Origin: Gammaproteobacteria bacterium
Lineage (GTDB): Bacteria > Pseudomonadota > Gammaproteobacteria > SZUA-229
Length of the DNA stretch: 64,000 nucleotides
NCBI GenBank assembly: GCA_016744065.1
Contig: JADGFA010000014.1
Location: 1-64,000 of the forward strand
Reading direction: 5' to 3'
Shown piece after piece: positions 1-64,000 of the stretch. How positions within the stretch are numbered: the first letter of the stretch is position 1; each line of letters begins with the position of its first letter. The notes beneath the pieces are model-generated. The model saw nothing but the letters and a program-made list of their open reading frames with translations, was not told where the DNA came from and did no database searches. The position numbers and the translations under genes were made by a program.

Positions 1-57
1 AGCGAAAGAAAACTACGTAATTATTTACTGGAAGACCGTGCTAGAGAAAACAGCTAA
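1..57 (+). CDS. C-terminal end of an unidentified protein (partial)
   Basis: An open frame runs in from the left edge and stops at TAA 55-57, giving 18 residues ending LEDRARENS. It is too short to assign to a family. The following 105 bases are noncoding and contain a small GCCTGT/ACAGGC hairpin at about 75-93. That this is a true gene end rather than a chance open frame is an inference from its charged composition and its position just before a non-coding gap. Confidence 0.3.
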   Translation, partial: SERKLRNYLLEDRARENS

Positions 58-162
58 AAAAACGGTCAAGTTCGCCTGTAAAAAACACAGGCTTGGACGC
101 GTAAACAGCACGCGCCACTTACCTCAGCGCTATATTTAGTAACCCAAAGGACAAGAAGCTTC

Positions 163-735
163 ATGATAAAAAAAATACAATATTTATTATTAATAGCATT
201 AGTTTTTGTAACAGGTTGTTCGTATAACCATAGTCTAAAAGTTGAAGATGCTGCTTATTCAAAGCAGGTATTCCCACCAGTATATCTTATAGTACGTCCA
301 CCTGGAGACTATGTAACAAACGGACAATTGGAGTATGCCAATGAGTTTACATATGAATTATCAAAGCGTAATAAGTTCAAGGCATTTACCAATTACACAG
401 GTTCCCCATATACTTTAGATATTGTTTATGGAGGAATGGACACAAGATCTCACCCTCAATTAATATGGTGGGTTATTACAGCTGCAAGCTTATTTATAAT
501 CCCTCATCAATTTGAGGCTGAATTTACTATGAATGCAAAAATATACAGAAATAATGAATTAATTAAGAAATATGAATACAAGGATACGCTTACAGGTTGG
601 GCCAGCTTGTTTAACACTCCAAGATCTGAGATGTCAGATATGCACGGCCAGCTCGCAGACCGTTTACTAAATGATCTGGAAAGAGATAATTTATTTACCA
701 ATGCGATATATACAAAAAAAGCAAAAAGCATATAA
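163..735 (+). CDS. Hypothetical lipoprotein, possible gene-cassette cargo
   Basis: A 190-residue protein of unknown function. It starts with a lipoprotein signal peptide (MIKK, a hydrophobic stretch, then lipobox VTGC with the acylated Cys near residue 19), so it should be anchored in the envelope. A second hydrophobic segment lies near residues 105-117 (WWVITAASLFIIP). An AAGGA Shine-Dalgarno lies upstream of ATG 163. The stop codon falls within the first bases of an attC-like site, the usual layout of an integron gene cassette, and AT content is high. No family was recognised; the lipoprotein call is firm, the cassette interpretation is inference. Confidence 0.7.
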   Translation: MIKKIQYLLLIALVFVTGCSYNHSLKVEDAAYSKQVFPPVYLIVRPPGDYVTNGQLEYANEFTYELSKRNKFKAFTNYTGSPYTLDIVYGGMDTRSHPQLIWWVITAASLFIIPHQFEAEFTMNAKIYRNNELIKKYEYKDTLTGWASLFNTPRSEMSDMHGQLADRLLNDLERDNLFTNAIYTKKAKSI

Positions 736-809
736 CAAGTCTCTGAAATCGTGTGTGCAAAAATCGGCACACACTCGGACCAAGCTAAACAACCAGCTTG
801 GCGTTAGGT
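731..809 (+). other. attC-like integron recombination site
   Basis: Seventy-nine bases begin with TATAACAAG, overlapping the stop codon of the preceding gene, and end with GCGTTAGGT, whose GTTAGGT matches the attC core GTTRRRY. Between them lie two imperfect stem-loops (TGTGTGC/GCACACA at about 752-774 and CCAAGCT/AGCTTGG at about 780-800). Length, position directly after a short ORF and end motifs fit an attC site; pairing of the outer boxes (AAG, CTG) is only partial. No integrase gene is in the window, so this may be a relic or a distal part of an array. Confidence 0.45.
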
Positions 810-865
810 GCCCAAGTGACCCACGAAAAGTAGACGCCTCAATTAACCAAATGAGGGTCTAAATT

Positions 866-1183
866 ATGACTAAGAAAACTAAAAACAAATACAATCATTA
901 CACTGAGGATTTCCGTCGAGAAGCAGTTCGTCGTTCAGAGCTACCTGACGTATCCGCTGTAGATGTTGCACGCGAATTGGGCATTCATCCCAATCAAATC
1001 TATAATTGGCGTAATCAATATAAACGTTTAACGGAGAAGCAATTTAATACTATGGATGGTGTCGATTACTCAAAACAAGAAAGTGAAGAGCTTCGCAAAC
1101 TCAAACGTCAAGTCGCTGACCTTAAAGAAGAGAATGAATTCTTAAAAAAGGCGACGGCGTACTTCGCCAAACCAAACTGGTAA
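866..1183 (+). CDS. IS3-family transposase OrfA
   Basis: A 105-residue transposase subunit. The N-terminal half is a helix-turn-helix of the Tnp_1/IS911 type (YTEDFRREAVRRSE, then VDVARELGIHPNQIYNWRNQ), which binds the element's inverted repeats. The C-terminal half is a leucine-zipper coiled coil (EELRKLKRQVADLKEENEFL) used for multimerisation. Length is normal for the family. The frame overlaps orfB through a slippery sequence near its 3' end, so it also forms the N-terminus of an OrfAB fusion. This gene itself looks intact. Confidence 0.9.
   Translation: MTKKTKNKYNHYTEDFRREAVRRSELPDVSAVDVARELGIHPNQIYNWRNQYKRLTEKQFNTMDGVDYSKQESEELRKLKRQVADLKEENEFLKKATAYFAKPNW
1144..1150 (+). promoter_or_regulatory. 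Programmed -1 frameshift site (A AAA AAG) of the IS
   Basis: The heptamer A AAA AAG is in the correct phase of orfA (TTA AAA AAG). A -1 slip moves the ribosome from the orfA frame into the open orfB frame, giving a fusion that continues GDGVLRQTKLVKYAFIESL before the first ATG of orfB. Such sites produce OrfAB transposase in the IS3 family; use here is inferred. Confidence 0.75.
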
Positions 1184-1230
1184 AGTACGCCTTTATTGAA
1201 TCACTGCGTGATGATTACGCGGTTGTTAAT

Positions 1231-2073
1231 ATGTGTTGTTGGACGAATGTAAGTCGCTCAGGTTATTACAAATGGCGCAATCGCAGTATGAGCTTACGCA
1301 AACAAAAGAAACAGCTTGTAACGAGCGCTGTCGTGACTACGTTTGAAACGTATAAGCATCGCTATGGTGCCAGGCGCATTACTGTCGAACTTAACGAGAC
1401 AGGTATACCCTGCAGTCTCAACCATATCGCTGACATCATGACTGAAAAAGGCTTGAAAGCCAGAAACGGGAAACATTATAAATATTTCCCTTCATTTAAT
1501 GCGCGCAACCATGTGAGTGATAACTTACTGGCACGCAATTTTACCGCTAGCAAGCCGAATGAGAAATGGGCCTCGGATATTACCTATATAAAAGTTGAAC
1601 GTGGCCATGTTTATTTAGCTGTTGTTATGGACCTGTTTTCACGAAAGATCATTGGCTGGTCGCTTGATACATCGATGACCAATCAGTTAATTATTGATGC
1701 CTTTAATATGGCTGTCGCAACTCGACAGGTACAGCCTGGATGTATACTTCACTCAGATCGTGGCGTTCAATATCGTTCTGGTGAATACCAATACCTATTG
1801 ATTAATGAAGGCATAAAACCTAGTATGAGTCGTAAGGGGAATTGTTGGGATAATGCAGCAATGGAATCATTCTTTGGAAGAATGAAGTTGAGTCTATTTA
1901 TGCAGAGCGATTTAATGGTAAGCAAGATGCTTATTGTTGTGTATTTGAATATATTGAAACTCTCTATAATCCGATTAGGCGACACTCTACTAATGGCTAC
2001 AAAAGCCCAAATAATTATGAAAATGAATATTACGATAAGTGCGCTTAAAACAGTGTCTACTTTTCGTGGGTAA
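1231..2073 (+). pseudogene. IS3-family transposase OrfB, frameshifted
   Basis: DDE recombinase of the rve superfamily. The first Asp (WASDITYI), second Asp (LHSDRGVQY) and catalytic Glu (WDNAAMESFFG) are present. Directly after the Glu motif one base is missing around 1885-1890 (ATGAAGTTGAG where the family reads M-K-V-E-S-I). The normal C-terminus, including YNPIRRHSTNGYKSP, continues in another frame and would stop at 2046-2048. The frame as it stands runs to a TAA inside the right inverted repeat, replacing about 55 residues with unrelated sequence. Loss of the conserved C-terminal segment probably inactivates the protein. The ATG at 1231 is nominal; the protein is normally made as the frameshift fusion. 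Confidence 0.85.
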
Positions 2074-2089
2074 CATCACCATATAAAAA

Positions 2090-2533
2090 ATGAATCAAGA
2101 GCAACAAGAATTAAAAGCATTAATTGAGCATTCAGAAGCAGTTGACTTTGCTCCCTTCGGTGAAGGGAGTAGTGAGTTATGGGTAAGTAAAACTGAAAAA
2201 GAACTAGGAATAAAACTACCCGCGTCATATAAATGGTGGTCATTGAATTATGGTGGTGGTGAAATATCAAATACAGAAATATACAGCATTTATGAAATGG
2301 AAGAAGTTGTAGGTGATGACATAGCCTACATGGCAAAGATAAACCAAAAAAACCAAGATATAGACATTAATGATAAACTTTATATTCTTGAAACAGGTCA
2401 TCATCAGGCGTACTTTGATACCACCAATATGTTAAATGAAGAATACCAAGTTGTAGAAGTATTTGATAATAACAAAGTAATACATACTAATTTTATTCAA
2501 TTCCTGATTTCACTAATAAGATCAATCGAATGA
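2090..2533 (+). CDS. SMI1/KNR4 (SUKH) family protein, likely immunity protein
   Basis: A 147-residue cytoplasmic protein with the SUKH signature: an N-terminal helix, KTEKELGIKLPASYKWW, the GGGEI turn after it, and a C-terminal segment ending in a helix (FIQFLISLIRSIE). SUKH proteins commonly neutralise contact-dependent or polymorphic toxins in bacteria, and stand-alone copies are frequent cargo in accessory islands and integron cassettes. No toxin lies beside it. It begins 16 bp after the IS end and is followed by TAACAAAACG, which resembles the start of an attC. Family assignment is good; the toxin it might counter cannot be told. Confidence 0.8.
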   Translation: MNQEQQELKALIEHSEAVDFAPFGEGSSELWVSKTEKELGIKLPASYKWWSLNYGGGEISNTEIYSIYEMEEVVGDDIAYMAKINQKNQDIDINDKLYILETGHHQAYFDTTNMLNEEYQVVEVFDNNKVIHTNFIQFLISLIRSIE

Positions 2534-2596
2534 AATTGGCTAACAAAACGTTTCAGTCTAACCCCAATGCCAGTAAGCTAAGCTCTAAGTCGTTCA

Positions 2597-3256
2597 TTAT
2601 AAAGCGCTTTTATATGCGGTAAAGTGTATATTGTTTTTGATGTTTTTCAATTTCCTTGGATTGCTCCGACCATCTCGAACAGCCTCAACGGTTCTGCTGA
2701 TATATTTAATTGTTCGGTGAATTAGAAATAAACAATCGTTGCCAATTAGTAACGTGAGTTGAATAATTTGATGTTTCATTTTTGATAGTGCCTGAGCAAA
2801 ATTAATTTTATATTTTAAGTTAAAATGCGTTGTTGCTTTTAATGTTATTTTTTGGGCTGCCATTACCATTAATGTAGTCAAATTAGATGCCATATTTTGG
2901 CGTAAAAATTTTGCTTAACTGACAAGGCTGACTTACCTGAAAAGTTTTCAATTTCAACCCATTGTTTTAAACGTTTATAGTTTTCTTCAATGCCCCAACG
3001 AAGATGGTAAAGACTTTTAAATAAACTGGTATCGTACTTAACCGTATCCATCAGATTTGTTATAAGCACTTCTATCTCATTTTTTAACTCAATACGAACA
3101 AGCCTTAGCTTAATAGGTTTAAATGATATTCCTTTTTCTTTGCATGTTCTTATAGATGAATTATTAGGCGTGATCGTAATTATTTTTACTTTCTTTTTAC
3201 TTGCGACAAAAGATTTAAATATTAAATCTCTATTGGCTTCATTCTTCTACCTGTCT
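2597..3256 (-). pseudogene. Decayed IS4-type transposase, C-terminal part
   Basis: Read on the minus strand, two frames join into one transposase C-terminus. The upstream piece contains the YREK signature of IS4 transposases: Y-x2-R-x3-E-x6-K in YHLRWGIEENYKRLK, preceded by a recognisable core (FVASKKKVKI, then IRTCKEKGISFKPIKLRLVR). A frameshift at about 2888 separates it from the downstream piece (ASNLTTLMVMAAQKI). A TAG stop interrupts the upstream part near 3250, and homology ends about 3256, just before the first MITE-like copy. No N-terminus or inverted repeats are left. This is a dead remnant. Confidence 0.7.
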
Positions 3257-3299
3257 CGGTCAGAAACAGCGCCCCGACGGAAGCAAGACTGGCACAGCC

Positions 3300-3370
3300 T
3301 TATCTGGATAACCCATAAATAAATACTTAGATTATATATACTTAACTATTAATATGGGTGTTTCAATAAG
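3300..3370. repeat. MITE-like palindromic element, copy 1 (internally deleted)
   Basis: Seventy-one bases run from TTATCTGGATAACCCATA to TATGGGTGTTTCAATAAG; the ends are imperfect inverted repeats. It matches copy 2 at 4428-4514 nearly throughout but lacks about 16 bases that in copy 2 form the right arm of the central hairpin. There is no coding capacity. Together the copies bracket the brnT-brnA genes. The parent transposon is not in the window. Confidence 0.65.
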
Positions 3371-3423
3371 CCTCACTATAACTCAAACACCATGATGCTA
3401 TTTATCTACAACTAATTATTAAA

Positions 3424-3600
3424 CTATTTTTTTATGATTTTACGGCTTCTTATATCTTTCTGCGTTATCAGTGGAGAGTCAGGATCGTTTTTTGCACGCT
3501 TTTCTACTTCTGCATCACTCATTGCACGTATTTTACTTACATTGAATAGTGGCGTTGTTGGCGCGCCTTTGATATGGTTTTTTTTGATTAATTTAGCCAT
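3424..3600 (-). CDS. Second short BrnA-like antitoxin
   Basis: A 58-residue protein, MAKLIKKNHIKG to SRKIIKK. Its centre (SDAEVEKRAKNDPDSPLIT) matches the centre of the gene just upstream (TEEEIEERAKNDPDSIPFT), showing a tandem duplication. That segment corresponds to the N-terminal toxin-binding part of BrnA antitoxins. The C-terminal ribbon-helix-helix of full BrnA proteins is missing, so this copy should bind toxin but not DNA by itself. It starts 7 bp after the stop of the first antitoxin gene, in one operon with the toxin. Confidence 0.6.
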   Translation of the reverse strand: MAKLIKKNHIKGAPTTPLFNVSKIRAMSDAEVEKRAKNDPDSPLITQKDIRSRKIIKK

Positions 3601-3607
3601 TATTAAA

Positions 3608-3805
3608 TTACCTGCCTCTAGGTGGATTTCTTTTTTTTACTTTTTTACTTTTAAAATCATTTTCAGTAAATGGTATCGAGTCAGGATCATTTTTAGCTCG
3701 TTCTTCAATCTCTTCCTCTGTTAATGAGTCCGCTTTTGTAAAATCAATATCACTATTGTCAACTGGATTATCTTTAGTGTGTTCTTGTTTAATTATTTTA
3801 CTCAT
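3608..3805 (-). CDS. brnA: Short BrnA-like antitoxin
   Basis: A 65-residue acidic protein with a basic tail (KSKKVKKRNPPRGR). The motif LTEEEIEERAKNDPDSIPFT resembles the N-terminal region of BrnA antitoxins, which wraps the BrnT toxin. The usual C-terminal ribbon-helix-helix (typically TVRLDADVL-like) is absent, making the protein shorter than common BrnA. The gene starts 3 bp after brnT, the toxin-first order normal for this system. The assignment rests on the motif plus context. Which of the two short antitoxins neutralises the toxin is open. Confidence 0.65.
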   Translation of the reverse strand: MSKIIKQEHTKDNPVDNSDIDFTKADSLTEEEIEERAKNDPDSIPFTENDFKSKKVKKRNPPRGR

Positions 3806-3808
3806 ACC

Positions 3809-4090
3809 TTAATTACCTCCATTTTGATATAAACGAAGCTCTTGTTTAGTTGCTTTTCTGACTGAAATTAAACGTATTGCTCCTTCCCCTCTTTCAGTGT
3901 AGACAACATAGAGAAGCTTAGTTCGATTGTCACGACCTAATATAATATAGCGACTTTCACCATAATCAAACCTTGAATCTTCAAATTCTATTGCATTGAT
4001 ATCATCAAATACAGGAATTCCGGCCTTCAATGGTATTTCATGATTTTTACGGTTTAGTTTGTCTTTGTCTTCACTCCACTCAAATAACAT
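3809..4090 (-). CDS. brnT: BrnT-type toxin (ribonuclease) of a type II toxin-antitoxin system
   Basis: A 93-residue protein with the BrnT pattern: N-terminal FEWSEDKDKLNRKNHEI (family FEWDxxKxxxNxxKHxI), the VFDD turn, YGESRYIILGRD, VVYTERGEG, and the C-terminal RLISVRKATKQELRLY with its conserved Arg, Lys and Glu. BrnT is a RelE-fold mRNA-cleaving toxin held inactive by BrnA. Length is normal. A GGAG Shine-Dalgarno lies 12 bases before ATG 4090. Two short antitoxin genes follow in the same operon. The module is bracketed by two MITE-like copies. Confidence 0.85.
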   Translation of the reverse strand: MLFEWSEDKDKLNRKNHEIPLKAGIPVFDDINAIEFEDSRFDYGESRYIILGRDNRTKLLYVVYTERGEGAIRLISVRKATKQELRLYQNGGN

Positions 4091-4321
4091 TTTATTTAAA
4101 CTCCGTTTTCTTTGTTATATTAAATGCTAATGCCAAGTTCGATTGACCGTAACAGTTTTTAACTTACTCGGCAATATTGAGCGAACGAAAGCCATATGAA
4201 ATAAATATGAAAACAGTGACGAGTCACCCATCGATAGTGAAAAGCATCATCAGCTTTTGAAATACGAACAAGATCGGCTGAGCCACTCAATGCATAACTG
4301 CCCTTAAAAGTATAAAAGTTA

Positions 4322-4430
4322 TCAAATTAATTCACTGGATTCTTCTAATATTGATACAACTGTCGATAGGCCCTGTTTTTTGAGTATTGCCAGATATTCT
4401 CCAATCTGAATACGACTGATTAACAACTTA
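4322..4430 (-). pseudogene. Orphan C-terminal gene fragment cut by MITE-like copy 2
   Basis: On the minus strand an open frame leaves the MITE-like element and codes for about 35 residues (ISRIQIGEYLAILKKQGLS, then VVSILEESSELI) ending at TGA 4322-4324. The composition looks like a real protein end with two amphipathic helices, and it begins exactly where the repeat ends. No family was recognised. It may be the tail of a gene disrupted by the repeat; a chance open frame is the alternative. Confidence 0.25.
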
Positions 4431-4514
4431 TCTGGACACCCATAACAACAAAATACTTAGACTATATCTAAGTATTTGTTTTTACTTAACTATTAATATG
4501 GGTGTCTCAATAAG
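4428..4514. repeat. MITE-like palindromic element, copy 2 (fuller form)
   Basis: Eighty-seven bases with 17-bp terminal inverted repeats that agree at 14 positions (TTATCTGGACACCCATA and the complement of TATGGGTGTCTCAATAA). The centre holds a perfect 11-bp hairpin (AAATACTTAGA, loop CTATA, TCTAAGTATTT). Copy 1 at 3300-3370 is the same element in the same orientation. No ORF. Structure and size fit a miniature inverted-repeat element moved by an absent transposase. The remaining sequence between brnT and this element (about 4091-4321) holds the brnT promoter region and nothing else I recognise. Confidence 0.7.
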
Positions 4515-4538
4515 CTGATAAGCTGTATAAACTTAGTG

Positions 4539-5066
4539 CTAGATAGCATCACGAAGGGTATCAATATGTATAAACATGGGGGTAGGTGCAGGATTTTCTC
4601 GAGATTTTAATGGTATAAAACCTCGCTCTTCATAGAAAGTATAGGCATTCTCATCAGCATCTAGATACAAACCGTAAATACCGATTTCATCTGCTGCCGC
4701 GACTGTTCGCAATATGATATTTTGAAGCAGTAACTTGCCTAATCCCCGCCCTTTGTATTCTTTATCAACACCTAGCATTACTAAACGGGATACAGGTATC
4801 CGGGCGGGTAAACTACCTTTTGATAACACACTTAACATATCGGCATTAATGCTAAACGCACTGATGGTATAGAAACCCACAAAACGATCATTGTTATCCG
4901 TATCAACCAGTACAAAACAGTTACTAAGTGACTGCTTGACCTGCTTCTTTAATGAACCCGCGACAAATTTATTAATCGCTTTATTTTCACAATCAAAGCG
5001 CTTTTGATTGATATAAGTTTTACTGGGATCGAAAGTTTCTAAGACAATCGTTTTGTTATCGCTCAA
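4539..5066 (-). CDS. GNAT acetyltransferase, TacT-type toxin
   Basis: A 175-residue GNAT-fold enzyme. The acetyl-CoA loop is visible as VDKEYKGRGLGKLLL (R/QxxGxG/A pattern), followed by YGLYLDADENAYTFYEERGF, where the Tyr fits the catalytic Tyr of TacT-like toxins. Members acetylate the aminoacyl group of charged tRNAs and block translation. The start overlaps the end of the DUF1778 antitoxin gene by 11 bases, the standard layout of these pairs, so expression is probably coupled. The gene ends just outside MITE-like copy 2. Confident as a toxin-antitoxin GNAT; the tRNA target is unknown. Confidence 0.85.
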   Translation of the reverse strand: MSDNKTIVLETFDPSKTYINQKRFDCENKAINKFVAGSLKKQVKQSLSNCFVLVDTDNNDRFVGFYTISAFSINADMLSVLSKGSLPARIPVSRLVMLGVDKEYKGRGLGKLLLQNIILRTVAAADEIGIYGLYLDADENAYTFYEERGFIPLKSRENPAPTPMFIHIDTLRDAI

Positions 5067-5334
5067 CTAGCGGCTCCATCGCCATCAGCTCTTTAAGTGC
5101 TTTCGTTGACTTAGCCGGCGCTCGCATAGCATCCATGAAGCTCTTTTGCTCATCACGAGAAAGTGACAATGCATTATATTCACTTAATACCACTTTCGCT
5201 CTGGCTTCAGATGATGACAACATAAACGAGGTTAGATCCTGACCAGACAATGACGCAGCATTATTAAGCATCTCTTTCATGGTTTGACTAGTTTTGATCT
5301 CTACGCGCGCGTCTTTCAATGCAGCTACACTCAT
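5056..5334 (-). CDS. DUF1778 antitoxin, TacA-type
   Basis: A 92-residue antitoxin. The N-terminus (ARVEIKTSQTMKEMLNNAA, then TSFML) is the ribbon-helix-helix that binds DNA as a dimer; the C-terminal helical part (LSRDEQKSFMDAMRAPAK) wraps the GNAT toxin encoded next. I start at ATG 5334 because GGAGGTGG lies 6 bases upstream; an in-frame GTG 15 bases earlier would place that Shine-Dalgarno inside the gene. The upstream region holds two palindromes sharing TACGGA/TATACGTATA-type sequence, the expected autoregulatory operators. Confidence 0.85.
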   Translation of the reverse strand: MSVAALKDARVEIKTSQTMKEMLNNAASLSGQDLTSFMLSSSEARAKVVLSEYNALSLSRDEQKSFMDAMRAPAKSTKALKELMAMEPLVER

Positions 5335-5365
5335 TTTTACCACCTCCACCTAACAATACGGACAA

Positions 5366-5427
5366 TATACGTATACTATATGCTAGAACATTGAATGTCA
5401 ACATAATACGGATACTATCCGTATTAT
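5366..5427. promoter_or_regulatory. Palindromic operators of the tacA/tacT-type operon
   Basis: A perfect 25-bp palindrome lies at 5403-5427: arms ATAATACGGATA and TATCCGTATTAT around a central C. A second palindrome, TATACGTATA, lies at 5366-5375, and AATACGGACAATA at 5356-5368 repeats half of the first. Both are directly upstream of the antitoxin gene. Ribbon-helix-helix antitoxins bind such paired repeats with their toxin to repress the operon; binding here is inferred. Confidence 0.6.
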
Positions 5428-5656
5428 AAAAACAACCAGTATTTGTTAACTTGTCCTGCATTCCAATGAAGACAATAAGCAGGTAATCGTCGCTACTTGT
5501 CGAGGCCTTCGACCATAAGCCCCAACAATATAACCATTATCATTGGATAAGGAAAAACCATACCCCACGAAAGAACTCATGTCCGGTTGCATTTAGTAAA
5601 CCGAAGCGTTGCAGATGCCCTCGACTGCACGAACCCAAAAATTCTGTCCGTAATCC
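5428..5656. other. Gene-poor stretch, no recognised feature
   Basis: This stretch lies upstream of the toxin-antitoxin operators. A 44-residue frame on the minus strand (5446-5580, beginning MSSFVGYGFSL) has no convincing ribosome binding site or family match. The composition is less AT-rich than the flanks, which hints at a fragment of mobile or foreign DNA. I see no RNA gene or repeat. Confidence 0.3.
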
Positions 5657-5860
5657 CTATATAAAGCAATCAACATAATCAGGATCTATTTTTCGCGGTA
5701 TCAAAAATTCTAATAACGCTTGATGAAACTTTAATACTTGATGATAATGCTCGAACACCTGATCTATCATAAGAAAATCTGGGTGATAGGAGTTGTTTTC
5801 ATCCTCCCATAAACCCCTCTGAAGATGAACAAATTTTTTTTGCAAAAAAAAATTCACCAC
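5657..5860 (-). CDS. Small hypothetical protein downstream of senB
   Basis: A possible 67-residue protein starting at a GTG 11 bases after the senB stop codon. It is rich in His, Phe and Leu (DQVFEHYHQVLKFHQALLEFL) and has an A/T-rich homopolymeric start. No domain is recognised. Support is weak: the start codon is GTG, there is no clear Shine-Dalgarno, and only the close spacing to senB suggests co-expression. It may instead be a remnant or a chance frame. Confidence 0.3.
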   Translation of the reverse strand: MVNFFLQKKFVHLQRGLWEDENNSYHPDFLMIDQVFEHYHQVLKFHQALLEFLIPRKIDPDYVDCFI

Positions 5861-5871
5861 TATATTAATAG

Positions 5872-6822
5872 TTAAAATTTATTTAACAACTCAGACCAGC
5901 CCAATCTCTCAGCACCCACCGTAAACAACTTCGCCCGCTCCTCACATTGCTGAGTTAAAACTTTAACAAACACCGTATCACTTTCTGCCTTTAACAAAAT
6001 TTCACACAATGCTTTTTCGTTTTTTACTGGAAAATAACCGGCATAATTCTCACCCAACAAACCAACTGAACCATCGATATCTGAGGCAATTACCGGTAAC
6101 CCAGCAACAACTGCTTCCGAAATAACATTTGCACCACCTTCCATTACTGAAGGCAATACCATTAAATGACAGCGGCCATAAGCTGCACGAACCTCGTTAT
6201 GAGGTACCTCACCAAACCACTGGTAACATGGATTAATTTTCATTTCTTTTTTTGCTCGATTAGCCCATTCATCATTATGCGCTTTCCCGTAATGTAATAT
6301 TCTAATGCGACTTTTTTTTGGCAAATCTCTTACTGCATAAGCTACACGTAAAGAATCTTTTTCTTCACGTAGATGTCCGACAACACAAATATCGAATGTA
6401 TCGACGGAACGTTCTGGTAAATTTTTTACGGGTAAAGCAGACTGATGTATTACATGAATTTTATCGTGCACTGATTCAGGTAAAGATCGATATGCCAGGT
6501 CATGTAATGTGACTAATTTATCGGCCAGGTGAATTGACCTTAATGTGGGCCCTGGGTGACTGTTAATAAAACGATATAAATCGGTGCCGGTCATAGCAAG
6601 CACTAATGGTCTGTCCGGGTATTTCTGTTTAAAATTCACAATTGATTCAGCACTGCGCCAGGCATGTAACGCCACCATTAAATCATATTCACTTCCATCC
6701 CAGCACACACTGATGTCTACTTTATGTCCCAGCTCAGTTAAAAAACCGGCCCAGCGTTGTGCTGTGGCCCGGTTTCCGTTTAGTGATCCCGGGGCTGCGG
6801 GGGTTATTATTCCGATATGCAT
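5872..6822 (-). CDS. senB: SenB-type selenosugar synthase (glycosyltransferase, TIGR04348-like)
   Basis: A 316-residue GT-B glycosyltransferase. The N-terminus (MHIGIITPAAPGSLNGNRA then TAQRWAGFL) carries the GNRxTAxRWA motif of the TIGR04348 family. The C-terminal nucleotide-sugar domain shows EGGANVISEAVVAGLPV. SenB joins selenophosphate to a UDP-sugar to form a selenosugar, the selenium donor for selenoneine. Divergent to it, 99 bp away, is a SenA homologue, which supports the specific assignment over a generic glycosyltransferase. Cytoplasmic. The usual third gene, senC (selenophosphate synthetase), is not beside it. Confidence 0.8.
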   Translation of the reverse strand: MHIGIITPAAPGSLNGNRATAQRWAGFLTELGHKVDISVCWDGSEYDLMVALHAWRSAESIVNFKQKYPDRPLVLAMTGTDLYRFINSHPGPTLRSIHLADKLVTLHDLAYRSLPESVHDKIHVIHQSALPVKNLPERSVDTFDICVVGHLREEKDSLRVAYAVRDLPKKSRIRILHYGKAHNDEWANRAKKEMKINPCYQWFGEVPHNEVRAAYGRCHLMVLPSVMEGGANVISEAVVAGLPVIASDIDGSVGLLGENYAGYFPVKNEKALCEILLKAESDTVFVKVLTQQCEERAKLFTVGAERLGWSELLNKF

Positions 6823-6921
6823 TTTTATATATTAGACTATCTTATGAAGATGATAAAACTATTACAGTTTCACCCTCTTATCTCAACAAAATAATTATAA
6901 TATATATGTCATAATCCAGAT

Positions 6922-8214
6922 ATGGACTCACAAATAATAGAATCATTAATCGCTGATCTTAAAGACACGCGGCAACGAACCCTTGCATTAATCAATGATT
7001 TAAATTCACAACAACTTATTGGCCCAATGCTGGACACGGTAAATCCTTTATTATGGGAGATTGGCCATGTTGCCTATTTTTATGAATTCTGGATTTTACG
7101 TAATCGACATGGCACTCATTCTTTTTTAAAAAATGCAGATGCACTTTATGACTCTATAACCATTGCCCATAATGATCGCTGGGATTTGCCTCTGCTATCT
7201 CTTGATGAAACAAAAAGCTATATGCAACAGGTACTCGATGGCGTAACTCAATGCCTGCAAAGTGACAGGGTAACCGAGCAGGATATTTATCTTGCTCGTT
7301 ATGGCTGCTTTCATGAAGATATGCACACGGAAGCTTTTACTTATACCCGCCGAACTTTAAATTACCCGGCACCTGAGCTAGCTAATTGTCATTTTAATCG
7401 CAAACAATATAATGCCGGTGCACTTGATGGTGATGTGGAAATAAAAGGTGGTGAGTATTTATTGGGCGCACCCCAGGACATTGATTTCTGTTTTGATAAT
7501 GAAAAATGGCAGCATCCGGTTACGCTAAAACCTTTTGCAATATCCCGTGCAGCAACCAGCTACCAGCAATACGCCGATTTTGTAGATGATAACGGCTATA
7601 GCAATAAACAGTTCTGGGATGATGAAAGCTGGCAATGGTTACAGTCAAACAAAATCACCACTCCCAATGGCTGGAAAAAAGATAACAATGGAAACTGGTT
7701 AATCAAACAGTTTGATCAATGGGCGTCTTTACGCCCCCATGCAGCGGTTATACATATCAACTGGCATGAGGCTCGGGCCTGGTGTCGTTGGGCCGGCCGA
7801 CGCCTGCCCAGTGAAGCTGAATGGGAGCTGGCGGCATCTGGCACGCCTGATAATATTAATGAGAAACGCAATTTCCCATGGGGCAATGAAAAACCAACAG
7901 AAAACCTTGCCAATCTGAATAGTTATGCCATGGGCACAATTGATGTTGGTGCTTTAGCGGAAGGCGACAGTGCATTTGGCTGTCGGCAGATGATCGGCAA
8001 CACATGGGAATGGGTAGAAGATACTTTCAATCCTTACCCGGATTTTGTTGCAGACATGTATGGTGATTATTCTCAGCCATTATTTAAGCAGACAAAGGTT
8101 TTACGCGGTGGCGCATGGACAACTCGTGCCCGTATGATTCGCAATACCTGGCGCACTTATTATGGGCCTGAACGGAATGACGTGTTTGCGGGCTTCAGAA
8201 GTTGTGCCCTATAA
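6922..8214 (+). CDS. senA: SenA-type selenoneine synthase (EgtB-like nonheme iron enzyme)
   Basis: A 430-residue enzyme with an N-terminal DinB-like domain and a C-terminal formylglycine-generating-enzyme fold. The iron ligands expected for EgtB/SenA are visible: His49 in WEIGHVA, and H131-x3-H135-x-E137 (CFHEDMHTEAF). The FGE part shows RWAGRRLPSEAEWELAASG, GNTWEWVEDTF and KVLRGGAWTTRA. SenA couples hercynine to a selenosugar using O2. Linkage with SenB indicates selenoneine rather than ergothioneine. No egtD (hercynine synthesis) is in the window, so hercynine must be made elsewhere or imported. An EgtB with thiol substrates is the alternative. Confidence 0.8.
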   Translation: MDSQIIESLIADLKDTRQRTLALINDLNSQQLIGPMLDTVNPLLWEIGHVAYFYEFWILRNRHGTHSFLKNADALYDSITIAHNDRWDLPLLSLDETKSYMQQVLDGVTQCLQSDRVTEQDIYLARYGCFHEDMHTEAFTYTRRTLNYPAPELANCHFNRKQYNAGALDGDVEIKGGEYLLGAPQDIDFCFDNEKWQHPVTLKPFAISRAATSYQQYADFVDDNGYSNKQFWDDESWQWLQSNKITTPNGWKKDNNGNWLIKQFDQWASLRPHAAVIHINWHEARAWCRWAGRRLPSEAEWELAASGTPDNINEKRNFPWGNEKPTENLANLNSYAMGTIDVGALAEGDSAFGCRQMIGNTWEWVEDTFNPYPDFVADMYGDYSQPLFKQTKVLRGGAWTTRARMIRNTWRTYYGPERNDVFAGFRSCAL

Positions 8215-8236
8215 GCTGAATGAACTACCTCTGAGA

Positions 8237-8728
8237 TCAGGAAAAATCAAACGCTATCGGTTGTAGTTTTTCTTTTTCTTTATCGAACTCATCCCATAAC
8301 TGCGCATAGCGTTTGTTCACTTCAGGGTGAACCCGATCTGGTGCTATCTCGGCCATGGGCCATAACACAAACGCTCTTTGTAAAATTTCATCTCTGGGAA
8401 TCTGTAATTTTTTCTCATTTATAATGAAGTCATCATAAAGCAACAGATCTAAATCCAGAGTTCTCGATGAAAACCGGGGGCCACTGCGATCACGGCCATG
8501 CTCATCTTCAATCAAACGCAGGGCCTGCGCCACTTTAAACACATCATCGGTGGTTTGCAGGCCAATCACCATATTATAAAAGCTATCACCCTTGAAACCC
8601 ACGGCTTCACTTTCATATACAGAGGACAATACCAGCTCGCCATACAACGCCCGTAATGCCACGACACCGGCCCGAGTCAGTGCTTCTCGATCAATATTAC
8701 TGCCTAAACTGATGTATACCCAGGCCAC
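8237..8728 (-). CDS. folK: FolK, 2-amino-4-hydroxy-6-hydroxymethyldihydropteridine pyrophosphokinase
   Basis: A 163-residue cytoplasmic enzyme of folate synthesis that transfers pyrophosphate from ATP to the pterin before coupling to p-aminobenzoate. Seen are the N-terminal SLGSNI, the pterin-pocket FYNMV, and the signature RTLDLDLLLYDD followed by IPRDEILQRAFVLWPMAEI. Length is normal. It follows folB by 4 bases, so the two form an operon making consecutive steps of the pathway. It converges on senA with only 22 bases between. Confidence 0.95.
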   Translation of the reverse strand: MAWVYISLGSNIDREALTRAGVVALRALYGELVLSSVYESEAVGFKGDSFYNMVIGLQTTDDVFKVAQALRLIEDEHGRDRSGPRFSSRTLDLDLLLYDDFIINEKKLQIPRDEILQRAFVLWPMAEIAPDRVHPEVNKRYAQLWDEFDKEKEKLQPIAFDFS

Positions 8729-8732
8729 CTGG

Positions 8733-9086
8733 TTACTCTCTGCTTCGCTCTATTAATACCCCGACATCCTGTGAACCTGTTACAGCACCCGGTTTACTTA
8801 ATCGCAACCGGAGCCAGGGCACGTTAAAGTCATTAAGAACAATCTGTGAGCACTGCTCTGCAAGGGCCTCTACCAGTTGAAATTCTGATTTTTCAACAAA
8901 ATCAATCAATGCCTTGGCAACGGACTTATAGTCTAGCGTATCATCTATATGGTCGGTTTCTCCCGCACGACGAATATCTGTACCCATTTCAAGGTCCAGA
9001 CTAACTGTTTGACGAATTTCACGCTCCCAGTCATAAATACCAATTACAGTTTCAATGCGTAAATCCCGTATAAAAACAATATCCAT
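8733..9086 (-). CDS. folB: FolB, dihydroneopterin aldolase
   Basis: A 117-residue enzyme that cleaves 7,8-dihydroneopterin to the hydroxymethyl pterin used by FolK. Typical features are IRDLRIETVIGIYDWEREI with the GIYDWER substrate loop, the DTLDYKSVAKAL segment, and the conserved Lys in LRLSKPGAV near the C-terminus. It forms octameric barrels in the cytoplasm. It is the first gene of a two-gene operon with folK. Nothing unusual. Confidence 0.95.
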   Translation of the reverse strand: MDIVFIRDLRIETVIGIYDWEREIRQTVSLDLEMGTDIRRAGETDHIDDTLDYKSVAKALIDFVEKSEFQLVEALAEQCSQIVLNDFNVPWLRLRLSKPGAVTGSQDVGVLIERSRE

Positions 9087-9269
9087 AGCTTCAATTTCAC
9101 AAAAGGGGGGTTAATTAGAAGATAACAAAGGCCTAAACCCATTATAAGTTATCAATAAATTCAATTAGTTAGCAAATATTTTGCCGCTAATATCTGCCGC
9201 TACTATACAATGAAGCATAACGACCTGCCAATACTCAGAAGCAAAGTGACTGGAATTAATCAGAATAGC

Positions 9270-9298
9270 TTGTTTAGCCTCCCTAAATCCGGTATGAT
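9270..9298 (+). promoter_or_regulatory. Sigma-70 promoter of rpmB-rpmG
   Basis: TTGTTT at 9270-9275 and TATGAT at 9293-9298 are separated by 17 bases, a good sigma-70 arrangement, about 85 bases before the rpmB start. The rest of the 296-bp gap between folB and rpmB holds nothing else recognised. Confidence 0.6.
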
Positions 9299-9382
9299 CA
9301 CGCCCCTCAGATTTCCAGAGTATGTTCGATGTATTCCATCAACCTGCTCTTATTTATATTAAAGTTTTGACTGGAGTCATCC

Positions 9383-9619
9383 ATGGCTAGAGTATGTCAG
9401 GTCACAGGTAAGAAGCCTATGTCCGGTAATAATGTATCACACGCAAAAAACAGAACACGTCGTCGTTTTTTGCCTAATTTACACAACCACCGTTTCTGGG
9501 TGGAAAGCGAAAAACGCTATGTAAAATTACGCGTTTCAACATCAGGTATGCGCCTTATTGATAAAAAAGGCATCGACTCTGTACTGGTTGAGATGCGTGC
9601 TCGTGGCGAAAAGGTTTAA
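9383..9619 (+). CDS. rpmB: Ribosomal protein bL28
   Basis: A 78-residue protein of the large ribosomal subunit. The start [20 protein letters not shown] and the basic [17 protein letters not shown] segment are diagnostic. Length equals that of E. coli L28. A GGAG Shine-Dalgarno lies 6 bases before ATG 9383. rpmG follows after 11 bases and a rho-independent terminator closes the operon. In many gammaproteobacteria this pair sits near mutM and coaD, both present further along this window. Confidence 0.97.
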
Positions 9620-9630
9620 GGGGAAAGACT

Positions 9631-9786
9631 ATGCGTGAAAAAATTAAATTAGTTTCATCTGCGGGTACAGGTCACTTCTACACCACAGACAAAAACAAGA
9701 AAAACATGCCTGAAAAAATGGAAATCAAAAAATTTGATCCCGTTGTACGCAAGTATGTGATGTATAAAGAAGCTAAGATTAAATAA
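9631..9786 (+). CDS. rpmG: Ribosomal protein bL33 (zinc-free form)
   Basis: A 51-residue protein of the large ribosomal subunit, beginning [19 protein letters not shown] and ending [11 protein letters not shown]. It contains no cysteines, so it is the C-minus form that does not bind zinc. A GGGGAAAG Shine-Dalgarno lies just upstream. It is the second gene after rpmB and is followed by a clear terminator. Confidence 0.97.
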
Positions 9787-9806
9787 GGCTTCAATATAAT
9801 ACGCAT

Positions 9807-9837
9807 AAAAAAACCTGTTTTTTAAGCAGGTTTTTTT
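9807..9837 (+). terminator. Rho-independent terminator after rpmG
   Basis: AAAAAAACCTG at 9807-9817 pairs with CAGGTTTTTTT at 9827-9837 across a 9-base loop; the run of seven T ends the rpmB-rpmG transcript 20 bases after the rpmG stop. Confidence 0.85.
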
Positions 9838-9941
9838 ATGCCTGTGATTTATGTCTGATTTGCACCCAAAATCAATAATATTACAATAATTTTGGACTAT
9901 ATTTAGAGTCTGAAATCACTAAATTATAAAGAATGTAAATA

Positions 9942-11141
9942 ATGGCAGAAATTTTCGTCGGACGACAACCTATATACACTCGTGAGCTGGATGTATATGC
10001 CTACGAACTAATGTCTCACCCAGCCAATAGCGACAACGGCGAATCAATAGAAGCTGACATGGCTACATCCCAGGTTATTATTAATGCCTTTATGGAAATT
10101 GGTATTGACAAGCTAGTGGGGAAAAAAATTGCCTTTATCACCTTAACTGAACATTTCTTACAAAGTGATTATGAGCTCCCCTTACCTGTAGACCGGGTAA
10201 TATTAAAAATACCTTCTTACGTCAATGTAACGGATGAAGTCATAGAGGGTACTAAACGACTTGCAGACGCAGGTTTTAAACTGGCTCTGGATAATTATCT
10301 GCAACACCCACCACTTCAACCGCTTGCCAGTATGGCGAGCGTTATCGATATTAATATTGAAAATCTGGCTGCCACTGAAATACGAGCACATTTAAAAATA
10401 TTAAAAAAACTCCATCCCATTATTCTCGCTGACCATGTAAAAGACCATGATGCCTATGATATCTGTCGTGATGCAGGCGTCGATTATATTCAGGGTTATT
10501 TCCTTAACCGCCCTCGCATTATCAGCGGAGAGTCCCTGGACTCTAACCAGATGAGCATTATTAACCTGCTCTCCATACTGCATAATCCGGAAACAGATAC
10601 CGATACGGTTGTAGACACGATCAGTAAAGATGTTGCGTTAAGTTATAAAATTTTACAGTTAATGAACTCTGCTTTTTTTTCACGCTCTACAAAAATTGAA
10701 TCGATTCAACATGCCACAGTTATGCTGGGGCGCAAACAACTCTGCACATGGGCATCCATGATGGCATTAAGCGGTATGGATAATAAGCCCCGTGAACAGG
10801 TACGCATATCCATGATACGCGCTCGCAGCTGTGAATTGCTGGCAGAAAAAGCTAACTTAAAACCCGCAGATAGTTTTTTTACTGTGGGCATGTTCTCTTC
10901 ATTAGACCTGCTTATGGATCGCAGCCTGGAAGAACTCATCGGGCCATTACCATTGGCGGATAATGTTATTGCAGCATTACTAAACCGTGAAGGTGATTTA
11001 GGCGAAGCAATAAACTGCACATTGGCGCAGGAAGAAGGGGACTGGATGAATATTCGTTTTGCCAGTTTAAGCCCTGACGATCTCTCCGATATAAATATCG
11101 AAGCTATTAACTGGGCAGAAGATGTACTAAATAGCATTTAA
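9942..11141 (+). CDS. EAL-like plus HDOD domain signalling protein
   Basis: A 399-residue cytoplasmic protein. Residues about 1-200 form a degenerate EAL domain (FVGRQPIYTRELDVYAYELM; the EAL motif reads YEL), including LADAGFKLALDNY and DYIQGYFLNRP. Residues about 205-395 form an HDOD domain (ALSYKILQLMNSAFF, IESIQHATVMLGRKQL). This YuxH/CdgJ-type layout usually lacks cyclic-di-GMP phosphodiesterase activity and acts by protein contacts, affecting motility or biofilm in Vibrio. Phosphodiesterase residues are not intact by eye. It stands alone after the rpmG terminator. Confidence 0.85.
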   Translation: MAEIFVGRQPIYTRELDVYAYELMSHPANSDNGESIEADMATSQVIINAFMEIGIDKLVGKKIAFITLTEHFLQSDYELPLPVDRVILKIPSYVNVTDEVIEGTKRLADAGFKLALDNYLQHPPLQPLASMASVIDINIENLAATEIRAHLKILKKLHPIILADHVKDHDAYDICRDAGVDYIQGYFLNRPRIISGESLDSNQMSIINLLSILHNPETDTDTVVDTISKDVALSYKILQLMNSAFFSRSTKIESIQHATVMLGRKQLCTWASMMALSGMDNKPREQVRISMIRARSCELLAEKANLKPADSFFTVGMFSSLDLLMDRSLEELIGPLPLADNVIAALLNREGDLGEAINCTLAQEEGDWMNIRFASLSPDDLSDINIEAINWAEDVLNSI

Positions 11142-11298
11142 AGCGTGAACACTAAAACGCCACTAATTACACCTTAAAGCAATATTTTTTCAATTTAATT
11201 TACCCATAGTAATGCACACTACTATGGCACATTTCATCCAGAAAAAAATACTGTTTTTTTACACTCTAAAAAAACATGCGTGAGCCCACCTACTGGCA

Positions 11299-13299
11299 TT
11301 AGGTCACATCACGTTGCAGCAACAAACTCCCCCAGTTATCAACCAGACACGTCCAGCCCGAGCTAATTAAAGTGGTCGATATTTTTTCAACAACCAATGC
11401 CGGGCCAGTAATTTTCTGCCCTCGGAAAAGCGCATCACGCTGATAAACCTCAAGCATTTTCTCAAATCCATAACTATCTACATATTGTGGCTTTACCTGT
11501 TTTTTATTATTAACCAGAGCCGGTAACTTTAAAGGAGGTGCCTCACCTTTAACACTCACCCGCAAATTAACTAACTCAACATCCATGTCCAGTTCATGTC
11601 CATATGTTTTTTTATGTAATTCATGAAATGCACGCTCAATACTTTTTAAATCAGCTACCCAGGGTACATTTAATGTAAAACTTTGTCCCTGATAACGTAA
11701 ATCAAGTGAACGCTTAAACAGGGGCCGCTCCTTTATTTCAGCCCGCAACGCATCCGCTCCTCGTAACTCAAGGCCAGCAAATACATGCTCAATTTTTTCC
11801 CTGTCACTGTTTAATAAACCCTGAATACAGGAGTGCGACAAATCACGACTGGGGGTCGACACCAGCATCCCTAATGCCGATAGCACCCCACCATGCACGG
11901 GCACCATGGCACGCTGCATATTAAGTGCATCCGCTAATGCACAAACATGTAAACCTCCCGCACCACCAAAACAGGTCAATACAAAATCCTGCGGATCAAA
12001 GCCACGCTGAACTGAAATAGTTCGAAGTGCTCGCACCATATGTTCATTCGCAACACGAATAACACCTTCAGCCGCAGCTTCAACAGATAAGTTCAGTGAT
12101 GTTGCTATTTTTTGTAATACCTTTTTAGCAGCGCTCAGGTTCAATTGCATTCCCTTACCTGAAAAACCACCCACCTGTAAACGCCCCAGCACCATATTTG
12201 CATCTGTTACCGTCGCCTGGCTCCCCCCTAGCCCATAACAGGCTGGCCCCGGATTTGCACCAGCAGATTCAGGGCCAACATTAAGCAGGCCACCAGCATT
12301 CACATATGCAATTGAACCACCACCCGCGCCAATGGTATGCATATCAACCATAGGTACCGCAACAGGGTAATCACCAATATAACCTTCTGAGCTTAGCTTT
12401 ATTTCGCCATCAATTAATGCCACATCCGTTGACGTTCCTCCCATATCAAAACTCAGTAACTTCGATTCTCCGCCCAGGCTCGCAACGTATAATGCAGCCT
12501 TCAAGCCCCCTGCAGGGCCAGACAATAATAAATTAACCGCAGATTTACCCGCCTGTTCTGACTGAATCGAACCGCCACTACTTTGTAAAACAGATAAAGT
12601 CGGCTTATCTACATCAGCCTTAATATTTTTCTCAAGCTCTTTAAGCAGTCGCCCCAGGTACCCCTGCATTAAAGGCCCAACATAGGCATTTAATGCCGTC
12701 GCCATTCCCCGCTCATACTCTTTGTACTCGGGCAGAACATCACTGGAACAACAGACAAAAATATCACTGAATTTCTTAGCAAGCTGTTTTTTTATTTCCT
12801 GTTCCTGCTGTTTATCCAAAAAAGAAAACAACAGGTTAATTGCAATAGCACTGGGGTTAATTTTCTCAATAGCCGCTACCAATGAATCTATATCGGGCTG
12901 CTTCAATGCTTCCAGCAATTCACCTTTTGCACTTAACCGCGTGTTAATTTCAAGGCAGCAATTAGCCGGGATTAAAGGCAGACGAGGCTCTGGCATCAGA
13001 TTATATAACTCCCGCCTGGCCTGACGACCAATCGTTAACACATCGGCAAAACCTGTATTTGTAATATATACGGTTTTAACACCCTTACCTTCCAGCAGCG
13101 CATTGGTTGCCACGGTAGAGCCATGAATTAATTGCAATCCTTTTAGTGAAATATTTAACTCACTGATACCCCTGAGAATCGCCTCTTCAGGCGCATTCGG
13201 TGTAGAAAGCACTTTATGTATAAAAATTGAATCACCATCAAAATATACAAAATCAGTAAATGTTCCGCCGGTATCAACACCAAGCCAGTGAGTTAACAT
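11299..13299 (-). CDS. Hydantoinase A/oxoprolinase family protein
   Basis: A 666-residue ATP-dependent enzyme of the HyuA family, which opens hydantoin- or oxoproline-type rings or carboxylates ketones, normally with a HyuB partner. Visible are the N-terminal phosphate loop GVDTGGTFTDFVYFD, HGSTVATNALLEGKG, and the second ATP motif FDMGGTSTDVALIDGE, then GGSIAYVNAGGLL. Full length for an A subunit. No hyuB is adjacent: the gene is flanked by the EAL-HDOD gene and a divergent ABC operon, so the partner is elsewhere or it works alone. The substrate cannot be told from sequence. Confidence 0.85.
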   Translation of the reverse strand: MLTHWLGVDTGGTFTDFVYFDGDSIFIHKVLSTPNAPEEAILRGISELNISLKGLQLIHGSTVATNALLEGKGVKTVYITNTGFADVLTIGRQARRELYNLMPEPRLPLIPANCCLEINTRLSAKGELLEALKQPDIDSLVAAIEKINPSAIAINLLFSFLDKQQEQEIKKQLAKKFSDIFVCCSSDVLPEYKEYERGMATALNAYVGPLMQGYLGRLLKELEKNIKADVDKPTLSVLQSSGGSIQSEQAGKSAVNLLLSGPAGGLKAALYVASLGGESKLLSFDMGGTSTDVALIDGEIKLSSEGYIGDYPVAVPMVDMHTIGAGGGSIAYVNAGGLLNVGPESAGANPGPACYGLGGSQATVTDANMVLGRLQVGGFSGKGMQLNLSAAKKVLQKIATSLNLSVEAAAEGVIRVANEHMVRALRTISVQRGFDPQDFVLTCFGGAGGLHVCALADALNMQRAMVPVHGGVLSALGMLVSTPSRDLSHSCIQGLLNSDREKIEHVFAGLELRGADALRAEIKERPLFKRSLDLRYQGQSFTLNVPWVADLKSIERAFHELHKKTYGHELDMDVELVNLRVSVKGEAPPLKLPALVNNKKQVKPQYVDSYGFEKMLEVYQRDALFRGQKITGPALVVEKISTTLISSGWTCLVDNWGSLLLQRDVT

Positions 13300-13445
13300 A
13301 ATAAAATTATTTACCCTAAATATGTTACGTAAAATATTATTCTAACGCACAAAGATCACACTTTAAAAAACTTAAAGCCATTTTACTGTCTTATCAATGT
13401 CTTTAAAGCTTGTATGCTGACTATTTCCTGATATTATTTTGCACC

Positions 13446-14396
13446 ATGTCAGCACTCATTCAGGCCAGAAACTTACACAAATGCTATAGAGATACCCATG
13501 CGGTTAACAATGTCTCTATAGAATTACACAAGGGAGATATTCTAGCTTTACTCGGGCCCAATGGCGCAGGAAAATCCAGTTGCCTGCAAATGCTGTGTGG
13601 TGTTATTGCACCCAGTGCCGGTGAAATAATTATTAATGGTGAAGACCTTTTCGAAAGACCTGGCCAGGCTAAACAGGCTATTGGTTATTTACCAGATACT
13701 CCTCCTCTCTACCCAGACCTGACAATAGAAGAATACCTTACCTACGCAGCTCGCCTACGCCGGGTTAAAAAAAACCAGCTAAGACCATTACGTGAACAGG
13801 CCATTCAACGGTGTGGGCTTACAGGTTACAGCAAACGCCTGATTGGTAACCTGTCAAAAGGCTACCAGCAACGAGTCGGCATAGCCCAGGCCATTATTCA
13901 CCAACCCGAAATCATTGTACTTGATGAACCAACTGTAGGGCTTGATCCTGTTCAGATAATTGAAATTCGCAACTTGATACTGGAGCTGGGACAGCAACAT
14001 GGAATTATATTATCCACACACATCTTGCCAGAAGTACAGGCCGTGTGTAATCGCGTGCAAATGATCCATCAGGGGCAATCTGTCATTAATAAAAAAATGA
14101 GTGAGCTTAAAAAAACAGAGCAGGCCAATTTACGTTTACAGAGTCCACCCCATTTAGAATCTTTAAATACATTACCTGGCGTACAACAGATTAAAGAAAT
14201 ATCACCAAATTATTATCAGCTTACAGGAAAAGAACTATCCTCCTCACTTGCAGAGATAAGTCAGCACTGTGTGAATAATCACTGGGGGTTACTGGAACTA
14301 AGCCCAAAAGAAAACACACTGGAACAAATATTCATTGAATTAACATCCGGTGAAATCCCACATGCTCCTCAAATTTCAGACCGAGACGCTGCATGA
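13446..14396 (+). CDS. ABC transporter ATP-binding protein, GldA-like
   Basis: A 316-residue ATPase with Walker A GPNGAGKSS, Q-loop region, signature LSKGYQQRVGIAQA, Walker B IIVLDEPTVGLDP and switch His in LSTHIL. It carries the C-terminal extension seen in ABC-2 exporters. Start ATG 13446 is preferred over the upstream TTG at 13410, because family similarity begins at MSALIQARNLHKCY. The next genes encode an ABC-2 permease, a GldG-type auxiliary protein and a DUF4340 protein, all overlapping by a few bases. Together they form a GldA/F/G-like transporter; the substrate is unknown and gliding is not implied. Confidence 0.88.
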   Translation: MSALIQARNLHKCYRDTHAVNNVSIELHKGDILALLGPNGAGKSSCLQMLCGVIAPSAGEIIINGEDLFERPGQAKQAIGYLPDTPPLYPDLTIEEYLTYAARLRRVKKNQLRPLREQAIQRCGLTGYSKRLIGNLSKGYQQRVGIAQAIIHQPEIIVLDEPTVGLDPVQIIEIRNLILELGQQHGIILSTHILPEVQAVCNRVQMIHQGQSVINKKMSELKKTEQANLRLQSPPHLESLNTLPGVQQIKEISPNYYQLTGKELSSSLAEISQHCVNNHWGLLELSPKENTLEQIFIELTSGEIPHAPQISDRDAA

Positions 14397-15145
14397 TTTT
14401 ACAGATTGCATTACGAGAGTTACGCAGCCTGTTTCTATCACCTCTGGCGTGGATAATCCTGGGTATAGTTCAGGGCATAATGGCCTGGAAATTCCTTGGC
14501 TTTATTGATTATTTTTTTGAACTACAACCTGAATTAATAAAAATAAAAAATGCTCCCGGGGTCACCGATCTAGTGGTCGCTCCTTTTTTTGATTTTTCGA
14601 AAACTTTATTATTAATAATATGCCCGCTTATTACCATGCGTCTTATTAGTGGAGAAAAACAAAATGGTTCATTAAAACTATTGTTATCCTCCCCTGTATC
14701 CATGACTGAAATTATTCTCGGAAAATATCTGGGGGCACTGGCATTTTTTACGATTATCATTTTAATAACGGCTCTAATGCCCCTGTCGTTATTATCCTCA
14801 ACTGATCTTGATATGGGTAAATTTGCATCGGGCATGCTGGGGCAGTTTTTAACTGTGGCTGCATTTGTTTCTGCTGGTCTATATATGTCTTCATTAAGCA
14901 GTCAGCCAGCCAATGCTGCCGCGGGTACGTTTGGTTTACTTATTTTTATTTTAATCATTAATATCGCCGGTAATGCAACAACGGAGGGTAATAATTTCTT
15001 TAACTACCTTTCCATAACTCATCACAGTATTCAGATGCTACGCGGCATCGTGAATACGAGCGATATTGCTTACTTTGTACTGTTCAGCTCAGGGTTTATC
15101 CTGCTGAGCATTCGCCAACTTGATTCACAACGGCTGCAAAGCTAA
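14393..15145 (+). CDS. ABC-2 type permease, GldF-like
   Basis: A 250-residue inner-membrane permease with about six hydrophobic segments. It begins LQIALRELRSLFLSPLAWII and contains the ABC-2 hallmark ISGEKQNGSLKLLLSSPVS, a cytoplasmic coupling segment. It overlaps the ATPase gene by 4 bases (ATGA) and shares one base with the next gene (TAATG), so translation is coupled. It pairs with the ATPase upstream to form the transporter core. Confidence 0.88.
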   Translation: MILQIALRELRSLFLSPLAWIILGIVQGIMAWKFLGFIDYFFELQPELIKIKNAPGVTDLVVAPFFDFSKTLLLIICPLITMRLISGEKQNGSLKLLLSSPVSMTEIILGKYLGALAFFTIIILITALMPLSLLSSTDLDMGKFASGMLGQFLTVAAFVSAGLYMSSLSSQPANAAAGTFGLLIFILIINIAGNATTEGNNFFNYLSITHHSIQMLRGIVNTSDIAYFVLFSSGFILLSIRQLDSQRLQS

Positions 15146-16533
15146 TGCTCATCACACAAAAATCACAGCTAAAGTATCGAATACAGCATATTCTATTTAT
15201 ATTACTTTTACTCGCCTGTATCGGTTTTTCAGGCTGGTTAAGCAATGCGTACAACATTCGCAGTGACTGGACCGCCGGAAAACGTCATTCATTAAGCAAT
15301 GACACATTGCAACTACTAAACCAACTACCCCATGAAATTAATTTACGCAGCTATCAAGGTGATAACCCAACACTAAATAACGCAATAGATGAAATATTAA
15401 ATCGTTACAAAAACAACAAGACTAATTTTTCATTTAAAATAATCAATCCTGAGATTTTCATAGACCAGGCAAAAGCAGATAACATTCAACACTATGGCCA
15501 GACTATTATTGAATACAATGACCTTACTGAACGCATTGACAAAATCTCAGAAGAAAATATTAGTAATGCTTTAATTCGCCTTCAACGTGGAAATAAACCG
15601 AACCTGTTATTTTTAACTCAGCACGGCGAACGAAGCACCCACGACACATCGCCCGTTGGCTATAGCCAACTTGCAAGCGAGCTGATGAATAAAGGATTTA
15701 ATGTTAATAGCATTAACTTATTAACTCAAAACCTGAATATTAAAAAAACTGTACTTATACTAACTTCAATCAATAAACCCTTGCTTGAAACTGAACTAAG
15801 AAAAATACAGCAATACATTAAAAATGGTGGCCAGCTATTATGGCTGCAAGATCCTGTATTAAATAACTCACAACTAGAATTAACAACTGACCTGGACATT
15901 AACTTTATTGATGGCGTAATGGTAGACAACAACCAGGAAGTAAGCCAGATGCTCCAGCTCAGTCACCCTGCTTATATTCCTGTGCTTGAATATAAGCAGC
16001 ACGCCATAACAGAAAAAATGCAATATTTTACTTTATTTACAACGGCTGCCGCTATAACAGGTAAGAAAGACAACACCCAGGCAGACTCTACCTGGCTAAC
16101 GTCCGATTTATTAATTACCTCTGAAACCAGCTGGTCTGAAACAAAAAATTTTATACTGGGTGTTGAATTCAATAAAGAGGAAGACATGGCTGGCCCTCTG
16201 GTCATTGGTATTGCCCAGCAGCGACAGCTTACACCAGAAAATTCCATTAGCCAAAACACCCGCCAGCAACGGGTTGTCATTATTGGCGACACTGATTTTA
16301 TTGCCAATAACAACCTTGGTCATGGTGCCAACTTAGACTTCATTCTAAATACATTTAACTGGCTCACGCAAGATGACCAGCTAATATCTATTGCACCTAA
16401 AGATGCACCTGATTTACAGCTCGACCTTTCTGCTCCTGTAGCCGCCACTCTTGGCATTGTTTTTCTCATCGCCCTTCCCGTTTTATTTTTTATAAGCGGT
16501 GCAGCCATCTGGATTAAACGTCATAAAAAATAA
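15145..16533 (+). CDS. GldG-type ABC transporter auxiliary protein
   Basis: A 462-residue membrane protein. A transmembrane helix near residues 12-30 (HILFILLLLACIGFSGWL) and another at the C-terminus (LGIVFLIALPVLFFISG) flank a large periplasmic domain of the ABC-transporter auxiliary (GldG) type, with WTAGKRHSLSNDT near the start and VVIIGDTDFIANN near the end. Family members accompany GldA/GldF-like exporters. Its 3' end overlaps the next gene by 35 bases. Confidence 0.85.
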   Translation: MLITQKSQLKYRIQHILFILLLLACIGFSGWLSNAYNIRSDWTAGKRHSLSNDTLQLLNQLPHEINLRSYQGDNPTLNNAIDEILNRYKNNKTNFSFKIINPEIFIDQAKADNIQHYGQTIIEYNDLTERIDKISEENISNALIRLQRGNKPNLLFLTQHGERSTHDTSPVGYSQLASELMNKGFNVNSINLLTQNLNIKKTVLILTSINKPLLETELRKIQQYIKNGGQLLWLQDPVLNNSQLELTTDLDINFIDGVMVDNNQEVSQMLQLSHPAYIPVLEYKQHAITEKMQYFTLFTTAAAITGKKDNTQADSTWLTSDLLITSETSWSETKNFILGVEFNKEEDMAGPLVIGIAQQRQLTPENSISQNTRQQRVVIIGDTDFIANNNLGHGANLDFILNTFNWLTQDDQLISIAPKDAPDLQLDLSAPVAATLGIVFLIALPVLFFISGAAIWIKRHKK

Positions 16534-17383
16534 CCTTAAAATTAATAGTCGTAGCCTGGTCAACCTTGGTTTATTTGTTTTTTTAAGCAGTATCACTGTG
16601 TTTTTTTTAAACAAAAACAACAGTGGCACTCGCTACATAACATCAATTAATACAGATGAAATAACCGACATTCGTATAAGCAAAGACAGCAACAACGATA
16701 TAATATTTAAAAAAAATAAAAATGCTATCTGGCATATGACCGAACCATATAATTTAAAAGCACATCAATTCAGAATAAAAACATTATTAAGCCTGACAAA
16801 AACCCCGATTGATAACAGCTATAATACTGACTCTCTAACATTATCCAGCTACGCATTAGCTCCTCCCCGAGCGCGCATTACATTTAACCAGACAGAAATA
16901 TCATTCGGCAAGACCAGTCCAGTTAATAACAAGCGTTATTTAATGACCAATAATAAAATGTTTCTTGCTTATGAAAAAATTTACCCTCTTGTCAACGCGC
17001 AGGCTTCCAGCTTTATTGACTTATCTTTACTGCCTGATAATTTCAATATAACAAAGATACAAACACCCTCTTCTGCTATTTTTTTAAATAAGAACAATAC
17101 ATGGGAATCATCATCGAAAAACCAACTTGATGCGGATCAGATACAGTTATTTTTACAACACTGGAAATCAGCACAGGCCTTTGCCGTACACAAATATATA
17201 AATCGAAAACAACTCGGAAAAATAGAAATAAGCTCAAACACCAGAACCCTTGTTTTTGAAATAGCCGATGACGACCCCTGGCTTATACTTGCATTACCTG
17301 AAATCAATATTGAATACCACCTTGATAAATCGCTTAAAGATACTTTATCTGGAATTTTAACTTCGGACCCTCCCAATGCCTGA
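16499..17383 (+). CDS. DUF4340 domain protein
   Basis: A 294-residue protein with one N-terminal membrane helix (LVNLGLFVFLSSITVFFL) and a periplasmic DUF4340 region (DEITDIRISKDSNND, IWHMTEPYNLKAHQFRI, TPIDNSY). DUF4340 proteins regularly sit beside GldA/F/G-type transporters and are thought to be a periplasmic part. GTG 16499 lies within the upstream gene; translation is probably coupled. Its end overlaps mutM by 8 bases, tying the transporter operon to the DNA-repair gene. Confidence 0.75.
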   Translation: MQPSGLNVIKNNLKINSRSLVNLGLFVFLSSITVFFLNKNNSGTRYITSINTDEITDIRISKDSNNDIIFKKNKNAIWHMTEPYNLKAHQFRIKTLLSLTKTPIDNSYNTDSLTLSSYALAPPRARITFNQTEISFGKTSPVNNKRYLMTNNKMFLAYEKIYPLVNAQASSFIDLSLLPDNFNITKIQTPSSAIFLNKNNTWESSSKNQLDADQIQLFLQHWKSAQAFAVHKYINRKQLGKIEISSNTRTLVFEIADDDPWLILALPEINIEYHLDKSLKDTLSGILTSDPPNA

Positions 17384-18191
17384 ACTACCTGAAGTAGAGA
17401 CATCACGACGTGGTATTAAGCCATACATTCTCAACAAAAAAGTTACTGATGTTATTATTCGACAAAAAAAACTTCGCTGGCCAATTCCTGCTGCACTTAA
17501 GCAACAGCTCATACATCAGAACATTGATAAAGTTGAACGCCGAGGAAAATATATATTATTAATCACGCAGGCTGGAACGGTTATTTTACATTTAGGGATG
17601 TCGGGCAGTTTACGTATTCTCAATAAATCGGTTAATGCAGAAAAGCATGATCATTTCGATATTGTTTTCAGTAATAATAAAATATTACGCTTACGCGATC
17701 CCAGGCGATTTGGTGCAGTTCTCTGGACCAGGAAAGCACCTCTAAAACATAAGCTCTTAATAAACCTTGGCCCCGAACCACTTAATGATGAGTTTACTGC
17801 ACAATACCTGTTCGATTGCAGTCGCAATAGAAAAGTCGCTATTAAAACGTTTTTAATGAATAGCCAGATTGTTGTTGGTGTTGGAAATATTTATGCTAAT
17901 GAGTCCTTGTTCAATGCTGGAATAAATCCAAAACGACTTGCCCATAAAATATCCCTGGCCAGATATGAAGGCCTTGTATCAGCTATAAAGGACATTTTAA
18001 AACGCGCCATTGAGCAAGGTGGCACCACCCTGCGGGATTTCACTCAACAGGATGGTAAACCCGGGTATTTTCAACAGACTCTTTTAGTTTATGGGCGAGC
18101 CGATCAACCCTGTGTTAGCTGTGGAAAAACAATTAAACAAATAAAGCAGGGGCAACGCTCTACTTTTTATTGCACACACTGCCAAAGATAA
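17376..18191 (+). CDS. mutM: Formamidopyrimidine-DNA glycosylase MutM (Fpg)
   Basis: A 271-residue base-excision repair enzyme that removes 8-oxoguanine and formamidopyrimidines and nicks the abasic site. The N-terminus MPELPEVETSRRGI gives the catalytic Pro2 and Glu3; RRGKYILL carries the conserved Lys. The middle shows GVGNIYANESLF, and the C-terminal zinc finger has four Cys (CVSC and CTHC). All key residues are present. It overlaps the DUF4340 gene by 8 bases and so is likely the last gene of that operon. Confidence 0.97.
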   Translation: MPELPEVETSRRGIKPYILNKKVTDVIIRQKKLRWPIPAALKQQLIHQNIDKVERRGKYILLITQAGTVILHLGMSGSLRILNKSVNAEKHDHFDIVFSNNKILRLRDPRRFGAVLWTRKAPLKHKLLINLGPEPLNDEFTAQYLFDCSRNRKVAIKTFLMNSQIVVGVGNIYANESLFNAGINPKRLAHKISLARYEGLVSAIKDILKRAIEQGGTTLRDFTQQDGKPGYFQQTLLVYGRADQPCVSCGKTIKQIKQGQRSTFYCTHCQR

Positions 18192-18328
18192 ACTTCATTA
18201 CTATGAATTAAATATATCTGTCTGCTACATTAATAATATACAAGTGCCACTTTATTTAACCAATAGCAAAATTTTAAATTGCATGGTTTTTATCAGGGCC
18301 ATTACACAAATTTAACTGAGCACACTTA

Positions 18329-18502
18329 ATGCCACAGAAACATAAACGCAGTACATTAGACACAGGTAACATTATTGGTGCGATTATATTTATCGCCTTA
18401 TTCGCAGGGTTGATACTACTGGGTATATACGCAGAGGACCCGGAACATTTTAATGGAAGTTTTTTTGAGGATATCGGAAAGGTTATGCAGGAGCAGGAAT
18501 AA
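18329..18502 (+). CDS. Small single-pass membrane protein
   Basis: A 57-residue protein: a basic N-terminus (MPQKHKRSTLDTGN), one transmembrane helix (IIGAIIFIALFAGLILLGIY) and an acidic tail (AEDPEHFNGSFFEDI). Charge distribution predicts the N-terminus inside and tail in the periplasm. No family was recognised and no strong Shine-Dalgarno is visible. The membrane-protein pattern makes it more credible than a chance frame. It lies alone between mutM and the convergent peroxiredoxin gene. Confidence 0.5.
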   Translation: MPQKHKRSTLDTGNIIGAIIFIALFAGLILLGIYAEDPEHFNGSFFEDIGKVMQEQE

Positions 18503-18558
18503 AAGTAGCAGACCCGGCCCTTTGATCTGGGCTTAAGGCCTGCAACCTCTGACTTTGT

Positions 18559-19164
18559 TTACAGCTTATCAGCCTCAGATGTCAGGTACTCTGCAACACC
18601 ACCTGGCGTCGCATCCATACCCTTATCACCCTCTTTCCAGCCAGCAGGACATACTTCACCATGCTCTTCGTGGAATGCAAGTGCATCGACCATACGTAGC
18701 ATTTCATCAACATTACGCCCTAAAGGCAGGTCATTAACAACCTGATGCCTGACCATACCGTTAGTATCAATCAGAAATGATCCACGAAAAGCTACACCAT
18801 CAGAAGGGTGTTCAACATCATATGCCTGACAGATATCATGCTTAACATCTGCAACCAGCGCATAACCAACCTGACCAATACCACCATCATTGATAGCTGT
18901 GTTACGCCATGCATTATGAGAAAACTGAGAATCAATAGAAACACCAATCACTTCAACATTGCGTTTTTTAAATTCTTCCAGACGATGATCAAAAGCAATC
19001 AACTCTGATGGACAAACAAATGTGAAATCTAATGGATAAAAGAAAACAACTGCATTTTTACCTTTAGTTGCACTTTTAAAATTAAAATCATCAACAATTT
19101 CACCATTACCTAAAACTGCTGCCGCAGTAAAGTCTGGTGCTTCACGACCGACTAGTACACCCAT
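18559..19164 (-). CDS. 2-Cys peroxiredoxin (AhpC/Prx1 type)
   Basis: A 201-residue thiol peroxidase that reduces hydrogen peroxide and alkyl hydroperoxides in the cytoplasm. The peroxidatic Cys is in FYPLDFTFVCPSEL (Cys51) and the resolving Cys in GEVCPAGWKEGDKG. The latter motif and the KGMDATPGGVAEYL tail mark the typical Prx1 branch, close to Pseudomonas-type homologues rather than E. coli AhpC. AGGAG sits before ATG 19164. No reductase gene (ahpF) is adjacent. An OxyR-like site lies about 140 bases upstream. Confidence 0.93.
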   Translation of the reverse strand: MGVLVGREAPDFTAAAVLGNGEIVDDFNFKSATKGKNAVVFFYPLDFTFVCPSELIAFDHRLEEFKKRNVEVIGVSIDSQFSHNAWRNTAINDGGIGQVGYALVADVKHDICQAYDVEHPSDGVAFRGSFLIDTNGMVRHQVVNDLPLGRNVDEMLRMVDALAFHEEHGEVCPAGWKEGDKGMDATPGGVAEYLTSEADKL

Positions 19165-19301
19165 GAGAATCTCCTCAGTTATTTACCTCTACAACCTGTC
19201 ACAAAAACTGACCTGTATTTTGTAGAGATGTGATTAATAAATTCAAAGCTGTAAGATAGAGTTAATTGATAAAAATTCAAACTCTTTTTTTTCAATACCT
19301 G

Positions 19302-19338
19302 TTAAATAATACCTATCGCTACGATAGATATTATCAAT
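19302..19338 (-). promoter_or_regulatory. Possible OxyR binding site upstream of the peroxiredoxin
   Basis: The OxyR consensus is four half-sites, ATAG-N7-CTAT-N7-ATAG-N7-CTAT. Here the inner pair is exact (CTAT 19313-19316, seven bases, ATAG 19324-19327), the right outer half-site is 3 of 4 (CAAT at 19335) and the left is 2 of 4 (TTAA at 19302). It lies in the 204-bp gap between mogA and the peroxiredoxin gene, a classic OxyR target. Weak alone, plausible from context. Confidence 0.35.
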
Positions 19339-19368
19339 ACCTAATAAATATATCGTAGTAAGTCATTT

Positions 19369-19902
19369 TTATTTAACTTTAGGGCGGAAAACCTTAATTA
19401 TCTCTTCATTCGCTTCCAGATAAGGCCCTTCTATTAAATCAACACAATAAGGTATAGCTGGAAAAACCGCATCCAGACACTCTCTGATAGATTTGGGCTT
19501 ACCCGGCAGGTTAACAATTAAACTCCGCCCTCGAATACCCGCCGTCTGACGAGACAAAATAGCCGTAGGTACATATTGCAAACTCACCTGACGCATTAAC
19601 TCACCAAAGCCAGGCATCATCTTCTCGCATACGGATGCTGTTGCTTCTGGAACAAGATCCCTTGGTGCAGGGCCTGTACCACCTGTGGTGACAATCAGGC
19701 AACAGTTTTGCTTATCCGCCATCTCAATTAACGCATCTTCCACGCCTGATTGATCATCGGGTATCACCTTGTAAACAGGCTCCCACTCCGACACCAGATA
19801 CGCATTTAACGTATCGATAATCGCCTGCCCCGAAAGGTCTTCATACACCCCGGCGCTCGCCCGATCAGAGGCGGTTAACACACCTATTTTAATTTTGGAC
19901 AT
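19369..19902 (-). CDS. mogA: Molybdopterin adenylyltransferase MogA/MoaB family
   Basis: A 177-residue enzyme that adenylates molybdopterin before metal insertion. Motifs are KIGVLTASDRASAGVYEDLSG, TTGGTGPAPRDLVPEAT with the catalytic Asp, and LPGKPKSIRECLDAVFPAIP, the MogA-type C-terminus. I begin at ATG 19902 (MSKIKIG), where family similarity starts and a GGA lies upstream; an in-frame ATG eight codons earlier is possible. No other molybdenum cofactor genes are nearby. Confidence 0.9.
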   Translation of the reverse strand: MSKIKIGVLTASDRASAGVYEDLSGQAIIDTLNAYLVSEWEPVYKVIPDDQSGVEDALIEMADKQNCCLIVTTGGTGPAPRDLVPEATASVCEKMMPGFGELMRQVSLQYVPTAILSRQTAGIRGRSLIVNLPGKPKSIRECLDAVFPAIPYCVDLIEGPYLEANEEIIKVFRPKVK

Positions 19903-20002
19903 ATTCAAATCCGTGTTATCTGTCATAAAAAAGCATTATATCAATAATTACGCTTTAAAAATCTCATATAATTTTTCAAATAAACAACTAAACTTAGTTA
20001 TT

Positions 20003-20278
20003 ATGAGTAAACCGACTGAAATCGAACTAAAAACGGCACTGGTCGCCTCTGCTACCATGAAAGAACACAATAAAGACCCCTTCTTTATCGCCAAATCATT
20101 GCTCAACCATAATTATCGCCTTAAATATTATGAAGAGTTACTGACCGTGGCTGATCGCTATATGAATCATGGGCAGGCCGAACATGAACGAATGAAGTTA
20201 TTAAGGTGCATTGAAAAAATTAAAGAAACTGAAATTAAGATAGAAAAAGGGAAAATTGATAATTTTGGCCTGGAATAG
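20003..20278 (+). CDS. Conserved-looking hypothetical protein, 91 residues
   Basis: A small, mostly helical, charged cytoplasmic protein (MSKPTEIELKTALVASATM, then HNYRLKYYEELLTVADRYM and IEKIKETEIKIEKGKI). I do not recognise the family. ATG 20003 fits better than the in-frame start upstream, which adds a low-complexity Asn/Tyr stretch overlapping mogA. It is divergent from mogA and followed by about 200 bp without a gene before ggt. Confidence 0.6.
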   Translation: MSKPTEIELKTALVASATMKEHNKDPFFIAKSLLNHNYRLKYYEELLTVADRYMNHGQAEHERMKLLRCIEKIKETEIKIEKGKIDNFGLE

Positions 20279-20484
20279 TACCTTCTGTCATTTAAGCAAC
20301 TATCAGGTAAAGGACTCCCCCCTACTACAACAAGCCCTGTAAATGATAAAGAAAATACGCCCTGCACTATTGCTTAAAAAATATCAGTCGTAAGAAATGA
20401 AAGATTTATCACGCCTTACGTTTCATAAATGTAACCCTCTAACAACTGTTCGATATACGCATTTATTAACGGATATTAATCACG

Positions 20485-22140
20485 TTATAAATCAGGAATA
20501 ATCTTTGCCTCTCCCTCACCTCGTTTATCTGAAGCCGCCGTCATTTTTTTGTTTTTCTTATCCCAGATAACTAACTGCATATTCCCCCAGCTATGTTTTA
20601 ACTGCTTTAAAATATGTTTTTTATTTTTTAAAGCAAGAACCGTTTCTTTACTAAACCCCCCCGGTTCATAGGAAACCCTGTCGGGTAAGTATTGGTGATG
20701 AAACCGGGGAGCATTAACAATTGCACTTGCATCTTCACCTGTATAAAAATGTAAGCCCCCTAATAACACCATAGTAATTATTCGGCTTCCACCGGGCGCT
20801 CCGATAACCGCTATTCGATCATCTGTTTCCAGGAACGTGGGTGACATACTGGACAACATCCGTTTCCCTGGTTCAATGGCATTAGCTTCAGCACCCACCA
20901 GACCATAAGCATTTGCCACGCCTGGCTTGGCAGAAAAATCATCCATTTCATCGTTAAGTAACACGCCTGTTCCGGGCGCAACAAAACATGAACCAAATGG
21001 ATAATTAATTGACAGGGTTGCCGACACTCTATTTCCCTGATGATCGATGACTGAAAAATGTGTTGTATCACGACTATTATTTTCATGAACAACACCGGGT
21101 AATAAGGCACTTGGCATGGCTTTATCTGGGTGTATGCTGGCTGCCAGACCTGCTGCATACTCCTTATTAATTAAACGCTCAACAGGGACTGAAACAAAAT
21201 CCACATCCCCCAAAAATTGTGCTCTATCACGATAAGCCCGACGCATCGCCTCTATGGTTAAATGAATAAACTCGGGATTAGTTAAATCACTTAATGGGTA
21301 ATGAGATAACTGATTTAAAATTTCCACCATGGCAATTCCACCTGAAGAAGGTGGTGCCGCAGAGGTGATTTTCATTTCATGAAACTGACCCGTAATGGGT
21401 TTTCTTTCTATGACAGAGTATTCTTTTAAATCTTCATGGCTCCAGATTCCACCGGCCTCTTTAACTCCACGAATAAATTTTTGCGCCAACACGCCAGAGT
21501 AAAATCCAGCAGAGCCTTTTTCTGCCATCATTTTTAAGGTATTTGCCAGATCAGCCTGCTTAATAATATAACCTTTTTCTGGCACATTGTTTTTTTGCAA
21601 AAATATTTTTGCTGCATCAGGTGATGCACGAAGTGCGTTCAGGCGAAACTCAGCTAGCCGCTGATAACGAGCCGTTACCTTAAAACCATTTTCTGCATAT
21701 TTAATCGCGGGTTGCAGACTTTGTTTCAAAGTTAATTTGCCATATTTTTTAGACAGGTGTTCAAGTGCAGCGGGTACACCTGGAATGCCAGCAGCTAAGG
21801 CGCCATCTATTGATGCAGCAGAAATGACATTGCCTTTTTTATCAAGATACATATCACGGTGAGCTTTTAACGGTGCCGTTTCCCTGCCATCAATCATCGT
21901 TTCAAAACCATCACGATTACGATGCAACAACCAGAAACCACCACCACCCAATCCCGAACTATAAGGCTCTACAACTGCCAGCGCTGCACTAATAGCAACT
22001 GCTGCATCAAATGCATTGCCGCCCTGAGCCAGGATTTTTTCTCCTGCTTCAGTGGCAAGCGGGTGTGCTGTAGCAATGCCTGCTTCTGCATACAGATTTG
22101 AAGAAAAAATGAATAATAACAGGGTAATGACTTTTTTCAT
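20485..22140 (-). CDS. ggt: Gamma-glutamyltransferase
   Basis: A 551-residue periplasmic Ntn-hydrolase that cleaves gamma-glutamyl bonds of glutathione. The signal peptide is MKKVITLLLFIFSSNLYA. The precursor is expected to self-cleave before Thr359 in RDTTHFSVID, giving the small-subunit nucleophile. Also seen are AVVEPYSSGLGGGGF, the donor-site Arg in DGRETAP, and the C-terminal IGAPGGSRIITMV. Length is slightly short of E. coli GGT. It sits upstream of nothing in its operon; a ferredoxin gene with its own terminator precedes it. Confidence 0.95.
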   Translation of the reverse strand: MKKVITLLLFIFSSNLYAEAGIATAHPLATEAGEKILAQGGNAFDAAVAISAALAVVEPYSSGLGGGGFWLLHRNRDGFETMIDGRETAPLKAHRDMYLDKKGNVISAASIDGALAAGIPGVPAALEHLSKKYGKLTLKQSLQPAIKYAENGFKVTARYQRLAEFRLNALRASPDAAKIFLQKNNVPEKGYIIKQADLANTLKMMAEKGSAGFYSGVLAQKFIRGVKEAGGIWSHEDLKEYSVIERKPITGQFHEMKITSAAPPSSGGIAMVEILNQLSHYPLSDLTNPEFIHLTIEAMRRAYRDRAQFLGDVDFVSVPVERLINKEYAAGLAASIHPDKAMPSALLPGVVHENNSRDTTHFSVIDHQGNRVSATLSINYPFGSCFVAPGTGVLLNDEMDDFSAKPGVANAYGLVGAEANAIEPGKRMLSSMSPTFLETDDRIAVIGAPGGSRIITMVLLGGLHFYTGEDASAIVNAPRFHHQYLPDRVSYEPGGFSKETVLALKNKKHILKQLKHSWGNMQLVIWDKKNKKMTAASDKRGEGEAKIIPDL

Positions 22141-22222
22141 CTTTCGTCCTTTTTTATACCTGATAATTCAGAGTAATCAGGCTAAAGCTATTTTTATTTA
22201 TAAATTACAGGTTACGAGTGAA

Positions 22223-22252
22223 AAAAAAGGCTCCATAAAAGGAGCCTTTTTT
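22223..22252 (-). terminator. Rho-independent terminator of the ferredoxin gene
   Basis: AAAAAAGGCTCC (22223-22234) and GGAGCCTTTTTT (22241-22252) form a 12-bp stem with a six-base loop. It lies 14 bases past the ferredoxin stop codon on the minus strand and can work in both directions because of A/T runs on both sides. Confidence 0.85.
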
Positions 22253-22266
22253 CAAACGAATACAGT

Positions 22267-22518
<252 letters not shown>

Positions 22519-22642
22519 TTAGCCCTACATTTAAAAATTAAAAAGTCTCACAGGGAGACCGGTAGTATTAGTGGGTAATTATACATTATTACAGGCCATT
22601 TCGCCCTTACTTGCAATGTGTCTTTATCTACAGCGCAGGTTG

Positions 22643-23137
<495 letters not shown>

Positions 23138-23265
23138 TTAATACAGTAAATAAATAAGTTGATCGTCGGGGCCTGCACTACCAGCACCTGACAACTCACT
23201 CCCGCTCCTGAGCTTTCTTGCACAGGCGAACTTTAATTAGCCCATGACCAGATTATAATAACATT

Positions 23266-23856
23266 TTACTTTATAACAAAATTTCGCCTGACTAGATAAT
23301 AGCTTACCTGGCCTGCTTTTTTCTCTCTCACTACATTCCAGTTTTGTGGTAGCTCAGGCAAATCATGCTTACGGTTCATCTCCAGATAAACACAGGCATT
23401 TTCAGACAAACATTGTTGATTTTCCAGTAACTCACAAGCCTGTTGCAAATAGTCACTATCAAAAGGTGGATCAATAAAAACAATATCAAAAACAGTAGAT
23501 GGCTTTGAAGACAGCCAGCTTATTGCATTACATTGCAGCACCTGAACATGCTCTGCCTTTAATAGGTGGATGTTCTCAGTTAATATTTTTACAGCCTGAT
23601 TTTGCTGCTCCAGCATCACCACAGATGCGGCTCCCCGCGAAGCAGCTTCAAAACCCAACGCTCCACTCCCCGCAAACAAATCGAGACAGTTTGCACCCGC
23701 CACATCATTCTGTAACCAGTTAAAAAGGGTTTCACGAACACGGTCAGTTGTTGGCCTTAAACCAGGCAAATCGGCTACCTGCAAAAAACGGCTACGCCAT
23801 TGCCCTCCGATAATACGTAATTTACCTGCTGATGATTTTCTTTGTTTTTTTGCCAT
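23266..23856 (-). CDS. rsmD: 16S rRNA (guanine(966)-N(2))-methyltransferase RsmD
   Basis: A 196-residue Rossmann-fold methyltransferase that modifies G966 in 16S rRNA. Seen are GKLRIIGGQWRSRFL, RPTTDRVRETLFNWL, the SAM-binding DLFAGSGALGFEAASRG and the catalytic FIDPPFD. Length is normal. It precedes coaD after a 140-bp gap; the gene behind it is separated by a repeat-rich region. Confidence 0.96.
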   Translation of the reverse strand: MAKKQRKSSAGKLRIIGGQWRSRFLQVADLPGLRPTTDRVRETLFNWLQNDVAGANCLDLFAGSGALGFEAASRGAASVVMLEQQNQAVKILTENIHLLKAEHVQVLQCNAISWLSSKPSTVFDIVFIDPPFDSDYLQQACELLENQQCLSENACVYLEMNRKHDLPELPQNWNVVREKKAGQVSYYLVRRNFVIK

Positions 23857-23961
23857 TACTCTTTATTTATTACAAATGCTTCCGTCACTCGTTATGCCTG
23901 CTAAATGAAATAAAAAAACCAATATCAATATCCGTTGCTATACCGTAACTTCACTACATTA

Positions 23962-24230
23962 AGATCCTTCACTTACGTTCAGGATGACAGTACAGACGAG
24001 ACGTTCAGGATTACAGTATAGACATTCAGTATGACAATACAGAAACACGCCTGAAACATAGAAAACATCATCCTGACACATAAAACAATATTAACCTGGA
24101 ACATAAAGCAACATTAATCCTGGCACATAAAATAATATTCACCCTGGAACATAAAATAATGCCTCCTGAAACGTAAAAATGTTACCCTGCAATGTAACAC
24201 AATGTCATCCTGAGCGAAGCCGAAGGATCT
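23962..24230. repeat. Repeat cluster: degenerate tandem units between inverted copies of a dispersed repeat
   Basis: The gap between rsmD and the M16 genes (23857-24297) holds this cluster. The ends are inverted copies of one 28-bp repeat: forward TGTCATCCTGAGCG with GAAGGATCT at 24203-24230, and its complement at 23962-23989. Between them are about three 20-bp units (TTCAGGATGACAGTACAGAC and variants, 23978-24044) and about seven 21-24-bp units beginning CCTGRMACATAAA (24050-24202). A third copy of the end repeat is at 33075. No coding potential is seen. Confidence 0.75.
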
Positions 24231-24297
24231 AACACCCGGCACAATTCATTACTTAAACTCAGAACATCAACACATAAAAAACACGGCACGAAAAAAA

Positions 24298-25617
24298 TTA
24301 TTTGTTTTTTGCACCCACAATAACGGTCAACATTTTATCCGGATGGATTCTACGCTTTAACGCCTCATCTACTTTTTTCTTACTCTGTTGATTAATATTA
24401 CCAACAAAAGTATCCAGATGGTTTAATGGCAAGCTATAAAAACCAATCACAGATAAATACTCTACAATTTTTTTATTGCTATCAATGCGCAACGGGAAAC
24501 CGCCTGTAATATTTTTTAAACTATCATTTAGTTCATCCTGCCCAGGGCCTTCATTTACATACTTATTTAATTCTGCATGAATAATGTCCATAGCTTCACC
24601 AAGTTGGTCATTTCTCGTTTTCAACCCGATCATAAATGGCCCCTGAACATGCATCGGTGAAAAATAACTATAAACGCTATATGCCAGACCACGATCCTCT
24701 CTAACTTTCTGCATCAGGCGTGAACCAAACCCACTACCACCAAAGGCATGATTACCTAGATATAAAGCATAATAATCAACATCACCTCTTGCCAGCCCTA
24801 CCTGCCCCATCATGACACTGCTTTGCCTGGATGGAAAATCAATATGAATGGTTTTAGATTCGGCCAGGGCTTTAACTTCTGGTAATTTTTTAGCATGTTC
24901 CCCTGCAGACAAATCAGAAACAAGGTCCATCGCTATTTTTTTAGCTTCTTCTGTTGTTAATTGCCCAACAATACCAATCACTGCATTTTTAGCGACATAA
25001 TATTTTTTATAAAAATCTTTCAGGTGCTTAAGTTTTATTTTTCTCAGACTTTCATCCGTGCCTTCACTCGGTTGCGCATAAGGATGATCACCATATAGCT
25101 CAGCAAAAAAACGCTGTGATGCTATGCTATCTGGAGACTGTTTTCCTGCTTTTACTGAAATTTTCAATCGTTCAATTTCACGCTTAAAAGCCCCTTTGGA
25201 AAAATCAGGCAGGCTTATAATGTTTTTCAGATTAATCAATGCCGGTTGCAAATACCTGTCATCACGCAAACTACGCACACTCAACCAGGCCATGTCTTTT
25301 AAAGAGCCATTACCAAACACCGCACCAACCGCTTCAAATTTTTCAGCCAGCACCTGTGCATCATCACCTGCAGCGCCTTCAGACAATAAACCATTTGTCA
25401 TGAGTGCTGTGCCCGATAAATTTTTCCCTGTTTCTGCATCACGAGCACTGCCCGCATCAAAAACGACTCGAACATCCACCATAGGTAAATCATTAGAGGG
25501 TACAAAATAAACTTCAGCACCATTTTTTGTTTGCCAGTGTTGAATATCAGGTGATGCCACAGCCATACTCTGGGCAACCAGAAAACATAATGTAATTAAA
25601 CTTTTCTTAATGACCAC
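24298..25617 (-). CDS. M16-family peptidase homologue, non-catalytic partner
   Basis: A 439-residue exported protein (signal peptide MVIKKSLITLCFLVAQSMAV) with the two M16 halves. At the place of the zinc motif HxxEH it has SGTALMTNGLLSEGA, so metal ligands are missing and it should not cleave by itself. The second half shows the R/Y pair segment REDRGLAYSVYSYF used for substrate holding. The gene overlaps the catalytic M16 gene upstream by 11 bases; such active/inactive pairs form heterodimers. Periplasmic. Confidence 0.88.
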   Translation of the reverse strand: MVIKKSLITLCFLVAQSMAVASPDIQHWQTKNGAEVYFVPSNDLPMVDVRVVFDAGSARDAETGKNLSGTALMTNGLLSEGAAGDDAQVLAEKFEAVGAVFGNGSLKDMAWLSVRSLRDDRYLQPALINLKNIISLPDFSKGAFKREIERLKISVKAGKQSPDSIASQRFFAELYGDHPYAQPSEGTDESLRKIKLKHLKDFYKKYYVAKNAVIGIVGQLTTEEAKKIAMDLVSDLSAGEHAKKLPEVKALAESKTIHIDFPSRQSSVMMGQVGLARGDVDYYALYLGNHAFGGSGFGSRLMQKVREDRGLAYSVYSYFSPMHVQGPFMIGLKTRNDQLGEAMDIIHAELNKYVNEGPGQDELNDSLKNITGGFPLRIDSNKKIVEYLSVIGFYSLPLNHLDTFVGNINQQSKKKVDEALKRRIHPDKMLTVIVGAKNK

Positions 25618-27040
25618 GACGACCTCCTGCAGCAGGTTTGCTTCTTTTCTGTTTTTTTGTACTGGTTGACTGGGGATCTAAAGTCGCAACTGTCAGACTG
25701 TCATCCTGCAAATATTTTATTGCAACGGCCTGAACCTGTTGCGCAGTTACCTGCTGAATTTTTTTCAGATACTCATCTTTTTTCTGCCAGCCTACACCCA
25801 CGGTTTCTAGCGTACCTAACTGCATTGCCTGATAAAAAACAGAATCTTTTTCATACACAGATGCCGACAGCACCTGCGCTTTAACCCGATTAAGTTCCTG
25901 TATTGATGGTGGCTTTTTCTGAATAACTAAAATCTGTTTTTTTATGGCTGCTTCTAGCTCATTGATACTGTGTCCTTCACGGGGAGAGCCATCAAATAAA
26001 AATAATGTCTGCTGCCTGGCATATGGGTTATAACCGGCACCAGCAGACGTTGCAATTTCTGTTTCACGCACCAGGTATTGACTTAGGCGACTACTGTCAC
26101 CACCATCAAGCACGCCTGCCAGCACTTCTAATGCATAAATCTCTTTTTCATCTTCTGCTGTATTCATAACAGGTACTTTATAACCCATTAACAGATAAGG
26201 CACTTTTGCCGGTAGCTTAACCGTTATCCGTCGTTCACCCATTTGTTTAGCTTCACGACGCGGCTTGGGCGGAATTATTCTGGACGCCTTCAAAACACCA
26301 AAGTATTTTTCTGCCCATGCTTTTATCTGTTGCGGGTCAACATCACCGGCCACAACCAGCGTTGCATTATTAGGCGCATACCAGGTTTTATACCACTGAC
26401 TTAAGTCATCCAGATGCATGCTGTTTAAATCTTCCATCCAGCCAATAATCGGTTGTTGGTAGCTTGAATTAATAAATGCAGCGGCATTAAAACGCTCATA
26501 AGTTAAAGAGGTTGGCTTATCATCTGTACGAGAACGCCGCTCTTCTTTTATCACTTCAATTTCTTTTTTGAACTCATCTTCATTTAATTGCAGGTTGCGC
26601 ATACGATCAGCCTCATGCTGCAAACAGAGCTCCAGCCGATCACTTGATATACGTTGAAAATAAGCCGTGTAGTCCTGCCCTGTAAATGCATTTTCACTTC
26701 CGCCATTCGCGGCAATAATTTCTGAAAATTCACCCGATTTCAGGTTTCTGGTGCCCTTAAACATCATATGCTCTAACGCATGTGAAACACCGGTAATACC
26801 ATCATACTCATAGGAACTACCCACTTTGTACCATACCTGCGAAACTGCGACGGGAGAACGATGGTCGGGTTTTACCAGTACTTTCATACCATTTTCCAGC
26901 ATAAAACTATAAACACCCGACTCACTCACACTGCTTTTCAGCTTCGTTTGTATTGTTTCTTCTGGTTTGGTCTGACAGGCAGATAACCCCGATAACAACA
27001 CCATCATTACAACTACAGCACCACTTTTCTTTAATATCAT
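25607..27040 (-). CDS. M16-family zinc peptidase, catalytic, lipoprotein
   Basis: A 477-residue insulinase/PqqL-like metallopeptidase. The N-terminus is a lipoprotein signal ending in lipobox LSAC. The inverted zinc motif is HALEHMMFKG (HxxEH) and the third ligand Glu lies in the EIEVIKEERRSRTD region. RETEIATSAGAGYNPY is the second-half substrate segment. The tail is basic (KKQKRSKPAAGGRRGH). It is the first gene of a two-gene operon whose second product lacks the zinc site. A role in periplasmic peptide turnover is inferred; the substrate is unknown. Confidence 0.9.
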   Translation of the reverse strand: MILKKSGAVVVMMVLLSGLSACQTKPEETIQTKLKSSVSESGVYSFMLENGMKVLVKPDHRSPVAVSQVWYKVGSSYEYDGITGVSHALEHMMFKGTRNLKSGEFSEIIAANGGSENAFTGQDYTAYFQRISSDRLELCLQHEADRMRNLQLNEDEFKKEIEVIKEERRSRTDDKPTSLTYERFNAAAFINSSYQQPIIGWMEDLNSMHLDDLSQWYKTWYAPNNATLVVAGDVDPQQIKAWAEKYFGVLKASRIIPPKPRREAKQMGERRITVKLPAKVPYLLMGYKVPVMNTAEDEKEIYALEVLAGVLDGGDSSRLSQYLVRETEIATSAGAGYNPYARQQTLFLFDGSPREGHSINELEAAIKKQILVIQKKPPSIQELNRVKAQVLSASVYEKDSVFYQAMQLGTLETVGVGWQKKDEYLKKIQQVTAQQVQAVAIKYLQDDSLTVATLDPQSTSTKKQKRSKPAAGGRRGH

Positions 27041-27294
27041 TCAATTTATCCTACATATGCATATTTTATCGGCCTATGTTTAACTTATCCTGACTAGCCT
27101 TTAAAGGATAATAAACAAAACACCTGAAGAACAACGCTTAAAAATAATAAACATGTGACTCCTGGCTTTATATCTGGTTCATAATCAGACACAAAATTCA
27201 GCAAAACAGAATCTATTTTTGGAGTAACCCTTAACCTGAGTTCCACGCGATGATAGGATAAGCCCCTCCTGATATACAAGCTATTTAATAAATT

Positions 27295-28554
27295 ATGTTT
27301 GGTTTTTTACGCCGCAATAAAGAAAAATCTGAAATCCCCCCCCAAACTGACAGTAAAAATTCAATTGAGCCTGTCGACGAAAGCAATACGCCTGCTGTTA
27401 ACGTAGCACCGCCAACCGTGAAGTCTGGCGCATCTTTCACTCCAGCAGGAGCACATAAACAGCCTGTACCTGCTGCTTCAGCAGAAAAACAAACATCTGC
27501 CACTACGGTAGACACGCCATTAAATAAAAACCATGAAACCGATACAGCCGAGTCTCAGGGCACGACCTTTACGTCTGGCTCGTCATTTACGCCACCAACG
27601 GCTGAAGAATGGGCTAAAGCAAACGAAGAAAGCACACTAACCTATCTTAAAGACAGCCTGGGAAAAACCCGTGCAGGCTTAACCGATGGTATGGCCGATC
27701 TGTTATTAGGCAAAAAAACCATTGATGATGATTTGCTTGAAGAGCTGGAAATGCGCCTGCTCACTGCTGATGTAGGCATAGAGGCAACCACTCGAATTAT
27801 TGCTGACCTGACCAGACGCATTTCACGAAATGAACTGCATGAGCCTGTTGCCCTGTTTAATGCGCTCTGTGATGACATGGTGGAAATACTGCAACCCGTT
27901 GACCAGCCTCTTGTTATTGACGAAACAAAATCACCCTTTGTCATTTTAGTTATCGGCATTAATGGTGCGGGTAAAACAACAACCATTGGCAAACTGGCAA
28001 AACGCTTTCAGAATCAGGGCAAATCTGTGATGCTCGCTGCAGGGGATACTTTCCGTGCAGCTGCGGTTGAGCAGTTACAAACCTGGGGCGAACGTAATAA
28101 CATTGCTGTTGTAGCTCAGGGCACTGGTGCAGACTCGGCATCGGTTATTTATGATGCTATCGAATCGGCCAAATCAAAAAATATTGATATCGTTATCGCC
28201 GATACCGCCGGACGCTTACATACACAAAGTAATTTAATGGATGAACTCATTAAAATTAAACGGGTAATGGGCAAATTAGATAACTCGGCACCCCATGAAA
28301 CACTCCTGGTAATGGACGCCGGGTTTGGTCAGAATGGTTTAGTTCAGGCACAGCAATTTAATGATGCTATGGGTATAACCGGATTAATTCTCACTAAACT
28401 GGACGGTACCGCCAAGGGTGGGATTTTATTTGCTATAGCAGAAAAGCTGGGGCTGCCTATCCGTTTTATCGGCGTGGGCGAAAGCATTGATGACTTACGT
28501 GAATTCCATGCAAATGAATTTGTTGATGCTCTGTTAGACAAAATACCAGACTAA
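27295..28554 (+). CDS. ftsY: Signal recognition particle receptor FtsY
   Basis: A 419-residue GTPase that docks SRP-bound ribosomes at the inner membrane. The first 110 or so residues are a low-complexity acidic A domain with a repeated SGxSFTP motif (SGASFTPAG and SGSSFTPPT), then the N domain and the G domain: GINGAGKTTTIGKLAKRF, AAGDTFRAAAVEQL, DTAGRLHTQSNLM, TKLDGTAKGG. All GTPase motifs are intact. It is divergent from the M16 operon. Confidence 0.97.
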   Translation: MFGFLRRNKEKSEIPPQTDSKNSIEPVDESNTPAVNVAPPTVKSGASFTPAGAHKQPVPAASAEKQTSATTVDTPLNKNHETDTAESQGTTFTSGSSFTPPTAEEWAKANEESTLTYLKDSLGKTRAGLTDGMADLLLGKKTIDDDLLEELEMRLLTADVGIEATTRIIADLTRRISRNELHEPVALFNALCDDMVEILQPVDQPLVIDETKSPFVILVIGINGAGKTTTIGKLAKRFQNQGKSVMLAAGDTFRAAAVEQLQTWGERNNIAVVAQGTGADSASVIYDAIESAKSKNIDIVIADTAGRLHTQSNLMDELIKIKRVMGKLDNSAPHETLLVMDAGFGQNGLVQAQQFNDAMGITGLILTKLDGTAKGGILFAIAEKLGLPIRFIGVGESIDDLREFHANEFVDALLDKIPD

Positions 28555-28626
28555 AAAACAATTGGGCTGCACCTGTTTGTTCTATTTTTAAATTGCAAGA
28601 CAATGATTCGACTAAAGGAGACATCG

Positions 28627-29118
28627 ATGAAAGTTATAGCATTCACAGTTGCTGCAATACTTCTGGCGTCGTGCCAGTCAATGCATTCAAATGACCCTGC
28701 ATCTATTGCTTTTGATATTCCTGATGGCTCTACTTTAACTTTGAATAAAAAACTGCCTGTTAAAAAAGACAATACACATGTTGTTATTCAGGCTGGACAA
28801 ATTGTCACTGAAAAAGATAAAGATTTATATGCCGTAAGCTGTTCCTTTGAGATGAAAGCTTTTGGCCCACGTACTGTTTACCCGGATACCTTTAATATTC
28901 GACGCACTGAAGATGGCCAGGAGCAGGCATCAGGCCCTTATATTATTCGTTATAACACAGAAATTTATTTATATTCTGATCATAATTCAGATATCATCAA
29001 GCTTGACTGTTCGGTCTGGGCCGATAAAACAGAAGGGAGCTTCCCCGTTTCCAGAATACAGGAAACGCTGGGGGATTATTTTAGCTTTAACTTTGCCAGA
29101 GAAAAAAACATCCATTGA
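28627..29118 (+). CDS. Hypothetical lipoprotein between ftsY and ftsE
   Basis: A 163-residue exported protein of unknown function. The start at ATG 28627 is fixed by AAAGGAGA just upstream; the longer in-frame start would put that Shine-Dalgarno inside the gene. The signal peptide ends in a lipobox (ILLASCQSM). The mature part is a probable beta-rich domain with two further Cys (VSCSF, LDCSV) that could form a disulfide. It interrupts the usual ftsY-ftsE adjacency. Confidence 0.7.
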   Translation: MKVIAFTVAAILLASCQSMHSNDPASIAFDIPDGSTLTLNKKLPVKKDNTHVVIQAGQIVTEKDKDLYAVSCSFEMKAFGPRTVYPDTFNIRRTEDGQEQASGPYIIRYNTEIYLYSDHNSDIIKLDCSVWADKTEGSFPVSRIQETLGDYFSFNFAREKNIH

Positions 29119-29170
29119 TGAATACGACTACACCTTTTCACCCTCAGGAACTTAGTGCAAAATAGCCCCC

Positions 29171-29851
29171 ATGATTCGTTTTGATAATGTATGCAAGCGC
29201 TACCCCGGTGGTTACGAAGCACTAAACAATGTGAGCTTCCATTTGCCCCGCGGTGAAATGGCATTTCTCACAGGGCACTCTGGCGCAGGAAAAAGCACAC
29301 TGCTTAAACTTATCGCCCTGATCGAGCGCCCCAGTCGCGGCAATTTACTGTTAGATGGTATTAATTTAAGCAGTGTCGGCAACAGCAAAGTACCTTATAT
29401 TCGACGAAATATCGGCATTGTTTTTCAGAATCACCATTTACTCTATGATCGCACTGTTTTTGACAATGTATCCTTACCCCTGATTATTGCTGGTTATCAA
29501 CATAAAGAGATTGGTAAGCGTGTCCGTGCTGCACTGGACCAGGTCGGCCTGTTAAAGAAAGAGAAATCAGCCCCTATCACCCTCTCTGGTGGTGAACAAC
29601 AACGGGTTGGCATCGCCCGTGCCATTGTCCATAAACCCGGCCTACTGCTTGCAGATGAGCCCACAGGTAACCTGGACCCGGAATTATCCAAAGAAATCAT
29701 GGCCCTTTTCAGGCGCTTTAATGATGTTGGTGTAACCGTGCTTATTGCCAGCCATAACCTCGAACTCATTAAACAAATGGGCAATCCAGTTATTAGCCTG
29801 AATCAGGGGGCGCTTTCCCATAATGACCTAAGCGTAACCAGCCATGGTTAA
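29171..29851 (+). CDS. ftsE: Cell division ATP-binding protein FtsE
   Basis: A 226-residue ABC ATPase. [18 protein letters not shown] is the characteristic start; Walker [13 protein letters not shown], signature [16 protein letters not shown], Walker [16 protein letters not shown]. FtsEX regulates septal peptidoglycan hydrolases (via EnvC) and recruits divisome proteins at the inner membrane. It overlaps ftsX by 8 bases. Confidence 0.96.
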
Positions 29852-30800
29852 AGCGGATAATAACCAAATTGCCAGGAGCAGCCCATTTAAAGCCTGGGCC
29901 ATAAATCACATACGCACACTGATTGCCAGTCTGGGCGCCATGACACGCCAGCCTGCTTCTTCTTTTATGACCGTTGCCGTTATTGCCATTGCGCTTGCGT
30001 TACCTGCAGGCTTATTTGTACTGTTAAATAACGCCAGTAATATCAGCATTGGCTGGGATAACAGTGCCCAGATATCAGTTTTTCTTAAAGCAGACACATC
30101 TGAAAAACAGGCTCAAAAATTAATGGGGAAATTACGCCTGTATGATGATGTTGCTCAGATTTCATTAATCAATAAAAAACAGGCTCTAAAAGAATTTAAG
30201 AAAATCTCTGGCTTTGGTGATGCCATTGAAGCGCTTGGTGATAACCCTTTACCCCATGTGCTTACAATTCAACCTGTAATAGATGCAAATCGCCCAGACA
30301 AAATTCACCATTTAATTAAACAGCTTAACCAGCAAAAACAGGTAGAGCTGGCACAACTGGATTTACAATGGGTGAAACGATTATTTGCCATGTTGGAAAT
30401 TGCGCAACGAGCGATCTGGGTCGTTGCCAGTTTACTCGGTATTGCCGTGTTACTCGTTGTTGGTAATACGATTCGACTGGATATTCAAAATCGCCGGGAA
30501 GAAATAGAGGTAACCAAGCTAATTGGCGGTACCGATGCTTTTATTCGACGCCCTTTCCTCTACACCGGCCTGTGGTATGGCATTAGCGGAGGCATATCCG
30601 CCTGGCTGCTTACCGCACTGTCCATTAGCCTGCTTGATAACTCCGTAGAACATCTCGCCAGTCTTTATAATAGTGGCTTTCAACTGAAAGGATTAAGCTT
30701 TTCCGAAGGTATTAACCTTATTGGCTTTAGTTGTTTTCTTGGGCTGTCTGGTTCATGGATAGCTGTTGGACGCCACCTAAGTGAGATTGAGCCCAGTTAA
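29844..30800 (+). CDS. ftsX: Cell division protein FtsX
   Basis: A 318-residue inner-membrane protein with four transmembrane helices (one near residue 45, then three in the last 130 residues) and a large periplasmic loop between the first two, which binds EnvC-type activators. The segment RLDIQNRREEIEVTKLIGGT is the cytoplasmic coupling signature of the family. It overlaps ftsE. In relatives rpoH follows directly; here a double-receiver gene lies between. Confidence 0.95.
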   Translation: MVKADNNQIARSSPFKAWAINHIRTLIASLGAMTRQPASSFMTVAVIAIALALPAGLFVLLNNASNISIGWDNSAQISVFLKADTSEKQAQKLMGKLRLYDDVAQISLINKKQALKEFKKISGFGDAIEALGDNPLPHVLTIQPVIDANRPDKIHHLIKQLNQQKQVELAQLDLQWVKRLFAMLEIAQRAIWVVASLLGIAVLLVVGNTIRLDIQNRREEIEVTKLIGGTDAFIRRPFLYTGLWYGISGGISAWLLTALSISLLDNSVEHLASLYNSGFQLKGLSFSEGINLIGFSCFLGLSGSWIAVGRHLSEIEPS

Positions 30801-30984
30801 TTTTTTGACTCAGCTTCACCATTACAGGCTGAAAACCGCATGAACTGCTATATTCCAGATAAACCGTTATAAACAATTGACCAATCACCTTATCAGATCG
30901 GTCAAATTGTGGCATTTTTAACCTGCTTAACCATAAAAATTAACAGAATCAATAAAATGAGCTTACAGGGATAGTGGGCAGACA

Positions 30985-31857
30985 ATGAATCATAAAATTA
31001 TGTCTCCAGATATGCAGCGCGTTTTACTTATCGACCACTCCGGCACTAGCCTGGCGATAATCAGCAAACTCATTACTAAAAACATTTCCAATGTTATTGT
31101 AGATGCCGCCATGAACGCAGAAGAAGCGTTCCGACTTTTAAAAAACCATAAATATGCCTTAATTACCACCTCACGAAATTTACCCGATATTGACTGCTGT
31201 TATATGATTGACGTAATTCGGCAGGACCTGAAGATCAAAGCCACGCCTTTGATCGTCATTTCAGGTGAAAAAATGGCTATTTATGATGAACAAATGACCT
31301 GCCGCCTGGTTAATGGTTACTTTGATAAAAAACTGGGCCAGCAAAAACTGGTTGACTACATTAACTCCTTCTTAAACACAGACCCTGTTAAGTCATTGAT
31401 TAATGGCAACATTCTATATGTTGAAGATAGCGCAACTGTGGCCCTCGCAACAAAAAAACACCTCACTAAACATAATTATAGCTTTCTACATGCGGTCAAT
31501 GCCGAGCAGGCGCTACAACATATCCAGAACTCATTCACCAAAGACGATGTCCAGCCCTTTGACCTGCTGCTAACCGACATACAATTGGCTGGCCATATGA
31601 CTGGGCGTGATTTAATCCGCGAAATCCGTCATGGCCTGGGGCTAGGCTATGAAGAACTCCCTATACTTGTTACCACCTCCAGCAATTTTGAGGCCGATCC
31701 GAACGGCCTGAATCGCATATTTTCATCTGGCTCTAACGACATTCTTGAAAAACCTATTAGGGAGCCCATGTTAATAGCCAGGCTCAATAACCTTTTAAAA
31801 CTACGCAAACAATTTCTGCAAATTTACCATCCTGACAGCTCGCTGATAATGACTTAA
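30985..31857 (+). CDS. Double-receiver (REC-REC) response regulator without output domain
   Basis: A 290-residue cytoplasmic protein made of two receiver domains. REC1 (residues about 11-130) has the acidic start LLIDHSG but no phosphoacceptor Asp: the place reads ALITTSRNLPD. REC2 (about 140-280) is complete, with LYVEDS, phosphoacceptor in LLLTDIQLAG, TTSSN and the conserved Lys in DILEKPI. No DNA-binding or enzymatic domain follows, so it likely acts as a phosphorylation switch through protein contacts. It sits between ftsX and rpoH; the partner kinase is not in the window. Confidence 0.85.
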   Translation: MNHKIMSPDMQRVLLIDHSGTSLAIISKLITKNISNVIVDAAMNAEEAFRLLKNHKYALITTSRNLPDIDCCYMIDVIRQDLKIKATPLIVISGEKMAIYDEQMTCRLVNGYFDKKLGQQKLVDYINSFLNTDPVKSLINGNILYVEDSATVALATKKHLTKHNYSFLHAVNAEQALQHIQNSFTKDDVQPFDLLLTDIQLAGHMTGRDLIREIRHGLGLGYEELPILVTTSSNFEADPNGLNRIFSSGSNDILEKPIREPMLIARLNNLLKLRKQFLQIYHPDSSLIMT

Positions 31858-31893
31858 TAACCTCTCCTGTTCGAACTACCAGACACATTAGCC

Positions 31894-31921
31894 GGAACTT
31901 ATACAACAATTAGCACTCTAA
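31894..31921 (+). promoter_or_regulatory. Sigma-E type promoter of rpoH
   Basis: GGAACTT at 31894-31900, a 16-base spacer, and TCTAA at 31917-31921 match the RpoE consensus (GGAACTT-N16-TCNAA). Transcription would start near 31928, about 35 bases before the rpoH ATG. E. coli rpoH also has a sigma-E promoter. The -10 lies inside the CIRCE operator. Confidence 0.7.
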
Positions 31922-31936
31922 CAAAAAGAGTGCTAA
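31910..31936. promoter_or_regulatory. CIRCE operator (HrcA binding site) upstream of rpoH
   Basis: A perfect CIRCE element: TTAGCACTC (31910-31918), nine bases, GAGTGCTAA (31928-31936). HrcA binds CIRCE to repress chaperone genes such as groESL and dnaK until heat or unfolded protein titrates it. Here it covers the -10 and start region of the predicted sigma-E promoter and ends 26 bases before rpoH, so binding should block transcription. hrcA is not in the window. Confidence 0.9.
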
Positions 31937-31962
31937 CATAATCACCGAATACGGGAGCCAAT

Positions 31963-32823
31963 ATGTCAAACGAACTGATACTTGCAACTAATCATCTGCC
32001 TATCTCTAGCGGGAGTCTGGATCAATACATCCAGAACGCACAGGCTTTTCCTATGCTTACAGCAGAAGAAGAACGTGAGTATGGCTATGCATTATCAAAC
32101 AATGGTGATCTGAAAGCAGCACAAAAACTGATTATGTCACACCTTCGTTTTGTGATTCGCATTGCGCGTGGCTATCAGGGATATGGACTGCCAATGGCCG
32201 ACCTGATTCAGGAAGGTAATGTAGGCCTGATGAAAGCAGTTAAACGCTTTAGCCCAGACCATAACGTGCGCCTGGTCTCTTTCGCTGTGCACTGGATTCG
32301 AGCTGAAATACACGAATATGTATTAAAAAACTGGCGCATTGTTAAAGTAGCAACCACTAAAGCACAGCGTAAACTGTTCTTTAACCTGCGTAGCTCTAAA
32401 AAGCGTCTTGGCTGGTTTACGGCCGAAGAAGTGGAAGGCGTAGCCAAAGACCTTGGCGTTAAGCCTGAAACTGTACTGGAAATGGAGTCACGTCTAAGCA
32501 ACTATGATATGGCTTTTGATGCCACATCGGATGATGACGATGATGCAATGGTTGCACCATCAACCTATCTTGCAAGCCCAACCCATGATCCGGCCCAGCA
32601 ACTTGAATCTACAGATTATCGACAACAACGCAGCAATGCCCTGTCTAAATCCTTGCAGATACTGGATGAACGTAGCCGTGATATTCTAATGTCCCGCTGG
32701 ATGGACGAAGAAAATAAAGCCACTCTGCATGAACTTGCAGCAAAATATGCCATTTCCGCAGAAAGAGTTCGGCAACTGGAAAAAAACGCAATGAAAAAAA
32801 TGCGTAGTTGCCTTGAAGCATAG
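31963..32823 (+). CDS. rpoH: Heat-shock sigma factor RpoH (sigma-32)
   Basis: A 286-residue sigma-70 family factor directing transcription of chaperone and protease genes. Region 2 contains [18 protein letters not shown], then [19 protein letters not shown]; the RpoH box, [10 protein letters not shown], distinguishes it from other sigma factors; region 4.2 ends in [20 protein letters not shown]. Length is as in E. coli. GGGAG lies before ATG 31963. Upstream are the overlapping sigma-E-type promoter and CIRCE operator; downstream is a strong terminator. Confidence 0.97.
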
Positions 32824-32840
32824 TAAACAACACATAAAAT

Positions 32841-32869
32841 AAAAAAGGCGCTTATAGAGCGCCTTTTTT
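32841..32869 (+). terminator. Rho-independent terminator after rpoH
   Basis: AAAAAAGGCGCT (32841-32852), loop TATAG, and AGCGCCTTTTTT (32858-32869) form a GC-rich stem with a T run, 18 bases after the rpoH stop. The following 200 bases hold no gene I can support. Confidence 0.88.
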
Positions 32870-33074
32870 ATTTACAGATACAGCAAGCGTAAAAATTCAA
32901 CCGACCATAAGTATTGAGAAGAAACTTTAAAAATCCCTGAACAGCTTCTTCGCAAGTTAACCAGACAAAAGAAAAAAAGGCTAAACCCGATCCTGATGCC
33001 ACTTACTTAATCCTCGGCATAGAGTAAGTACTGACTTTAAAAAGAACACACAAACAAAAATGGATGCAAACAAC

Positions 33075-33102
33075 TGTCATCCTGAGCGAATGCGAAGGAT
33101 TT
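33075..33102 (+). repeat. Dispersed 28-bp repeat, third copy, abutting the beta-lactamase-like gene
   Basis: TGTCATCCTGAGCGAA with GCGAAGGAT is nearly identical to the repeat bounding the cluster at 23962-24230. Its AAGGA (33095-33099) lies 4 bases before ATG 33104 and is the only Shine-Dalgarno-like sequence there. Similar TCCTGAGCGAA repeats are widespread in bacterial intergenic DNA. Confidence 0.65.
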
Positions 33103-33103
33103 T

Positions 33104-33886
33104 ATGATTAAAAAAACATTATTCAGCACTATTCTCCTGTTAGTTTTTCCTTTGTCTTTATTTGCTAACGAAAACACCATCTCAAATCTTTATACTGCGG
33201 CAGGAATTGAAGGAACACTATTAATTCAATCGCTTGATAAAAATACCGAATATAAACATAATTCATCCAGAATAGATCAGGCATATATACCTGCATCAAC
33301 ATTTAAAATACCCAATACATTAATCGCCCTGGAAGAAGGTGTAATCAAAAGCCCGCTTGAAATTATTAAATGGGATGGTATTAAAAGAGAATATCCACCA
33401 TGGAACGAAGATCAGACTTTAGCAACTGCATTTGCACATTCATGCGTTTGGTGCTATCAAAAATTTGCCATTAAAATAGGTAATTTAAAATATAAAAAAT
33501 ATCTCCATGAATTTAATTATGGCAATAGTAAGACAGGTAAAAATATCACAAGTTTCTGGCTAGACGGGGATTTAAGAGTCTCAGCCAGAGAGCAGATAAA
33601 ATTTCTTCGTAAAGTCTATCTTGAAAAGTTACCGATTAAACACAAAAATATTAAAATACTGAAAGATATAATGCTATCAGAAAGTACATCAAGCTATAAA
33701 CTCTGGGCTAAAACTGGATGGAAAGGCCAACACGGATGGTTTGTTGGCTATATCGAAACAGATAATAAAATATGGTTTTTCGCAAATCATATTAAGATTA
33801 ACTCCCAATCTGATTTGGCATTTCGAAAAAAACTAACCATCGTATCATTAAAGCTGAAAGGAATCATTCATACACCTGAAATATAA
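33104..33886 (+). CDS. Class D (OXA-type) beta-lactamase-like protein
   Basis: A 260-residue exported serine hydrolase (signal peptide cut near LFANEN). All class D motifs are in order: S65-T-F-K68 (nucleophile Ser and carbamylated Lys), S113-C-V115, Y139-G-N141, FWLDGDLRVSA (about 151-161) and K203-T-G205 within LWAKTGW. Length is normal. The sequence is AT-rich and Lys/Ile-rich compared with neighbours, and the gene stands alone between rpoH and the rhombosortase gene with no resistance-cassette context. A chromosomal class D enzyme is most likely; the spectrum and whether it is expressed cannot be told. Confidence 0.9.
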   Translation: MIKKTLFSTILLLVFPLSLFANENTISNLYTAAGIEGTLLIQSLDKNTEYKHNSSRIDQAYIPASTFKIPNTLIALEEGVIKSPLEIIKWDGIKREYPPWNEDQTLATAFAHSCVWCYQKFAIKIGNLKYKKYLHEFNYGNSKTGKNITSFWLDGDLRVSAREQIKFLRKVYLEKLPIKHKNIKILKDIMLSESTSSYKLWAKTGWKGQHGWFVGYIETDNKIWFFANHIKINSQSDLAFRKKLTIVSLKLKGIIHTPEI

Positions 33887-34021
33887 ATCAAAACACACAA
33901 GTCCTTTTCAAATAAATTTATTTATTACAGTTACATTAACTAATTGTGTTACAGGCACATCGAAATTACATATAAAAACAAAGCTCATAACACATCATAT
34001 GCATTTAATTTCACGTGACTT

Positions 34022-34579
34022 TTAACGAATGCCTCTTAACAAATATAATGCGCCGGCTATTGCACCATAAAGATGTGCATTTATAGCTACTCTTCCACCC
34101 GTAATAGATTCTGAACCCGGCAAAGCACCATACATCTGTTCCCATACTAACTTACCAATAATAATAGCAAGCAATACTATTCCACTGACCTTATAACGCT
34201 GCATCTCCCAGCGACCGCCTATTATAAACAGGCCATGTAAAACACCTGAAAAACCAACATATCTATCTAACTGATTATCTATCAACATTCCCACACTACA
34301 TACCAGTGATATAAACAGCAGGGCATCGAGCCAGTAGCGAGTTGATTTATAACGGGAGAAAAGTATCGCAACCATACCCAGGCCCGCCATATTGAGCATG
34401 AAATGCACCCAGTTTAAATGTGTAAAATGCCCACTTATCAAGCGCCAGACTTGCCATTGCTCAATTAGCTGGCGGTCAAACCTTAATGTGGGGGCCAGAT
34501 GCAAAAATTGAATAAAAAAACATAAAATAAATAGAACTAGCCATAGTTTATAGCTTCTAAGTTTATACAAAATACTCAT
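34022..34579 (-). CDS. rrtA: Rhombosortase (rhomboid-family intramembrane protease)
   Basis: A 185-residue inner-membrane protease with about six transmembrane helices. The catalytic Ser lies in VGFSGVLHGLF (GxSG with the family's following His-Gly) and the His in NAHLYGAIAGALYL; the HFTHLNWVHFMLNM segment carries the conserved His/Asn pair of the oxyanion side. Rhombosortases process GlyGly-CTERM proteins, which leave the cell by type II secretion. It is next to gspG-N, in opposite orientation, which fits that role. No GlyGly-CTERM substrate is encoded in the window. Confidence 0.88.
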   Translation of the reverse strand: MSILYKLRSYKLWLVLFILCFFIQFLHLAPTLRFDRQLIEQWQVWRLISGHFTHLNWVHFMLNMAGLGMVAILFSRYKSTRYWLDALLFISLVCSVGMLIDNQLDRYVGFSGVLHGLFIIGGRWEMQRYKVSGIVLLAIIIGKLVWEQMYGALPGSESITGGRVAINAHLYGAIAGALYLLRGIR

Positions 34580-34857
34580 GGACTAATCCTGAAAATCAGT
34601 TGATCGAATTTAAAATGCTGTAAGCATATGAGGGCACAGGTTTTTATACCGCTCCCATCGAAAAGTGTTTGACTATATCAAAAAAAACACAAAGCACCAG
34701 CATTCACTTATTATTTGATTATGTGTTCACCCACGCCAAACCACACTTAATGCTATCGACTCATTCTTCAGTGATAATTGCCTCATATCCGCTTAACCTG
34801 GCATCTGGTATGATGTCCCACTGAGATTAAACATTTATTAAAAATATGGAGCAGTCT

Positions 34858-35289
34858 GTGAAAACACCTCAAATCAAACAACAGGGATTTACCTTAATCG
34901 AAATTATTGTTGTTGTTGTTATTATTGGCATTTTAGCCACCTTTGTAGCACCCAAGTTTATGGGTAAAACCGGTGATGCGCGTATTGTAAAAGCTAGAAA
35001 TGACATAAGCGCTTTTGAAAGCGCACTGGATTTATACAAACTGGATAATTACACCTACCCAACAACAGACCAGGGTCTGGATGCACTGGTAAACCAGCCA
35101 TCCGGTGACCCGGCTCCGGCTAACTGGCAACAGGGTGGTTATGTAAAGAAATTACGCAAAGACCCATGGCAACGTGACTATCTGTACTTAAATCCGGGAG
35201 AACATGGTGAAATAGATATCTTTTCACTTGGTGCCGATGGTGTTGAAGGTGGTGAAGGCGAGAATGGGGATATAGGTAGTTGGGATTAA
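34858..35289 (+). CDS. gspG: Type II secretion major pseudopilin GspG
   Basis: A 143-residue major pseudopilin. The prepilin peptidase site is [20 protein letters not shown] (cut after Gly, Glu5 present). The globular part shows [20 protein letters not shown] and the calcium-binding C-terminal loop region. I prefer GTG 34858 because GGAG is 6 bases upstream; the ATG at 34846 would overlap that Shine-Dalgarno and has none of its own. First gene of gspGHIJKLMN; the genes normally before it (gspC-F) are absent. Confidence 0.92.
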
Positions 35290-35315
35290 CCTGATAATAC
35301 AACAGGTACTTCATT

Positions 35316-35945
35316 ATGCCCAGAAATCCCGCTTACAGCTCTAAATATCAGTACCGGGGTTTTACCCTGATTGAATTACTGGCGGTCGTTGTTATCATCA
35401 GTATTTCAATTAGCTTTGTCGTCGTTAATATCTCTTCTGGCAGCCACGAAGAGTTAGCCGAAGAAGAGATACTACGCCTGCAACAAATATTACGTTTTGC
35501 CCATGAACAGTCTGTTGTTCGTGCAGAAGAATACGGCGTCCGCTTTTATGAAACCGGTTATCGTTTTATGCGTTTTGATGAAGAAAACGATAACTGGGCA
35601 AATCTGAATAAAGACAAACTACTACGCAGCCGAACACTGCCTGAGCCATTAGAACTCAATTTATACATAGAACAGACACCTGTGGAAATTCTGCAATCAC
35701 AGGACGATGACCCTGAACCCAAAAAAACCACAGAAGAAAGCGATCTGTCCAGCGCCGCATCTAATCTGGGTGCAGCCAGTCAGGATGAAGTTGAAAAAAT
35801 AAAGCCACAGGTCTTTTTACTTTCCAGCTCAGAACTAACACCACAGTTTGAAATACATATACGTATACCCGGTAGTGAGATTGATGAGCATCTCGAAGGC
35901 CTGCCCCAGGGTGAATATAAACGGGTAAAAACCGATGAGTATTAA
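35316..35945 (+). CDS. gspH: Type II secretion minor pseudopilin GspH
   Basis: A 209-residue pseudopilin with the cleavage site RGFTLIELLAVVVIISISIS. The C-terminal domain contains an acidic, Ser-rich insertion around residues 125-165 (SQDDDPEPKKTTEESDLSS), making it somewhat longer than usual GspH. GspH is part of the pseudopilus tip complex with I, J and K. The end overlaps gspI by 11 bases. Confidence 0.88.
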   Translation: MPRNPAYSSKYQYRGFTLIELLAVVVIISISISFVVVNISSGSHEELAEEEILRLQQILRFAHEQSVVRAEEYGVRFYETGYRFMRFDEENDNWANLNKDKLLRSRTLPEPLELNLYIEQTPVEILQSQDDDPEPKKTTEESDLSSAASNLGAASQDEVEKIKPQVFLLSSSELTPQFEIHIRIPGSEIDEHLEGLPQGEYKRVKTDEY

Positions 35946-36384
35946 TAGTGCTATGGACAGGCTCCACTCAAACAACCCTGAGTCGACCATTAATAATAAA
36001 GGCTTCACACTTATTGAAGTTATGGTTGCCCTGGCCATTATTGCCATTGCGCTTGCATCATTAATTAAAGCTTCGGGTAGCCACACTCACTCTGCCGGTT
36101 ACCTTAAAAGCAAAACCCTGGCCCATTATGTTGCAATGAATGAAATAACAAAACTACAGATTGAAAAAGCCTGGCCAGATCTGGGCACCACAAGAAAGTC
36201 ATCTGAAATGGCAGAAAGGGAATGGTTCTGGACCCGTGAAGTGACAAAAACGGGTGATGAAAGCGGCAATATTCGGGGACTAAAATTTACCGTTTATCTG
36301 GATGAAGACAGGACCCAAAACCTTATTCAAATACAGGCATTTATTGCTAATCCAAACCAGGATACACCCACTGGTACTGGTTAA
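35935..36384 (+). CDS. gspI: Type II secretion minor pseudopilin GspI
   Basis: A 149-residue minor pseudopilin. It has a longer leader than most (about 22 residues, SINSAMDRLHSNNPE) before the cleavage site KGFTLIEVMVALAIIAIALA. The conserved HYVAMNEITKLQ segment follows. Together with GspJ and GspK it initiates the pseudopilus. It overlaps gspH and shares one base with gspJ (TAATG). Confidence 0.9.
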   Translation: MSINSAMDRLHSNNPESTINNKGFTLIEVMVALAIIAIALASLIKASGSHTHSAGYLKSKTLAHYVAMNEITKLQIEKAWPDLGTTRKSSEMAEREWFWTREVTKTGDESGNIRGLKFTVYLDEDRTQNLIQIQAFIANPNQDTPTGTG

Positions 36385-37001
36385 TGAATTTAAAAAAACC
36401 ACATAAAAGCGCCGGCTTTACTTTAATTGAAGTCATTATTGCAATAGCCATTTTTGCCATTATTTCCCTTCTAGCCTATAGCGGTCTGCACTCTGTTATC
36501 AACAGTAAATCACATACCGAAGCGGCATTGAACAGACTACAGGAATTACAGATGACCATGCTGACCCTGGGAGGTGATTTACAGCACCTGAGCGACAGGG
36601 ATGGCCATGATGCACTGGGGGGAGAGTTACTAAAACTCTCTACTCAGGACAGCAATTACATCCTGACCTTTACTCGCAGTGGCTGGCGTAACCCAGCCAA
36701 TCGAGCACGCAGCACATTACAACGTGTTGCCTATAAACTGGATGAAGACAAACTAATCCGTATTTACTGGACGCATGTTGATCGCGCTGATGATGAGCAG
36801 GTAGTTGAGCGTACCCTTATTTCTAATATTGAATCCCTTGAATTACGCTTTCTCGATGAAAAAAATGAATGGCAAACAAACTGGCCGACTGCAAATGCAC
36901 TCGCATCGGCTACCCCATCAGACCTTCCTTCAGGTGTTGAAATCACCCTTAAAATGAATGACTGGGGAGAAATAAAGCGCCTGGTAAGGGTTGCACATTA
37001 A
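36384..37001 (+). CDS. gspJ: Type II secretion minor pseudopilin GspJ
   Basis: A 205-residue pseudopilin; cleavage site AGFTLIEVIIAIAIFAIISL, then LAYSGLHSV and LQELQMTMLTLGGDLQHLSD typical of GspJ. The C-terminal LRFLDEKNEWQTNWP segment is also conserved. Start and stop codons overlap the neighbouring gsp genes (TAATG), so translation is coupled. Confidence 0.92.
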   Translation: MNLKKPHKSAGFTLIEVIIAIAIFAIISLLAYSGLHSVINSKSHTEAALNRLQELQMTMLTLGGDLQHLSDRDGHDALGGELLKLSTQDSNYILTFTRSGWRNPANRARSTLQRVAYKLDEDKLIRIYWTHVDRADDEQVVERTLISNIESLELRFLDEKNEWQTNWPTANALASATPSDLPSGVEITLKMNDWGEIKRLVRVAH

Positions 37002-37978
37002 TGCTTAAAACGAACAATCAACAGGGTGTTGCCCTTATCATCGCGCTTCTGGTCGTATCTCTGGCAACCGTTCTAGCTGTTTCACTGGTAAATCACCTGC
37101 ATTACGATATTCGCCGTACTGAAAACATATTACGCCTTGATCAGGCCCAGCTATACAATGTCAATGCCGTTGAATTCGGCATATTACTCATAAAGGCCGA
37201 CCTTAAAGTAAACAACAAATACGACAGCCTGGGGGATATTCGTTTATTCAATGATCAGACCGCCATCTTTCCTGTTGACGGCGGCTCCGTTTCTACTCAC
37301 CTGACTGACTTACAAAGCTGCTTTAATCTAAATAACCTGTCAAAAACCAACACTGAATTAAGCCGATATCGCACACAATACATCACACTACTGGGTAATT
37401 TGGGCGTTGATAGCAATCTATACACAACATTAACTGACAGCCTGATTGACTGGCTGGATAAAGATAATATAAATGAGCCTCAGGGAGCTGAATTTGACTA
37501 TTATATTGGCCTGGAAAAACCATATCGCACAGCCAATAACCTGATGGTCAGCCCCAGTGAACTACGCCTGGTAAAAGGCTATACCGATGCGGTCATGAAA
37601 TTAATTAAAAGTGAAGTCTGTGTATTGCCTGCGGTTAATACCGGCATCAATATCAACACAGCTAGCAGCATAATGTTAGAATCTATTGCAGGTTTAGAGG
37701 GCCACGGTGACCGAATCATTAAAGACCGGGATGCAAAGCCTGATAACGATGATGATGATGCCCCATTTGAAAAAGCAGGTGATTTCAAAAAGTATGCTTC
37801 AGGCACCTTAAATGTAAAAAACTTTTCAGATACCGGTTTACAGGTATACTCGGAATATTTTCTACTGGAATCCAGAACACAGCTTGGCGCTGGAGATATA
37901 AAGCTATTTAGTATGATTTATCGAGATAACAGCAATGCAAAAATCAAACTCATTCGACAAACGAGTGGGGCCTTATAA
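37001..37978 (+). CDS. gspK: Type II secretion minor pseudopilin GspK
   Basis: A 325-residue pseudopilin that caps the pseudopilus. The hydrophobic N-terminus (QQGVALIIALLVVSLATVLA) lacks Glu5, as normal for GspK. The large domain contains SCFNLNNLSK, DSLIDWLDKDNINEPQGAE and a helix-hairpin-helix-like NINTASSIMLESIAGL. Length is normal. Coupled to gspJ and gspL by TAATG overlaps. Confidence 0.92.
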   Translation: MLKTNNQQGVALIIALLVVSLATVLAVSLVNHLHYDIRRTENILRLDQAQLYNVNAVEFGILLIKADLKVNNKYDSLGDIRLFNDQTAIFPVDGGSVSTHLTDLQSCFNLNNLSKTNTELSRYRTQYITLLGNLGVDSNLYTTLTDSLIDWLDKDNINEPQGAEFDYYIGLEKPYRTANNLMVSPSELRLVKGYTDAVMKLIKSEVCVLPAVNTGININTASSIMLESIAGLEGHGDRIIKDRDAKPDNDDDDAPFEKAGDFKKYASGTLNVKNFSDTGLQVYSEYFLLESRTQLGAGDIKLFSMIYRDNSNAKIKLIRQTSGAL

Positions 37979-39231
37979 TGAGTGAATTTCTGGTTATCCA
38001 CTACAAACCCGGGCACCCCTCAGGTTTGCAATACTGGGCAATGGGCGCCGATTTCCATCCATCGATTACACTCGGCCATGGCAGACTAGAAGAGTTAAAA
38101 GCCATATCTCGCGGCAAGAAAGTTACCGTATTAATAGATGCCCACTACACAACACTTGAATCAATTAATATTCCCAGTAAAAATCGCAACAAACAACTTC
38201 AGGCAATCCCTTTTGCCATGGAAGATTTTCTGGCGGAAGATATTGAAGACACTCATTTTGCCATTGGAAAAAGTGGTTCTGAAAAATCAGAAAATAATAA
38301 AATACCGGTTATTGCCATTAAGCGTAACCTGTTACAGGAAACACTGGAAACTTTTAATCAACAACAGATTCATATTGAAACAATAACCGCAGATAGCGTA
38401 ACGCTACCCAGTCGTAATGACCAATGGTGCATATTATTAGATGAAGATAGCGCACTCATAAAGATGGGAACTGCACAGGCACATTGTTGTGACCGTGAAA
38501 ACGTAAAAATTATTCTTCAGGCCTTACTGGAGCAAAATGAAAATCAGGAAACCTCGCAACTACCAGACGCTATTACCTGTTATTACAAAGAGGGCGATAC
38601 TGAAGCTGAAGCCATTTTAGATGGTATAAATATTAAAGTTGAGCCTAAAACCTACAAAAATCATGCTCTGGAAATTTTTGTTCAATACTTAAAAGAAGCC
38701 CAGACATTTAATCTGCTTCAGGGTGAGTTCACCCCAAAACACGAAGGCAACGAATGGTTAAAGCCGTGGCGCTCTGTTGCTGCTGTTACTACACTATGGA
38801 TAATTCTACACCTTGGTTACGGCAGTGTACTAACTTCACAACTTGAAGATAAAAACCTGCTATTAAGTCGACAAATCGAAAAAGAATTTAAACGCGCAAT
38901 GCCTGATGCAAAAAAAATGACCGGCATGAAGCAACGTGTTGAGCGACGCTTAAAAGACTTAAAGTCAGGTGGTACAGATACAAATGAAAATGGTTTTTTA
39001 CAGCTATTATCTAAAGCATCACCCGCCCTTACGGCAAACGATAAAACTAAAATTAAAGCAGCTATATATCGAAATAATTATATCGACCTGGATTTATCAG
39101 CAAAGTCTTTGCAGGATATTGAAAAACTAAAAGATAAACTTTCCTCCATACCAGGCATAAAAACAGTGCTCTCAACAACAGTTGAAAAAGACACTGTTAA
39201 AGGCCGCCTGAGACTGGAGGCCAGAGGATGA
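37978..39231 (+). CDS. gspL: Type II secretion inner-membrane protein GspL
   Basis: A 417-residue bitopic protein: a cytoplasmic actin-like domain (residues 1 to about 255, with KNRNKQLQAIPFAMEDFLAE) that binds the GspE ATPase, one transmembrane helix near residues 265-285 (VAAVTTLWIILHLGYG), and a periplasmic ferredoxin-like domain. It pairs with GspM. It overlaps gspM by 4 bases. The GspE it should contact is not encoded nearby. Confidence 0.9.
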   Translation: MSEFLVIHYKPGHPSGLQYWAMGADFHPSITLGHGRLEELKAISRGKKVTVLIDAHYTTLESINIPSKNRNKQLQAIPFAMEDFLAEDIEDTHFAIGKSGSEKSENNKIPVIAIKRNLLQETLETFNQQQIHIETITADSVTLPSRNDQWCILLDEDSALIKMGTAQAHCCDRENVKIILQALLEQNENQETSQLPDAITCYYKEGDTEAEAILDGINIKVEPKTYKNHALEIFVQYLKEAQTFNLLQGEFTPKHEGNEWLKPWRSVAAVTTLWIILHLGYGSVLTSQLEDKNLLLSRQIEKEFKRAMPDAKKMTGMKQRVERRLKDLKSGGTDTNENGFLQLLSKASPALTANDKTKIKAAIYRNNYIDLDLSAKSLQDIEKLKDKLSSIPGIKTVLSTTVEKDTVKGRLRLEARG

Positions 39232-39743
39232 AAATCATAACCGATTTAATGACACCGATAAACCAGTGGCTGGACACCTTAGAACAAAGAGAGCGCTACA
39301 TTGTTCTAGCTGGCACAATTTGCCTGGCAATAATATTATTTTATTTAATAATCTGGGAACCCATTACCTCACGCCATGAGCAACAACAGCTAAATTACAA
39401 CTCACAACGCCAGCTATATAACTGGATGAAAAATGCCAGCCTGGAAATTCGCAGCCTCAACTCAACAAGCGGCAGTAACACTTCCCGGTTCCGCAACCAG
39501 TCAATTGCCAGTCTTGCTGATCGCAGCGCTATCACTTCGGGCGTAAAACCTTTTATTGAAAAAATTGATCAAAGCAAAAAAGGCGTAAAAATAAAACTAA
39601 AATCAGCTAATTTTGATAGCATTATTTCCTGGCTCACAGACCTTGAAAACAAATATGCTATTATTATCAGCAAAATAAAAGTTGAAGAAGCAAAAGAAAA
39701 AGGTGCCGTTGATGCACTGATAACATTAGAACGCTCATCTTAA
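39228..39743 (+). CDS. gspM: Type II secretion inner-membrane protein GspM
   Basis: A 171-residue inner-membrane protein: cytoplasmic start (NQWLDTLEQRERYIV), one membrane helix (LAGTICLAIILFYLIIWEP) and a periplasmic domain of the ferredoxin-like fold with SIASLADRSAITSGV and WLTDLENKYAI. It stabilises GspL in the assembly platform. The position and layout are as expected. Confidence 0.9.
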   Translation: MKIITDLMTPINQWLDTLEQRERYIVLAGTICLAIILFYLIIWEPITSRHEQQQLNYNSQRQLYNWMKNASLEIRSLNSTSGSNTSRFRNQSIASLADRSAITSGVKPFIEKIDQSKKGVKIKLKSANFDSIISWLTDLENKYAIIISKIKVEEAKEKGAVDALITLERSS

Positions 39744-39789
39744 CGCCACCCTCACTCCATAATATGCCTTTAGCAAAAAAACACACTAC

Positions 39790-40590
39790 ATGAAAAAACG
39801 TTATTATATTTTAACTGCTGTTATATCCTATTTATTCTTCACTCTGAGTAATATACCCGCTGAAAAAATCATTTCACTGGCAGAAGAATACACACAACTG
39901 CCCGTTAAGTTATACGGCGTTCATGGCAGTTTGTGGAATGGCGGAGCCGATAAAGCCATACTACAGGGGCAGCCCTCTATCGATAACATTGAATGGTCAA
40001 TAAACCCCGCCATGTTATTACTTGCACAACTCAACGCTGAAGTAAAAGCCAGCATTAAAAATCAAAATATAATTGGCAATATCAATATATCCGTAGGTGG
40101 CTCTATAACCGCATCAGATATTCGTACACGCATAGATGCCGCTGTTATGCAGGAACTCATTCAAATGCCCCTGGGTGAATTAGATGGTATTTTTAATGTA
40201 GACATAAAATCATTAGAAATAAAGCAGGAGGGTCTACCCATAATCAACGGTGAGCTTGCATGGGAAAATGCTAAACTCACACTACTGGATACGGTTGACT
40301 TAGGATCTATTAATTTATTAATTGAATCAGATGAAAATGACCAACTGGTTTCCAGCATATCCAATACCAAAGGCCAGTTATCATTAAAAGGAAAAGTGAT
40401 TCTCGAAACACTTAATACATATAATATTAATTTCCGCATGATACCTAATGCCAATGCCACAGAGAATATTCGCCAGAGCATAGATATGCTTGCCAAGCAA
40501 AAAATTTCTGGTCGCTCTATAATGAAACGACAAAACGATGGTAGTTACCTTATTAAACGTAAGGGTAGCTTACGTGATTTAGGATTATAA
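39790..40590 (+). CDS. gspN: Type II secretion protein GspN
   Basis: A 266-residue bitopic inner-membrane protein. One N-terminal helix (YYILTAVISYLFFTLSNIP) is followed by a periplasmic beta-rich domain with the conserved YGVHGSLWNG and IEWSINPAMLLL. GspN is present in only some type II systems and its precise role is unclear. Last gsp gene of the run; no gspO (prepilin peptidase) follows. Confidence 0.88.
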   Translation: MKKRYYILTAVISYLFFTLSNIPAEKIISLAEEYTQLPVKLYGVHGSLWNGGADKAILQGQPSIDNIEWSINPAMLLLAQLNAEVKASIKNQNIIGNINISVGGSITASDIRTRIDAAVMQELIQMPLGELDGIFNVDIKSLEIKQEGLPIINGELAWENAKLTLLDTVDLGSINLLIESDENDQLVSSISNTKGQLSLKGKVILETLNTYNINFRMIPNANATENIRQSIDMLAKQKISGRSIMKRQNDGSYLIKRKGSLRDLGL

Positions 40591-40595
40591 TTTTT

Positions 40596-40997
40596 ATGCC
40601 TGTTACCCTTTCTGTAAAACCAACGATTGAAATTACCACTGAAAATAAATGCAGTTTTTGCACTGGCTCTATCTGTTGCACCTATATAACACAACATATA
40701 GATACTCCTCGTTCGAAATCAGATTTTGAACATCTGCTATGGCAAATTTCACACGAAAACATCCGTATTTATAAAGACGAAGATGGCTGGACACTTTTAA
40801 TTGAAACAAAATGCCTGCATCTACAAATAGATGGTGGCTGTGGTATTTATGAACAACGCCCAACTATTTGTCGGGAACATACAAATGATTACTGCGAATA
40901 CGATGCCCCTTCAGAGGATGGTTTTGATTTGTACTTTCCTGATTACGCAGCATTAAGAGCCTACTGTATTAAGCGCTTCAAAAAATGGGACAAATAA
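40596..40997 (+). CDS. YkgJ-family cysteine-cluster protein
   Basis: A 133-residue cytoplasmic protein with a Cys-rich metal-binding pattern: KCSFCTGSICC near residues 18-28, then KCLHLQIDGGCGIYEQRPTICR and the late DYCEYDA. These Cys probably bind a zinc ion or an iron-sulfur cluster (CxBxCxxxC family). It begins 5 bases after gspN and may be co-transcribed, but no functional link with secretion is known. Confidence 0.78.
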   Translation: MPVTLSVKPTIEITTENKCSFCTGSICCTYITQHIDTPRSKSDFEHLLWQISHENIRIYKDEDGWTLLIETKCLHLQIDGGCGIYEQRPTICREHTNDYCEYDAPSEDGFDLYFPDYAALRAYCIKRFKKWDK

Positions 40998-41114
40998 TAC
41001 TCAACCATTATATTCGCATTTGATGAGCTGACCGCCTTAACTAAAGCACAGCACAAAAAACGATATTTTTTAGATAAGCGCCTCAGCTACAAAACATAAA
41101 AAACTACAGCTACT

Positions 41115-41585
41115 TTAATCTCTAACGCAAACAGTACCTGCTAACTTATCATGCCAACCCTGCTTTTTCCCATCAAATGCAACCCAGATAATACCAAGCA
41201 TTAATGGCAACATAGATACAAAATAACCGAAATATCGACCTATGCTCTGGCCTGTAGACAACTTATTTCCTGTTTTTTCATCTATAATTTTTATTTTTAA
41301 AAAAATCTTTCCTGGTGTTGCCGAGCGATATACCCAAAAAGAAATAACCGCAATCGCAGGGAATACATATGAAATTAAAATGTCCCAGGGACCCGAAATC
41401 ATAGACTCTGAATTCAGATAGTCGCGTCCATATATACTAAATAAAATGGGCCAGGTAATTAACATAATAAGAATAGTATCAATTATTGATGCTCCAACAC
41501 GAATCCAGAAACCAGCATATACCAGCTCCTTCATATCATCTGTTGTTACATCTGCATCTGGCGACTGATACGGGTTATGTGTCAT
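41115..41585 (-). CDS. RDD-domain membrane protein
   Basis: A 156-residue inner-membrane protein with the RDD pattern: GFWIRVGASIIDTILIMLIT (Arg and Asp in the first helix), a second helix (ILISYVFPAIAVISFWV), YRSATPGKIFLKIKI, and a last helix. Members can act as ion exchangers, but most are uncharacterised. It lies 29 bases downstream of the ChrA gene and may share its transcript. Confidence 0.85.
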   Translation of the reverse strand: MTHNPYQSPDADVTTDDMKELVYAGFWIRVGASIIDTILIMLITWPILFSIYGRDYLNSESMISGPWDILISYVFPAIAVISFWVYRSATPGKIFLKIKIIDEKTGNKLSTGQSIGRYFGYFVSMLPLMLGIIWVAFDGKKQGWHDKLAGTVCVRD

Positions 41586-41614
41586 ATTAACTCCTTTATA
41601 TTCTAATCAAATTT

Positions 41615-42964
41615 CTAAATAAATAATGAATAAATAAATCCAGTAACTGCACTCATAGCAATAACAGTAACTATACCGAGCTTAAACCTGAATAAAGCAA
41701 TAAAAGCAACGGCTCCTATAATTGCTGCAAACCATTCAAAATGGCCATCAAAGCCCTGTGGCCAGAGCACATGATAAGCAAAAAAGAAAGCCAGATTAAT
41801 TATCACACCAACAACTGAAGCAGTAATACCTGTTAACGGTGCGGTAAATTTCACATCACCTCGAGTGGCTTCAACGACTGGGCCACCCAGTAAAATAAAT
41901 AAAAATGAAGGTAAAAATGTAAACAATGTAGCAACACTTGCACCTGCCACTCCAGCAATAAAATAGGCTTCTGGGCCAAATATTTCTTTTGTCCAGCCAC
42001 CGACAAAACCGACAAAAGCCACCACCATAATTAATGGCCCCGGCGTCGTTTCTCCCAGCGCAAGACCATCGATCATTTGCGTACCGGTTAACCATGCATA
42101 TTGCTCTACCCCTCCCTGATATACATAAGGTAACACCGCATAAGCACCACCAAACGTAACCAATGCGGCCTTAGTGAAAAACCAGCCCATTTGTGTCAGG
42201 GTGCCTTCCCAGCCATAGGCCCTTGAAAGCAACATCATAACAACCGCCCAGATTAACAGTCCGATAAAACTAAAAATAATAAACCGGGACCATTTAAATC
42301 TTGCGTGCGCAGGTGCGGGTGTATCATCATCAATAATTGCACGACCATACCCAGCACTCCCCCCATCACCGTGGCCACCTGATTTAAATTTATCAGGTGC
42401 AAACTGCGAACCAATATAGGCAACAATACCCGCCATTAAAACAATATATGGAAACGGGATACTAAATGCAAAAATAGCAATAAAAGCTAAAACAGCCATT
42501 GCTCGGAGCACATTATTTTTTAATGCCCTGGAACCAATACGGTATGCAGCAAAAACAACAATTGCAGTTACAGCAGGTTTAATGCCGTATAAAATCCCCT
42601 CAACAGCAGACACATCGCCAAAGGATAAATAAACCCAGGTTAACGCGCTCAATATAAATAATGAAGGTAATACAAATAAAATACCTGCCGCAATACCGCC
42701 CCACACACCATGCATTAACCAGCCAATATACGTCGCCAGTTGCTGAGCTTCCGGTCCCGGTAATACCATCGTGTAATTAAGTGCATGCAAAAAACGATGC
42801 TCTGAAATCCAACGACGTTTTTCAACTAGCTCCTGGTGCATCATGCTAATTTGACCTGCAGGCCCACCAAAACTAATAAAACCTAACTTTAACCAGTAAA
42901 ACAAAGCACTTTTAAATGTCATTGCTTCTGGCAACTGTTTTAGATCGTCTGATTCTACTGGCAC
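41615..42964 (-). CDS. chrA: Chromate transporter-family protein ChrA
   Basis: A 449-residue inner-membrane protein of the CHR family, bidomain type with about ten or more hydrophobic segments. The N-terminal half has LGFISFGGPAGQISMMHQEL and GPEAQQLATYIGW; the C-terminal half repeats the motif as FTKAALVTFGGAYAVLPYV and ALGETTPGPLIM. CHR proteins export chromate; many are uncharacterised relatives. GTG 42964 is supported by AAAGGA 8 bases upstream; an ATG 14 codons later is possible. Confidence 0.88.
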   Translation of the reverse strand: MPVESDDLKQLPEAMTFKSALFYWLKLGFISFGGPAGQISMMHQELVEKRRWISEHRFLHALNYTMVLPGPEAQQLATYIGWLMHGVWGGIAAGILFVLPSLFILSALTWVYLSFGDVSAVEGILYGIKPAVTAIVVFAAYRIGSRALKNNVLRAMAVLAFIAIFAFSIPFPYIVLMAGIVAYIGSQFAPDKFKSGGHGDGGSAGYGRAIIDDDTPAPAHARFKWSRFIIFSFIGLLIWAVVMMLLSRAYGWEGTLTQMGWFFTKAALVTFGGAYAVLPYVYQGGVEQYAWLTGTQMIDGLALGETTPGPLIMVVAFVGFVGGWTKEIFGPEAYFIAGVAGASVATLFTFLPSFLFILLGGPVVEATRGDVKFTAPLTGITASVVGVIINLAFFFAYHVLWPQGFDGHFEWFAAIIGAVAFIALFRFKLGIVTVIAMSAVTGFIYSLFI

Positions 42965-43011
42965 TTTTGTTCCTTTACTTTAATAAACCATTTTAAAAAA
43001 TCATTTATCTA

Positions 43012-43842
43012 TCAGGATAAAATATATTTCATTTGCTTAAAACTAATGGGGCAATTAAATGCTAATTCTATAGAGCTTAACTGCAAATCCGATTCGATAT
43101 TTTTTGCACCATATAACCTGTCTCCGACAACAGGGTACCCCATGCCGGATAAATGTCGTCGTATCTGATGCTTACGCCCCGTTTTTATTTTTATTTCTAT
43201 TTCCGTACACTGTTTTTCCCTGTCCGGCTTTAATGAAACAATTTCTGATATGGCGACTTTCTTATCCAGCTCATTACTAACTTCATAAGGAAGCTCAATA
43301 TTATCAAGAACACCCTCTACCTCTACCCTGTATTTTTTATTTATTTTTCGCTCTTTAAACATTCGGGAAAACTTTTCAACTATGCTTTTTTTATGTGCAA
43401 TAATAATCAGGCCATTTGCTGCTCTATCGAGGCGATGTACAATAAATCCCTGCCTCTGGGGTGTTAAGTTTTGTTCTGCCCATCTGTATACCGTGCAATG
43501 ATCTCCCCATTTTGTTCCCTGAGAATACATACCACTGGGCTTATTCCAGATGGAATAATCACCTTCGTCAGAAACTAATATCGCCGGCTTCGGTTTTGAT
43601 TTCTGAATTTCAGCATTGAAATATACATGCAATAACTCTCCCTGGTTAATGATTTTTTTTGCTCTTCTCACTCGGTTTATACCATGAGGATTTTCCAGCC
43701 ACACAGCGCCATTTTGCATGAGTTTTTTTAATTGCTGTTTACTTTTTTCAATATTTTCATCCAGACATACTAAAACTGTTTGAGATTTTTCTATATGAAT
43801 ATGCTTTTCAAATTTACTAGAATCATTCATCGGGTATATCAA
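43012..43842 (-). CDS. RluA-family pseudouridine synthase
   Basis: A 276-residue RNA-modifying enzyme. It has an S4-like N-terminal part (KKLMQNGAVWLENPHGINRV), then the catalytic domain: IWNKPSGMYSQG, the catalytic Asp in GFIVHRLDRAANGL, YRVEVEG, and KTGRKHQIRRHLSGMGYP. The target site cannot be told. Translation probably starts at ATG 43830 (MNDSSK). It overlaps the PhzF-like gene upstream by 20 bases. Confidence 0.85.
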   Translation of the reverse strand: MIYPMNDSSKFEKHIHIEKSQTVLVCLDENIEKSKQQLKKLMQNGAVWLENPHGINRVRRAKKIINQGELLHVYFNAEIQKSKPKPAILVSDEGDYSIWNKPSGMYSQGTKWGDHCTVYRWAEQNLTPQRQGFIVHRLDRAANGLIIIAHKKSIVEKFSRMFKERKINKKYRVEVEGVLDNIELPYEVSNELDKKVAISEIVSLKPDREKQCTEIEIKIKTGRKHQIRRHLSGMGYPVVGDRLYGAKNIESDLQLSSIELAFNCPISFKQMKYILS

Positions 43843-44725
43843 AATAACCTTCTGCCATTTTCACCGCATGTCCGCCAAGCTGCAAACTCACCACTTCTGA
43901 AGCATTTTTATCAATATTAATTTCCATAATACTAATACGTGACTCTTCATTACCTCGTTGAATTAAACAGGAGCGATGATAGTCATTAATACCGTACGAC
44001 AAATATAAGCCAAAAGCAGGAGCTACCGCTCCTATTGGTGGATCATCATTCACTGCAATATCCTTCCCCATCAAACGCGCTGAAAAATTAATCGATTCAA
44101 ACGGATGGTCACCTGTAAATAGCAAAACATGGTCTGCTAACGACGCAACAAATGAAAGCTGCCATTTATTTTCATAAAACTGGGCTGAACGTAGTATTTT
44201 ATTATTTTTGACAGGAATCATTAAGCAAGGCTGGGGACAACCGGCAATCATGGGTTTGTAGTTTTGATAACCTAATTCCGACTTATCAAGCCCAATAATT
44301 TGAGCCAACTCCTGACCGGAAGGTACATATTCATCATATTTTTCACTAACCGGTATATTTATCTGCACTTTCTGATTTTTCAGGCTATGAATAACATCTA
44401 GCTGCTGCCCATTTAGCTCGATCCTGGCATTGGAACCTTGCACCAGCCCCATATCAGCCATTACATAACAGGCAGCAACCACTGCATGACCGGCAAAATC
44501 ACGCACTCCCTGAGGTGAAAAAATCTGTAATTTAGCATCACATGCCATATGCTCAGAACGAGATATAAACACAGTTTCAGTGAGATTTAACTCTTTTGCC
44601 AGGCGCAGCATCTGCCTCACACTTAAATTATCAGCCTGATTAAAAACAGCTATTTGTGCACCATTAAAATGGGTTTTGGTAAAAGCGTTTAACAGGGTAT
44701 ATTTTAACTTCATATTGATAGACAA
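43823..44725 (-). CDS. PhzF-family isomerase/epimerase-like protein
   Basis: A 300-residue cytoplasmic protein of the PhzF (diaminopimelate epimerase-fold) family. Typical are NAFTKTHFNGAQIAVF, the catalytic Glu in LNLTETVFIS, SPQGVRDFAGHAVVAACYV and the C-terminal QLGGHAVKMAEGYF. Most members have unknown substrates. ATG codons four residues apart at the start (MSINMKLKY) are alternatives. Confidence 0.85.
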   Translation of the reverse strand: MSINMKLKYTLLNAFTKTHFNGAQIAVFNQADNLSVRQMLRLAKELNLTETVFISRSEHMACDAKLQIFSPQGVRDFAGHAVVAACYVMADMGLVQGSNARIELNGQQLDVIHSLKNQKVQINIPVSEKYDEYVPSGQELAQIIGLDKSELGYQNYKPMIAGCPQPCLMIPVKNNKILRSAQFYENKWQLSFVASLADHVLLFTGDHPFESINFSARLMGKDIAVNDDPPIGAVAPAFGLYLSYGINDYHRSCLIQRGNEESRISIMEINIDKNASEVVSLQLGGHAVKMAEGYFDIPDE

Positions 44726-44861
44726 CCGGTATTGAATTACGAATTATTATTTACTAAATGTATATTATTAAGCATTTCATACAAAACAATATATCTCTTT
44801 ATTGAACAAAACACTATTATTCTTAAGTGTCAAAACGATAACATATAATGGCAAGCCTAAT

Positions 44862-45353
44862 ATGATTACGCCCATGCTAAATATAGATGGAATTACCGGT
44901 CATATATTAATCGAACCTAACAGGCCTATTAGCTGGCATGATAACATGCAATTTATTAAAATATTTTCCCTGGTTTCTTTTGTCATTGCTTTAATTGCAA
45001 TGTCTCAGGGGCTTATACTGGTTATGCCATTTTCAGGCATTGAGGTTGTTTTTGTTTCAATCAGCCTGTATCTGGTTTATAAACACTACTCAATTTGTCA
45101 GATCATTTATTTCACACATAATAGTGTGATTATTGAGTCAGGAAATCGCTGTGCAGATCAGCGTATTAAGTATCAACGTTACTGGTCAAAATTTCATGTA
45201 GATAACAAAGGAAACTATAATATACCTCGCCTTAGCATATGCTCCAAAGGAAAAACAACCGAAATCGGCCATTTTTTAAGTTATAAAGATAAAATAATTT
45301 TGATTCATTTAATTAAAAAAATCACCGCCGACTTTCAAACGAAGTCACCTTAA
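44862..45353 (+). CDS. DUF2244 membrane protein
   Basis: A 163-residue inner-membrane protein with two adjacent helices (about residues 33-78) in the DUF2244 pattern: IEPNRPISWHDNMQFIKIF, IALIAMSQGLILVMPFSGIE. A soluble C-terminal part contains YWSKFHV and ICSKGKTTEIGHFLS. The function is unknown; the family is often near cytochrome oxidase genes, not the case here. ATG 44862 is chosen over the upstream TTG 44802. Confidence 0.75.
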   Translation: MITPMLNIDGITGHILIEPNRPISWHDNMQFIKIFSLVSFVIALIAMSQGLILVMPFSGIEVVFVSISLYLVYKHYSICQIIYFTHNSVIIESGNRCADQRIKYQRYWSKFHVDNKGNYNIPRLSICSKGKTTEIGHFLSYKDKIILIHLIKKITADFQTKSP

Positions 45354-45397
45354 TTTCATTATCAAGGAACATACAAGTCATTCGCACGACCTGATAT

Positions 45398-46978
45398 TTA
45401 TGCCTGTTCAAAATAGGCCTGTAAATAATCCTCAAAACTCATATTATCTAAAGCTTCTATTTGCTTCTGCTTTGCTATAGATTTCGTTGCTTCATCACTA
45501 AAGAATTTATCACGCTCTTCTGATAAATTTAATTTTGTAAAATATTGGTTATGATTTTCTGACATACGTTTTGCAAAATGGTAAAAACCCTCTTTTGTTT
45601 CGCGCATTTCATTAAGCATTCTTGCTGATGGTGTTAACTCAGGGTCTTTTACCTTTTCAATTTGCCGCTTTAGTGCATCCTGATAAGGTGTTCCATCTTT
45701 ATGCTGATCCAGTAACTCACTAACTGACTGCATACCATTAAGTAAATCTCCAGCCCAGTTCTTTAATTTATATTTTTTTGCATTAAGATTTAGTTTCAAA
45801 GAAGGATCTCGCCCATTATGCGCAACCAGCAATTCATTCTGGTCAATCTCCTCTCTTTCGCTAAAACATATTTGATCACTTTCAGCTAACAGGCAAAACA
45901 GCATAAATATTTCTATAAAGCGTAATTGCGTTTCATTTATACCAAGCGGATCAAATGCATTTACATCTAACGAACGTAATTCAATATAACGTACACCACG
46001 TTTTTTTAATGCCACTATGGGTTTTTCATTACCCTGTATAATTTGTTTAGGTCTAACCGTACTATAATATTCATTTTCAATTTGCAGCAAATTTGCATTT
46101 AACTGCTGATATTCACCATTAACCTTAACGCCAATTTTTTCATACTCTGGGAATGGCGTCTCTATAGCACATTGTAATGTTTTTATATATGAATCCAGAT
46201 TCCTGTAACAGGCTTTTACACCACTTTCATTTTCTTTATTGTTCTGGTACCCAATATCACCCATACGCAAAGAAGTTGCATAGGGTTCATAATATGTATT
46301 TTCATCAAATTCCTTCAAGCGAGTTTCGGCCCCACCAAGAAAAGATTTACATACCGCTGGTGATGCGCCAAACAAATAAGGAATTAACCAGCCATAGCGC
46401 TGTAAATTTCTGACCAGAGCAAAATATTGCTCTGACTGAAAGTCCTTTAAACTCGGTTCATTATCAGCCAGCAGCTCTTTATAAACAGGCCAGAAACTTT
46501 CCGGCAAAGAATAATTAAAATGCACACCTGCAATAACCTGCATTGCACGGCCATACCTGTGACCTAGCCCTCTTCTATAAATACTTTTCATCTGGCCCGC
46601 ATTCGAGCTACCATAATTGGCTATGGGTATACTACTATCCCCTGCCACAACACATGGCATGCTGGTTGCCCAGAGAATTTCGTTTTCTTCTAATTGTTTA
46701 TATACATAAACCTGTGAGTCACGAAGAAAATCAAGGACAGACTCAATATGCTCAGATGGTGGTGTTATAAACTCTAACAGGGCCTCTGAATAATCGGTTG
46801 TAATATAAGGGTTAGCCAGTGCTGAACCAAGCGACTCGGGATGCTCTAGCGGAGAAATCCCCCCCTCAGGAGAAACTCTTAAACTTTCTTTCTCTACCCC
46901 AATTTGCCGACCATTTAATAAGCCGCTTTTATTATAAGCAAAGAGTTCTTTAACTCTGCCCTCTACAAGTTTAAACAA
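45398..46978 (-). CDS. gshA: Glutamate-cysteine ligase GshA (gammaproteobacterial type)
   Basis: A 526-residue enzyme that joins glutamate and cysteine, the first step of glutathione synthesis. Motifs are GRQIGVEKESLRVSPEGG, TTDYSEALLEFITPP, GVHFNYSLPE, and RGVRYIELRSLDVNAFDP. Length matches E. coli GshA. The start is TTG 46978, with AGGAAAA upstream and no in-frame ATG before a stop, an uncommon start that would lower translation. gshB is not adjacent. Glutathione ties it to the GST, glutaredoxin and GGT genes of this window. Confidence 0.95.
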   Translation of the reverse strand: MFKLVEGRVKELFAYNKSGLLNGRQIGVEKESLRVSPEGGISPLEHPESLGSALANPYITTDYSEALLEFITPPSEHIESVLDFLRDSQVYVYKQLEENEILWATSMPCVVAGDSSIPIANYGSSNAGQMKSIYRRGLGHRYGRAMQVIAGVHFNYSLPESFWPVYKELLADNEPSLKDFQSEQYFALVRNLQRYGWLIPYLFGASPAVCKSFLGGAETRLKEFDENTYYEPYATSLRMGDIGYQNNKENESGVKACYRNLDSYIKTLQCAIETPFPEYEKIGVKVNGEYQQLNANLLQIENEYYSTVRPKQIIQGNEKPIVALKKRGVRYIELRSLDVNAFDPLGINETQLRFIEIFMLFCLLAESDQICFSEREEIDQNELLVAHNGRDPSLKLNLNAKKYKLKNWAGDLLNGMQSVSELLDQHKDGTPYQDALKRQIEKVKDPELTPSARMLNEMRETKEGFYHFAKRMSENHNQYFTKLNLSEERDKFFSDEATKSIAKQKQIEALDNMSFEDYLQAYFEQA

Positions 46979-47459
46979 TGACTTTTCCTGGAATCATGAC
47001 TGTATCTATGCCGCAACACTAGAGGCTAGACTATTACAGTATTTAAGAACACGCTAAAATGAGCAGCTTATAACAGGATGCTCCATCTCTCAATACATAG
47101 GGCGTTTCTGGCCAATATATAATTTTCTGAACGGATATAAGCCGTAATTGCAATATGCTAAATGAAAATAACAGCACACCACCAGAAAACCTCGATAGCA
47201 CAGTAATCGCCCACTGCATAGCTTATCCAGCGATATTATCAGGCCAGGCCGCACACACTACTATTATTTTTTTCATCCATTATCAGCATAATTTAAAAAT
47301 GTGGCCTTAATCACAAAACACCTGAAAACCAGAAGCATTTCATATTTGATCAGAGATACCCGGATTAATTGATAATGATCAATATCTAACACAGGCTTAT
47401 TTAATACCCTTTATGCTCGAAAATGTTTAATTACACGGCCTTAACAACCGGGTGTGCAC
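46979..47459. other. Intergenic region upstream of gshA, no recognised feature
   Basis: These 481 bases separate divergent gshA and a small hypothetical gene, so they should hold both promoters. I see no convincing promoter, RNA gene or repeat. A 51-residue frame (47155-47310, start MLNENNS) has no Shine-Dalgarno and no known match and is not called. Confidence 0.4.
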
Positions 47460-47783
47460 ATGGAACAAAATCAACACAATAATAGCAGTTTAAATAAAGC
47501 GTCAGCCTCTCAACGGCCACAGGACACTATTCATATTAAAGGAAAATACGAAATCATTCTTAACTGGTATAAGGTTAATGGTAAGAACCTGCTGGATGAA
47601 GAGATCCTCACGGGATTACAGATAAGTACTTTACTGAAGATTTTAGGTAATCCCATCTGGAATGATATTTATCACTGTTGGGCCGTTGAAGCTAAACATA
47701 TACCTAACTTACAGGCTTATGTTCAGCATCAGTTTAATCCTGACAAATTCACCTACTTTATAGAAGCCTATCACAATCAATAA
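47460..47783 (+). CDS. Hypothetical protein, 107 residues
   Basis: A small soluble protein with a polar, Asn/Gln/Ser-rich first 25 residues and then a compact domain: KYEIILNWYKVNGKNLLDEE, ISTLLKILGNPIWN, DIYHCWAVEAKH, ending in an amphipathic helix. I do not recognise the family. ATG 47460 is preferred over GTG 47454. It converges with the gene at 47815 with 31 bases between; the single Cys and several aromatic residues suggest a folded domain. Confidence 0.55.
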   Translation: MEQNQHNNSSLNKASASQRPQDTIHIKGKYEIILNWYKVNGKNLLDEEILTGLQISTLLKILGNPIWNDIYHCWAVEAKHIPNLQAYVQHQFNPDKFTYFIEAYHNQ

Positions 47784-47814
47784 GCTGTTTTGATAAAACT
47801 ACAAACAGGTATTA

Positions 47815-48351
47815 TTATTTTAATTCCTGCATAAGTAACTTTGCTTCACTCACGAGCGGATGGTTGGGGTTTTCATCAATAAACGCCTTAAACGAAGTAT
47901 TACTTTTTGCGACGCCCCCCATTGCTCCCATAGTAAGCGCTTCAGCAAATTGTGCATTTGGTTTCAGATCACTTTGGGGGTATTTATTTATAAAGCCACT
48001 AAATGCCTGATTAGCATTCTCAATAGCGCCATTATCAGCCATACTTTGCGCCTGCGCAAAATCCTCCAGTTGTTTCATAAATTGCTTATCACTGGTTTTA
48101 TCACCTTTCCAGTAAGGCTGTAATATTGTGCTGGTCGTTTCCGCACCCCGCACACCCATAGTTACTGTTACATTTCTCAACCTGGTTTCACTTTTTGGGC
48201 TTATTGCCTTAAATTTATTCCACACGGTATAAAACAGACCTTTAAACGCATTGTTTTTTTCAGCCTTAATCGAATCATTAGAATCAACCGGTTCCACAGC
48301 CATCAATGGCGCAGACACAAACAACATACTAAATAAAATTAAAAACTTCAT
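47815..48351 (-). CDS. Small secreted TPR-like protein, partner of the giant NHL/TPR/transglutaminase protein
   Basis: A 178-residue exported protein: signal peptide (MKFLILFSMLFVSAPLMA), an unrecognised segment with VTVTMGVRGAETTS, then helical repeats resembling the CpoB/YbgF type (AFSGFINKYPQSDLKPNAQF, SFKAFIDENPNHPL). ATG 48351 is chosen because GGAGATGG lies directly upstream; the two earlier ATGs overlap it. It starts 23 bases after the stop of the giant gene and is likely the second gene of that operon. Function unknown. Confidence 0.7.
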   Translation of the reverse strand: MKFLILFSMLFVSAPLMAVEPVDSNDSIKAEKNNAFKGLFYTVWNKFKAISPKSETRLRNVTVTMGVRGAETTSTILQPYWKGDKTSDKQFMKQLEDFAQAQSMADNGAIENANQAFSGFINKYPQSDLKPNAQFAEALTMGAMGGVAKSNTSFKAFIDENPNHPLVSEAKLLMQELK

Positions 48352-48374
48352 TTCCATCTCCATTAAGAATACTT

Positions 48375-51300
48375 TTAACGACTTAATAACTGGCTAATAC
48401 CAGCATATTTTTCAGATATATCCTGACTAATCATACGAGCTTCATCAAATTTTATTCGCGCATCTTTCAACTGCCCCAATTGATAATATGACATAGCTAT
48501 ATTTACTTTAACACCTGGATCATTAGCTGCCAGTTGCTCCGCGTAACTGTAGGTTTCAATTGCCTGATCATATTTCCCTTTTGAATAATAGATATTGCCA
48601 CGATTATTATATACGGCACTATTATCAGGGCTTCTCTCAAGAATCTGTTCAAATGTTTTATCCGCCTGAGAATACAATCCATTCTTTGCATATATAATAG
48701 CCACCTGCATCAGGGAACTTATATCATCTGGATGTAATGAAGCCATAACTTCATAGGGCTTAATCAGACGATCCAGGCTTTTTTGCATTAATATATTTTG
48801 TTCTCTATTTACCAGTGGCTTTACTTTTGCTTTATCCGGTACATCAATTGTATAAGTTGCAGGCTTTAATGTAACCGGAAGGAAATATTGCCAGGCATTT
48901 GCAAGTGAAATGCTATTCAATGTTTTTTCTTTTTCAAACTTATGATATTTACGCGCGCCTTCCGTCCATGCCTCAGAAAATGAAGTCCCTATCATGGTCG
49001 CTTCTATGGGTATCCATATATTCCCATCGTGCTCAACCATCAGGCTATCCTGCAAACTAATACGCGCTTTTTCTTCAACACTAACCCCTGAATCAAACAT
49101 CATCAGTAAGTGTCCTGGCACATCAAGTATCGCTGTTTTTATACCTAAATTTTCCAGCCCTGCACTCATTAAAACAGACAGGTCATCACAATCGCCACTT
49201 TTAACTTTTAGTGTTTCACGACTAAACTGAACATAATCCACACGGTCGTTGTTAAGTTGTGAATACGGGCTGTTAGGATCAACGACATAACGAATACCGT
49301 GAGCACTATAAACATCAAATAATGTCATTGCACTAACAAGATTATCACTCAATGGACCCGATTTGGGTTTATTCTCATTAATGGCCTGACGCACAAAATC
49401 ACGCAAGGTATCGTCCTTAGGTGTTACAAAAGAGCCAACCATATTTGAATCTGACCATATTATTGCGTTTTTCCCATATATAGTCATGGGTTGAGTTAGT
49501 CTTATCGCATCATTTTTCCCATCACGAACAAAGCTCAATGCCACCTCTACCTGTACGCCAGTATCTTCATCAATCTCAAGTATCTGATTATTAAACGAAG
49601 CTAATAAATCAATTTCCTGAGTTTCATTCGCCGCTAAATTTGGAATTTCTCGCGTTGTAGGAAAATCCATATAACCTTTAATAGAAAAAGTTATTTTTAA
49701 ATTACCATAATCAACACCACTAATATTTTGAATACGAACTCTCCCCACAGGCTTATTTGCATATTGCTTATAGGCCGCTGAGAAGACTTGATCCAGCTTC
49801 AAATCTTTCAATACAATTTGTGGTGCATTTGATTTAAATTCAAGTGATTTTTTCTTTTCTGCATAAGCCTTATCCAGTAACAGCTTGTTATCTGCATTAG
49901 GCTCTAATGCCACAGCTTTATCATAAGCCGCAATTGACTGATCAAATAATCGTCGCTTTAAAAACAGACTGCCTAATAAAACATGGGGCCGATATGAGCT
50001 AGAGTCTAAAAGAGCGGCTTTTTCCAACTGAATTTTAGCCTGATCAAATAAATTATTTTCACTATAAAGCGCTCCCAGGCCTAAGGTTAATTTCAGTGAA
50101 TTTTTTTGCTTCTCCATTGCCTGTTTCATATAGTCAATAGACTTGCCTATTTTACCCTGCTTATTTGAAATGGCAGATAACAGCACAAAGGGTTCTATTT
50201 CATCTTGCTTTAACTTACCGGCTTCTTTTGCCTGTATAAATGCCCGGTTATAGTCAGTCGCTTTAAACAATGCATTCGCCAGTAACATGCTTACCTGAAA
50301 ATCATTTCGACGTAATTTAACTGCATTTCCAAACTGCACTACCGATGCTTTATATTGCTGCGAGTTAAATTCAAACTGGCCCAGTCGAAGCGCTGCCTCA
50401 AATGACAACGGGTTTGCTTTTACTGCTGACTCAAGTGTTGGCCGCAATTTATTTTCCTGGCCCATTGCCACATAAATATCAGCAAGCGCCAACCATGCAG
50501 CGGCATGCTTTTTATCTAGCCTTGTCGCCTTAACCAACGCCAGCAATGCCTCACCACTCTTGCCTTCTGCCTGCGCAACCAACCCCAACAAATATTGACC
50601 TTCAGCCGCAGCCTGCTTCTGATCACCCATTGAATCCACAAGTGAACCCGCAAGTGAAATAGCAATTGTTTTAACCTGCGCATATTCTTTTTTATCAAGC
50701 CATGTTTTTGCTAGAGCTAACTTTGCGTCCATATGCCCTTTATTTATTCCAAGTGCCTTTTTAAAATATTCAATAGCTTCATCTGCTTTACCGAGTTCGT
50801 GCATAATCAAGCCACTTCGATACCAGACATCTGCATTATCTGGTGCAATTTTAGCGGCTTTTTCAAACTCCTCTAACCCTTTATCTATTATGCCTAACTT
50901 CACATAAGCATCAGCCATTAAGAAATGAGCTTCTATACTATTACCATTACGCAACAAAGCTTCTTCAAGGCAGGTTACGGCGCCAACAGGATCACCCAAC
51001 TTCAGACTAAGCTCGCCACAAAAAACATAGGTATCATCTTCAGCGGTTTTCTCTTCAATGACTTTATCAATAATCGCTTTAGCCGCAATATAATCTTCAG
51101 CCGCCACCAATGCTTTTATCTGCAAGTTTAAACCCTGATTTTCATAACCTTTAATATTCGACATTTCACGAAACGCCAAAACAGCCGCATCAATTTTATT
51201 TAATGCTAACAGGCTAATACCAAAATACTTTAACGTTTCTGGCTGTTCTATATTTTCTGCTATAACAGGCTTAAACAGCTCCACTACTTTTTTATATTGT

Positions 51301-53414
51301 TTATTCTGAAAAAACTTATACCCTTTAATAAACACATCCTCTTCTACACGTGAAAACTTTCCCTGCGACCCCAGCCCGGTAAAAGCATTTATTTTATAAA
51401 AAGATTTAGCTATGTTATCTTTATGCGCTATCACAGCTTTATTTTCGTAGACCTGTGTTACAAACACATAATCCCCATTCTCTGTGTTTGATCCATAAAC
51501 GTTATACCCTTTTACAAACGATCCTGGAACAGCGCTCCAGACTATCCTGCTTTCCTTAACACTGCCCACAACGGCTAAGCCGCCAACTTTCGCGGGGACC
51601 TGCAAATAACTGAAGTTTAATAATCGGCCTTTATCCTCATCATAAACACCTATCAGGGTTCTTTTTGATTTAGCCACACTTATATTTTTAGGCTCTTTCA
51701 GCCCGGCATCAGATTCCAGCTTTGAAGCGAATGATATTATTTTTTTCGGCCCATTATAAACCTGTATTGAATAAGGGTTGTTTTCTGTTCCACATAGCAC
51801 ATACAGGTTATTATCTGCATCTATTGCAAGATCATATATTTCATTAAATGGCGCATCTTTTTTATTTTCACCGCCTAAAGAATATAAATGCTTCCGGTAT
51901 TTTGAAAACACATGGAGTTGTTTTTTGTCTTTATCTGCTACAAATATATTCCCCTGAGTATCGACCACAACCGCTACTGGCTCAGACAACAACGACACTT
52001 CACTACCCTCAGTGTTTTCAATTTTATCCAGATAGACTCCATCACCTGAAAATATTTGAATTCGACTATTTCCTGTATCCGCAACATATATTTTATCATG
52101 CCGCATATATACCGATAACGGTGAGCTTAGCTTACCTGCACCAGCCCCCCTTCCACCATAACCTTTTTCTTCAAATTTTTTATTTCCATTTACATCATAA
52201 ATTTTTATTCTCTCTCCATCCAGAACAACAACGGTATTGCCACTTACAGATGCCGCCTCTGGATTTTCTATTTTTGCAAATTCTTTTATTAATTTACTCT
52301 TTTTAGAATATAAACTCACGCTACTTCTGTCACGGTTTAAACACAGAGCATTACCATCGTCCAGTTGATACGCCCGATCACACTTCATTCTTATAGGTAA
52401 ATATCGTGTTACGGTAGGCAAGCGAATCTGCTCTGCAGTTTTTCTGCTCTGTAATGGAATTTTATATATTTCAATTTTTTTATTTTGACTATCGGCTACA
52501 GCAATACGTCCATCCCTGAGCACTAATAATGAAGTGATTTTATTAAACTGAGCCCGCTCTTCTCCTTTGCTACCAAATGCATTTAGTTTTTTCTCACTCT
52601 CCCAGTCAATCTGATAAACCCGACCGTTTCTGGAATCGGCAAGGTAGATTAAGCCTGTTTCATCAATTGCCATTGTCGTAAATTCAGCGTCACCACCGAG
52701 CATTTTTTCAAGATTTTTATGCTTCAGGCGTTTAATTAAGTCTCCGTTATGATCAAAAACAACCAACTGACCTGCATTTATATTTTCAAATACATATATT
52801 CTTTCCTGGCTATCAACAAACACCTGTGTAGGCCGCTTTAATCGCTGCTCTTCTTTTAAACCTCTTTTCCCCAGGGTCGCTAGAAACACCCCATCGGCTC
52901 CAAATACGGAAATACGATTATTATCAGTATCCGCAATATATATTCGCCTGTTATTTGAATAGACTATTCCCTCCGGGTCCGATATTTCACCTGCACTGGA
53001 GCCACTTTGCCCCATACGCACAACCAGATCCCCATCACGGGTAATGACGGCCAACTTACTGCCACTTGTATTGCTTACCACGAGCATGTTTTCACCCGCC
53101 AGACTCAGCCCGCCTAAACGCCCTGAACTAAAAACTTTTGCTGAGCCCGTTAAGGACTTATATATAATGCCATTTTCAGATAATTGAATTAACTGACCGG
53201 TGTCTTTATCCGCAGCAACAATAACGTTATCACTTAATTGCACCATTGAAACTATCTGGCCAAATGATTTATTACTGGCAGGTTTAAACGTTTTATCTAA
53301 ACTAATTGCCGCCTGTAAAGAGGAATAAGAAAACAAATAGAGAGACAGAAAAAAGAACAAATATCTGTATGGGTTTAAAATACGTTTATTCGTTTTACAA
53401 ATTAAAAACATCAT
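48375..53414 (-). CDS. Giant periplasmic protein: NHL propellers, FN3-like, TPRs, transglutaminase-like domain
   Basis: About 1679 residues. Positions below count from the longest open frame, which is nine longer. A signal peptide (to about 44) is followed by NHL beta-propeller repeats (50-610; GRIYIADTDNNRISVFG-like blades), an FN3-like domain (615-700), at least 12 TPRs (705-1195), a beta-sandwich (1208-1325), a transglutaminase-like domain (1330-1500) and two or three more TPRs (1565-1685). The papain-like triad is visible: C1418 in SGDCDDLSVLM, H1444 in VPGHLLMMFD and Glu1480 at the usual Asp place (WIPIEATM). AAGGA precedes ATG 53414. A periplasmic protease or crosslinker on a scaffold is inferred; I know no named system. 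Confidence 0.75.
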   Translation of the reverse strand: MMFLICKTNKRILNPYRYLFFFLSLYLFSYSSLQAAISLDKTFKPASNKSFGQIVSMVQLSDNVIVAADKDTGQLIQLSENGIIYKSLTGSAKVFSSGRLGGLSLAGENMLVVSNTSGSKLAVITRDGDLVVRMGQSGSSAGEISDPEGIVYSNNRRIYIADTDNNRISVFGADGVFLATLGKRGLKEEQRLKRPTQVFVDSQERIYVFENINAGQLVVFDHNGDLIKRLKHKNLEKMLGGDAEFTTMAIDETGLIYLADSRNGRVYQIDWESEKKLNAFGSKGEERAQFNKITSLLVLRDGRIAVADSQNKKIEIYKIPLQSRKTAEQIRLPTVTRYLPIRMKCDRAYQLDDGNALCLNRDRSSVSLYSKKSKLIKEFAKIENPEAASVSGNTVVVLDGERIKIYDVNGNKKFEEKGYGGRGAGAGKLSSPLSVYMRHDKIYVADTGNSRIQIFSGDGVYLDKIENTEGSEVSLLSEPVAVVVDTQGNIFVADKDKKQLHVFSKYRKHLYSLGGENKKDAPFNEIYDLAIDADNNLYVLCGTENNPYSIQVYNGPKKIISFASKLESDAGLKEPKNISVAKSKRTLIGVYDEDKGRLLNFSYLQVPAKVGGLAVVGSVKESRIVWSAVPGSFVKGYNVYGSNTENGDYVFVTQVYENKAVIAHKDNIAKSFYKINAFTGLGSQGKFSRVEEDVFIKGYKFFQNKQYKKVVELFKPVIAENIEQPETLKYFGISLLALNKIDAAVLAFREMSNIKGYENQGLNLQIKALVAAEDYIAAKAIIDKVIEEKTAEDDTYVFCGELSLKLGDPVGAVTCLEEALLRNGNSIEAHFLMADAYVKLGIIDKGLEEFEKAAKIAPDNADVWYRSGLIMHELGKADEAIEYFKKALGINKGHMDAKLALAKTWLDKKEYAQVKTIAISLAGSLVDSMGDQKQAAAEGQYLLGLVAQAEGKSGEALLALVKATRLDKKHAAAWLALADIYVAMGQENKLRPTLESAVKANPLSFEAALRLGQFEFNSQQYKASVVQFGNAVKLRRNDFQVSMLLANALFKATDYNRAFIQAKEAGKLKQDEIEPFVLLSAISNKQGKIGKSIDYMKQAMEKQKNSLKLTLGLGALYSENNLFDQAKIQLEKAALLDSSSYRPHVLLGSLFLKRRLFDQSIAAYDKAVALEPNADNKLLLDKAYAEKKKSLEFKSNAPQIVLKDLKLDQVFSAAYKQYANKPVGRVRIQNISGVDYGNLKITFSIKGYMDFPTTREIPNLAANETQEIDLLASFNNQILEIDEDTGVQVEVALSFVRDGKNDAIRLTQPMTIYGKNAIIWSDSNMVGSFVTPKDDTLRDFVRQAINENKPKSGPLSDNLVSAMTLFDVYSAHGIRYVVDPNSPYSQLNNDRVDYVQFSRETLKVKSGDCDDLSVLMSAGLENLGIKTAILDVPGHLLMMFDSGVSVEEKARISLQDSLMVEHDGNIWIPIEATMIGTSFSEAWTEGARKYHKFEKEKTLNSISLANAWQYFLPVTLKPATYTIDVPDKAKVKPLVNREQNILMQKSLDRLIKPYEVMASLHPDDISSLMQVAIIYAKNGLYSQADKTFEQILERSPDNSAVYNNRGNIYYSKGKYDQAIETYSYAEQLAANDPGVKVNIAMSYYQLGQLKDARIKFDEARMISQDISEKYAGISQLLSR

Positions 53415-53557
53415 GAAATCCTTATACACCGAATAGAGCAAACCTTACTTATCTTTTGCTCCGAATAACCTAGCATAACTATTTATAGCCCAGAAGATAC
53501 TCTGTTTTTAAACTATATTTATTAATAACTGCCATCAATATAACTAGAAACCTAAAA

Positions 53558-54004
53558 ATGAATAAAATTCAACCACTTAGCTTCCCAGTAAATAACTGGG
53601 AACACCTGTATTCTTTACAGAAAGCAATATCACATAATGATCAGCTTACCGGTAGAAAGCTCAGCTTAAGCGGTCAGATTTCAAATCAGCCTTTTTTACA
53701 AAATCAGGCGACCCAAATAGATATTAATTTTATACAGGTAGATCAGCCCCCCGACTACCCCCTCACCGGCTCGGACACCCATGAACTGGGTACCATCACA
53801 CTTACAGAGCAACAACTGAGCACCAGTATCAAAATTGACCGAAAAGTATTTGAGGAACTACGTATGAACCTGATGGAGTACGCCGACATTGATGGCATAC
53901 ACATAATGGTCACTCTAGGACTGCTAAGTAATGAAAAACACTGGCATAATGGAAAAACACTACAGATCATTCAACTCGACTACGCAATGAAGGGTAATAG
54001 CTAA
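53558..54004 (+). CDS. Hypothetical protein coupled to a HIT-family gene
   Basis: A 148-residue soluble protein of unknown family (NNWEHLYSLQKAISHNDQL, then HELGTITLTEQQLSTSIKI, RKVFEELRMNLMEYADIDGI). The pattern is a mixed alpha/beta fold. Its stop overlaps the start of the HIT-family gene (TAATG), so the two are translationally coupled. It is divergent from the giant periplasmic gene with 140 bases between. Confidence 0.65.
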   Translation: MNKIQPLSFPVNNWEHLYSLQKAISHNDQLTGRKLSLSGQISNQPFLQNQATQIDINFIQVDQPPDYPLTGSDTHELGTITLTEQQLSTSIKIDRKVFEELRMNLMEYADIDGIHIMVTLGLLSNEKHWHNGKTLQIIQLDYAMKGNS

Positions 54005-54411
54005 TGCCATTGACACTACACGCCCAGTTACAGGCGGACTGCCATATGCTCGGAATGACAGGTGACTGTATTTTATTGTTACATAAAAATGCCCTTATCC
54101 CCTGGTTTATACTCGTGCCGGATACAGCAGAAAAAGAACTGTTTAAATTAGGGGCTGAGCACCAAAATAGAATACAGACATCTATAAACAGTCTGGCTCA
54201 TTTTGTAGAACAGCAGTTTAAAACGGACAAACTTAATATAGCGACTATTGGCAATATTGTATCCCAGTTACATATACATATAATCGGTCGATTTACGGAT
54301 GATTTTTGCTGGCCAGCACCAGTCTGGGGCCAGGCAGGCTCCGCTGATTATACTGAAGGGAAATTACAGAATATTAAACAGGCTTTACTCGATAAGAAAT
54401 TAATCGAGTGA
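54004..54411 (+). CDS. HIT-family nucleotide hydrolase/transferase
   Basis: A 135-residue cytoplasmic protein of the histidine-triad family. The nucleotide-binding segment WFILVPDTAEKELFKL and the triad region NIVSQLHIHIIGRF are visible; the catalytic triad reads HIHII, with the third position not a His, so activity may differ from Fhit/Hint. A FCWPAPVWGQ stretch follows, as in proteobacterial HIT relatives. Coupled to the unknown gene upstream. Confidence 0.8.
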   Translation: MPLTLHAQLQADCHMLGMTGDCILLLHKNALIPWFILVPDTAEKELFKLGAEHQNRIQTSINSLAHFVEQQFKTDKLNIATIGNIVSQLHIHIIGRFTDDFCWPAPVWGQAGSADYTEGKLQNIKQALLDKKLIE

Positions 54412-54524
54412 CGCACCTCTCCACATGCAAGAGCAAGGGAGCAAAAAAACTGAACCTACGCTCGTTGTACGCCACATAACAATAGTATTTTTAATATTAT
54501 CCATCAACGCCTGATAGCGATAAG

Positions 54525-55373
54525 TTACTCAGACCATTTGTCCAGATAACGAAGAAGGATCTGCTGGTTCTCTTTTTGAGAAAGCATACGATTATGCCCC
54601 CCCTGTGCCTTTTCTTTATATTTTTCACCCGTCGCATTTTCATATAGGCGAGTAACATGATCAGCAGCAATGATCTGGTCATCGGCGCTATAAATAAAAA
54701 GTTTAGGCTTATCCGGTAATGATGCAACATAATCCACAGGGTTATATTCTGTACTAATCATCAGCGATGCGGGCCATTGAAACGCCCAGGTCAGCCATGA
54801 GTTATCCAGCATCTCTCTGGTAATCTGACGATAGTCACTAAACGGTGACACGAATATCATGCCATCAATATTCTCTGGATGTCTGGCTAAATTATAAACA
54901 CCCATACTTGCCCCCATACTATGCCCTAGAATAAATAACTTTTTCTTTGAAGGTGCACGAGAGACAACATATTCCCTGGCACTTTGAATATCATCCATCA
55001 CACCCTCTATTTGTGCTTCCCCCTGCGATTTGCCATAACCACGATAATCAAAAATAAAAACATCATATTGATACTGTGTTAGCCAGTGAACGAAGCCTGA
55101 GTGTGTGCTTATATTTTCACCATTACCATGCAAAAAAAGTATGGTTGCCTTTGACTTTTCATCTGATGGAAACCACCAGCCATGCAAATTAAGCCCCGAC
55201 ATGCCTTTAAAATAGATATCTTCATACTTAATATGAAATTGCTCAGGTGTTGCAACATGTTGTTTTAGTGGTTGAAAAAAAACATTTGTACAGGCTGTTA
55301 TCTGTAGGACGATAAATATAATAACCACCCGATAAACATATAATAACCGGCTTTTAATAAATTTAATTTGCAT
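54525..55373 (-). CDS. Alpha/beta hydrolase, lipoprotein
   Basis: A 282-residue serine hydrolase with an N-terminal membrane segment ending in a lipobox (QITACTN), so probably tethered to the envelope. The oxyanion HGNGE, nucleophile elbow GHSMGAS, acid YSADDQII and base His in GGHNRML complete the triad. It resembles YfhR/BEM46-like hydrolases that work on acyl esters. The substrate is unknown. It stands alone. Confidence 0.85.
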   Translation of the reverse strand: MQIKFIKSRLLYVYRVVIIFIVLQITACTNVFFQPLKQHVATPEQFHIKYEDIYFKGMSGLNLHGWWFPSDEKSKATILFLHGNGENISTHSGFVHWLTQYQYDVFIFDYRGYGKSQGEAQIEGVMDDIQSAREYVVSRAPSKKKLFILGHSMGASMGVYNLARHPENIDGMIFVSPFSDYRQITREMLDNSWLTWAFQWPASLMISTEYNPVDYVASLPDKPKLFIYSADDQIIAADHVTRLYENATGEKYKEKAQGGHNRMLSQKENQQILLRYLDKWSE

Positions 55374-55547
55374 TATACTTCACTACTTTGGGGCTCCAGG
55401 GGGAGATCGGAGAGGTTCCAGGAAATATCAAAAACGTGACCTATCTTAACATCCTACTGTTGCATAACCAGCCTAAACTGCTAGTATTGGCATTGGATAC
55501 AATGCCTGTTATGGCAAATACTTAAGTAATTAACGGAGAAAAACAAG

Positions 55548-56024
55548 ATGAAAAGATTAGTATCAAGCACACTATTATTACTGGCTTCTTCAAGTGCATT
55601 TGCTGTAGCACCTGGTGGCCCTAACTGTGGCTGGGGCAACCTTTTATTTGACGGTCAGTCTGGCGTAGTTCCTCATTTTGCAGCATCTACAACAAATGGT
55701 ACTTCTGGTAACCACTCTTTCGGTATGACTACAGGCACTAACGGTTGTAGTGTTGATGGCGCACTTACCTATGGTGGAGCGTCTATGCTTGCATCTATGA
55801 TGGATGAGTTTTCAGAAGATGCCGCTAAAGGCGAAGGCGAAGCACTTACAGCCGTTGCTGTTGTTTTAGGTGTACAGCCTGCTGACCGTGCAAAATTTGC
55901 TCAACTGACGCACGATAACTTTAGCACTATTTTTCCTCATCAGGATGTGACTGCTGACCAGGTGATTGGATCATTACTGGATGTTATGAAATCTGATGAG
56001 CAAATGTCTAAATATGCAATCTAA
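55548..56024 (+). CDS. DUF3015 periplasmic protein
   Basis: A 158-residue exported protein. Signal peptide MKRLVSSTLLLLASSSAFAV is followed by PGGPNCGWGNLLFDGQSG, typical of DUF3015, and a second Cys (NGCSVDG) that may make a disulfide. The C-terminal half is helical (MDEFSEDAAKGEGEALTAVA). ACGGAG lies 11 bases before the ATG. It is followed by its own terminator and then by the Lnb-like gene, a frequent neighbour of DUF3015 genes. Function unknown. Confidence 0.85.
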   Translation: MKRLVSSTLLLLASSSAFAVAPGGPNCGWGNLLFDGQSGVVPHFAASTTNGTSGNHSFGMTTGTNGCSVDGALTYGGASMLASMMDEFSEDAAKGEGEALTAVAVVLGVQPADRAKFAQLTHDNFSTIFPHQDVTADQVIGSLLDVMKSDEQMSKYAI

Positions 56025-56051
56025 GCATCGTTAGTCACTGCTAAAAACAGC

Positions 56052-56093
56052 AAACCTGAGTTAATAACACTGTTTGTTAACTCAGGTTTTTTT
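56052..56093 (+). terminator. Rho-independent terminator after the DUF3015 gene
   Basis: AAACCTGAGTTAA (56052-56064) and TTAACTCAGGTTT (56077-56089) make a perfect 13-bp stem with a 12-base loop, then a T run. It lies 28 bases past the stop and separates this gene from the next, so the two are probably not simply one transcript. Confidence 0.88.
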
Positions 56094-56115
56094 ATTACCT
56101 AAGTAAACACCTTCC

Positions 56116-58023
56116 ATGCTTTTTTTAAATACACGATGGCTAATCGCTATTAACTTACTTGTCGCATTTTTTCTTTTTTCACATAATACACGTGCACAGG
56201 AACCTGAACACTTTTCTAGCCCTTCAATTAATAGTGCCATTTCGCAAAAATTATGGAATAACACAGAATGGATAAACCTGTTACATTATGCTCAATCGTC
56301 AGAAAATGAATACACAAGTAATGTAGTCGATCAAAAATTTTTCATTGCTGAAGATGGCAATGTAAACCCCCGCGGCGAATTAATTGCAACACTGAATGCT
56401 TTTTATTCAGAAGACACCTCCAATCCTGACAACCACGCACTGTGCCAATTTAAGGCCCGCGCTAAATGGCTAAAAAAACACCTGCCCGAAGAACTAATAA
56501 ACTTACCTGTTATTGAGTGCCCACTTTATAAAGAATGGCGAGACCTTATGCCGGCACACAAGGTTAGCCTGATTTTTCCAGCTTACCACCTCAATAGCCC
56601 ATCCTCTATGTTTGGTCATACCTTATTACGCATTGATCATGATGAAGATAAAAACAGCTCAAAATGGCTTTCTATGGCGGTCAACTTTGGTGCCAATATA
56701 AACAATGACGACAACTCTATTCTATACGCCTTTAAAGGCCTGGCGGGCGGTTACCCCGGGCTTTTTATTGTCACGCCCTACTTCAATAAAATCAAAGAAT
56801 ATAATCGATATGAAAACCGAGATATCTGGGAATACCCATTAAATCTGACACCCGCAGAAACAGAAGACATGATTTTACATTTGTGGGAACTTAAAGAGGT
56901 TGAGTTTAAATATTATTTTTTCGATGAAAACTGCTCATATCGTTTACTTGAGCTTCTACAGGTAGCTCGCCCAGGCCTGAAGTTAACAGAACAATTTGGT
57001 TTAACGGCCATTCCGGTTGATACTGTTCGCAGTATTGAAAATGCCAACCTGATTAATGGCGTCGTCTACCGACCCTCACAGGCGACAAACGTACAGTACT
57101 TACTTAGTCAATTAAATAGCGCTGAACAGGATTTTGCATTTAAACTATCTGAAGATGCAAAGCTAATTAATTCACAATCATTCAAACAATATGACCAGAA
57201 AACCCAAAACTTAATACTGGAAACAGCCTATCATTATTTACGTTACAAACAAAATGATACAGTTCGTTCAGACAGCATTGCCAATAATAGCTACCAGCTT
57301 CTTCTGGCAATAAACAGCAAACCTGAGTTTAAATCAACAACCGCCAGCCTTAATGAACAACAACGCCCTGAAAACGGCCACCTGAGTAAACGATTTGCCA
57401 TCACGGCGGGCAGGGATAATGAACAGAACTATGCCCAGTTTGATTTACGTATGTCCTTTCACAGCCTTGAAGATAGTTTAAAAGGTTTTCTTGAAGGTGC
57501 TCAAATCAATATTGGCAGCCTTTCTATCAGGGCGACTGAAGAAGAGGCCCAGTTACAACAACTCGACCTGATCAATATATTTTCCCTGACACCAAGAAAT
57601 AATTTTTTCCAGCCGCTCTCCTGGCGCGTTTCTGCAGGCCTGGAACAACAGATAATAAACAGTCAGGACCACTTAACCGGCCATGTTACTGCGGGAGCCG
57701 GAGTTGCTTACAAACTGTGGCCCCATTCCATACTGTATGGAATGATCACCGCCCGACTGGAAAGCAGCAGCCAGCATTCACAGGCTATTGAGCCTGCTTT
57801 AGGCATTTCAACGGGTCTGTTACAGCATTTCCCACTGGGAACAGCTCACCTGGAGTTCAGTGGTGAAGAGTTTTACCATGATGAATTCCGCCATCGAGTC
57901 GAGTTCACTCAAAATATTAATCTGCAACGCAATCACGCCATACAGCTTTCTGTTCTACGCCAACACCAGACAGACCTTTACTTTACAGAAGCCCAAATTA
58001 GCTACCATTACTTTTTTCACTGA
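56116..58023 (+). CDS. Lnb-like DUF4105 envelope protein with predicted beta-barrel C-terminus
   Basis: A 635-residue exported protein (hydrophobic signal LIAINLLVAFFLFS). Residues about 40-330 are the DUF4105 domain related to lipoprotein transacylase Lnb: catalytic His in SSMFGHTLLRIDHD and Cys in FDENCSYRLLELLQ. The C-terminal half (about 400-635) shows alternating beta strands ending YFTEAQISYHYFFH, an aromatic terminus typical of an outer-membrane barrel. Its role in Gram-negatives is unknown; acyl transfer is inferred from the family. It follows the DUF3015 gene. Confidence 0.8.
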   Translation: MLFLNTRWLIAINLLVAFFLFSHNTRAQEPEHFSSPSINSAISQKLWNNTEWINLLHYAQSSENEYTSNVVDQKFFIAEDGNVNPRGELIATLNAFYSEDTSNPDNHALCQFKARAKWLKKHLPEELINLPVIECPLYKEWRDLMPAHKVSLIFPAYHLNSPSSMFGHTLLRIDHDEDKNSSKWLSMAVNFGANINNDDNSILYAFKGLAGGYPGLFIVTPYFNKIKEYNRYENRDIWEYPLNLTPAETEDMILHLWELKEVEFKYYFFDENCSYRLLELLQVARPGLKLTEQFGLTAIPVDTVRSIENANLINGVVYRPSQATNVQYLLSQLNSAEQDFAFKLSEDAKLINSQSFKQYDQKTQNLILETAYHYLRYKQNDTVRSDSIANNSYQLLLAINSKPEFKSTTASLNEQQRPENGHLSKRFAITAGRDNEQNYAQFDLRMSFHSLEDSLKGFLEGAQINIGSLSIRATEEEAQLQQLDLINIFSLTPRNNFFQPLSWRVSAGLEQQIINSQDHLTGHVTAGAGVAYKLWPHSILYGMITARLESSSQHSQAIEPALGISTGLLQHFPLGTAHLEFSGEEFYHDEFRHRVEFTQNINLQRNHAIQLSVLRQHQTDLYFTEAQISYHYFFH

Positions 58024-58117
58024 TCATAGCCCCGTTACCGTTTATCAAGTTTTGTACCGAGGCACTGGCTTTAATGTAGTATACTGCTCCTCCGAATAAA
58101 CCCATCAGGACTCTATC

Positions 58118-58528
58118 GTGCTCTTAAAACTCCTTCGTAATGGCCTGGGAAACCTGATTATTTTTATTAGCTTTTTTATCCCCATCAAAAGACTAAAGCG
58201 CTCAACAGATGATCAGGAGTGTGTAAATAATGCAACCCGCTCCATGTCCCTCTATCAATTTCATGCCTGCCCTTTTTGCCTGAAAACACGTAGAGCCTTT
58301 AAAAAATTAAACCTGAATATACAGACACGCGATGCCCTGAAAAACCCTCATCGCGCTGATTTACTCGCTGAAGGTGGCACCATCAAGGTCCCCTGCTTGC
58401 GCATTGACAGCAATAACAAAACCACATGGTTATATGAATCAAACGATATTATTGATTACCTTGAGCAGCACTTTGGTGAAGCAAGCACACCCTGTAGCGA
58501 GCTAAATTACCAGAATACATCTGATTAA
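58118..58528 (+). CDS. Membrane-anchored glutaredoxin-like protein
   Basis: A 136-residue protein. An N-terminal membrane helix (GNLIIFISFFIPI) followed by KRLKRS leaves the domain in the cytoplasm. The thioredoxin-fold domain begins SLYQFHACPFCLKTRRAF with the dithiol CPFC, then IKVPCLRI (cis-Pro) and YESNDIIDYLEQHF. It starts at GTG 58118. It lies 18 bases before a GST gene and both probably work with glutathione. Confidence 0.85.
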   Translation: MLLKLLRNGLGNLIIFISFFIPIKRLKRSTDDQECVNNATRSMSLYQFHACPFCLKTRRAFKKLNLNIQTRDALKNPHRADLLAEGGTIKVPCLRIDSNNKTTWLYESNDIIDYLEQHFGEASTPCSELNYQNTSD

Positions 58529-58546
58529 ATTAATACGGCACATTAA

Positions 58547-59230
58547 ATGCCAGACCAGACAGGCCCAGACAAGACAGGCATTGACCAGATACCCGTTCTC
58601 TATAGCTTTAGACGTTGCCCTTATGCGATACGCGCACGGCTAGCTATACGCTACAGCAAACTTCGCGTTGAACTGAGAGAAGTTGATTTAAAAAATAAAC
58701 CTGCACAACTGCTACTGGCATCCCCCAAAGGCACTGTACCGGTTTTAGTCTGTCAGAATAAAACGGTTATAGATGAAAGCCTTGATATTATGTCATGGGC
58801 ATTAGAACACAACGACCCTCAGAACTGGCTAGTCAATTCTGAACACGCCAAAACAGATCCTTTAATCCTGCAAAATGACACCCTGTTCAAAGTTAATCTG
58901 GACCACTACAAGTATGCTGATCGCTTCCCTGAATTACCGGCGCACTCATACAGACAACAGGGGGAGATTTTTTTAAAACAACTGGAACAAAGGCTTAGTA
59001 AACAAGCTTTTTTAACTGGAAACTCAGCCTCACTAACGGATATTGCTATATTTCCATTTATTCGACAATTCGCATATGTAGATATGCACTGGTTTGAAAC
59101 ATCGCCCTATCCTGAATTGCGTAACTGGCTAGCTCGATGGCTCGAATCTGAACTATTTCTATCTATTATGCACAAACACTTATACTGGCAAGCAGAATCT
59201 AAAGAACATAAGAAACCCATTATTTTCTAA
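58547..59230 (+). CDS. Glutathione S-transferase family protein
   Basis: A 227-residue two-domain protein. The N-terminal thioredoxin fold has YSFRRCPYAIRARLAIRYS, a Cys at the glutathione site, KGTVPVLVC (cis-Pro) and DESLDIMSWAL (Glu/Ser that hold the gamma-glutamyl part). The C-terminal helical domain contains LTGNSASLTDIAIFPFIRQF, the N-capping motif. It is directly after the glutaredoxin gene. The substrate is unknown. Confidence 0.88.
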   Translation: MPDQTGPDKTGIDQIPVLYSFRRCPYAIRARLAIRYSKLRVELREVDLKNKPAQLLLASPKGTVPVLVCQNKTVIDESLDIMSWALEHNDPQNWLVNSEHAKTDPLILQNDTLFKVNLDHYKYADRFPELPAHSYRQQGEIFLKQLEQRLSKQAFLTGNSASLTDIAIFPFIRQFAYVDMHWFETSPYPELRNWLARWLESELFLSIMHKHLYWQAESKEHKKPIIF

Positions 59231-59351
59231 CGCAGTAAAAAGAACGATTAGGCCTCTATACGAACCCTGATTACTGTTCTAGTATATTAATATAGCAATA
59301 TTAATACTGGCACATTAAATAGATAATAATAATGAATAAAAGGAAAATCAT

Positions 59352-61022
59352 ATGACTCATGCGTGGTACTCCAGCTACCCTGAAGGCATTCCCCATGAAG
59401 CGGATATAGCCGCCTATGATTCTCTGGTTGATGTATTAGAACAGGCCTGCACTCAATATAGCAACAACCCCTGTTTCTGTAATTACGGAAAAACCATATC
59501 CTATCAGGCGTTTGATACCGACACCCGAAAACTGGCTTCTTTTTTACAGAATCAACTGGCAATGAACAAGGGCGATAAAATCGCTATCATGATGCCAAAC
59601 TTATTACAGAACCCCATTTCAATTTTCGCATCACTCCGTGCAGGTCTCACCGTTGTTAATACCAACCCACTCTATACCGCAAAGGAATTAAAACACCAAT
59701 TACGTGATTCAGGTGCAAGCACGATTATTATTCTGGAAAATTTTGCCACCACACTTCAACAGGTCATAAAAGACACACCCATAAAAAATGTTATTGTGAC
59801 ACGCATGGGAGACAAGCTGGATTTTCCAAAATCAGCCATTATAAATCTGGTTGTTAAACATGTTAAAAAAATGGTTCCTGATTTTAATTTACCAGGTAGT
59901 TACACTTTTAAACAATGCCTGTCCCAGGGCGATATTTCAAAATACACACGACCCACACTAAACCAGCAGGACTATGCTTTTTTACAATATACCGGAGGAA
60001 CCACAGGTGTCGCCAAGGGAGCTATACTCACCCATGGAAATATGGTGAGCAATCTGCAACAGGTTTCCGCATGGATAGAACCTTTTGCAGAAAAAGGCAA
60101 AGAACATATTATTACCGCCTTACCGCTTTATCATATTTTCTCTTTACTGGCGAACTGCATTTTTTTTATGAAGATGGGTGGTTTAAATCATTTAATAACC
60201 AACCCCCGTGATATGAAAAACTTTGTTAAAGAACTAAAAAGTGTAAAATTCACTGCGATGACAGGTGTAAACACCTTATTTAACGGGCTTTTAAATACAC
60301 CCGGATTTTCAGACATCGATTTTTCCAGCTTTAGAATGACACTAGGCGGGGGCATGGCAGTGCAAAAAAGCGTTGCCGAAAAATGGCAAAAAGTAACTGG
60401 GCAAACATTACTCGAAGCATATGGCCTGACAGAAACATCACCCGCTGTTTGCATAAACCCGATGAACCTTAAAAACTATAATAGGAAAATTGGCCTGCCG
60501 ATGCCATCCACTGATGTCTGCATTATGGATGATAACAACAATATATTGCCAACAGGTGAAAACGGTGAAATTTGCATAAAAGGCCCCCAGGTCACTCAGG
60601 GTTACTACAACCGCCCTGAAGAAACCGCACTTGTTTTTGACAGCAATGGCTGGTTTCATAGCGGCGATATCGGATTTATGGACGAGCAAGGTTACTTTCA
60701 GATTGTCGACCGTAAAAAAGATATGATTATTGTTTCTGGTTTTAATGTATACCCTAATGAAGTAGAAAGCGTCATTGCCAGTCATCAGGATATTATTGAA
60801 GTGGGGGTTATTGGCATTCCCGATGACACGTGTGGTGAAGTCGTTATGGCTGTTGTCGTTTGTCGAAATAGCCAGTTAACCGAGCATGATATTCGTACCC
60901 ACTGCGAACTTTCCCTGACACGTTACAAGATACCCAAACGTATAGAATTTGTATCTGAAGTACCTAAAACAAATGTGGGCAAAATCCTCAGACGTGAACT
61001 TCGGGATATGTTTGTTAAATAA
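59352..61022 (+). CDS. fadD: Long-chain fatty acid-CoA ligase, FadD-like
   Basis: A 556-residue adenylate-forming enzyme that activates fatty acids with ATP and CoA at the inner membrane. The P-loop YTGGTTGVAKGAILTHGN, LEAYGLTETSP, WFHSGDIGFMDEQGYFQIVD, RKKDMIIVSGFNVYPNEVE and the C-terminal catalytic Lys in PKTNVGKILRREL are all present. Length is normal. AAGGAAAA precedes the ATG. It stands alone. Confidence 0.92.
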   Translation: MTHAWYSSYPEGIPHEADIAAYDSLVDVLEQACTQYSNNPCFCNYGKTISYQAFDTDTRKLASFLQNQLAMNKGDKIAIMMPNLLQNPISIFASLRAGLTVVNTNPLYTAKELKHQLRDSGASTIIILENFATTLQQVIKDTPIKNVIVTRMGDKLDFPKSAIINLVVKHVKKMVPDFNLPGSYTFKQCLSQGDISKYTRPTLNQQDYAFLQYTGGTTGVAKGAILTHGNMVSNLQQVSAWIEPFAEKGKEHIITALPLYHIFSLLANCIFFMKMGGLNHLITNPRDMKNFVKELKSVKFTAMTGVNTLFNGLLNTPGFSDIDFSSFRMTLGGGMAVQKSVAEKWQKVTGQTLLEAYGLTETSPAVCINPMNLKNYNRKIGLPMPSTDVCIMDDNNNILPTGENGEICIKGPQVTQGYYNRPEETALVFDSNGWFHSGDIGFMDEQGYFQIVDRKKDMIIVSGFNVYPNEVESVIASHQDIIEVGVIGIPDDTCGEVVMAVVVCRNSQLTEHDIRTHCELSLTRYKIPKRIEFVSEVPKTNVGKILRRELRDMFVK

Positions 61023-61161
61023 ATCATAGCAATTTGTGCCTGTAGTTAAGCGCCTGCGATTTATTTATCTGAAATCAGACCCACTGCCCCAACACTTCTC
61101 CCTCGCTACCTTCTCCATATTCAAGTAAAATACGCATTCCGAATTTAACAGAAATAATCAC

Positions 61162-62040
61162 ATGAGCCTGCATACCAGCCATATTAGCAATCTGAAATTA
61201 CGCCACAAGGGCAAAGTCCGCGATATCTATGATATTGACGACGACCATATGCTGATTATTACTAGCGACCGTATATCGGCTTTTGATGTAATTATGCCAA
61301 CTGCCATACCTGAAAAAGGCACTATTCTTAATGACGTCACCCGCTTCTGGCTTGATAAACTAAAACATATCATCCCTAATCACCTTGCCGACATTCCACT
61401 TGCTGAAGTCATTACCAATGAACAGGAGCGTAAAGCCGTAAATAAACACGCTATGATCGTTAAAAAACTAAAAGCCTTACCCGTAGAAGCGATCGTTCGC
61501 GGTTATATTATCGGATCGGGCTGGAAAGACTATCAGAAAACAGGCGCCATCTGCGGTATCAATTTACCCGAAGGTTTGCGACTGGCCGATAAATTACCTG
61601 AACCTGTTTACACGCCATCAAGCAAAGCCAATGTTGGTGAACATGATGAAAATATAGATTATGCAGCCACCGAAAAATTGCTTGGTTCCGATATGGCAAA
61701 ACAGGTGAAAGAGGTCAGCCTTAAACTTTATAAAGCAGCAGCCGAGTTTGCATTAGAAAGAGGTATTATTATCGCCGATACAAAATTTGAATTTGGTGTC
61801 GATAAAAATAACCAGCTCGTTTTAATTGATGAAGTGTTAACACCTGACTCTTCACGTTTCTGGCCCGCAGACAAATACAAACCCGGCAGTAGCCCAATCA
61901 GTTTCGATAAACAATTTGTTCGTGATTACCTAGAGACCTTAGACTGGGATAAAACCTCCCCTGGCCCGAAACTTCCCCAGGAGATTGTTGATAAAACCGC
62001 TGAAAAATATAAAGAAGCCCTTGAGAGACTAACAAAATAA
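61162..62040 (+). CDS. purC: SAICAR synthetase PurC (long form)
   Basis: A 292-residue enzyme of purine synthesis that adds aspartate to CAIR. Motifs are KLRHKGKVRDIYDIDDDHML, TSDRISAFDVIMPTAIPEKG, VRGYIIGSGWKDYQKTG and LIDEVLTPDSSRFWP. It is longer than the E. coli enzyme (237) and belongs to the roughly 290-residue group. It is followed by bioD after an 80-bp gap; no other pur genes are near. Confidence 0.95.
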   Translation: MSLHTSHISNLKLRHKGKVRDIYDIDDDHMLIITSDRISAFDVIMPTAIPEKGTILNDVTRFWLDKLKHIIPNHLADIPLAEVITNEQERKAVNKHAMIVKKLKALPVEAIVRGYIIGSGWKDYQKTGAICGINLPEGLRLADKLPEPVYTPSSKANVGEHDENIDYAATEKLLGSDMAKQVKEVSLKLYKAAAEFALERGIIIADTKFEFGVDKNNQLVLIDEVLTPDSSRFWPADKYKPGSSPISFDKQFVRDYLETLDWDKTSPGPKLPQEIVDKTAEKYKEALERLTK

Positions 62041-62119
62041 TAAGTCGCCTGTCTTTTATAAAAACAAATAGAGAAAACTTTATTTTTATTTATAACACTC
62101 ACGGCTTATAAATTTCATT

Positions 62120-62785
62120 ATGAAAGGCATCTTCATAACGGGTACCGACACCAATGTAGGAAAAACCTATATTGCATGCCAGATAGCCGCTGAACTAAAA
62201 TCTCGTAACATCAATGTTATTCCAAGAAAACCTGTTGAAACAGGTTGCAAGTTAATCAATGGCCTTCTTCACCCCAATGATGCCGACCTATTATTAAAAG
62301 CCTCCGGATCAAATATCACACTTGACGAGGTTTGTCCTAACCGATTCTCTCCAGCGATATCTCCACAAATTGCTGCATCTCATGCAGGTAAGTTAATTAC
62401 ATTAAATCAATTAGTAGATTCCTGCACAAACTCGATTTCACAACAAAATTTTTTACTGGTAGAAGGCGCAGGCGGATTTTATTCTCCAATCTGTAACCAG
62501 TCTACGAATGCCGATTTGGCTAAAGAGCTAAATTTACCTGTGATACTGGTTGTTGAGGACAAACTTGGGGCTGTAAACCAGGCACTACTGGCTGTGTGCG
62601 CAATTGATAAATACCAGCTTGAAATTAACGCTATTGTATTAAATAAATGCAGCTCATCCAGTCAAAACAAATTAATTGATAACGTATTAGAAATAAAAAA
62701 ATTCATAAATTATCCTGTATATAAAACCCACTACAAACAAAATATAAATCCTGAATTTTACTCTCAATTACTTTCCAGGTTATAA
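62120..62785 (+). CDS. bioD: Dethiobiotin synthetase BioD
   Basis: A 221-residue ATPase that closes the ureido ring of dethiobiotin. The P-loop ITGTDTNVGKTYIACQIA, RKPVETGC (substrate Lys/Thr) and VEGAGGFYSPI are conserved. Length is normal. It is detached from bioABFC, which are not in the window. Confidence 0.95.
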   Translation: MKGIFITGTDTNVGKTYIACQIAAELKSRNINVIPRKPVETGCKLINGLLHPNDADLLLKASGSNITLDEVCPNRFSPAISPQIAASHAGKLITLNQLVDSCTNSISQQNFLLVEGAGGFYSPICNQSTNADLAKELNLPVILVVEDKLGAVNQALLAVCAIDKYQLEINAIVLNKCSSSSQNKLIDNVLEIKKFINYPVYKTHYKQNINPEFYSQLLSRL

Positions 62786-62945
62786 ATCTATCTCTTTGTC
62801 ACAGCCTCGTCACACCTTTGTCATAAAAATAAATTTAATAAAAAAGTATTTATTGACATAAAACATGTTCAATTAGTAAAGCGCGCCTTATTATTCCGCT
62901 CTGGAGAATTACATATAACAATATATTTATCAGGAGAATAAAATA

Positions 62946-63770
62946 ATGAATTACAGAAAACTATTACCCCTTTCCTTTATAGGCCTGAGCCTTATCATCA
63001 CTGGCTGCTCATCTAGCGATGATGATGGTGCTGCTGGTGGCACTAAAAACGTCGGCCTGCCATTTGATGCAATTACAATCACCACTGATAATGCAGAAGC
63101 CGTTTCAGTTTCCGCATTATCATCTATTGACGCTGCAGACAGCCTCATTGGTGTAAATTCAAGCCTGCCACCAATCCAGGCCACTATTAAGGCGATTACC
63201 GATATTACATTCAATAGAGATAGACACGCCTCTTCAATTGCTACTGGAATATCCGACTCAAGCACTTGCCCTGGTGGCGGCACATACTCTGATACCTGGA
63301 ATGAAACAGGTAACTCTGAAGCGGGTTCTGCATCTGGTTCTGTCACATTTACTTCATGTGCAATTATATCGACTGTTACCTACAATGGTAACCTTACCTA
63401 TAGCTATACCTGGGCAGCAGATGGAGGTTATACCGATATTGCCAATGGCACCATTACGATAACAGATACATCCTCATCTGAATCATTTACAATGACTATG
63501 GACATTACTGAGACTGGAAATGAGTTTTCTGGGGACTACAGCATTGGCATGTCCTACAGTGTTACGGGAACTTCAGTAGGTGGTTTCCTGGCTGAAACTT
63601 CACAAAACTTAACGGGTACCAACTTTAATGATATATCTAGTGGCCAGTTAATTATTACTGGTGCAGATAGCACTCGACTAAGAGTCACGGTCACTAGTAC
63701 TAACACTGCCACTTATGAACTTGATAATGGCGATGGTACTTTTGTTATGCTAGGCACGATTACTGTCTAA
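62946..63770 (+). CDS. Hypothetical Thr/Ser-rich lipoprotein
   Basis: A 274-residue protein with a lipoprotein signal (lipobox ITGC) followed by an acidic linker (SSSDDDGAAGG). The mature part is rich in Thr, Ser and Gly with alternating beta strands (SASGSVTFTSCAII, NGNLTYSYTWAADGG, NGTITITDTSSS), suggesting a surface beta-structure. Two Cys (SSTCPGGG, TSCAI) may pair. No family recognised. Followed by its own terminator. Confidence 0.75.
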   Translation: MNYRKLLPLSFIGLSLIITGCSSSDDDGAAGGTKNVGLPFDAITITTDNAEAVSVSALSSIDAADSLIGVNSSLPPIQATIKAITDITFNRDRHASSIATGISDSSTCPGGGTYSDTWNETGNSEAGSASGSVTFTSCAIISTVTYNGNLTYSYTWAADGGYTDIANGTITITDTSSSESFTMTMDITETGNEFSGDYSIGMSYSVTGTSVGGFLAETSQNLTGTNFNDISSGQLIITGADSTRLRVTVTSTNTATYELDNGDGTFVMLGTITV

Positions 63771-63794
63771 ACAATATTTTGCTAAACTAATATA

Positions 63795-63828
63795 GCAGGC
63801 ACGGAACATTCCGTGCCTGCTTATTTTT
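63795..63828 (+). terminator. Rho-independent terminator after the lipoprotein gene
   Basis: GCAGGCACGGAA (63795-63806) and TTCCGTGCCTGC (63809-63820) form a perfect 12-bp stem with a two-base nominal loop, then TTATTTTTAT. It lies 24 bases past the stop codon. Confidence 0.85.
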
Positions 63829-63846
63829 ATTTCTACTTATTACATT

Positions 63847-64000
63847 ATGCTTACAAATAAATTATCACTTTACCTTATTTATATTTTCACACTTATCCCT
63901 AACAGCAAGGTTATTGCTAATACCTTTGAAGTCACTCCGAACATTTACCGTTTCAATTATGAAGAATTCAGCACAACCGGCACGTCTTTAAATAATGAAA
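63847..64000 (+). CDS. N-terminus of an exported protein (partial)
   Basis: The first 51 codons of a gene cut off by the window end. It starts with a signal-peptide-like segment (MLTNKLSLYLIYIFTLIPNS) and likely cleavage near VIAN, followed by TFEVTPNIYRFNYEEFSTTG. That mature start resembles envelope or outer-membrane proteins, but the fragment is too short to classify. Confidence 0.55.
   Translation, partial: MLTNKLSLYLIYIFTLIPNSKVIANTFEVTPNIYRFNYEEFSTTGTSLNNE

Follow-up and report, generated by a model that had tools for sequence, protein, structure and literature searches.

The pairing of senB, for a selenosugar synthase (Se-glycosyltransferase), with a gene for an EgtB-like iron enzyme of the SenA type raises the question of whether the host makes selenoneine and, if so, of where it obtains the substrates. 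In the known route, SelD/SenC provides selenophosphate, SenB turns it into a selenosugar, SenA couples the selenosugar to hercynine and the resulting selenoxide breaks down to selenoneine (PMC9814287, PMC10702425, PMC10891094, PMC10903977). The pair analyzed here lies in the window, a stretch covering bases 1-64,000 of contig C4 in a 3.88 Mb gammaproteobacterial genome (G000) that is 99% complete and split over 94 contigs. A sequence-only reading of the window had described two divergent genes predicting selenoneine synthesis, with neither senC/selD nor egtD in the 64 kb. The open reading frames confirm the arrangement and are intact: senB (316 aa) occupies 5872-6822 on the reverse strand, the senA-type selenoxide synthase gene (430 aa) occupies 6922-8214 on the forward strand, and 99 bp (6823-6921) separate the divergent start codons. 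Both promoters presumably lie in this interval, in which a promoter scan gave matches no better than those of shuffles. Both genes very probably belong to the known pathway for selenoneine, a selenium antioxidant.

The senB product scores 401.4 bits against TIGR04348 (curated cut-off 300), contains the GNRATAQRWA motif, and has the SenB structures 8jjn, 8jjq and 8fbx as its best PDB matches. It is 40% identical to the SenB of V. paradoxus, in which ten residues (N20, T23, H58, R61, T83, T85, R155, K158, E231 and E239) were tested by mutation and shown to matter (PMC10891094). Their counterparts here are N17, T20, H53, R56, T78, T80, R152, K155, E228 and E236, and these include the catalytic lysine (Lys158, here K155) and the donor/selenophosphate residues N20, T23, E231, T83 and T85 (here N17, T20, E228, T78 and T80). 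The comparison also brings out two departures, V157 corresponding to Glu and H235 to Asn. The region 5872-6822 is thus an intact senB gene, and its product is predicted to make a selenosugar from selenophosphate and a UDP-sugar.

The product of the second gene scores 485.2 bits against NF041186 (curated cut-off 420), with no second match above the cut-off in the source genome, and 304 bits against the EgtB model TIGR03440, below its cut-off of 360. Its DinB-like and sulfatase-modifying-factor domains are those of the EgtB fold, and its AlphaFold model (mean pLDDT 81.8, with lower confidence around residues 396-410) adopts an EgtB-type fold that is nearest to OvsA, and then to SenA and EgtB. 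H49, H131 and H135 occupy the positions of the iron histidines of EgtB, SenA and OvsA; together with the catalytic tyrosine Y380 they correspond to H51, H134, H138 and Y377 of EgtB (in this alignment, EgtB residue numbers are chain numbers minus one). Of the iron site first proposed, the three histidines and the fold stand, but the conserved E137 is located beside the site and is not part of the triad. Of 13 selenium-side residues that are invariant in SenA and OvsA but do not occur in EgtB, the enzyme has 10, including M134 in place of an EgtB Gln. Clustering with EgtB had been named as grounds for abandoning the SenA assignment; instead, both trees place the enzyme apart from EgtB types I and II (support 100/99 in the first tree). 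The gene at 6922-8214 most likely encodes a selenoneine synthase, predicted to act on hercynine and the selenosugar.

The genome also encodes a 390-aa EgtB/SenA-like paralogue (G000:C81:23618-24790; L013:7619-8791) with an unusual iron motif, HYARHYE. This protein groups with other short gammaproteobacterial enzymes in a separate clade, relatives of it are located next to egtD in several genomes (G109, G115, G213, G094 and G139), and it is a candidate divergent ergothioneine enzyme. We also considered whether the paralogue might be the genuine SenA and the window gene a different kind of enzyme, but rejected this, since the paralogue reaches neither the SenA nor the EgtB cut-off (262.7 and 250.3 bits) and belongs to its own clade.

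The sequence-only reading had held that selenophosphate and hercynine must come from genes elsewhere, unless the enzymes use other substrates, and a search of the whole genome recovers a gene for each. The first is NDH-selD (759 aa; C47:21-2300, forward strand), on a 5.9-kb contig; in its product a pyridine nucleotide-disulfide oxidoreductase domain at the N-terminus (TIGR03169, 490 bits) precedes a SelD domain scoring 291-294 bits (cut-off 125), which retains both the Cys and the Lys of its GGCGAKVG active-site motif. A selenophosphate synthetase of the SenC/SelD type, the absence of which from the genome had been put forward as a second reason for abandoning the assignment, hence accompanies senA and senB. 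The other is egtD, at the very start of C53 (338-1342, reverse strand), with 394 bits against the EgtD model (cut-off 291). By sequence, everything needed for the selenoneine route is encoded in the source genome.

The contigs bearing these genes can be connected to the window. The first 48 bases of the window are identical (48/48) to the right end of C47 (C47:5875-5922), a sequence that occurs only twice in the genome when up to 3 mismatches are allowed, and C47 overlaps C53 over 103 bases (99% identical) within the 5' end of NDH-selD. The joined order, which is based on assembly overlaps and synteny and not on reads, is egtD (reverse), NDH-selD (forward), a 9,445-bp insert, senB (reverse) and senA (forward), about 15 kb in all; counting leftwards from base 1 of the window, selD ends at ~3.6 kb and egtD starts at ~6.1 kb. 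In a genome of the same genus (G120) the same four genes are contiguous, with identical order and orientation, and the flanks (folB/folK and an SDR gene) match those of the source locus. All four source open reading frames are full length and 80-83% identical to their G120 counterparts. The contig overlaps and the G120 synteny give one cluster, and we are confident that senB and senA form one half of a selenoneine cluster of four genes, the other two being egtD and NDH-selD. The reported lack of senC/selD and egtD therefore applies inside the 64 kb but not to the locus, since both genes lie in the same cluster just beyond the window edge and the insertion; it is a window-edge effect, and the apparent gap in the supply genes of this senB/senA locus is resolved. 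A stretch of ~206 bp between egtD and NDH-selD (L007:89-294, on C53 of G000) is absent from G120.

The comparative analysis places this cluster among many others of its kind. SenA is found above the cut-off in 19 of 276 gammaproteobacterial genomes, 18 of which carry a divergent senB within 1.5 kb of senA; a set of 80 named relatives, drawn from many phyla, yielded senB in 61 cases, of which 39 are divergent and 22 co-directional. Divergence, which had been taken as a departure from senABC, is thus the usual order. Co-occurrence was assessed in 60 gammaproteobacterial genomes, 19 with SenA and 41 without it. EgtD is present in 19/19 SenA genomes versus 21/41 others (Fisher p 8e-5) and SelD in 19/19 versus 5/41 (Fisher p 2e-11), although the shared ancestry of these genomes makes both p values optimistic, overstating independence. 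An open frame of the length of the NDH-SelD fusion is present in 18 of the 19 SenA genomes, as opposed to 3 of the 41 others. The genes senA, egtD and NDH-selD are directly consecutive in G110, G137, G040 and G167; G051, G274, G109, G104 and G209 resemble G120 in that the fusion faces senB.

The same genomes inform on the other uses of SelD. No SelA was found in any of the 19 SenA genomes, the source genome among them. SelU is present above the cut-off in 9 of the 19, again including the source genome, where SelD hence also serves tRNA. In the 10 genomes with neither SelA nor SelU, selenoneine is the sole SelD client found in a search that covered the SelA and SelU traits; a third, the molybdenum hydroxylase cofactor (yqeB/yqeC), might also draw on SelD there. 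Fusions of an NADH oxidoreductase with SelD have been described previously (PMC2432076, PMC4561486), with the same domain order and the same models (TIGR03169 and SelD), and PMC2432076 put forward the notion that the oxidoreductase half supplies SelD with reduced selenium. Those papers link the fusion to known selenium uses, whereas here it is part of a sen cluster. The literature searched, which did not extend to the primary papers on sen (Nature 2022) or on ovoselenol (Nat Chem 2024), makes no mention of NDH-SelD in sen loci. The newer part of this work is the apparent role of the fusion as the selenophosphate synthetase of the pathway in gammaproteobacteria. We lean, if only slightly, towards a stronger proposal, in which gammaproteobacterial NDH-SelD would be dedicated to selenoneine synthesis, its oxidoreductase domain would hand reduced selenium to SelD, and the fusion would form with egtD, senB and senA a self-sufficient selenite-to-selenoneine module. 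If true, SelD gains a client in genomes using neither selenocysteine nor selenouridine, organisms that predictions of selenium use from SelA/SelB/SelU alone would miss, and a common but unexplained fusion is given a testable role.

The identity of the second substrate calls for closer examination. The sequence-only reading had considered EgtB as the alternative to SenA; EgtB is indeed disfavored, but the nearer alternative is OvsA, the closest solved structure, which had been overlooked. OvsA of Halomonas utahensis joins the selenosugar to histidine, for ovoselenol (PDB 8u41, 8u42, 8ux5), and an OvsA-like selenoxide synthase acting on histidine would here yield ovoselenol or another selenohistidine. 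The resemblance is substantial: OvsA is the best solved match by sequence (305 bits versus 219 for V. paradoxus SenA) and the closer one by fold (Z 40 versus 36; TM 0.86 versus 0.74), and an AU test (p 0.29) does not reject a topology in which OvsA groups with the window clade. Where two SenA and two OvsA sequences each have a fixed residue of their own, the window enzyme is SenA-like in 19 columns and OvsA-like in 22. Overall similarity is thus non-discriminating, and it is gene linkage and a small number of active-site positions that speak for hercynine.

According to the PDB title of 8ux5, the OvsA variant M401Y/Q430N/A431F binds hercynine and has selenoneine-making activity. The positions concerned are Met401/Gln430/Ala431 in OvsA, Tyr/Asn/Phe in V. 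paradoxus SenA and Y383/T412/Y413 in the window enzyme, which has two of the three residues of the hercynine-binding Tyr/Asn/aromatic set, and these two point to hercynine. Two further observations count against selenoneine: Thr412 is of neither the SenA nor the OvsA type, replacing the Asn of characterized SenA and EgtB, and the C81 paralogue could compete for hercynine. Nonetheless, most of the Tyr-Thr-Tyr enzymes (8 of 107 aligned sequences) have egtD in their cluster (G120, G110, G137, L095), as does the source locus, which makes the threonine compatible with a supply of hercynine and, combined with the pocket residues, favors selenoneine. Characterized OvsA and its G193 homologue share Met/Gln/Ala and HQNMH, as opposed to Tyr/Thr/Tyr and HEDMH in the window enzyme. 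In the wider tree, a 51-row group (SH-aLRT 92) unites V. paradoxus SenA with the window enzyme, and OvsA is excluded from an 80-row group (SH-aLRT 91) to which both of these belong. The source genome has no gene above the cut-off of the OvoA methyltransferase model, and G193 carries separate OvsA-type and SenA-type genes side by side, indicating that the two types are distinct. The specificity residues and the egtD linkage hence disfavor synthesis from histidine, which we consider unlikely, and the original prediction of selenoneine is supported by family models, pocket residues, linkage and co-occurrence. Because they vary naturally at the positions that set the choice between hercynine and histidine, the Tyr-Thr-Tyr enzymes should be useful for enzymology. 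As a separate observation, less than 4 kb of G193 (L051:4966-8796; G193:C4) holds the SenA-type gene, a stand-alone selD and the OvsA-type gene, which scores 558 bits against OvsA; this may be a joint ovoselenol and selenoneine locus.

The insert between selD and senB bears on whether the predicted selenoneine pathway is still functional. In G120 the stop codons of these two genes are 37 bp apart between matching flanks, which indicates an insertion of 9,445 bp between the convergent selD and senB. The left part (C47:2301-5874) and the right part (window 1-5871) are both absent from G120. According to Pfam, the left part encodes HipA, a HipB-like HTH protein and a TacA antitoxin, and the right part an IS3-type transposase (866-2073), a SUKH protein (2090-2533), BrnT (3809-4090) and a TacA antitoxin with its GNAT partner (4539-5349); the whole thus amounts to HipBA, two TacA-type modules (one with a GNAT partner), BrnT, SUKH and the transposase. 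Such a load of mobile and toxin-antitoxin DNA might be thought to have inactivated the pathway, leaving four intact genes that no longer work together. We regard this as very unlikely: the insertion separated selD from senB but broke none of the four genes, all of which retain the length and identity to G120 given above; falling between convergent genes, it removed neither promoter; and a member of the family, G220, also has scattered sen genes.

The insertion contains related palindromic repeats of ~75-90 bp with the ends ACACCCATA...TATGGGTGT (window 3299-3371 and 4430-4516; L006:4441-4529 and 5582-5668). One of them is strongly folded as single-stranded DNA (z -6.4) and another lacks such folding; they may be MITE-like or attC-like elements. 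Elsewhere in the genome, an integron-integrase-like gene (G000:C56:7819-8766; L173) scores 403.6 bits (cut-off 265) and has one in-frame TGA. Together with the repeats, this gene raises the possibility that the insert is of attC/integron origin.

That the enzyme is an ergothioneine sulfoxide synthase (EgtB), next to a glycosyltransferase by chance, is scarcely credible in spite of the shared fold, the hercynine supply and the match to the EgtB model, given the sub-threshold score and the separation in both trees, the replacement of EgtB Q137 and D416 by M134 and Y414, and the presence of an adjoining senB in 18 of the 19 relatives above the SenA cut-off but within 1.5 kb of none of the EgtB-II genes examined.

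In the selenoneine pathway proposed for this locus, NDH-SelD would convert selenide and ATP into selenophosphate, its N-terminal oxidoreductase domain possibly reducing the selenium source beforehand; SenB would use the selenium and a UDP-sugar to form the selenosugar; EgtD would trimethylate histidine to hercynine; and SenA, with iron and O2, would couple the selenosugar to hercynine, yielding a selenoxide that would fall apart and, upon reduction, give selenoneine. The sequence data show the genes and their integrity, together with the catalytic residues, clade, linkage and co-occurrence; we infer the chemistry in the source organism by analogy with V. paradoxus, along with expression and the function of the NDH domain.

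Among the closest known systems is senABC of V. paradoxus DSM 30034 (Kayrouz et al. 2022, via PMC9814287, PMC10702425 and PMC10891094), which has the same types of SenB and SenA, the same SenB catalytic residues and the same need for selenophosphate and hercynine. The source locus differs in its divergent senB and senA, in relying on an NDH-SelD fusion as predicted selenophosphate synthetase, in having egtD in the cluster and in the interruption by an insertion; its SenA is ~37% identical to that of V. paradoxus over the structural alignment and ~25-30 residues longer. OvsA of Halomonas utahensis (8u41, 8u42, 8ux5) shares the fold, the iron site and the selenosugar-side residues at 37-40% identity, but binds histidine through Met401/Gln430/Ala431, where the window enzyme has Tyr383/Thr412/Tyr413. 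EgtB types I and II (4x8b, 6qki) share the fold, the three-histidine iron site and the hercynine-side Tyr and aromatic residue, but have Gln137/Asp416 on the cysteine-donor side, instead of Met/Tyr, and no senB neighbor. The cluster is thus of a known kind, and what it adds, modestly, is the association with NDH-SelD and a Tyr-Thr-Tyr pocket.
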